Assembly (NCBI GenBank): GCA_013203475.1
Contig: JABMNV010000067.1
Coordinates: 1-32,116 of the forward strand
DNA from: Acidobacteriota bacterium
GTDB lineage: Bacteria; Acidobacteriota; Vicinamibacteria; Vicinamibacterales; SCN-69-37
Direction of reading: 5' to 3'
DNA length: 32,116 nucleotides
Made by a program: the position numbers and the translations under genes. Below are positions 1-32,116 of this stretch, one piece after another; position 1 is the stretch's first letter, and the number at the start of each line of letters is the position of its first letter. The notes under the pieces are model-generated. The model ran no database searches. It was not told where the DNA came from and saw nothing but the letters and a program-made list of their open reading frames with translations.

Positions 1-259
1 CTTGGATCTGCCCTATAAACATTCGCCTTTATGGACGGTCGTGACGCGTCGTGAATCGTCAGTTAGGCAGACTCTCTCTCCGCCAAACTCCGCGGTGCGC
101 CGCTTGCCGGATCGCGACGCCTTGCGGGGTCACTGGGCCTCCGGCTTCGACTCGGCCCAAAGACCGTTCTCGGAGCGGGCTTTCGCGCTCCCAGTTCGGC
201 CGGGCGGGAGACCGAGGCCGGCGTTGCCTGCAACGGTCGAGGCGCATGATAAAAGTGGC
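1..259. other. Intergenic left edge, no gene recognised
   Basis: I see no convincing gene in this stretch. Open frames exist on both strands, but they give Arg/Pro/Ser-rich translations without recognisable motifs and without a ribosome binding site. It contains two short potential hairpins (134-159 and 172-191) and a 7-bp direct repeat GTCGTGA at 38-44 and 48-54. The first 70 bases look more AT-rich than the rest. It may be the edge of an accessory insertion that carries the downstream ATPase gene. Confidence 0.5.
134..159. repeat. Short inverted repeat, possible hairpin
   Basis: TGGGCC (134-139) pairs with GGCCCA (154-159) across a 14-base loop. No T-run follows, so it is not an obvious intrinsic terminator. 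A second small hairpin, GGAGCG/CGCTCC (172-177 and 186-191), lies just downstream. Confidence 0.4.
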
Positions 260-288
260 TTGAAGTCTATTTCATTCATGAATAAAGT
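260..288 (+). promoter_or_regulatory. Probable sigma-70 promoter of the DUF4143 ATPase gene
   Basis: TTGAAG (260-265) and TAAAGT (283-288) are separated by exactly 17 bases, close to the -35 and -10 consensus. Transcription would begin around 294-296, only about a dozen bases before the ATG at 307, so the message would be almost leaderless. The -10 lies inside the left arm of the inverted repeat at 283-306, so a protein bound there would block the promoter. Confidence 0.5.
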
Positions 289-306
289 GGACTATCCTCC
301 ACTTTA
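283..306. promoter_or_regulatory. Perfect 9-bp inverted repeat, operator-like
   Basis: TAAAGTGGA (283-291) and TCCACTTTA (298-306) form a perfect 9-bp inverted repeat around a 6-base centre. It ends on the base before the ATG at 307. A further half-site, AAAGTGG, lies at 252-258 in the same orientation as the left arm. The overlap with the probable -10 and the start codon suggests a repressor site. The repeat could instead form an RNA hairpin that hides the start codon. Which protein binds it is unknown. Confidence 0.6.
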
Positions 307-1449
307 ATGGACATGATCAGGGATCTGCGCGGTGCGGTCGAGGCCGCCCTCGACCGCCGAATGGCCTTCATCGGCGGTCCCCGTCAGGTGGGCAAAACCA
401 CGCTGGCGTTGTCGTTGCTGGGCCCCTCGGCGACCACGCGCCATCCCGGCTACCTGAACTGGGACCATCCGGCCGTTCCCCCGGTTCTGAGACGCGGGCT
501 CCTGCCCCCAGACGCACCACGCATTGTCATGGACGAGATCCACAAGTACGCGCGATGGCGCACGCTGGTCAAGGGCCTCTACGACACCGAGAAAGGCCGC
601 CGCCAGTTTATCGTCACCGGCTCGGCGCGGCTTGATCATTACCGCAAGGGCGTCGATTCACTGGTCGGGCGGTATCGATACTTCCGGTTGCATCCGTTCT
701 CACTGCCGGAGCTCGAGCGGGCGACAGGACCGGACGCTGGCCATCTGGCGGCACTCCTGACCTTTGGCGGATTCCCGGAACCGCTGCAGGCCCGTGACGA
801 ACGCATGCTGCGATTGTGGCAGCGTGAACGGCTCACACGGGTCGTGCGCGAAGATCTGCGCGATCTCGAACGCGTTCGCGAGGTGTCCTTGGTCGAAGAA
901 CTCGTGGACGCGCTGCCCGACAAAGTCGGATCGTTGCTGTCGGTGAAAAGCCTGCGCGAGGATCTCCAGATTGATCACAAGACCGCCGAGCGCTGGATCA
1001 CCATCCTTGAGCGCTTGTACGTCTGCTTCCGCATCCCACCCTTCGGCAGCCGGCGCATTCGCGCGCTGAAGAAGCAGCAGAAGCTGTATCTGTGGGACTG
1101 GTCGATGGTCCCCGAGTTGGGACCTCGCTTCGAGAACCTGGTGGCCGCTCAATTATTGAAGTACTGCCACTGGCAGGAAGATGTCGAAGGCCACCGCATG
1201 GAATTGCGGTTCCTGCGCGACACGGACGGCCGGGAAGTGGACTTCGTTGTGCTGAAGAATCGCGCACCGTTGTTCGCCGTCGAGTGCAAGACAGGTAGCA
1301 AGGCGATCAGTCCGGCGGTTCGCTATTTCGCCGACCGCACGTCAATCCCGGCGTTCTACCAGGTTCACCAGCGAGATGCGTACCTCCAGACCGGCAAGAT
1401 CACGATCATCCCGTTCGCCAGGTTCTGCCACGATCTCCACCTGCCGTAG
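307..1449 (+). CDS. AAA ATPase with DUF4143 domain (COG1373 type)
   Basis: A 380-residue protein of the AAA_14/DUF4143 family, which is widespread and often found on accessory DNA; its biological role is poorly known. The N-terminal ATPase shows a Walker A motif GGPRQVGKTT (23-32), a Walker B motif RIVMDEIHK (72-80) and a sensor-like VTGSAR (103-108). A helix-turn-helix-like segment follows at about 214-243. The C-terminal DUF4143 part has a PD-(D/E)XK nuclease-like pattern: E276, then E310-V-D312, then E326-C-K328. The length is normal for the family. The start is taken at 307, directly after the inverted repeat; a second ATG lies two codons later. There is no clear Shine-Dalgarno, in line with a near-leaderless message. 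Its 3' end overlaps the convergent membrane-protein frame by 108 bp. Confidence 0.88.
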   Translation: MDMIRDLRGAVEAALDRRMAFIGGPRQVGKTTLALSLLGPSATTRHPGYLNWDHPAVPPVLRRGLLPPDAPRIVMDEIHKYARWRTLVKGLYDTEKGRRQFIVTGSARLDHYRKGVDSLVGRYRYFRLHPFSLPELERATGPDAGHLAALLTFGGFPEPLQARDERMLRLWQRERLTRVVREDLRDLERVREVSLVEELVDALPDKVGSLLSVKSLREDLQIDHKTAERWITILERLYVCFRIPPFGSRRIRALKKQQKLYLWDWSMVPELGPRFENLVAAQLLKYCHWQEDVEGHRMELRFLRDTDGREVDFVVLKNRAPLFAVECKTGSKAISPAVRYFADRTSIPAFYQVHQRDAYLQTGKITIIPFARFCHDLHLP

Positions 1450-2394
1450 CGCGTCTTGCCGCGTGGGGACAGCCTTGACGGCTACGTCGTCCGCCCGGAG
1501 AGCGTGCTTGACTCGGTCAACAGACCCTTGGTTCCAGGCGAACGCTGCCACGAGACAGCCAGTGCCAAGCGCGAGTGCGGCCCATTGCCCCATGCCGCCA
1601 CTCAACGCGTCGAAGTTGATGTATGTCCATGGGTGTCCGAAAAGGAGCCCGTCTAACACGACCATCGGGACCATGTGGGCCAACGGCCTCCGATGCCACC
1701 GCAACAGCGCGGCGTTCGCCAGGCCGGTCACTCCAATCCATCCCGCGAGTGAGCCAAGCCCCATCCAGGGATGTGTACCGGCGGGCGACAGGCTGTACAT
1801 TGGCACCAAGACCAGCCAGTATGCGAACCATGTGAGGACTGGCCTCAGGAGCAACAGCCAGTTGGTCTCACGCGAGCCGATCGGCAACGTGCGCAGCAGC
1901 AGGATTCCGGAAGGGTGCCATCGTCTCTGGCCGATCACGAAATTGAGCACCAAGCCGAACACCCAAATCTGCGCCCCGATCTCGGCAAGCATCGTCGAGA
2001 CGGCTTGGCGAATCTGTTCCAGCCGACTTGGCGTGCTGGACCAGGGCAGTGAGCCCATCAGCACGAACACGCTCATCGCTATTACGGAGGCTATCGCGGC
2101 GTTCCGGAACTGCACCCAAACCATTCGTCGCAGGCCGCTGAGGCGACTGTCGAATGCCACTCGCGTCGCGGGTCGCTTCCGGTGGCGTGTCTCTGACGAG
2201 CGGTTGTCGAAGAGCAACTCGAGGGTGCCGCCATACACCGCGAGTCGTTCTGATTGGCGATAGCCGACCACGGTCAGGCCCAGCATGCCAGCGAGCGCGG
2301 CCCCAATCGGCCAGTGCCATTGGCCTTCGGCAGTGGGCATGTACCACGCCAGCGCAAACGTGCCGCCGGCCAACCCGCGAAACGACGGCAGCAC
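1342..2394 (-). CDS. Multi-pass membrane protein, possibly an ABC-2-type permease remnant
   Basis: A 350-residue frame with about eight hydrophobic segments (roughly residues 5-20, 27-45, 100-120, 140-157, 180-205, 213-233, 240-256, 268-290). The segment LRTLPIGSRETNWLLLL recalls the loop of ABC-2-type permeases, but this is only a resemblance. Both ends are suspicious. The start is a GTG at 2394 without a clear ribosome binding site. Codon use with G or C in third positions continues upstream of it for about 17 codons, to just past an in-frame TGA (2452-2454). At the other end, the last 37 residues are read entirely from the antisense of the DUF4143 gene. It may be a fragment trimmed on both sides. 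It lies 69 bp downstream of the response regulator and may be co-transcribed with it. Confidence 0.55.
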   Translation of the reverse strand: MLPSFRGLAGGTFALAWYMPTAEGQWHWPIGAALAGMLGLTVVGYRQSERLAVYGGTLELLFDNRSSETRHRKRPATRVAFDSRLSGLRRMVWVQFRNAAIASVIAMSVFVLMGSLPWSSTPSRLEQIRQAVSTMLAEIGAQIWVFGLVLNFVIGQRRWHPSGILLLRTLPIGSRETNWLLLLRPVLTWFAYWLVLVPMYSLSPAGTHPWMGLGSLAGWIGVTGLANAALLRWHRRPLAHMVPMVVLDGLLFGHPWTYINFDALSGGMGQWAALALGTGCLVAAFAWNQGSVDRVKHALRADDVAVKAVPTRQDALRQVEIVAEPGERDDRDLAGLEVRISLVNLVERRD

Positions 2395-2463
2395 CGTCCC
2401 TGGCGACAGGCGACCCTCGCTGACCTCGCGCTTGAGGCCGTCAACACTGTGTCAACCGGACAG

Positions 2464-3105
2464 CTACCGGATCATCCCCTTGCGCACGGCGTAGAGGACG
2501 ACTTCTGCTGTGTTGTGGAGGCTGAGCTTCTGCATCAAGTTCCCTCGGTGGGTATCCACGGTGGACAGGCTCAACTCGAGAAGGGCAGCCACTTCTTTGT
2601 TCGATCGCCCCTCAGCCACCAGTTGAAGAATCTCCCGCTCGCGGGCGGTCAGCAGGTGGAACGAGTCGGTGAGGCCTCGTGCCTGGAGCTGGCGGATGTA
2701 ATCCTCCTCCAGCACGGCTGACACGGCGGCACTAAAGAACAGTTTTCCCGCCATCACAGCCCGAATCGCCGGCAACAGTTCCTCGTCGGTCGAGTCTTTC
2801 AACAAATAGGCCTGCGCACCGGCGCCCAGCGCCCGAAGGATGTAGGACTCGTCGGTGTGCATACTCAGCATCAGGACTCGGGGTGGATGGGGCGCCTTCT
2901 GGAGTCGGGCCGCCACGTCGATCCCGTTCAACAAGGGCATGGAAATATCCAGGACCACGGTGTCTGGCTCATGCTCATCGTAGAGGCGGACGGCCTCAAG
3001 CCCGTCACCTGCTTCGGCGACCACCGTCAATCCCGGCTCGGTCTCAAGCAGACTCCGCAGGCCTCGGCGGACGATGGCATGGTCGTCAGCCAATAAGACG
3101 CGCAT
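2464..3105 (-). CDS. NarL/LuxR-family response regulator
   Basis: A 213-residue transcription regulator. The receiver domain (about 1-120) has acidic residues D7 and D8, the phosphate acceptor D53 in VLDISMP, S81 and K103. The C-terminal LuxR-type helix-turn-helix (about 152-213) begins LTAREREILQLVAEG and contains NKEVAALL and STVDTHR. The open frame extends further upstream, but the ATG at 3105 is the right start: MRVLLADDH begins the receiver fold exactly, and a purine-rich GAAGAGAG precedes it. The ATG lies 20 bp inside the end of the kinase gene, so translation is probably coupled. Its partner is surely the adjacent kinase; the target genes are unknown. Confidence 0.93.
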   Translation of the reverse strand: MRVLLADDHAIVRRGLRSLLETEPGLTVVAEAGDGLEAVRLYDEHEPDTVVLDISMPLLNGIDVAARLQKAPHPPRVLMLSMHTDESYILRALGAGAQAYLLKDSTDEELLPAIRAVMAGKLFFSAAVSAVLEEDYIRQLQARGLTDSFHLLTAREREILQLVAEGRSNKEVAALLELSLSTVDTHRGNLMQKLSLHNTAEVVLYAVRKGMIR

Positions 3106-4483
3106 GGGCACTCTCTTCAGGATTCGCTGTAGCGACGCGCTCGGGTACCGGCAGCCACAGGCGCAACGTCGTCCCGGTGCCAAACCCGGTGTCAATCGTC
3201 AGAGTCCCCGACAGCTCGTTCACGCGCTCTTCGATACCGCGCAGTCCCAGCCCCTGCGCACGCCGCTCGGCCACCATCCCGACGCCATTGTCTTTCACGC
3301 TGACCAGCAGTCCCTGGGTCGCGCCGTCCGGCGTCAATGTCACGCGCACGTCGACACGCGAGGCTCCCGAATGGCGGGCACAATTGGTCAACGCTTCCTG
3401 CACTGATCGATAGATACACGTGCGGTGCTGATCCGGCAACGCGTCGATGCGAGCTTCGACTGACGCCGTCGCGGTGATGCTGTACCGCCGCGAAAAATCG
3501 CGCACATGCCACTCCAAGGCGGGCTGCAAGCCGAAGTCATCCAGCATCGATGGCCGAAGCCCGAGCGCCAGATCGCGTACCATCCGCACGATGTCATCCA
3601 CCAGCGCCCGACTGTCACGCACCGCGACGGCAAGCCGATCGTTGTCGGGGACGCGAAGTCGCTCGATCCGACCCAACTCCATGCGCAGGCCGGTCAGCAT
3701 TTGTCCCACTTGGTCATGGAGTTCCCGTGACAGGTTCTTGCGCTCTTCCTCCTGAGTCGCCAGGAGTTGCTGCGACAGCGCGCGCGTGCGGTCTGCAGCC
3801 GTCTCGGCAGTCACGCGCAGCCCTTCCGAGCGCCGCTCGAGCACTCGCAGACGGTTCACGGCAATCAGGGTGACCAGACTGCCAAGCAGCAGGACCTGCC
3901 ACAAGAGCCACTTCAGATCGTCGCGGTACGTGTCGTACTGCTGGGTGACCTCACGGCTCTGGAAGTCTAGGCTGGCACTGTTCAGTCCTTCGATTTCTCG
4001 AGCAATCGCCAACGCCTCCTCACGCCTCGGCAGCACCTCGCTCCTGAGAAATTGGGCGCTTTGCGTCCGCTTGTCGTTGGGTGTCCAAAAAAACAGCGGC
4101 TCAAAGGAGGTCCAATACTCATCCAGGCTCTGGTGCAACGAGGCGGTGTAATCCCGTCCGTCGCCATCGGTCGGCATCAGGGCGTTCAACTCCGCCAAGG
4201 CCGACAGGCTGGAACTGCTGAACGCCGCGATCTGTTGGAGATACTCAGGGTCGCGGGCCCGCACCGTGTCCAGCAGGAAGTCACGTACATAAATCCCGGC
4301 AAGCTGGACGTCTGAACGCAGTTGGTTCAGGTGTGTATCCACGTCGCGATAGCGGGCATTGATATGATCGAGGCGACCGTAGATTTCGGCGGATTTTCGT
4401 GCCGAGGTCATCCCGAAGACGACGATCAGCGCCAGCAAGCCCGATAATCCGAGGGCAGCCACTGGCCATGTTCTGAAACCCAT
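3086..4483 (-). CDS. NarL-type sensor histidine kinase (HisKA_3)
   Basis: A 465-residue inner-membrane sensor kinase. Two membrane segments (about 7-25 and 191-209) enclose a periplasmic helical sensor of about 165 residues, which resembles the four-helix-bundle type by its heptad-like pattern; the ligand is unknown. A short linker leads to the HisKA_3 dimerisation domain with phosphate-accepting H256 in LSRELHDQVGQ, then an HATPase_c domain with N367 (N box), DNGVGM (398-403) and GLGLRGI (G box, 411-417). The start at 4483 is chosen over a longer frame because GGAGG (4488-4492) lies just upstream and the membrane segment follows directly. It autophosphorylates and passes the phosphate to the overlapping response regulator. 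Confidence 0.93.
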   Translation of the reverse strand: MGFRTWPVAALGLSGLLALIVVFGMTSARKSAEIYGRLDHINARYRDVDTHLNQLRSDVQLAGIYVRDFLLDTVRARDPEYLQQIAAFSSSSLSALAELNALMPTDGDGRDYTASLHQSLDEYWTSFEPLFFWTPNDKRTQSAQFLRSEVLPRREEALAIAREIEGLNSASLDFQSREVTQQYDTYRDDLKWLLWQVLLLGSLVTLIAVNRLRVLERRSEGLRVTAETAADRTRALSQQLLATQEEERKNLSRELHDQVGQMLTGLRMELGRIERLRVPDNDRLAVAVRDSRALVDDIVRMVRDLALGLRPSMLDDFGLQPALEWHVRDFSRRYSITATASVEARIDALPDQHRTCIYRSVQEALTNCARHSGASRVDVRVTLTPDGATQGLLVSVKDNGVGMVAERRAQGLGLRGIEERVNELSGTLTIDTGFGTGTTLRLWLPVPERVATANPEESAHARLIG

Positions 4484-4636
4484 TCCCCCTCCGCGCCCCA
4501 AGCCTACCCCGTGTTGGTCGCCGGAGGCACATACATTCAAGGGACGATACCCCTGTATGCTGGCCAGTTTCTGGGGTGTTTACGGGATGGTCAGAATCGT
4601 ACCCGGCCAGTATTGTTAGCGCCTTGGAGGGATCAC
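4484..4636. other. Divergent intergenic region
   Basis: 153 bp between the sensor kinase (minus) and the small unknown gene (plus); it must hold both promoters. I see an 8-bp palindrome CTGGCCAG in the middle and a partial repeat of it (GGCCAG) about 45 bp further on, but no convincing -35/-10 pair on either strand. Confidence 0.35.
4626..4630 (+). promoter_or_regulatory. Ribosome binding site GGAGG
   Basis: GGAGG lies six bases before the ATG at 4637. It decides the start of the small protein within a longer open frame that begins at 4511. Confidence 0.75.
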
Positions 4637-4891
4637 ATGTCGAATTTTTTGGATGATTCCTGGAGAAAAATCTGGGCCGTCGGGCGAGGCCACACGGGTC
4701 AGTACTGCGGCATTGCTGAAACCGAAGACGGTTTCGCCGTTGACGTCTTTGACAAGGACACTTGCGTCTGGAGCGAGCTCTTCAGCTCAAGAGAAGACGC
4801 GGAGAAGATGGCGCTGAGTTTGAGAGGACGCTTCGCCAAGGCGGTGGCCGTCACGTCCTCGACCACTCTCAGCCAGCGCGCCACAGCCTGA
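4637..4891 (+). CDS. Small protein of unknown function, 84 residues
   Basis: I do not recognise a family. The start at 4637 is supported by a good GGAGG site. The protein has no signal peptide or membrane segment and is probably cytoplasmic. Residues 20-45 alternate like two beta strands (GQYCGIAETED, FAVDVFDKD), followed by a likely amphipathic helix (SREDAEKMALSLRGRF, 51-66) and a Ser/Thr/Ala-rich tail. It has two cysteines (C24, C43). It is transcribed away from the sensor kinase and towards the lipoprotein genes, which lie on the other strand 56 bp away, so it stands alone. I saw no clear terminator in the 56-bp gap. Confidence 0.72.
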   Translation: MSNFLDDSWRKIWAVGRGHTGQYCGIAETEDGFAVDVFDKDTCVWSELFSSREDAEKMALSLRGRFAKAVAVTSSTTLSQRATA

Positions 4892-4947
4892 ATCGCTGCA
4901 GGCGGCTCAAAACCGGGCGGGGCCGGATCTGAGCTGGGGCTGGGCGA

Positions 4948-5394
4948 CTACGCGGGATAGATCACGTTGATTGAGAAGGGTACGACTGTCGTCAGCGTGC
5001 CTGGATCGTAAATCTGCACGCAGTAGTTACCAGCATCCACAGTCAAATCAAGCTGCGCCGTGGTGCTTGGGGTCGCCTCGACCGACCGGCTCAACACGCA
5101 CCCCGCACCGTTCGTCAATGGAATCCCGATCCCAAGACCGACCCGCAGCGACGTGGTCGGCCCCGCGCTGATCAGGGTGACACTCACCGTTCCGCTCCGT
5201 GTGACCTCAAACGAACGCGTGGACGACCCTCCCACCGCAAGATGGGAGGCGAATGTCACCGTCGTCGTCGTCGGCGTTTCGGTGGGTGTCGTCGGCGTAT
5301 CGTCGCCACACCCCGCCAGTGGCAGCAACGAGGCCATGGCGACGAGGACGGCCACAACGGGCTTGGCGAGCTTCACGAAAGGTGCAGATCTCAT
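4948..5394 (-). CDS. Tandem lipoprotein 3 (shared beta-rich domain)
   Basis: A 148-residue predicted lipoprotein of a family I cannot name. A signal peptide ends in the lipobox LAGC, followed by a Thr/Pro-rich linker. The remaining ~105 residues form a domain shared with the two upstream genes: an F-x-V strand after a short N-terminal segment, a GTVSVTL strand, the motif VGLGIGIP, a cysteine (GAGC), and near the C-terminus GNYCVQIYDPGTLT followed by FSINVIYPA. The two cysteines outside the lipobox are conserved in all three copies and could form a disulfide. The pattern recalls pre-peptidase C-terminal (PPC) beta domains, but this is inference. It is the last gene of the triplet, 42 bp after the second. 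Confidence 0.85.
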   Translation of the reverse strand: MRSAPFVKLAKPVVAVLVAMASLLPLAGCGDDTPTTPTETPTTTTVTFASHLAVGGSSTRSFEVTRSGTVSVTLISAGPTTSLRVGLGIGIPLTNGAGCVLSRSVEATPSTTAQLDLTVDAGNYCVQIYDPGTLTTVVPFSINVIYPA

Positions 5395-5436
5395 AGCAGG
5401 GTCAGGCTCTTACTCTCGCAGGTCCAGGCGCCCAGT

Positions 5437-5907
5437 TCAAGGGTGCCTGATCCGCATGGCAAAGTTTACGGCACCGGTGAGATTCCCGGTATCAAACACG
5501 ACGGCGCAGTACGTCCCTGGATTGAGGGTCATGGTCGCCTGGGCGGCCAGGCCCGGCGTCGTGGTTTGTGACAGAAAACGGGCGCATCCCGGACCGCTTG
5601 GAATACCCAGACCAATGCCCAGCGCCGTCGATAGAGCGGCTCCCCCTGGGTTCTGGACGGCAGCCAGCGTGAGACTCACGGGCCCTTGCTGGTTCACGGC
5701 AAAAGAATAGAACCCACTGCCCTGAAGAGCCAACGTCCCGGCAAACGTCTCGGTGCGAAGCGTCACAGGGGTGATCCTGCTGTCAGCCTCGGTCGGCGCA
5801 GTGGTGCTGCCGCACGCCACACTGGTCAGAGACACCGCGACCGCGACGATCGTGGCGCGAAGCGATCGCGTGAGGCGGGGCACTCGGAACATCCAGGACA
5901 TCGTCAT
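5437..5907 (-). CDS. Tandem lipoprotein 2 (shared beta-rich domain)
   Basis: A 156-residue predicted lipoprotein with a basic N-terminus, a hydrophobic segment and the lipobox SVAC. The mature part carries the same domain as its neighbours: TETFAGTLALQG, FYSFAV, GPVSLTLAAV, LGIGLGIPSGPGC, then GTYCAVVFDTGNLT and a final strand NFAMRIRHP. It is closest to lipoprotein 1, sharing ETF-x-TL-LQG-x-FYSF. The ATG at 5907 overlaps the TGA of lipoprotein 1 in an ATGA, so the two are translated together. The gene shows no enzyme motif. It is likely anchored in the envelope, periplasmic or outer-leaflet; the role is unknown. Confidence 0.85.
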   Translation of the reverse strand: MTMSWMFRVPRLTRSLRATIVAVAVSLTSVACGSTTAPTEADSRITPVTLRTETFAGTLALQGSGFYSFAVNQQGPVSLTLAAVQNPGGAALSTALGIGLGIPSGPGCARFLSQTTTPGLAAQATMTLNPGTYCAVVFDTGNLTGAVNFAMRIRHP

Positions 5908-6347
5908 TGGGGACGCGCGATATTGAGAGAAAACGTGGCCGACTGAGTCAGGTTACCGGAATCGAAGACGAGCGCGCAGTGCACGCCCCGATTGGTGGTG
6001 CCGGTCAACTGCACCCCGCCGCCCGCCAATACGCCCCGCACGTTATCCGCCACACATGAGGTGCCTCGCGGCACACCGAGTCCGATGCTCACCTGAGCCT
6101 GGGAGTCTACGCCACCCTCCTTCAGCGTGAGCAGCGTGAGATACGTAATGCCGCCATCGACGACCGTGAACGAATAGAACGCCTCCCCCTGCAGGGTCAA
6201 CGTGCTGTTGAACGTCTCGACCGACAGCGACGCGTTCGGGAGAATCTCGCCTGGAGACGTGGGGCCCAAGGGTGAACAGCCTGTCGACAGGAAGGCGGCA
6301 AGGAGCCCGCCAAGCGGCAACGAAGTTAAACGAAACAGACGCGTCAC
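5904..6347 (-). CDS. Tandem lipoprotein 1 (shared beta-rich domain)
   Basis: A 147-residue predicted lipoprotein and first gene of the triplet. The start is a GTG at 6347, supported by AGGGG (6356-6360) eight bases upstream; a longer open frame would place an implausible leader before the signal peptide. The signal sequence ends in the lipobox LSTGC. The mature domain matches its neighbours: VETFNSTLTLQGEAFYSF, ITYLTLLTL, VSIGLGVPRGTSC, HCALVFDSGNLT and a final FSLNIARPQ. The second cysteine sits in HCALVFD where the others have YCAVVFD or YCVQIYD. The three genes probably arose by local duplication. The S9 peptidase gene lies 131 bp upstream on the same strand. Confidence 0.83.
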   Translation of the reverse strand: MTRLFRLTSLPLGGLLAAFLSTGCSPLGPTSPGEILPNASLSVETFNSTLTLQGEAFYSFTVVDGGITYLTLLTLKEGGVDSQAQVSIGLGVPRGTSCVADNVRGVLAGGGVQLTGTTNRGVHCALVFDSGNLTQSATFSLNIARPQ

Positions 6348-6440
6348 AAAAATTTCCCCTTGAATGCTGACAACCGCCCCGCGGGAAGTCAAGCATCCCT
6401 GCCACTTTTGACGTTCAGATCGTGGTCCTGGGCGGCCCCG

Positions 6441-6479
6441 CACCGAGCACCCAGCACCGAGCACCCAGCACCCCAGCAC
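6441..6479. repeat. Tandem direct repeat of 14 bp
   Basis: CACCGAGCACCCAG occurs twice head to tail (6441-6454 and 6455-6468), followed by a degenerate CACCCCAGCAC that reaches the last base of the peptidase stop codon (TAG, 6479-6481). It is a low-complexity, C-rich run with GAGCACC/CAGCACC alternation. It lies in the 131-bp gap between the peptidase and the lipoprotein genes. No function can be assigned. Confidence 0.7.
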
Positions 6480-8497
6480 TAGCCCTGAAGCACTTCTTCG
6501 AGGAACGCCCAGACGTCGGCCTTCTCCGCGATCACTTTGGCGGTGGGCTTGCCTGCGCCGTGCCCGGCCCTGACATCGATGCGCGACAGAATGGGCGCGT
6601 CGCCCCCCTGCGCGTCCTGCAGTGTGGCCGTGAACTTGTGGCTGTGCGCCGGGGCCACTCGATCGTCGTGATCGGCCGTGATGACGAGCGTCGCAGGATA
6701 ACGCGTCCCCGGTCTGACGTTGTGAAGCGGCGAGTACTTGAGCAGGACCGCGCGATCCTCAGGGTCATCAGGGTTGCCATAGTCGGAGGTCCAGGCCCAA
6801 CCGATCGTGAACTTGTGGAACCGCAGCATGTCGAGCACGCCTACCGCCGGCACGGCCGCGCCGAAGAGATCGGGCCGCTGTGTCAGACACGCGCCGACCA
6901 GCAGGCCACCGTTGCTGCCGCCACCGATGGCCAAACGCGACGACGACGTGTAGCCCTGTGCGATCAGGAACTCGCCGGCCGCGATGAAGTCGTCAAACAC
7001 GTTCTGCTTCTGGCGTAACCGTCCGGCGTCATGCCAGGCCTTGCCGTACTCGCCGCCGCCACGCAGATTGGCCTGCGCGAACACACCGCCACGTTCCATC
7101 CACGTGATGATGGAGGGCGAAAACGCGGGCGTCAGCGAGATGTCGAAGCCGCCGTAGCCATACAGATATGTCCGGCGACTGCCGTCACACACCAGTCCGC
7201 GGGCATGCACGATGAACATCGGGATGCGGGTGCCATCCTTCGACGTATAAAATTCCTGCCGGACGTCGAACGCATTGGGATCAAAATCCACGTGCGGTTG
7301 ATGCCACACGCTGGTGGCCGAGGTCGCCACCACATGCCGCAGAATCGTGGTCGGATACGTAAACGATGAGAAGGCCAGGAAGACGTCCGACTCATCGCGC
7401 GTGGCACTCATCGCCGTGATTGCCCCCAGCGTCGGCAGGGGCACATCGTGCAGACGCGCGCCATCGAGCGCGTGCACGGACACCCGTTCGTGAGCATCCG
7501 TGCGCCAGACAGCGACCCACGACGCGCCCACGCGCGCGACCGACACCAGCACGTCGGTGCCCGGCGCTTCGGCCAGCACAGTCGTCCAGGCGGACGACTC
7601 GGTCTGGCGCCGGTCAATCGCCACCAGTCGTCCACGCGGCGCGTCGTGATCGGTCCACACGAAGAAGACGTCGGCGTCGTTGGCGACAAGAGCGTAGGAG
7701 GCATCGAACCGGTCCAGAAATGGCACGACGGGCGCGTCATTTCCGACGCGCGACCCGTGTCTGACCGTGACATCTTTCAGGAATATCCGGTTCTCTCGAT
7801 TGGTGCCTTTGCTTTGCGTGATGACCAGGTACCGACCATCGTTAGTCACCTCGGCTGAGAAGAGCCACTCGGGTTCGGACGGCCTCGCGAAAATGACGGA
7901 ATCCTGGCCCGCGGAAGACAGTGCGTGGAAATAGAGCGTGTGGCTCGTATTGACGCTGGTCAAGACGTTGCCGTCGCCGGGCGGCGCGTAGCCGGCGTAG
8001 TAGAAACCGCTGTCGTCATGGGCCCAGGCGGCCCCAGAGAACTTCGACCACGGGACCTCATCCGGCAAGTCGACGCCAGTCGCAACATCACGCACGCGCC
8101 AGGTCACCCAGTCGGAACCACTGGCGGACAGACCATAGGCCAGCCATCGACCACTCCTGGAGACGCTCGATACCGACAGGGCCACTGTCCCATCGTCGGA
8201 CAACGCGTTGGGATCGAGCACGATCTCTGCCGGTCCGTCGAGTCTGCGGGTTCTATAGAGCACGGCCTGCGGTTGCAGTCCATCGTTCTTCGAGAAGATG
8301 AACCACTCGCCATGTTTCGAGGGCGGGCTGCATCGTTCGTAGTCCCACAAGGTGGTCAGCCGCGCGCGAATCTTGGATCTGGTCGGCAGAGCCGAGAGGA
8401 ACGCCTCCGAGCGCCGATTCTGTTCGGCCACCCAGGCGATTGTGGCGTCACTATCAGGATCTTCGAGCCAACGATACGGATCGGGAATGTCGTTCAC
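6479..8497 (-). CDS. Prolyl oligopeptidase family serine peptidase (S9A)
   Basis: A 672-residue peptidase that cleaves after proline in short peptides. The N-terminus DPYRWLEDP is the typical family opening. The central part (about 70-400) fits the seven-bladed propeller that limits access to the active site. The C-terminal alpha/beta hydrolase domain shows the catalytic triad: S528 in GGGSNGG, the aspartate in DHDDRV (609-614) and H646 in RAGHGAGK. The length is normal. There is no signal peptide, so it is probably cytoplasmic. The start is a GTG at 8497, nine bases after the TAA of the branching enzyme, which suggests co-transcription. The stop codon abuts the 14-bp repeats. Confidence 0.95.
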   Translation of the reverse strand: MNDIPDPYRWLEDPDSDATIAWVAEQNRRSEAFLSALPTRSKIRARLTTLWDYERCSPPSKHGEWFIFSKNDGLQPQAVLYRTRRLDGPAEIVLDPNALSDDGTVALSVSSVSRSGRWLAYGLSASGSDWVTWRVRDVATGVDLPDEVPWSKFSGAAWAHDDSGFYYAGYAPPGDGNVLTSVNTSHTLYFHALSSAGQDSVIFARPSEPEWLFSAEVTNDGRYLVITQSKGTNRENRIFLKDVTVRHGSRVGNDAPVVPFLDRFDASYALVANDADVFFVWTDHDAPRGRLVAIDRRQTESSAWTTVLAEAPGTDVLVSVARVGASWVAVWRTDAHERVSVHALDGARLHDVPLPTLGAITAMSATRDESDVFLAFSSFTYPTTILRHVVATSATSVWHQPHVDFDPNAFDVRQEFYTSKDGTRIPMFIVHARGLVCDGSRRTYLYGYGGFDISLTPAFSPSIITWMERGGVFAQANLRGGGEYGKAWHDAGRLRQKQNVFDDFIAAGEFLIAQGYTSSSRLAIGGGSNGGLLVGACLTQRPDLFGAAVPAVGVLDMLRFHKFTIGWAWTSDYGNPDDPEDRAVLLKYSPLHNVRPGTRYPATLVITADHDDRVAPAHSHKFTATLQDAQGGDAPILSRIDVRAGHGAGKPTAKVIAEKADVWAFLEEVLQG

Positions 8498-8506
8498 GCC
8501 ATCATC

Positions 8507-10417
8507 TTACGTGGCGTCGCGGCGACGTTTCAGCATGATGCCCGAGAGCGGCGGCAGCGTCAGCACCAGTGACTGCGCGTGGCCGTGCGTCGGAACGGCC
8601 TCGGTGTCGCACCCGCCTTCGTTTCCCACGTTGCTCCCGCCGTAGACGGCGGCATCGCTGTTGAGCAACTCCTCGTAGTACCCAGACTCCGGCACGCCAA
8701 TCCGGTAGCCGTGGCGAGCGATGGGCGTCCAGTTGAGCACCACGGCCACCCAGTCGTCTGGATCCTCGGCGCGGCGAATCAACGAAATCACGCTCGCTTC
8801 ATGATCGTTGCAGTCGATCCACTCAAAGCCCTTGGCCGCGAAGTCAACCTCGTGCAACGCGGGCTGTGTCACGTAGCACTTGTTGAGATCTTCGACAAAG
8901 CGTTGAATGCCTGCGTGGTGCGGCCCGTCGAGCAGGTGCCAGTCGAGCGACCGCTCGTGGCTCCACTCGCGCCATTGCCCGAACTCGCACCCCATGAACA
9001 TCAATTTCTTGCCGGGGTGGACGTACATGAACGCGAACAGTGCGCGGAGCGTGGCGGCCTTCTGCCATTCGTCGCCCGACATCTTTGTCAGCAGCGATCC
9101 CTTCCCGTGGACCACCTCGTCATGGGAAAACGGCAGGACAAAATTCTCGTTCCAGGCGTAGAGCATCGAAAACGTCAAATGCTGGTGTTCCCATCGACGA
9201 AACAGCGGGTCCTTGCTGGCATAGGTCAGGATGTCATGCATCCAGCCCATGTTCCACTTGTAGGTGAAGCCCAGCCCCCCCACCCACGTGGGCCGACTGA
9301 CGGCCGGGAACGCCGTCGATTCTTCAGCCAGAATCGCGGTGCCCGGCTGGTGCTCGTGCGTCAACGTGTTGAGTTCGCGAAGAAAATCGATCGCGTCGAG
9401 ATTCTCCCGGCCGCCGTGAGCGTTCGGCACCCACGCGTTTGCCTCGCGCGAATAGTCGAGATACAACATCGATGCGACCGCGTCCACACGCAACCCGTCG
9501 ACATGAAACGACTCGAGCCAGTAGAGCGCATTCGTCAGCAGAAAGTTGCGAACCTCGTGGCGGCCGTAGTTGAAGATCAGCGTGCCCCAATCCTGATGTT
9601 CGCCCTGTCGGGGATCTTCGTGTTCATACAGCGCACTGCCGTCGAACCGCGCCAGTCCGTGGGCGTCTTTGGGAAAATGTCCCGGCACCCAGTCGAGAAT
9701 CACGCCCAGGCCGGCGACGTGGCAGGCATCGACAAACGCCCGAAAGTCATCGGGGGAACCGAAGCGACTGGTCGGTGCAAAGTAGCCGGTCACCTGGTAG
9801 CCCCACGACGGCTCGTAGGGGTGTTCCATGATCGGCATCAGCTCGATATGCGTGAAGCCCAATCGAGTGACATAGGGAATCAGCTCGTCGACGAGTTCAC
9901 GCCACGACAGCGACCGGTCCCCTTCTTCGGGCTTGCGTCGCCAGGACCCGACGTGCACTTCGTAGATGGCCATCGGCGCATCGAGGGCCACGTCACGCAC
10001 TGTGCGGGCGTCCATCCAATCGTGGTCGCGCCACTCATGGCGCCCCAGCGTTGATGTCACCGACGCCGTCTTCGGGGGGTGTTCGGCCGCCAGCGCGAAC
10101 GGGTCGGCCTTGGTGAACGCGTCCCCGCCCATGGCCGACTGCAGTTCAAACTTGTACGGCTGGCCCTCGGTCACACCGGGAACAAAGGTTTCCCATAACC
10201 CGCTGGCGCCCAGACTGCGCATCGGATGGGCCTGGCCGTCCCACTGATTGAAGTCACCGACGACCGAAACGCGCGACGCGCTCGGTGCCCAGACCGCAAA
10301 CGTGTACCCGGACTGGTCGTTGATCACCGCCGGGCGGGCGCCAAGCTTCTCCCACGCCTGCAGCCAGGTGCCTTCGCCAAAAAGATAGGCCTCGTAGTCG
10401 GTGACGACCCGTGTCAT
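8507..10417 (-). CDS. glgB: 1,4-alpha-glucan branching enzyme (GH13, CBM48)
   Basis: A 636-residue enzyme that forms alpha-1,6 branches in glycogen. An N-terminal CBM48 module (about 35-120; [20 protein letters not shown]) precedes the GH13 barrel. Catalytic residues are visible: nucleophile D312 in [13 protein letters not shown], acid/base E365 in ILAEEST, and D433 in [12 protein letters not shown]. It lacks the extra N-terminal module of longer branching enzymes such as that of E. coli. The start is placed at the ATG at 10417 ([13 protein letters not shown]); the open frame extends further upstream only with unlikely Arg/Ser-rich sequence. No synthase, pyrophosphorylase or phosphorylase gene is nearby, so it stands apart from its pathway. 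Confidence 0.95.
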
Positions 10418-10457
10418 GCGGTCAGTGTAAGCCCTGCGGGGCCTGGCCGTGCCACGT

Positions 10458-11666
10458 TCACATTTTGATCGGGTCGCGAGCCGATGGCTTGGCCTTTTGT
10501 GCCTCCCCGGCCCGCACCAGAGCGAAACGGGTACTGATGGGCCCGAATATCTCGTAGACCGCCACTGACCCGAGCACAACGGTCGTGATCACGGGCGCGA
10601 TGGCTGGAAAACGATCATTGATGGCAAAGGTCAGTCCGACGGCGAGGCCGGCCTGAGCCATCAGCGCGAAGCCGAGAAGCCGTTGCACGCTCTGTTCGAG
10701 TCCAAGTCGTTTTGCCGCCACTCGGGCGCCGATGAACTTGCCACCGGCCCTGCCGAGCACGTACACGACCCCGAGAACGCCCATGGTGGGCACGAGCGAC
10801 ACGTCCAGTTGGGCGCCGGCGAGGACGAAGAACATCGCGTAGAACGGCGGATCCGTGCCCGCCAGCGTCTCAAACAGGTGGCGACTGCGTTCTGTCAGAT
10901 TCACCATCGTCGCACCCACGGCCAGACTGGCGACCAGTGGCGAGAGATCAAGCCCACGGGCCACTCCAACGCAGAGCAGAATTGAGCCGGCGAGCAAGAT
11001 CAGCATCTCGCCGCCCTCAGTGACCTGCGCCGACCACTTGGCAAGGAGCAGGCCAAGGAGAAATCCAAGGGCGGCCGATCCAACCATTTGCCAGGCGAAA
11101 GTGAATGCCGATCGATAGAGCGTCCAGAAGAAGCTGCTCGAGGCAGGCGACGTCAGGTCGATGCCAGCGGCGACCAGGCTGTAGACCGTGATGCAGAGCA
11201 CGTTGTTCACTGCGATGACGCCGAGCAGGTAGTCGGTCACCGGGCCCGCCGAGTTGCACTCGCGAACGACCATCAGTGTCGAGGCCGGTGCCGTCGCCAT
11301 CGCCACGGCGCCGAGCAGGAACGCGATCTGCCAGGATTGCCCCAGGACCAACATGCCGGTGGCAACGACCGCAGCGGCGAGGGCAGATTCGACCAGCGTC
11401 AGCTGCACCACTTGCCGACCGATCCGTCGAAACAACGAAGACTCGAAGACGGAGCCGACCGAGAACAGAATCAGGCCCAGGGCGACCTCACTCACGACGC
11501 CCAGCGCGCTGAGGTTGTCCTGACTTAACCACCCAAGGACGGACGGGCCCAGCACAACACCGGCGAGGAGATATCCGGTGACTTCCGGGATGCGCAACGC
11601 GCGCACCAGGTGACCAGCGAGCAACGCCAGCAACAGAATGAGACCAAGCGACGTGAGTTCATCCAT
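10458..11666 (-). CDS. CPA2-family cation:proton antiporter homologue, Asp pair replaced by Asn-Asn
   Basis: A 402-residue inner-membrane protein with about twelve hydrophobic segments and the sodium/hydrogen exchanger fold of the CPA2 family. Recognisable parts are [17 protein letters not shown] (25-41) and TAPAST (125-130) at the unwound fourth helix. At the position of the ion-binding Asp-Asp (or Asn-Asp/Gln-Asp) pair of the fifth helix the protein reads [13 protein letters not shown], with N154-N155. The aspartate needed for transport in characterised members therefore seems missing. There is no RCK or other regulatory tail. The gene begins 12 bp after the pseudo-protease gene and ends 40 bp before glgB, so it is likely in one operon with the former. 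Confidence 0.85.
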
Positions 11667-11678
11667 CTCTGGAAGATC

Positions 11679-12962
11679 TCAGGCGGGTCCCGGGAGGAGA
11701 ACGCTGAAGCGGCGTCCGTTGCGTTCCAGCTCGACAAGCGTGGGGCCTGATCGGTCACCGTCGAGCAGACGTCGGACCCTGTCCTCGCTCTCAGGTGTGA
11801 TTCGGTTAATCCGAATGAGCCGGTCGCCAGATTGCATACCCGCTCTGGCGGCCGCGCTCTCTGCAGCGACCGCGTCGATGAGGAAGCCCTCGGACGACCG
11901 CAGTGTCAGCCCGCGACCCGGTGCCTCGCCGGCCTCTGCGTCGAGCGACGCGCCGTCTGGCTCCAGAACGATCTCAATCTTGGCGATTCCGCGCCGGATG
12001 GCCAATCGCGGCGACGCGGTGGTCGCGCCGCCGACGAGCCGCAGCAGATCTTCGGGGCCCGCAATCGGCACGTCATCAATGGCGCGAATGATGTCGCCGG
12101 GCCGGAGGTCGGCCTTATGCGCCGGGTATCTCACCCAGACCTCGCGGACAATCAAGCCATCGGCCCGTCCGACAAACGCCGCTTCATCCGCCGACAGAAC
12201 GTCGGCCCGAAAGCCGTACCGCGACAGCACTTGGCTGTCGAGCGAGTTGTCCGCGGTGAGCAACACATCGAGGCTGTCAGCAAGGACCGCCACCATGCGA
12301 TTCTGGCACTGGAGAACTAGGCCCAGGAAATTGCCATCGATGTCGAAGATGCCGCCGCCGGCCATTGACGGCTCCAAGGCAAACGTCGGCACGACCTGGT
12401 GGATGAGGAGTTCGCCGCAGGATCCCCACATGGTGTCGAGCACATGGCCATACACGAAGCTGCGCGCCTGCGTGCCGGCCCATAGGGCCATGATCCATGT
12501 ACCGGACTGCGGCAGCACTGACGATCGCCGCACCGGCACAAGCGCGGCGGTGGGCGGCGCGGCGATGGCCACCACGGGAAGGTCGGGCCGCCGGAGGACG
12601 ACGGACGCGATTATCTCGCCGCTCGGCGTTTCGAACGTGGCTTCGGTCGGGAACGGGTCCACGATCCGTGCGGCCACAATCCGATTCGCATCCCACGCGA
12701 TGGCCGACGTCGGCAGGTCGCGCAGCCGCACCAGAGAGAGATCCGCATTGGCGGCAATCTCGCTGAAGTAGCTCGTCATGTCCTCGAGCGAGCGACGCTC
12801 AGCCAGCCGGGAGATGCGCGCGAGGTCGGCATCCGATGCCGGCGGAGCGGCTTCGTCCATGGGGCGTGTCAGCGCTCCAACGACCAGAATCAACGCGGCC
12901 ACCACCGCCAGCACGAAGATGTAGCGCGGATTCCGCACGCCGGGAACGATCGTCGGTATCAC
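11679..12962 (-). CDS. HtrA-like PDZ protein with inactivated protease domain
   Basis: A 427-residue membrane-anchored protein: one N-terminal membrane helix (13-31), a trypsin/HtrA-like region (about 70-235) and two PDZ domains (about 268-335 and 358-424). PDZ motifs are clear: AHKADLRPGDIIRAID and AARAGMQSGDRLIRIN. In active HtrA proteins the nucleophile lies in GNSGGPLFD; here the matching stretch is SMAGGGIFDIDG, with A201 in place of serine. The expected histidine region (IVAARIVD, 95-102) has no histidine either. It is therefore probably a non-proteolytic binding or sensing protein. It is followed after 12 bp by the antiporter homologue. The domain assignment comes from pattern, not from a profile search. 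Confidence 0.82.
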   Translation of the reverse strand: MIPTIVPGVRNPRYIFVLAVVAALILVVGALTRPMDEAAPPASDADLARISRLAERRSLEDMTSYFSEIAANADLSLVRLRDLPTSAIAWDANRIVAARIVDPFPTEATFETPSGEIIASVVLRRPDLPVVAIAAPPTAALVPVRRSSVLPQSGTWIMALWAGTQARSFVYGHVLDTMWGSCGELLIHQVVPTFALEPSMAGGGIFDIDGNFLGLVLQCQNRMVAVLADSLDVLLTADNSLDSQVLSRYGFRADVLSADEAAFVGRADGLIVREVWVRYPAHKADLRPGDIIRAIDDVPIAGPEDLLRLVGGATTASPRLAIRRGIAKIEIVLEPDGASLDAEAGEAPGRGLTLRSSEGFLIDAVAAESAAARAGMQSGDRLIRINRITPESEDRVRRLLDGDRSGPTLVELERNGRRFSVLLPGPA

Positions 12963-13021
12963 GTCGAGAGCATATGAGGAATCGGCCGGGGAGTCACCCA
13001 GCCAGTGGCGGCCCCCTTGGC

Positions 13022-13603
13022 TCAGGGCCTCGCGCCGAGGTCCGCCAGCGCCTCGGGCCAGAGCAGCGCTGGAAGCGACGCGTGCGTGCGGGTGGCCGCG
13101 TCAAAGCCCGTGGCCACCTCCAACCTCGTCAACACCGCCAAGGCATGCGCCAGACTGTCCTTGCGGATGGCTTCGAATTCCACACACGTCACCGTCCGGT
13201 CCCCCGCGGTCGCCACGTAGTGCACAACTTCACAGTCGTCAAAGTGCCAGACGGTCAGGTCCTTCCACAGCGCCCCCTTCCAGACCAGCCCTTGCGCTTC
13301 GACAAACGCATCCACCTGGGCCACTTGATCGCCCGGACGCAGGGCCAGATTCACTTCGTCGCGCACCTCGGCGTCAGCCACGACCGTCTTGAGCGTGAGT
13401 TCGTGCAGCTCGCGGTCGAACCGGTGTCGCAGGACAAATCCGCGGACGCGGCCCGCCTCTGTCAGGAAATAGCGATCACACACGCGAAGGGTGACGTGGC
13501 GGAGCGGTCGGAGCGCGGCGACCGCCTGTCGAAATGCATCCAGATCGAAGTCGGCCTCGACCACGAACTTGTGTTCGATCTCTTTGAATCTCAGGTCGTT
13601 CAT
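13022..13603 (-). CDS. CYTH-domain protein (triphosphate tunnel metalloenzyme family)
   Basis: A 193-residue protein with the family signature E-x-E-x-K at its N-terminus: KEIEHKF, with E8, E10 and K12. CYTH proteins bind triphosphates in a beta-barrel tunnel and include inorganic triphosphatases, thiamine triphosphatases and class IV adenylate cyclases; which activity applies here cannot be told. Charged and Arg-rich strands such as RGFVLRHRFDRELHELTLK fit the tunnel. The start is the ATG at 13603, which puts the signature close to the N-terminus as usual. A TTG at 13648 behind GGAGA is an alternative that would add 15 residues. It lies 59 bp before the pseudo-protease gene. Confidence 0.8.
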   Translation of the reverse strand: MNDLRFKEIEHKFVVEADFDLDAFRQAVAALRPLRHVTLRVCDRYFLTEAGRVRGFVLRHRFDRELHELTLKTVVADAEVRDEVNLALRPGDQVAQVDAFVEAQGLVWKGALWKDLTVWHFDDCEVVHYVATAGDRTVTCVEFEAIRKDSLAHALAVLTRLEVATGFDAATRTHASLPALLWPEALADLGARP

Positions 13604-13660
13604 TCTCAGATCCGGCTCACGTCCAGTCATTGTACAGGCCGACGGCAACCAGGTCTCCGG

Positions 13661-13822
13661 CTATCTCCCAGCCTGAAAGAGGGCGCCGACGAATCCGAGG
13701 ATCCGGGCGTCCTTCTTGAGGCGAGAGGTGTTGGCGCTGATGAAGCACCCCTTGGCGAGCGACGCGTCCTGGCGCGATCCGGCCGGGGCGCGTGGAGCGG
13801 CGAGGAACGGCGCAACACACAT
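13661..13822 (-). CDS. Possible small gene or gene remnant, 53 residues
   Basis: Most of the 326-bp gap between the phospholipase-like and CYTH genes is taken by a 53-codon minus-strand frame from ATG 13822 to TAG 13661. Its translation includes AKGCFISANTSRLKKDAR and ends LGFVGALFQAGR. Nearly all codons in the second half end in G or C, as in the neighbouring genes, which is unlike the flanking frames. No Shine-Dalgarno is visible before the ATG, and an in-frame TAG lies a few codons upstream. It is therefore either a true small protein or the 3' end of a decayed gene. I do not recognise the family. The rest of the gap (13604-13660 and 13823-13929) shows nothing I can name. Confidence 0.42.
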   Translation of the reverse strand: MCVAPFLAAPRAPAGSRQDASLAKGCFISANTSRLKKDARILGFVGALFQAGR

Positions 13823-13929
13823 CTGACAACCGCGCTAGGCTCCATCGGAGGCACGACGCCCATGACCACAGTGCGCAACGTCGCTGATGGTGCCAGCCCT
13901 CCACGTGATTGCGCTCCTGGAGAAATCGT

Positions 13930-15114
13930 CTACATCCACCGCTTCAGCCGGCCCAGACTCCTGACACGCCGCCGAGTTCGACCTGACCACTCCCGCATCG
14001 ACGCCGCGGTCACCGGCACGTTGTCCGGGTCGCGTCGGAGTTCGGCAAAGATGGCTCGCGCCGGGGCGACCATGCGTTCATCACGGCTGGCGATCATCGC
14101 CTCGGCCAAGCGATCGTGCGCGGCATCTTCGAAGTTGTAGCCTCCACACGCGGTCCACTCGTCATCGACCAGCACGATCTTCGAGTGTTCGCCGTGTCGA
14201 TTTTCGTAAATAGCCACGCCCGCCTCAAGCAGTCTGGGGTAGCTCACCGCCGCCGCGATCCACGCCAGATCCGTGGCCGGCAACGCCTCCCGGTGGGAGT
14301 GATGCACTTCGACGTTCACGCCACGCCTTGCCGCGCGCACAACGGCCGCCATGAGCACTTCGGTCGGTTTGAAATAGAAACTCGTGATGGCCAGTGTCCG
14401 CCTGGCAGAGTCCACCATCTCAATCATCCGGTCGGTCACAACATTGGGTCCACGCCACCTGATCGCGGCCCACGGGCCCTGATGCAGATTGGGATTGCAG
14501 AACCAGTATTCGAGCCGCACATCATCGCCCGAACGTTGATCAGTTGAGGCCGTCGCTCGAAGGCTCTCGACGTGACCCTCGGCAACCTGCCCACCAATTT
14601 GACGACAGCTTTCGAGCAGGACAGAGACGACAGGTCCTCGAACGGCGACGGCGTATTCGTTCCATCCCTCAAATGACGACTGTGTGATGTTGCCGCTGCT
14701 GAAGATGGCTTCTCCTTCTTCAGACACCTGGACTTTCAGGTGATGGCCTCCGCCCATATATCGCTGCAACACCCTGGGAGGCTGATACATCACCACGCTG
14801 CCGCCGGCCTTGCGCAGCGCGTCGAACGAACGGGCCAGCGCCGCACGGTCGGCGCGGGTCATCAACACACCGCCCAGTCGTTGTCCAAAGGTGTCGACAA
14901 TCAACTGGACGGCGACGCCCCGCCGCTGGGCCTCGATCAACGCGTCCAGCATCTCGCGACCATACGCGTCGTACTCGATGTAGAAGATCGACTGATAGAG
15001 AAACGACCGTGCCTGGCGCACCATGGCCAGTCGGCGCGTCCACTCGGCTTGACGATCCCACAGCGGCGTGAGCGACGACGCGCTGGAACTAGAGACGATA
15101 TCCGCCGGCGACAT
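13930..15114 (-). CDS. Phospholipase D-like protein (cardiolipin synthase type)
   Basis: A 394-residue protein with two phospholipase D half-domains. The second HKD motif is complete: H310-S-K312-IVLV-D317, followed by GGYNFED. The first reads H125-L-K127-VQVS-E132, with glutamate instead of the usual aspartate, then SSGNITQSSFEGWNE as expected. Such enzymes transfer phosphatidyl groups or hydrolyse phosphodiesters; cardiolipin synthases are the nearest common type, but here no N-terminal membrane helices are seen, so a ClsB-like or other role is as likely. The ATG at 15114 lies 26 bp inside the end of the SDR gene, so translation may be coupled; a GTG at 15126 is also possible. The C-terminus is strongly basic. 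Confidence 0.87.
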   Translation of the reverse strand: MSPADIVSSSSASSLTPLWDRQAEWTRRLAMVRQARSFLYQSIFYIEYDAYGREMLDALIEAQRRGVAVQLIVDTFGQRLGGVLMTRADRAALARSFDALRKAGGSVVMYQPPRVLQRYMGGGHHLKVQVSEEGEAIFSSGNITQSSFEGWNEYAVAVRGPVVSVLLESCRQIGGQVAEGHVESLRATASTDQRSGDDVRLEYWFCNPNLHQGPWAAIRWRGPNVVTDRMIEMVDSARRTLAITSFYFKPTEVLMAAVVRAARRGVNVEVHHSHREALPATDLAWIAAAVSYPRLLEAGVAIYENRHGEHSKIVLVDDEWTACGGYNFEDAAHDRLAEAMIASRDERMVAPARAIFAELRRDPDNVPVTAASMREWSGRTRRRVRSLGRLKRWM

Positions 15115-15829
15115 CAATGTTGGCACCTGTGACGTAGGACGCTTCCAGCAGATAGCTGACGGCTTCGCTGATGTCGGTCATCGTGCCCGCGCGATTGAGA
15201 GGAACTTCACTGCCAATCTTGTCGGGTGGCGGCAGATCAATGGAGTTATCGAGCTGTCCCGGCGACACCATGTTCACTCGAATTCGGCGCGAGGCGTAGC
15301 CTGCCGCCAGTGCCCGTGTCAGCACCAACAGGCCTGTCTTGCTGACGTAGTAGTCCGCGCCCCGCGTGTTCGCACGAATGCCCTCGAGGCCTGCCATCCC
15401 AATGCTGATGATCTGCCCGCCATCGGGCATCTGACGCAGCGCGTGATAGCAACAGTAGTACGCGCCCGACAGGTTCGTTGCCAGCGTCGCGTCCCACACG
15501 GCCGGATCAAGCTTGGTCACATCCTGCGGGTTGTAGTTCCCCACATTATTCAGAAGCAGATCGACCCGACCCTCATGCGCAGCGACATCGTCAAACACCC
15601 GTTGCACGTCGGCGCGAACCCCGATATCTGCCTGCACGGCCCGGGCCACTCCACCATTCGCCTCGATCGCGGCGACCAACGAATCTGCAGCATCAGCAGA
15701 TTGCCGGAACACGATGACGACACGATACCCGCGGGAGGACAGCACTTCGCACAAGTGCCGACCAAGGCGCCGAGCGCCACCAGTCACGACGGCAACCGGT
15801 GCTGGACGGTTAGCCGCGCTGCCGGTCAC
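15089..15829 (-). CDS. Short-chain dehydrogenase/reductase, FolM/pteridine reductase-like
   Basis: A 246-residue cytoplasmic NAD(P)H-dependent reductase. The cofactor motif is TGGARRLG (16-23), with arginines at the positions typical of pteridine reductases and FolM; NNVG (94-97) follows. Catalytic residues are S142 and Y160-x3-K164 (YYVSK). The C-terminal VTGANIDVAGGYRL is the usual family ending. FolM reduces dihydromonapterin and pteridine reductase reduces pterins. The location directly behind a FolB gene, with a GTGA overlap of start and stop, strongly supports a pterin or folate role. A general SDR of another pathway is the alternative. The start codon is the GTG in that overlap. Confidence 0.88.
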   Translation of the reverse strand: MTGSAANRPAPVAVVTGGARRLGRHLCEVLSSRGYRVVIVFRQSADAADSLVAAIEANGGVARAVQADIGVRADVQRVFDDVAAHEGRVDLLLNNVGNYNPQDVTKLDPAVWDATLATNLSGAYYCCYHALRQMPDGGQIISIGMAGLEGIRANTRGADYYVSKTGLLVLTRALAAGYASRRIRVNMVSPGQLDNSIDLPPPDKIGSEVPLNRAGTMTDISEAVSYLLEASYVTGANIDVAGGYRL

Positions 15830-16185
15830 GGCCTGGCACGTTCCACGCGCACGAAGGAATGGTCGGCGGTTGGCACCGCCGCGGGCTTGCGAATCTCGAG
15901 CCGCACGGCCCGTATTTGAGGCACTCGCGCCAACAGCAGTCCGGCGCTCTCCTCAGCCATCGTCTCGAGGAGCTGAAAATGTCTGGACTGGATGAGTTCT
16001 GTGACGAACGCGACGACAAGGTCGTAGTCCACGGCATCAGGAATCGCATCGGACGCGGCGGCCGGACCGAAGTCATAGTCAATCTCGATGTCCAGAAACA
16101 CGGTCTGCGTCTGATCCCGTTCGTGCGGATAGATGCCGACAATGCAGTCGATGCGAAGATTGTGGAGTCCTGTCGTTCCCAACAT
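15826..16185 (-). CDS. folB: Dihydroneopterin aldolase
   Basis: A 119-residue enzyme of folate synthesis that splits dihydroneopterin into 6-hydroxymethyl-dihydropterin and glycolaldehyde. The opening GIYPHERDQTQTVFLDIEI matches the family, including the conserved glutamate. VDYDLV carries the conserved tyrosine, LLETMAEE the substrate-binding glutamate, and EIRKPAAV the catalytic lysine. The length is exactly typical. It overlaps the FolM-like reductase by four bases. No other fol gene is present in the window. The start at the ATG at 16185 gives the normal N-terminus, although the upstream bases lack a clear ribosome binding site. Confidence 0.93.
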   Translation of the reverse strand: MLGTTGLHNLRIDCIVGIYPHERDQTQTVFLDIEIDYDFGPAAASDAIPDAVDYDLVVAFVTELIQSRHFQLLETMAEESAGLLLARVPQIRAVRLEIRKPAAVPTADHSFVRVERARP

Positions 16186-16218
16186 GAGGAATTACCGTAA
16201 CACGCCGCGCGATGAACG

Positions 16219-17574
16219 TTACCTGGTGGCCACACGAGCCCGATAGGCGGCCCACAGCAGGGCTGCCGTCCCCACAATCGGCCCGACGGTCGCGCTCAAT
16301 CGCACGCCTGCCGAGACGATCGTGGGCCCCAGTCCAACCGACGCCAGGTGCTGCACCGACCACGCGGCATCAAGGCCGGCCGCCAGCGCCACCCAGAGCA
16401 ACCGGCCCACTCGGGGCTTTCGGGACACCGAGAACAACGCCCAGATGAGGGCCAGGTCGAAGGCGACCCAGCGCGTCAGCGCGAGTGTGGAAAAACCGAA
16501 GAGTGGAGCCTGGCCGGCGACCGCGCACGCCGCCAGCAGGATCGTCCACCCCACCAGCGGAACGCCGACCGCCCATGGGGGCCCGTTCGGGTGCTGCGTC
16601 AGTGAGCGCCAGGCGAATCGCACCAAGCACCCCCCGGCAAACCCCTGCAGCACATCGAGGATCACCAGCGGCGCTGGCCCCCGGTCCCACACCAGCGACA
16701 CGTCGTCCCACCGCGCCGGATGAAGGCGCTCACGGAATCGCCTGAGGCCATCAAAGTCGTACAGCGGTCTTGTCACAATGCGCGCGGCGCGGAGCCACCA
16801 CGAGACACGTCCCGACAGCGGAGTGAGCCCTGGCGTGATCCAATGGTCGTCACGCGCGACCGCCCGAATGGCCGTGTCGATGATCAGTTCCGTGGTGCCA
16901 TTGGGTGCCGCGCGACTCCGAAAGACGTCTTCGAGCAGCCATCCGCCGCCTTCGTAAATCGGCACCGCAGACAGAAATTCGATGACCACACCGGCCCGCT
17001 CGGCCAGCACGTACAGATGTTCCTCAGGCGCATGGAACGGTTCGATGGTCAGCAGAAACCGCATGGGCTCAATCGACCGTGTGTCGAGCCAATCGGCGCA
17101 CAACTGGTCCACGGCCATCCGAAGCGGTGTCCCAGGCGACAACTCAGCGGGAGCGACGACGCGCGCGGTGACGCCCTTGGCCCGCGCTCGCCTCAGCTGT
17201 TCTCGGAGTTTATGGGGACGCTGCAACGCCTTCGTCCAGGAATCAAGATGCAGCACCGATTGACGTCCCAATGTCAGGCGCCTGAACCCATCAAACGGTC
17301 GAAGATCGTCGACGCCAAAAAATACCGGGCGGCGGCGTTGGCGTCGGGCCGCATCCGAAAAACGTCGCGCAGCGGTGGCTCGAAGCGCGACATCCACCAG
17401 CGGGGATCCGACGGCGATCCACGACCGGCCGGCGTCCAGGTACGGCACCACCGCTCCTGTCCCACCATCCACACCCGTGTCGCGCCACCATCGGATGTGA
17501 GATTCCAGGCTTTGAAACGACACGGCGTCGCGGCCGTGCTGCTTCAGGACGTCGAGCCACTCCGCAGAGGACAC
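16219..17574 (-). CDS. MprF-like acyltransferase (DUF2156) with C-terminal membrane domain
   Basis: A 451-residue protein. Residues ~15-300 match the DUF2156/phosphatidylglycerol lysyltransferase fold (two GNAT-like halves): SFQSLESHIRWW, IAVGSPL, HKLREQLRRARAKGV, and the late LYDFDGLRRFRERLHPARW, which corresponds to the conserved end of MprF domains. Residues ~302-445 are hydrophobic, with about four to five membrane segments. MprF has its membrane part before the transferase; here the order is reversed. MprF proteins move an aminoacyl group from tRNA to a lipid; whether this one does so is unknown. The GTG start at 17574 lies eight bases after the peptidase E gene. FolB follows after 33 bp. 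Confidence 0.82.
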   Translation of the reverse strand: MSSAEWLDVLKQHGRDAVSFQSLESHIRWWRDTGVDGGTGAVVPYLDAGRSWIAVGSPLVDVALRATAARRFSDAARRQRRRPVFFGVDDLRPFDGFRRLTLGRQSVLHLDSWTKALQRPHKLREQLRRARAKGVTARVVAPAELSPGTPLRMAVDQLCADWLDTRSIEPMRFLLTIEPFHAPEEHLYVLAERAGVVIEFLSAVPIYEGGGWLLEDVFRSRAAPNGTTELIIDTAIRAVARDDHWITPGLTPLSGRVSWWLRAARIVTRPLYDFDGLRRFRERLHPARWDDVSLVWDRGPAPLVILDVLQGFAGGCLVRFAWRSLTQHPNGPPWAVGVPLVGWTILLAACAVAGQAPLFGFSTLALTRWVAFDLALIWALFSVSRKPRVGRLLWVALAAGLDAAWSVQHLASVGLGPTIVSAGVRLSATVGPIVGTAALLWAAYRARVATR

Positions 17575-17582
17575 GCGAAGGG

Positions 17583-18416
17583 TCAGACGACGTCTGGCAC
17601 GTCGGCGATTCGATCCGGTTCGATGACACGTTCGACGGCCTGATTGCCGACGCGGCTCACGTAGTACACCTTAGCGTCGGCCCTGGTCGACACCACGCGC
17701 GTGACCTCGTTGTCTTCGAAGTAGATACCGGCGTCGTTGTCGCAGGCGTACCCGGGTTTCATCTCACCGGACCCAATCAGTTTCTGATACAGCGGGCGGC
17801 GTCCCGGCTCACGGTCGTAATGCGGGCTGTGACTCCCCTTGAGGAACCCCAGGCAGTGCACGGTTGACAGTTCCTTCGGCCTGGAATCGGTCGTGCCTTC
17901 TTCGAACCAGCACAGCGATCCCGCACTGGCTCCACCGAGGACAATGCCGCGATCCCACGCTTGCCGGAGCACGAGGTCGATTCCCTGTGCCTTCCAGATT
18001 GCCTGTTGATTCAAGGTATTGCCTCCCGAGACGACGATGCCGTCCACCGAGAGAAAGACCTCTTCCCAGCTGCGGCTCTGCTGCGTGCTGGCAATGAAGC
18101 TCTCCTGCACGGACGGCTCGACGTCGAGCGGGGCACAGTTGCGATACCAGCTGATGATGCCGTTCGGCGAGTCAGCGGACGCTGTCGGCAAGTAACAGAG
18201 TTTCGGGCGTGGCTTGCCGGTGAGTTCGGCCATGTAGCGGAGGAAACTGGTGCCGAATCCGCCGCCTGCAATCAAGATTTTCCGCATACTTCTCGCGCTC
18301 CCTGTTTGAGGTGTGACTCGGTCTGACGCCAGCGCCTCGACGACATCAGTCAGGCGACTGGCGGCCACGCTGGCTGCGCCGATCGCGGTGGTGGCAATGA
18401 ACGCTCGTCGTTCCAT
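17583..18416 (-). CDS. Peptidase E-like (S51 family) with twin-arginine signal
   Basis: A 277-residue peptidase of the dipeptidase E/cyanophycinase family. The N-terminus MERRAFIATTAIGAAS is a likely twin-arginine signal (RR at 3-4, then a hydrophobic stretch), so the protein is probably exported. The catalytic domain starts at RKILIAGGGFGTSF (45-58); the nucleophile is S164 in LGGASAGSLCWF and a likely catalytic histidine is H199 in HSPHYDRE. The classical PepE is cytoplasmic and cleaves Asp-X dipeptides, so the signal is notable. A start at the methionine at position 44 would give a cytoplasmic enzyme without the signal; the twin-arginine opening argues for the longer form. Confidence 0.9.
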   Translation of the reverse strand: MERRAFIATTAIGAASVAASRLTDVVEALASDRVTPQTGSARSMRKILIAGGGFGTSFLRYMAELTGKPRPKLCYLPTASADSPNGIISWYRNCAPLDVEPSVQESFIASTQQSRSWEEVFLSVDGIVVSGGNTLNQQAIWKAQGIDLVLRQAWDRGIVLGGASAGSLCWFEEGTTDSRPKELSTVHCLGFLKGSHSPHYDREPGRRPLYQKLIGSGEMKPGYACDNDAGIYFEDNEVTRVVSTRADAKVYYVSRVGNQAVERVIEPDRIADVPDVV

Positions 18417-18470
18417 GACGAATGATACTCCGGTCCCTGCTGACTGCTGCGCTTCAAAGAAGCCGAGGCG

Positions 18471-19826
18471 TCAGGGTGAAACTACCTGGCGCTGGCCATC
18501 CGGTTCCGCAGGGGCACTCGGTGGAGTGTCAGACACCTTCTGCAAGATGACGTAGCTGAGGATGACGAGCAGGAGCAGTGAGAACAGGGCAATCCCCTGT
18601 CCCACGGCGGGCCGCAGACCGAGCTGTTCGATCGTGACCCACCCCATCGCGGCCCAGATGAGTGGGCCGGTGATGGCGGAAAAACGACCGACCATCCCGT
18701 AGAGGCCGTAGAACTCACCGATACGGTCTGGTGGCGCCAGGCGCAGCATGTACGGCCGGTCGGCGGCCCAGACACCGCCGAGCGCGAATCCGGCGGAACA
18801 CGCCACGGCGTACAGGGTCCACATCGGCAGGGCCAGAATGCCGACCAGGGCCGCGCCCGTGAAGATCACCATCCAGGCGCACAGGACGTAGTTCAGCGTG
18901 CGTCGAGGGCCGAGGCGGTCGGCCATGATGCCCCACACGAATCCGCCGACGATGGCGAATGAGATGGCGGCCAGCATCACGATGGACGCCTGGTCCTTGC
19001 CCTGTGCCTCAGTCAGGCCCGTCGCGACCGCGACGTTCGTGGTGTAGAGCGCCATGACAATGATGACGGTGTTGATGGCGTCGGTGTAGAACACGCGCCC
19101 GACGAGGAAACGGAGCAACCCCGGATAGCGCTGGGTCGATCGCAGCGTGCGAATCGTCTCGCGCGTCGACTCTCGAACCATGCCGACCGAGATGGGCCGC
19201 GGATACGGATTACCGCGCTCGCGGACAAAGAAGAAACAGGGCAACGCGAACAGCAGGAACAGTATGCCCACGAGGGTGAAGGTCAACGGCAGGTTGTCGG
19301 TGACGATCCAGCTGATGCCCACTGCGACAAACGAACCGACGTAGCCGAAGCCGACGCCAATGCCGCCAATTTTCCCTCGGTTCTTCTCGGTACTGACTTC
19401 CGGCAGCAACGCGTCGTAAAACTGCAGGCCCGCCTGATAAGCCATGTTGGCAATGACGAAGCAGACGGCCGTGACCCAGAAACCTGACCGCGCCAGAACC
19501 ACCGTGAAACCGACGCACACGAGCGTGCTCACGACAAGGAACGGCATGCGGCGACGGGCACGGTCTGTCATGGCCCCCAGCAGCGGCGACACCAGGAAGA
19601 TCACCGACATCGACAAAGCCGTGATCAGGCCGAGCGTGCGATCGGCCCTGCCGGCGCCGACCGCATCGAGCACCACCATCGGAAAATACAACGACACAAC
19701 GCCCATCGAAAAGATGGTGTTCGCCAGGTCGTACAGCACCCAACTGGCCACTGCGCGCCTGGACGGCATGAGCTGGTTCGGCAGCTGGCGACGGTCCAGA
19801 TTGGCCACGCCGGTATGATGCATCAT
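18471..19826 (-). CDS. MFS transporter of the UMF1/Atg22 type
   Basis: An inner-membrane transporter of about 451 residues with twelve likely membrane segments. The N-terminal SWVLYDLANTIFSMGV is the hallmark of the UMF1 branch (related to the yeast vacuolar amino-acid exporter Atg22). Inside loops show the MFS pattern GAMTDRARRRMPFL. The substrate is unknown, possibly amino acids. The frame is open to an ATG at 19883, but codon use resembles coding sequence only from about 19826, where ATGATGCATCAT lies. A TATATT box (19850-19855, minus strand) sits 24 bases upstream and would place a promoter inside the longer version. A shorter start at 19769 (MPSRRAVASW) is also possible. Confidence 0.87.
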   Translation of the reverse strand: MMHHTGVANLDRRQLPNQLMPSRRAVASWVLYDLANTIFSMGVVSLYFPMVVLDAVGAGRADRTLGLITALSMSVIFLVSPLLGAMTDRARRRMPFLVVSTLVCVGFTVVLARSGFWVTAVCFVIANMAYQAGLQFYDALLPEVSTEKNRGKIGGIGVGFGYVGSFVAVGISWIVTDNLPLTFTLVGILFLLFALPCFFFVRERGNPYPRPISVGMVRESTRETIRTLRSTQRYPGLLRFLVGRVFYTDAINTVIIVMALYTTNVAVATGLTEAQGKDQASIVMLAAISFAIVGGFVWGIMADRLGPRRTLNYVLCAWMVIFTGAALVGILALPMWTLYAVACSAGFALGGVWAADRPYMLRLAPPDRIGEFYGLYGMVGRFSAITGPLIWAAMGWVTIEQLGLRPAVGQGIALFSLLLLVILSYVILQKVSDTPPSAPAEPDGQRQVVSP

Positions 19827-19918
19827 TAGAAAACGTGCCGCCAAGCCGGAATATAGAGGGACTGGCGCCGTCATGACTTTCATGCGTCTGTCGGGATAGG
19901 CTTAGGCCACCGTTCCCA

Positions 19919-21136
19919 ATGCCTGACGCCAATCCCCTGACTCTTGCACCGACCGCCGCCCGCCGGCATTGGTTTCGGGATGTCGGCTTGGCCGCAGGGT
20001 TTCTCTACGATTGCGTGGCCGGTGAGCGCCAGACGCTCTTCAAGCGACTGACGGGACAACCTGTCGTGACCAGTCATGTGACCACCGAGCCGGGGCGCCA
20101 GCCCGTGGCCTATGACCTGTACGTGCCTCCGCGAGAACGGCGTGCGCCCCGAGCCGCGCTGGTGTTGACACACGGATTCACAGAGGAGGGAGCGAGCGAT
20201 TCCCGATTGCAGGCGCTGGCCCGTCGTCTGGCCCGGATGGGGTGGCTGGTGATGGTGCCTCAGTTGCCGCAGATGCGCCGCTATCGTCTCGGCATCGAGG
20301 ACATCGAAGACCTTGAGACGGCGATGCGCGCACTCGCCGCCCGCGCCGACGTGGCGGGCGCTCGCGTGGGCGTGTTGGCCTTCAGTTTCGGCGCGGCCCC
20401 CGTGCTCTTCGGTCTGGCCCACGAAGCCATTCGCACACGCACGAGTTTCGCTTTGGTGTTTGGCAGTTGTTTCGACGTCCGACACGCGATGAAGTACATG
20501 TTGACGGGCGCCTACGACCAAGCGGGCTTATCTGGGCAGGTGCCGCTCGAAGCGGCCGGGGATGTTCGTTGGAGGTTCCTCAAGGGGAACCTGCATCTTC
20601 TTCCGGATTCCCCCACACGTGAGCACTTCCTTCGCATGCTGGACGCACGGATTGCCGATCCGTCGGTCCTGGTCGACCCGACCGTGTTCTCTGAACCCGA
20701 ACGCGAGCTGTTCGCCCTGATCGAGAACCGCGACCCTGATCGTTTCGAGTCGCTTTACGCCCCCGCGGCCCCACGCCTCGACCCCTGGATACGCTCCCTG
20801 TCGCCGGTCACGGTGGCGTCGCAGATTACGACACCACTGGTGATCATCCACAGCGTGGCCGATCGCAAGACCCACTACAGCGAGAGCCTCGCCCTGAGCC
20901 GCGCGGTCACCAACGCGCCGCCGCCGGTGCTGGCAATTGTCCACGTATTTTCCCACGTGGAAATCTCACTTCGCGGGCTGTCGTTCGCGTCCTTGGCGCG
21001 GGAAATACTCCCAAGCCTTCGCCTGATGTGGACCGTCGCCGTCAGGCTCGTGACCGAGCTTCGGGCGCCCGACCAAGAGGCGGTGGCCCTGCAAGAGCGC
21101 CAATGCGAGCCCTTCACCTCTAACGAAGCGGAGTAG
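19919..21136 (+). CDS. Alpha/beta hydrolase
   Basis: A 405-residue hydrolase. The fold is marked by LVLTHGF (81-87, oxyanion loop), the nucleophile elbow AFSFG with S156, an acid residue D315 in IIHSVADRKT and the histidine H346 in VFSHVEI. About 60 residues precede the core domain and a long C-terminal segment (350-405) follows. There is no signal peptide; a hydrophobic stretch near residue 25 is short. The substrate cannot be predicted; esterases, thioesterases and peptidases share this pattern. It is divergent from the MFS gene and convergent with the BNR-protein gene, 12 bp away, so it is expressed alone. Confidence 0.87.
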   Translation: MPDANPLTLAPTAARRHWFRDVGLAAGFLYDCVAGERQTLFKRLTGQPVVTSHVTTEPGRQPVAYDLYVPPRERRAPRAALVLTHGFTEEGASDSRLQALARRLARMGWLVMVPQLPQMRRYRLGIEDIEDLETAMRALAARADVAGARVGVLAFSFGAAPVLFGLAHEAIRTRTSFALVFGSCFDVRHAMKYMLTGAYDQAGLSGQVPLEAAGDVRWRFLKGNLHLLPDSPTREHFLRMLDARIADPSVLVDPTVFSEPERELFALIENRDPDRFESLYAPAAPRLDPWIRSLSPVTVASQITTPLVIIHSVADRKTHYSESLALSRAVTNAPPPVLAIVHVFSHVEISLRGLSFASLAREILPSLRLMWTVAVRLVTELRAPDQEAVALQERQCEPFTSNEAE

Positions 21137-21148
21137 CGAAGGCTGGCG

Positions 21149-24100
21149 CTACTTGCCGGACGGTTTTCCGGAAATCACCGTGCCGATCCCTTTATCGCGC
21201 AGCATCTTGTTGAAGTCGGCGAGATCGGTGTCACGGATGACGTTCATCTGTTGCTGGTGGGTGCCGAGGCTCTCCTTATACATCTCGTGCACGGCCCGGT
21301 GCGCCTCGGTTGGCGCGAAGTCGTGTCCGGAGATATAGCCGGCCAAGCTGGAGATCTTGGCGTACAACTGGCGCGGATACCGAAGCGTGTCCTGGCCGCC
21401 CACAAGCCGCAGGTCCGTCAGTTCCATCTCAAGGTCGATGATCTTCTCGTCGATGGCCGTGATCTGCTTGTTGATCTCGGCAGAGTCGTCGCGTCCGCTG
21501 AGCAAGCCACGCAGGTCGCCGAGCTGTGCACGCACGCGCTCTGCCTCGCTGATGACCGCCGCAACATCATTCTGGTTCGCCCGCAATTCAAGCTGCATTG
21601 CAAACTGCGCGGCGATGTCAGCGTCAGACCCGGCAGACTTGGGGTCTTTGAGCACCACAAGCGGTTGCTCCTGAGTCTCGCGATCACCAACCTTGATCCG
21701 AAACGTGTAGTGTCCAGGAGGGGCCAGCGGCGAGACAGTACCGCCGTCGCCCGGTGTCCGCGTCCCGCTGTCGTTGAGATCGACATGCGGGTGACCGAGG
21801 GGCTTCGTGCGCATGACCGCCCGCTCGGATGACTCGTAGCGCAGGTTCCACGTCGCGCGGTTAATGCCAGCCTTGGCGGGCTGGTTCTTGAGCGAGCGCA
21901 CGACCTCACCGGCCGCGTCGAGAATCTCGATGGTGACCTGAGTGCGTCGGGGTTTCTTGGCCGACTCCATCTCGTCCGCCCGGGCCCCACTGTTGCCTGG
22001 AATGCCCGGATCGGCCGCAGCCGCCACCTCGGGGGTGTCAGCCGCGTCCGTCTGGTTCGACGCGTCAGCCACGGCATCACTCAACCAGTAGCTGACTGAT
22101 GCGCCCGCCGACGGATTGCGACCCGCGGCCGGATCGTTGCCACTGGCCGCGCCCTCCACAGACAGAAACCGGTACGCGTCGCGCGGAGTGAACACATGAA
22201 CGTCTGACGCGCGCACGGCATCCGTGATCTGCTGCAGCGGAGTGATGTCGTCCATGATCCAGAAACCGCGACCGTACGTGGCGACCACCAAATCGTTGAA
22301 GTGCGGCTGAATCGTCAGCCAATGCACCGGGACGTGCGGCAGGTTGCTCTGCAACGACTGCCACGCTCCCCCATCGTCAACACTGACGAACAGTCCGGCC
22401 GCCGTGCCGACATAGAGCAGGCCGCGACGCTTGGGATCCTCACGGATGACGTGCGTGTACGACAGCGGACCGTGCGGGATGGCTCCATCGGCCACCGCCT
22501 CGGTCTGCCAACCACTGCCCGACGCTGGCGATCCCGTGTGCCCGTCGAGGCGCGTCCACGTGCGACCGTAGTCGGCCGTCTTATAGAGAAACGGCTCGAA
22601 AATGCCAATCTGATGGGCGTCGACGGCCACGTAGGCCGTGCCGGCCGCATGCGGCGATGGCTCGATGTTCGAGATCGTGCTGAATTTCGGCAGGTCGGGG
22701 ATGTTGCCGGACACGTTCGTCCAGTCTGTTCCACCATTGCGGGTGACATGCACGAGGCCGTCGTTGGTGCCGGCCCAAATCACATCCTCCTCCAGTGGCG
22801 ACTCCGCAATCGCGAAGAGCACGGCGCCGTAGGTTGGACTGGTGTCGTCGAACGTGAGACCGCCGGTCTTCTGGAGCAACTGTGGATCACCCGTCGAGAG
22901 GTCAGGACTGATCACGCGCCAGCTCACGCCGCCATCAGTCGTCCGGTGGACAACCTGGCTGCCGACGAACACCTTGTTGTCGTTGTGCGGTGATATGTGA
23001 ATCGGGAACGTCCATTGGAATCGAAATCGAACGTCGCCGGCCGCCCACCCTTCCGGGTTGTCGGGCCAGGGGCTCACATTGCGCGAGACACCGGTGGTGA
23101 CGTCGTGGACGTCGAGAATACCGTCGTAACACCCAGACCAGATGGTGTTGCCGTCCGAGGTCGGCACCGAGAAGCCCGACTCGCATCCGCCGACGGATCG
23201 CCACTCACCGATTGGAATGCTGCCGCCGGTGAGGCTGTTGCTTGGCCCGCGTCGGCTCGCACCATCCTGACGGTTGCCCATGACGAAGTACGGCACTTTG
23301 TTGTCCACGGCAACGTGGTACATCTGCGCGATCGGCATCTGCGGCCTCAGCCAACTCTTACCGCGGTTGGTCGAGATCGAGACGCCGCCGTCATTGCCCA
23401 CAGCCATGCGATTGGGCAGCAACGGATCGATCCACATATCGTGATTGTCGCCGCCGGCATTGCCCGATGTCCACGTGCGCCCACCGTCCAAACTGCGCCG
23501 GTGACGCGTGGCCATCGTATGCAGTTCGTCAGGGTCATCCGGTGAGACGGCAAGGCGTGTGTAATAGAGCGGCCGCTGCATGAGATCGTGGTCTGAACTC
23601 ACCGCGTTCCAACTCGCGCCGCCATCGTCAGATCGGTACAACGTTCCGTGTCCCGGATCGACAGGCGCGATCAGGCCGTTGCTCGAGGTTTCGATGAGGG
23701 CGTAGACCCGCTTCGAGTCGGCCTTGGTCATGCCCAATCCGATTTTGCCGATGGGGCCGGACGGCAGGCCGCGGGTCCCAGTCAGATTCTTCCAGGTGTC
23801 GCCCCCGTCCTTGCTCATCCACAATCCCCCGCCAGGTCCGCCGCTGGTACGTCCCCATGTGCGAATCAGCAAGGGCCATGTGCCGGCGAACATGATGTTC
23901 GGGTTGTTCGGGTCCATCACCACGTCGGCCGCGCCCGTATGCTCGTCGACGAACAGCACACGCTCCCACGTTTTGCCCGCGTCCTTCGTCCGGAACACGC
24001 CGCGCTCCTGCTGCGGACCGTAGGCATGCCCCATCGCGGCGGCAAACACCACCTCGGGATGAAGGGGGTCGACGACGATGCGCCCGATGCGGCCGGTCTT

Positions 24101-24562
24101 GTCGAGCCCCATGTGTTGCCACGAGTCACCGCCATCCACCGACTTGTAGATGCCATTACCGGTGAGGACATTCGAGCGAATGAACGTCTCGCCCGTCCCG
24201 GCCCAGATCACGTTCGTGTTGACCGAGTCGATCGCCAACGCACCCACCGACGCCACGGGCTGATCATCGAAGACCGGCTCCCAGGTGGCGCCCGCGTCAG
24301 TCGTCCGGAAGATGCCCCCTGAAGCAGCGCCGATGAAGTAGGTGTTCGCATCACCTGGCACGCCGGCCACGGCGGACACGCGATTGCCAACGGGACCAAT
24401 ATAACGATAGGTCAGCTGATCAAACGGGCCATCTGCAACAGCCTCCTTGGACGGTGCCGGCTCCTGGGCGAACGGAATCGCGCCGAGGCTGGCGACCAGC
24501 ACACACGCAGTCGCGGCGATCAGGCCGGTCCGGATCAACTGTCGAGGTATCGCGAGTTTCAT
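21149..24562 (-). CDS. Large secreted BNR/VPS10-like repeat protein
   Basis: A 1137-residue exported protein. A signal peptide (about 1-32, ending near PFAQEP) is followed by two beta-propeller-like regions with roughly ten Asp-box/BNR repeats, such as SVDGGDSWQ, TKDAGKTWE, SKDGGDTWK, SDDGGASWN, SLDGGRTW and TTDGGVSW. These are typical of sortilin/VPS10-like and xyloglucanase-like propellers. About residues 760-890 hold a low-complexity Ala/Asp-rich linker. A beta-rich piece (~900-960) and a helical C-terminus (~970-1110) follow. No catalytic residues can be named, so it may bind sugar or protein rather than cleave it. It is divergent from the VOC-cupin gene. Such proteins are frequent in Acidobacteriota (recollection). 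Confidence 0.9.
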   Translation of the reverse strand: MKLAIPRQLIRTGLIAATACVLVASLGAIPFAQEPAPSKEAVADGPFDQLTYRYIGPVGNRVSAVAGVPGDANTYFIGAASGGIFRTTDAGATWEPVFDDQPVASVGALAIDSVNTNVIWAGTGETFIRSNVLTGNGIYKSVDGGDSWQHMGLDKTGRIGRIVVDPLHPEVVFAAAMGHAYGPQQERGVFRTKDAGKTWERVLFVDEHTGAADVVMDPNNPNIMFAGTWPLLIRTWGRTSGGPGGGLWMSKDGGDTWKNLTGTRGLPSGPIGKIGLGMTKADSKRVYALIETSSNGLIAPVDPGHGTLYRSDDGGASWNAVSSDHDLMQRPLYYTRLAVSPDDPDELHTMATRHRRSLDGGRTWTSGNAGGDNHDMWIDPLLPNRMAVGNDGGVSISTNRGKSWLRPQMPIAQMYHVAVDNKVPYFVMGNRQDGASRRGPSNSLTGGSIPIGEWRSVGGCESGFSVPTSDGNTIWSGCYDGILDVHDVTTGVSRNVSPWPDNPEGWAAGDVRFRFQWTFPIHISPHNDNKVFVGSQVVHRTTDGGVSWRVISPDLSTGDPQLLQKTGGLTFDDTSPTYGAVLFAIAESPLEEDVIWAGTNDGLVHVTRNGGTDWTNVSGNIPDLPKFSTISNIEPSPHAAGTAYVAVDAHQIGIFEPFLYKTADYGRTWTRLDGHTGSPASGSGWQTEAVADGAIPHGPLSYTHVIREDPKRRGLLYVGTAAGLFVSVDDGGAWQSLQSNLPHVPVHWLTIQPHFNDLVVATYGRGFWIMDDITPLQQITDAVRASDVHVFTPRDAYRFLSVEGAASGNDPAAGRNPSAGASVSYWLSDAVADASNQTDAADTPEVAAAADPGIPGNSGARADEMESAKKPRRTQVTIEILDAAGEVVRSLKNQPAKAGINRATWNLRYESSERAVMRTKPLGHPHVDLNDSGTRTPGDGGTVSPLAPPGHYTFRIKVGDRETQEQPLVVLKDPKSAGSDADIAAQFAMQLELRANQNDVAAVISEAERVRAQLGDLRGLLSGRDDSAEINKQITAIDEKIIDLEMELTDLRLVGGQDTLRYPRQLYAKISSLAGYISGHDFAPTEAHRAVHEMYKESLGTHQQQMNVIRDTDLADFNKMLRDKGIGTVISGKPSGK

Positions 24563-24626
24563 GGGACGGAAGTGTACCTTGAATCCACTAGCCTCCGGTG
24601 CACGTCGCCTCTATGATTCAAGCACG

Positions 24627-25748
24627 ATGACTCTTTCCGACAACGTCCAGACCGCGCAGGTCTGTCTTCCGACGCGTGACCTCTCGGCCGACCTGGCATT
24701 TTTCACTGACACACTGGGCTTCCGCCTCGACACGATCTTTCCTGCCGATGATCCGACTGTCGCGACCCTGTCAGGTCATGGTCTGCGCCTGCGACTCGAG
24801 CGGGGTTCGTCTGTTGGGCCCGGCGTCTTGCGTCTCCTTTGTCGCGAGCCCAACGTTGTTGCGGGCGACCAACGCGAACTGACCGCTCCGAATGGCACTC
24901 GTGTGTACCTGGTCGACGCTGAAGCGCCGTTGGTCACGCCAAGGACGGCACACGCGTTTGTCGTACGCCACCTCACGGACAACACGCCTTGGGTCATCGG
25001 CCGCGCAGGCATGTCGTATCGCGATCTGATTCCCGGGCGACTTGGCGGCAGCATCATCGCCTCGCACATCAGAATTCCCGACGCTGGGCCGGTGCCGGAC
25101 ATGGTGCACTTCCACACCGTCGGCTTTCAGTTGATTTTCTGTTACCAGGGGTGGGTGCGCCTCGTCTACGAAGACCAGGGGCGGCCGTTCATTCTCGGAG
25201 CCGGTGATTGCGTCATACAGCCACCCCAAATCCGCCACCGCGTCCTCGAGGCGTCTGAGAACCTCCAAGTGGTCGAGATTGGTGTACCCGCCGAACACAT
25301 CACGACGGTCGATCACGCCATGGTGCTGCCGAATGGAATCCTGAATCCTGACCGGGATTTCGGAGGACAGCGATTCTGTAGAAGTGAGGTCAAGGACGCC
25401 GTGTGGTCCCCCTGGCGAATCGTGGGGTTCGAGGCCCGCGATACCGGAATCGCAGACGCGACGCGGGGCATGGCGTCTGTTCAGGTGGCTCGTCCGCTCG
25501 GCGCTCTCGGCCCCCTCGCTCACGCTGTGACCCGCCACACCTCCGACATCCTCTTCACCTTCGTGCTGGCAGGTTCAGTCACCCTGCGCGGCGAGGGCCA
25601 AGGTGCGCACGGGCTCAGCGAAGGTGACGCATTCGTGATTCCGCCTGACCTGAAGACGATGCTGTCAGACGCGTCGCCAGACCTTCAACTGCTCGAGGTG
25701 TCACTGCCGGCTGCCTTCGAGACGCGGCCGGCGACCGACACTCTGTAA
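24627..25748 (+). CDS. VOC (glyoxalase-like) and double cupin fusion protein
   Basis: A 373-residue cytoplasmic protein made of three small beta modules. Residues ~7-80 match the first half of a VOC/glyoxalase module (LPTRDLSADLAFFTDTLGF, then LSGHGLRLRLER). A first cupin (~135-220) has the metal-binding type VHFHTVGFQLIFCYQG and PPQIRHRVLE, with three histidines. A second cupin (~280-360; HTSDILFTFVLAGSVTLRG, LSEGDAFVIPP) has few metal ligands. Metal-dependent oxygenase or isomerase chemistry on a small molecule is likely, but the substrate is unknown. The start at 24627 begins the VOC strand directly; the frame is open further upstream without a better start. The last 64 bp overlap the convergent permease gene. 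Confidence 0.82.
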   Translation: MTLSDNVQTAQVCLPTRDLSADLAFFTDTLGFRLDTIFPADDPTVATLSGHGLRLRLERGSSVGPGVLRLLCREPNVVAGDQRELTAPNGTRVYLVDAEAPLVTPRTAHAFVVRHLTDNTPWVIGRAGMSYRDLIPGRLGGSIIASHIRIPDAGPVPDMVHFHTVGFQLIFCYQGWVRLVYEDQGRPFILGAGDCVIQPPQIRHRVLEASENLQVVEIGVPAEHITTVDHAMVLPNGILNPDRDFGGQRFCRSEVKDAVWSPWRIVGFEARDTGIADATRGMASVQVARPLGALGPLAHAVTRHTSDILFTFVLAGSVTLRGEGQGAHGLSEGDAFVIPPDLKTMLSDASPDLQLLEVSLPAAFETRPATDTL

Positions 25749-27052
25749 CCGACGGCAAGGAGCAGCAGCCAGGGACCGCCTGCCACGAGGGTCGACTCCA
25801 GACCTGGCACCCACCAGGTCGACAGCAGAATGGCGCCGACCAGCAGCGCGCCGACGTACGAGGTCAGCGGTCGTCGGCTCCCGCAAAACGCGATGTGGGT
25901 GACAAAGATCATCAACCACACAAACAACGCGCCGAAGAGTGCGACACCGAAAAACCACACGTAGGCGGTATCGGGCCAATACGCACGCACCAGCACGGCC
26001 GCCACCAAACCAAGACCTGAGACAAGCAAGGCGTTCAGAGGCGCACCGGCGCTCGTGATCGCCCCAAGCGTCGAGGGAACAAAGCCCGCGCGCGACAACG
26101 AAAACAACGTCCTCGCAATCAAGTAAAGATTGGCATTCGAGCTTGAAAGCGCCGCGCTCAGCACCACGAAGTTCATCAGGCCCGCGGCACCGGGAATGCC
26201 CAACCCTCCAAGCACGCTGACGAACGGACTCTGGACGACGCCCAGCTGATCCCACGGTTCCAGCGCCACCAGCAGGGTAATCGTGACGATGTAGATCGCC
26301 GACAGGCCAAAGACCATCCGGCGCATGGCAGCGGGAATCGTGCGCGCCGGATCTGACGCCTCGCCGGAGGTGACGCCCACGATTTCGACACCAATGAACG
26401 AGTAGATTACGAAGCAGCAACCGAGCCAGGCCCCCTTGAGGCCAAAGGGCCAGAACCCACCGTGGCTGGTGATGTGTTGCGTGCCGACCGCGGGCTCCCC
26501 CGTCAATCCAGCCAGCACCAGCGTCGCCAGCCCCACGAACACGGCGACGGCCACCACTTTGATCATGACGAACCAGTACTCGATCGTCCCAAACCGGCCC
26601 ACTGGCCGCGAGTTGAAATACAGCAGCACGACGGCGAAGGCCAGCACCCAGAGCGCACCGGGCACTTGGGGAAACCAATAACTCATGTAGATCGACGCCG
26701 CGACCAACTGTCCACCGGTGGCGATGACCTGCATCAACCAGTAGCTGACCCTGACGGCATACCCCGCAAACGGCGACAGATACATTTCGGCGTACACGCC
26801 GAACGCGCCTGCGGTGGGATGCCTCACGGCCATCTCGGTCAGCGCCCGGCCCAACAGCAGCGAGATGCCGGCGACGATGACGTAGGACACGATGATCGCG
26901 GGCCCGGCCACGCCGACGGACAATCCACTGGCGAGAAACAGGCCAGTCCCAATCGCCCCACCGAGCGCCATCATCAACTGTTGGCCGGTGGAGAGTTGCC
27001 GCACGAGTCCGCGTTCGTTGTCGACGGCCTGGTGTGGGGCAGGAGCACTCAC
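25685..27052 (-). CDS. Amino-acid permease (APC superfamily, AAT type)
   Basis: A 455-residue inner-membrane transporter with about twelve hydrophobic segments. The start of the first helix, MMALGGAIGTGLFLASG, is the characteristic substrate-binding region of amino acid:proton symporters. The consensus TAGAFGVYAEMYLSPFAGY follows in the third helix, and GVEIVGVTSGEASDPARTIP in the sixth. Family members import GABA, aromatic or basic amino acids; the substrate here is unknown. The GTG start at 27052 overlaps the TGA of the antiporter gene in a GTGA, so the two are translated together. The 3' end overlaps the VOC-cupin gene, which runs the other way. Confidence 0.93.
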   Translation of the reverse strand: MSAPAPHQAVDNERGLVRQLSTGQQLMMALGGAIGTGLFLASGLSVGVAGPAIIVSYVIVAGISLLLGRALTEMAVRHPTAGAFGVYAEMYLSPFAGYAVRVSYWLMQVIATGGQLVAASIYMSYWFPQVPGALWVLAFAVVLLYFNSRPVGRFGTIEYWFVMIKVVAVAVFVGLATLVLAGLTGEPAVGTQHITSHGGFWPFGLKGAWLGCCFVIYSFIGVEIVGVTSGEASDPARTIPAAMRRMVFGLSAIYIVTITLLVALEPWDQLGVVQSPFVSVLGGLGIPGAAGLMNFVVLSAALSSSNANLYLIARTLFSLSRAGFVPSTLGAITSAGAPLNALLVSGLGLVAAVLVRAYWPDTAYVWFFGVALFGALFVWLMIFVTHIAFCGSRRPLTSYVGALLVGAILLSTWWVPGLESTLVAGGPWLLLLAVGYRVSVAGRVSKAAGSDTSSS

Positions 27053-28266
27053 GACAGTTCTGATTCCTCTTGTTTCAGCCGTCCGAAGTCCGGGCCTCGC
27101 TGCAGCTCGTCTTCAAACTCCGGTGTCGGCGAGCGCAGCCACACGCTTGGCGCCATCGTGTTGACGATGGCGTAGATCACAAGTGCGCCGCGAATGTAGG
27201 GAGGCGTCGAGAATTCGGTCCGAAGGATCTCCACGATGACCAGCGTGAAGACGATCGTGGGTAACATCGGCAGGCCCACCCTGAGTCCCGCACCCATCAG
27301 TTCCCTGAATCGGAACCACCGGTGCAGTGACACAAGTCCGAGGCGTACCGGAAGCACCAGCCCCACAAACGCCAGGCCGAGCCACAGCGACGGGAGCGTG
27401 AAGATATCGGGCTCCAGCGCGAGACCTGCGTGAAAGAAATAGAAGGGGACAAACAGGGAGGCAAAAGACTCCACCGCACCGAGCATCTTGGCCGACGCCA
27501 GCGACGGCAACGCCGACCGGAACCGCTGGGCGGCCATGCCGACCACGAATGCCCCGACCAGGTAATAGACCCCGAGGTTGCGCGTGATCATCGCGCACGC
27601 GACGGCCACCATCATCAGCAGGCCGAATTCACTCTTCGGGGCGTGCGGGATGACGACCTGGGCAAGCCAGCGAAAGACCAGTGGCAGCACGGCGATCATC
27701 ACGATCAAGGCCAGCGCCGAGAGCCCCAGTCGAGCGACGCTGGTGGACTGCAGTACCACGAAAAGAATCACGAGGGCGACCAATTCGGTGGCGATCGCCT
27801 TGGACCTGATCCAGAAGCGCTCCTTCTCGGACAGCCCCCACCCGCCGAGCGAATCCAGAATAAAACCCGTCGAGGGGGTCAGGAGGGCCAGGGCCACCAA
27901 CAGGCTCTGCCGGCTGTCGATGCCCATAAACCGGGTCGCCACCACCGCGAGAGACGCAATCGCCACGACCCGCACGCTGACATGCTCGGCCAGCACCCGT
28001 ACCTCGCGACGCAGTTCGCCCACCTCGACGTCGAGACCGGCGAACAGGAACAGAGCCACGATGCCGAGCGTGGACAACAGCTCCACTGTCGGGTCGCTGC
28101 GGAACAGTCCGAGCCCAAGGCCCGCTCCGGCCCCAAAGGCAAACGCGGTCAGCGCACTCGGAATCCCGAAGCGTTGCAAGAAGCGTGGCAGGACGAACAG
28201 GGTGAACAGCAGCCCCACGTACCCGACTTCGTTCGATATCCACGAGGGCAATGACACGGTGGGCAT
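27049..28266 (-). CDS. CPA2-type cation:proton antiporter homologue
   Basis: A 405-residue inner-membrane protein with about twelve hydrophobic segments and the sodium/hydrogen exchanger fold. Typical parts are LQRFGIPSALTAFAFGAGAG, TLGIVALFLFAGLDVE (66-81) and ALLTPSTGFILDSLG (127-141), the unwound fourth helix. In the fifth helix the acidic ion-binding position appears as E161 in SKAIATELVALVILF, in place of the usual aspartate. There is no RCK domain; the C-terminus is short and charged. Transport of potassium or sodium against protons is likely. The gene sits 27 bp after the maturase gene and overlaps the permease gene, forming a three-gene operon. It differs clearly from the other antiporter in the window. 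Confidence 0.87.
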   Translation of the reverse strand: MPTVSLPSWISNEVGYVGLLFTLFVLPRFLQRFGIPSALTAFAFGAGAGLGLGLFRSDPTVELLSTLGIVALFLFAGLDVEVGELRREVRVLAEHVSVRVVAIASLAVVATRFMGIDSRQSLLVALALLTPSTGFILDSLGGWGLSEKERFWIRSKAIATELVALVILFVVLQSTSVARLGLSALALIVMIAVLPLVFRWLAQVVIPHAPKSEFGLLMMVAVACAMITRNLGVYYLVGAFVVGMAAQRFRSALPSLASAKMLGAVESFASLFVPFYFFHAGLALEPDIFTLPSLWLGLAFVGLVLPVRLGLVSLHRWFRFRELMGAGLRVGLPMLPTIVFTLVIVEILRTEFSTPPYIRGALVIYAIVNTMAPSVWLRSPTPEFEDELQRGPDFGRLKQEESELS

Positions 28267-28293
28267 GAGTGTACGCCAGTGTCAGGAACTGGG

Positions 28294-29592
28294 CTACGCG
28301 CCGCAACACTTCTTGAATTTTTTTCCGCTCCCGCACGGGCACGGATCATTGCGTCCCGCCTGCTGCATCGCCGCATCCCGCTCTCCGGCCGCCACCCAGG
28401 CCATCACGTGGGCGGGCGCGCGTTTGTGCTGCAACTCATTCGCCATGAAACGCATGTGGGGATCGATGTGATGGAACAGTCGCTTGTAGGCCGCGCACAG
28501 GTAGTTCAGATCGCGACTGCCGTCTCGCGACGTCACGAATCGGTGCTTCGGACACTCACCGTGACACGCGAATCGGACGTCGCATTCCCGGCATTCGATC
28601 GGCAACGAATCCCGCTTCGCGTCACCAAAGGCCTCTTGCTGAGGCGACTCCACGAGCGTCGCCAGCGATGCAGTCATCAGGTTGCCAAGTCGATGCTGAG
28701 GATAGACAAAGTGGTCGCATGAGTAGACGTCGCCATTGTGCTCAAGCGCCAGCGCCTTTCCACACGTTTCACGAAAGACACAGAGCGAGGCTTCCAGCCC
28801 GGACCACGACTCAAGGGCCACATCAAAGTGCTGCACGAACACCTTGCCCACATCGTGGTGCACCCACTCATCAAAGACCGCCACCAGAAATTCGCCGTAC
28901 GCGGCCGGATCAACCGACCAGGGCGTGACCTGCGCGCGAATCCGTGCGCCTGGCTCGACCAGTGACAACTCGGCGTCTGTCGGCACTTCGGCTGTTCGCT
29001 CGACGACGGGAATGAACTGCATGTATCCGCTGCCGATCTCCCGGAGGAATCGATAAATCTCGAGCGCGTGATCCACATTGCCCGCACTCACCACGGTCAA
29101 CGTGTTGAACTCCACCTGATGCCGCACCAGTAGATCGCGCGCGCGCATGACCGCGCCAAATGTCGGCTTCCCTCCTCGATCGCGTCGATAGAGATCGTGC
29201 ACATGCGCCGGGCCATCAATGGAGAGCCCGACCAGGAATTTGTGCGCGGCCAGAAACTGACACCAGGACTCGTCGATCAGAATGCCATTCGTCTGAAGCG
29301 CGTTGTCGATTCGGCGTCCATCCGCGTATTTGCTCTGCAGCGCCACGACCCGTTCGAAGAACTCCACGCCCAGCAGCGTCGGTTCGCCACCCTGCCAGGC
29401 AAACGACACGACCGGGTGCTCACCATGGGCCTCGATGTGCTGACGCACAAACGATTCGAGCACATCGTCTTTCATCGCGAAGTTCGACGTGTCTGGATAG
29501 AGGCGTTCCTTCTCGAGATAAAAGCAATACTCGCAGTCGAGATTGCAGATCGGCCCGGACGGCTTGGCCATGACATGGAAGGGTTCGGGCAT
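28294..29592 (-). CDS. Radical SAM sulfatase-maturase-like enzyme with SEC-C tail
   Basis: A 432-residue enzyme of the anaerobic sulfatase maturase (anSME) family. The radical SAM cluster motif C16-x3-C20-x2-C23 lies in [13 protein letters not shown]-terminal SPASM region holds many cysteines ([34 protein letters not shown]) for two further iron-sulfur clusters. The last 20 residues form a SEC-C zinc-binding motif, [16 protein letters not shown]. anSMEs oxidise a Cys or Ser of sulfatases to formylglycine, but no sulfatase gene is present here, so another target protein is possible. The ATG at 29592 starts [13 protein letters not shown], the usual family opening; a second ATG at 29607 would add five residues. 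Confidence 0.92.
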
Positions 29593-29653
29593 CTCACCGC
29601 CGATCATAGCGCGGGCGTATACTCAGGAAGTCGCGAAATTGTCAGAAGAGCTC

Positions 29654-29658
29654 AGGAG
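29654..29658 (+). promoter_or_regulatory. Ribosome binding site AGGAG
   Basis: AGGAG six bases before the ATG at 29665 fixes the start of the nfeD-like gene. The open frame continues upstream to 29197, but that part is the antisense of the maturase gene. Confidence 0.75.
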
Positions 29659-29664
29659 TTGTCC

Positions 29665-30021
29665 ATGAGAGCTTTCACGCACTCGGCGCTTGTCGGTCTA
29701 CTCGTTTCGGGTTTGAGTATCGGCCTGGGTGCGGCCCTGACGTTAGGTGCGCAGGCCGCCATTCCCGAACAACCGCTGGTCTTCACGGCAGAGGTGGATG
29801 CGATCATTCATCCGGTCTCTGCCGAGTACATGATTCAGACGATGGATGCGGCGGATGCTGCCGGGGCCGCGCTCGTGGTCTTCACGCTGCGGACACCGGG
29901 CGGACTGGTCGACTCTACACGAGACATCATTACGCGCATGCTGGCCGCAAAGACGCCCGTGGTCATCAAGGACCGCGCCCGCCACGCCTCCAATAGCCAC
30001 CTGAACGGCGGCGCGGCCTAA
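29665..30021 (+). pseudogene. Truncated nfeD/ClpP-class membrane protease gene
   Basis: The first ~100 residues are a signal sequence (LVGLLVSGLSIGLGAALTLG) and the N-terminal part of an NfeD1-type serine protease domain: VDAIIHPVSAEYMIQ, ALVVFTLRTPGGLVDST and MLAAKTPVV. Complete family members have over 400 residues, with the catalytic serine in a later ARAASAGFF-like motif, then membrane helices and an NfeD beta-barrel. All of this is missing. After base ~29964 the frame runs for 18 codons into the antisense of a permease gene and stops at 30021. The promoter side and ribosome binding site are intact, so a short product may still be made, but it cannot be an active protease. Confidence 0.8.
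29962..29970. other. Rearrangement junction between two truncated genes
   Basis: The nfeD-like homology (plus strand) stops at ~29964 and the ADOP permease homology (minus strand) stops at ~29968. Two convergent genes thus lose their 3' ends at the same point, with at most about four bases between them. No target duplication or insertion-sequence end is visible at the join. It is either a deletion or inversion end point or an assembly join. Confidence 0.7.
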
Positions 30022-31998
30022 GATCGTTCGCACCACGCGAAAGGGGCTGGCTCCCAGTGCCATGCGTACGCCAATTTCCCGTGTGCGCCGCGTGACAATC
30101 AACGACATCATCGCGTAGACGCCGGCCAGGGCGAGCACCAGCATGACGGCGCCGATGCCGAGCAGGGCCGCAGAAAACCACTTGAAGAAGTCGCGGTCTT
30201 CATGGGCCACCTCCTCCAGGAACTCGAAGCGGTTGAAGACGAACGCGGGATCACGATCGAGCAGGGCCAGACGGAGAGCGCTGATACACGTCAACGGATC
30301 TCCGGTCGTCCGCACGGCAAGATACGCGGCGTTCGTCTCCGGTGACAAGGGCACGTAGAAGCCGGCCGCCATCGACTCATCACCAACGCTCAAGCCCAGG
30401 TCCGGCACCACGCCGATCACTTCGCGCCACGGCCCTTCTTCGTCTTGGATTGAAACGCGGACACGCTGGCCGAGCGGAGACGCGTGGCCGAAGAATGTCC
30501 TGGCAAACGGTTCGTTGACCACGGCGACCGGACGCGCCTGGTCGAGAAAATCGACGGACGTGAACACCCGACCACTCAGGAGGCTGGCGTCAAGCGCGGC
30601 GAAATAGCCTTGTGAGACCTCCACCTTCGGAGCCAGACGGGGAGCCGCCGCCTGGGCGTCGCCAAGGGCTTCCACCTGCACAGGCACGCCGCGCGGACTG
30701 TGACGAGGCAGGGCCGTCCCGATTCCTGCGGCCATCACACCGGGTATCTCGGCAATCATACGCTCGACGTCGAATGCCGTGACCGGCTGCGGTCGACCAC
30801 CCTCAGCGGTCGGTCGGACCGCGTTGATGTTGAGATAGGACGTCAGGACATTGCGTCGCAGGTCGAGGGAGGCGCCCGTGAACTTCTGAAATCCCTGGGC
30901 CACCACCAGCGCCCCATGAATCATCACGATAGACACAGCGATCTGAGTGACCACCATGACGCCGGCGATGCGGCCACACCTGATATCCCCCGCACGACCG
31001 CCGCCATGTTCCAGACGTCCGGCCAGATCGGCCCGAGTTGCGCGCAACGCCGGCCACACGCCCGCGATCCCCGCCGCGACGACGGCAGAAATCACGACGA
31101 GCAGTATCGTGCGGGGCCCTCCGGCGAAGTTCACCCAGAACGTAATCTCGTCCGCACCGTTGAACAGACGGAGCACGGCCCTGGCGGCTATCGTTCCCAC
31201 AGGCGCGGCGACCGCGGCAATCAAGAGAACCTCAAGAAACACTTGAGTCACCAGGCGACCACGCGACGCACCCAGAGCGGCGCGCAACGCGAACTCTCTC
31301 GACCGCGCGAACGAACTCGCAAGAATCAGAGTGCCGACGTTCGCAGCGATGACCAGCAGAATCGCGACCACGACGACGACGGACACGAGAGACAGATCGC
31401 GGCCCATGGGCCCGAGGTCGGTAAAGACCGTCGCAGTCAGACGCAAGGTCCCCTCGCCAGCAGAGCCCGGTTCAAAACTCGATGCGATGGTGGTTAACTG
31501 CTTCTGTAGGGATGCAAGCGAAGCCCCTGGGGCGAGAGTGCCGAGCAAACGCATGTCTGAGTCTGGTCGCCTGCGCCCGGCCAGAAAGCCCTCGTCTACC
31601 GCCACCCAGAAATCCGGCGAATTCGGAAACTTCACGCCATCTGGCACCACACCGACCACCTCGTGTCGGACACCCCCGATGTCGACCGCTGAGCCGACGA
31701 TGTCGTTGGGAGCGTCCATGACGCCGCTCCAAAAGCCCTCTCGAACAAGCGTGACCGCTGCTGCCCCTGCGGTGACATCGGACGGAGCGAACGGTCGACC
31801 GGCGAGCAGAGTGTGCGGCACAAACCGCCAAGTGGATGGCGTCATGCCTCCCACGGTGATGGTCGCAACCTGCCCGGTCGGAAGAACCACATTCTCGCGG
31901 CCCCCGGTGATGCCGCCCAAGTGCTCAAGGAGCGATCCGGTCGTGGCCAGCGCCAGATAGTCGTCCGGTGTCAGGGCCGCAGGTGTGCCGGCAGGCTC
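29968..31998 (-). pseudogene. ABC-type permease of the acidobacterial duplicated orphan (ADOP) kind, truncated at both ends
   Basis: About 677 codons of a MacB/FtsX-like permease without a partner ATPase. Two repeats are seen. The first has a periplasmic part, then FtsX helices (VVVVAILLVIAANVGTLILA, REFALRAALGASRGRLV). The second has GVMVVTQIAVSIVMIHGALV, a second periplasmic part, then LLGIGAVMLVLALAGVYAMM and TREIGVRMALGASPFRVV. The protein begins inside the first periplasmic domain (PAALTPDDYLALA), directly after an in-frame TAG at 31999-32001, so the first membrane helix and about 70 residues are missing. At the other end it is cut at GGVAGAVL; the frame then continues 76 codons through the antisense of the nfeD-like gene to 29743. 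The substrate is unknown. It is probably non-functional. Confidence 0.83.
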
Positions 31999-32012
31999 CT
32001 AGTACTACTTTG

Positions 32013-32116
32013 TCAGTTTCTCAGCTCAACTTCTTTCAGTTGAAGCATCCACTTGAGATAGTACGGCTGCGTCATAAAGAAATGCGCGGTCAGGACCTCT
32101 TGAATGATGGCGCGGA
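32013..32116 (-). CDS. C-terminal end of an unidentified protein, possibly a transposase (partial)
   Basis: A minus-strand frame enters from beyond the right edge and ends with TGA at 32013-32015. The visible 33 residues include TAHFFMTQPYYLKWMLQ and end KEVELRN. The codons use more A and T than the rest of the window. I do not recognise the family. The stop lies only about 12 bases from where the permease homology breaks off, and the break is at a CTAG (31999-32002). A transposase gene ending close to an insertion-sequence tip would look like this, for example in an IS701-type element, which prefers CTAG targets. This is inference; a foreign gene fragment is also possible. Confidence 0.5.
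   Translation of the reverse strand, partial: RAIIQEVLTAHFFMTQPYYLKWMLQLKEVELRN

Follow-up and report, generated by a model that had tools for sequence, protein, structure and literature searches.

Genes and junction at the right end of the contig

The DNA analyzed (the window, 32,116 bp) is the entire contig C23 of genome G000, a MAG of 264 contigs with a completeness of 95.8% and a contamination of 3.5%. The nfeD region at its right end was compared at base level with G005, a genome of the same genus, and with G002, G018, G019, G030 and G033; the permease region was compared at base level with G005. The following features were found:

28294-29607, minus strand: intact gene for an anaerobic sulfatase maturase of the radical-SAM type, oriented divergently to the nfeD stub (TIGR03942, 502 bits; 76% identity to G005), serving as divergence control
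29665-29967, plus strand: first 101 codons of a stomatin-partner protease gene of NfeD1b type, left as a 5' stub, 71-72% identical in amino acids to the 439-aa G005 gene
29743-29967, minus strand: spurious extension of the permease frame by about 74 codons into nfeD antisense, stop at 29743
29967-29968, no strand: junction, a flush join of nfeD (plus) to permease (minus) with 0-1 bp shared, from the base-level comparison with relatives
29968-30021, plus strand: spurious extension of the nfeD frame by 17 codons into permease antisense, followed by TAA at 30019-30021
29968-31999, minus strand: fragment of an ADOP-type permease gene corresponding to residues 146-824 of the 881-aa G005 orthologue, 677 open codons, assigned by homology and domains
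32000-32016, plus strand: 17-bp terminal inverted repeat of an IS701-family element, TAGTACTACTTTGTCAG, a 17-mer present at six G000 contig ends
32000-32116, no strand: right end (117 bp) of the IS701-family element, matching the IS end on C240 at 100% identity and the complete G064 element at 81%

The nfeD stub starts with ATG at 29665, and the identity to G005 covers the first 97-101 residues (E=3.5e-37, far above chance); identity to the corresponding residues of G002 was 71%. Only profile positions 2-63 of the 189 of PF25145 (NfeD1b_N) were matched, and the 29 bits obtained fall short of the gathering score of 40. The 439-aa G005 orthologue has the NfeD1b_N protease, NfeD membrane and NfeD C-terminal domains, whereas the stub holds no more than the beginning of the protease domain, with neither the membrane domain nor the C-terminal NfeD (OB-fold) domain. 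Since an NfeD1b member carries all three domains, the stub is a remnant and not a member of that group.

In 22 of the 23 other genomes that carry the gene, full-length nfeD is followed by a slipin gene, the remaining one being cut by its own contig end. No slipin (Band_7/SPFH) gene lies immediately downstream of the stub in G000, no slipin orthologue was found in this genome (the best SPFH match had 37% identity), and the rest of nfeD (residues 98-439) was not found elsewhere in it. The nfeD and slipin genes were also not found in four of the six congeners (G001, G003, G004 and G006), nor in most of the family, indicating that loss is tolerated and that the pair is dispensable here. Despite its absence from these four congeners the pair is widely retained in the order, and operon linkage of NfeD and stomatin has been described for archaea and bacteria (PMC10153343).

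The permease fragment aligned with the G005 orthologue over 679 residues with 75% amino acid identity (E=0). Two stretches each of MacB_PCD and FtsX were detected in both proteins, the window fragment being cut at both ends; the G005 orthologue itself scored 478 bits against TIGR03434, below the NCBI cut-off of 622. ADOP family permeases are numerous in Acidobacteriota. The 3' part of the gene (residues 825-881) was not found elsewhere in G000. The 5' end is missing as well, a loss overlooked in the preliminary description: an IS701-family element cuts the gene at about 32000 (codon 145/146), and residues 3-146 are encoded at C185:15347-15781, with C185 ending 92 bp further on.

In the base-level alignment with the six relatives, nfeD homology on the plus strand stops at the ATC codon 29965-29967, and permease homology on the minus strand, in the alignment with G005, reaches the Leu codon 29968-29970 and ends there. 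The BLASTN limits were concordant, the nfeD matches stopping at 29957-29967 and the permease match covering 29969-32000 with 73% DNA identity. The switch in homology, which the preliminary description had placed within about four bases (29964-29968), could thus be narrowed to the boundary between 29967 and 29968. Its statement that both genes lose their 3' ends there and that each frame continues into the antisense of the other also held, the run-ons being of 17 and about 74 codons. The join lies 2.15 kb from the contig end. No repeat spans it, which, with 0-1 bp shared, ruled out a repeat- or homology-mediated join; no IS sequence was found at the boundary, the IS701 copy being 2.03 kb off, and a hairpin test revealed no unusual fold (z=0.68).

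The IS701-family element and the contig end

The IS701 transposase gene ends on the minus strand of the window, with its stop codon at 32013-32015, and the contig halts inside the element. The 17-mer TAGTACTACTTTGTCAG occurs six times in G000, each time 39-134 bp from a contig end, and the contigs broken in this way are C23, C59, C92, C131, C185 and C240. Four of these are left ends and two are right ends, indicating at least four copies. A complete relative of 1430 bp with both inverted repeats is present in G064, and its transposase matched NF033540 (IS701) with 354 bits (cut-off 150) and PF13546 with 218 bits. The G064 element, an IS701/DDE_5 transposase between terminal inverted repeats, is therefore an IS701 element as defined, and the window holds only the matching end. 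The stop of the contig at 32116 is accounted for by the multicopy nature of this IS.

Contigs C185 and C23 both run into TAGTACTACTTTGTCAG, the opposite end of this element lying on C185, and together they fit the G005 permease gene with almost no gap at the IS point (7893 / 7899). They are thus the two sides of one IS insertion and can be ordered side by side. The IS cut in the permease and the join at 29968 are independent of each other.

Origin of the join

In G005 the intact nfeD (439 aa) and permease (881 aa) genes lie on separate contigs (C267 and C165) with different neighbours, and the right end of C267 does not continue into C165. None of the relatives examined had the nfeD-permease arrangement or the short proteins, carriers having the full-length gene, and in none were nfeD and the permease convergent and close; relatives sharing this arrangement had been named beforehand as an argument against recent truncation. 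G000 and G005 have different genes next to nfeD, the radical-SAM gene and the permease, indicating that gene order is fluid.

Several further observations concern this neighbourhood. A peptidase S51 gene (17583-18416) has 82% DNA identity to its G005 counterpart. In the window it is located to the left of the nfeD stub, at a distance of 11 kb, and in G005 to the right of nfeD-slipin, at about 3 kb, so that the neighbourhood is the same but the order different. A second copy of the radical-SAM sulfatase maturase gene (G000:C13:13310-13918) lies beside a sulfatase gene, as in G005, and breaks off after residue 210, inside the contig; by eye, the DNA that follows resembles what we take to be the start of an IS30-type transposase, and this downstream part of C13, when scanned against Pfam, gave no match. 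In G005 the permease 3' end is flanked by a gene that, by inspection, is presumably TonB-dependent-receptor-like; its counterpart in G000, 85% identical, is on C77 (2560-2660 of the C77 stretch examined). A different gene follows this counterpart, indicating that the permease has moved. The permease and about 360 bp upstream of it seem to be mobile as one unit.

Taken from the sequence, the join probably arose, in this organism or in the strain sampled, by a recent repeat-independent (illegitimate) rearrangement, in its simplest form a deletion between convergent genes that left two pseudogenes. In such an event nfeD would have been broken at codon 101 and joined to the permease at codon 824, the slipin gene would have been lost together with the 3' portions of both genes, and the join would have been made by end joining or illegitimate recombination. 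The same permease copy was interrupted separately, at codon 145/146, by the IS701-family insertion. The existence of the join in the cell, deletion over other rearrangements and the mechanism of joining are what we infer from the data that follow.

Since no sequence is shared at the join, it is not a repeat collapsed by the assembler, and the assembly must have had reads across it. The divergence from G005 at third positions was 0.526 for the nfeD stub, 0.520 for the permease on C23, 0.511 for the permease on C185 and 0.531 for the radical-SAM gene; these equal values (0.51-0.53) on both sides of the join and in the controls suggest that both sides belong to one lineage. As a deletion predicts, the bin contains neither the slipin gene nor the 3' part of nfeD or of the ADOP gene. 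No second allele of the junction region was found in the G000 bin, and a plasmid search with the contig tail gave no match.

The missing segments are thus absent from G000 and no reciprocal join was seen there, within the limits set by the 95.8% completeness and by the loss of half of rpoB. Contig C237 ends within rpoB and no second PF00562 match was found in the bin, so that the rpoB 3' half is missing; the absence of other sequence from the bin is consequently weak evidence. The rpoB gene is split across two contigs in both G004 and G005 and cut at the end of C237 in G000, and no PF00562 match was found in G001 or G006; rpoB may be a conserved region at which assemblies of this genus break.

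A chimeric assembly join is a possible but less probable origin. Both genes would then be intact in the cell, a chimeric read or library molecule having linked two dead-ending contigs whose continuations were left unbinned. The closeness of the join to the contig end and the absence of sequence decay in both the nfeD stub and the permease fragment speak against a real event and for a chimera in so fragmented a MAG, as does the incompleteness of the bin, from which essential sequence (at least the rpoB 3' half) is missing; it also speaks against a deletion that none of the relatives has the two genes convergent and close. Short-read metagenome assemblers are known to produce chimeric contigs, and in a mock community about 22 per genome were counted for MEGAHIT and 2.6 for SPAdes, figures that refer to between-genome joins and to assemblers that may not be the one used for this MAG (PMC11261854). 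On the other hand, a graph-based join needs common k-mers or spanning reads, and no k-mers are common to the two sides. A chimera would further require that a 95.8%-complete bin had missed two independent continuations, that of nfeD with slipin and that of the permease, and the visible failures of this assembly, at the six IS ends and at rpoB, are stops and not joins.

An inversion or translocation with breakpoints in nfeD and the permease, its reciprocal join lying on an unbinned contig, is highly unlikely. Facing genes that both lose their 3' ends have the orientation that an inversion gives, and gene order in the genus is fluid, but the reciprocal join would hold the nfeD 3' and permease 3' parts and neither was found in the bin. 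An adjacent deletion mediated by the IS701 copy can be dismissed: this copy lies in the same permease gene, 2.03 kb away, but the IS would have remained at the join.

The preliminary description had put forward a deletion or inversion end point or a chimeric join. Of these, the breakpoint gained in weight, as it lies between loci that are separate and intact in G005. Neither 3' half, whose occurrence elsewhere in the genome had been proposed as a check, was found in G000, and by this deletion is favoured over inversion, the reciprocal join of the latter being expected to exist. The nature of the join had also been said to matter for everything to its right, but little depends on it, since only 2.03 kb of permease and the 117-bp IS701 end lie there.

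Consequences and comparison with known systems

If the rearrangement is real, neither remnant should function, judging from what each still encodes: the nfeD stub because most of the protease domain, both later domains and the partner gene are gone, and the permease remnant because its start (through IS701) and its last 57 residues are gone. For annotation, the 274-aa frame at 29197-30021 and the 725-aa frame at 29743-31920 should not be entered as proteins. A real join would also mean loss of nfeD-slipin in one more member of a genus that mostly lacks the pair. There is a slim chance that the nfeD break exemplifies a recurrent and perhaps selected loss of an nfeD-slipin membrane-quality module in the genus, the neighbourhood being a rearrangement hot spot.

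By sequence the stub is the N-terminus of an NfeD/STOPP (stomatin operon partner protein) of the NfeD1b subtype, the gene that precedes slipin in the relatives, but it keeps 101 of about 439 codons and differs from these proteins in lacking most of the protease domain, the membrane and OB-fold domains and the slipin neighbour. The permease gene has its intact orthologue in G005, whose 881-aa product contains duplicated MacB_PCD and FtsX domains, and the closest known family is that of the ADOP duplicated permeases (TIGR03434, MacB/FtsX type); compared with the G005 product, the window fragment is without the last 57 residues, owing to the join, and the first ~145, owing to the IS insertion. 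The IS701-family insertion sequence, of which the window has the right end only, agrees with the complete 1430-bp G064 element in its terminal inverted repeats and in the C-terminus of its transposase. The junction, if present in the cell, has nothing distinctive when set beside ordinary homology-free deletion joints that form pseudogenes, which are likewise flush and repeat-free and cost two genes. Whether pseudogene pair or assembly error, it is an event of an ordinary kind.
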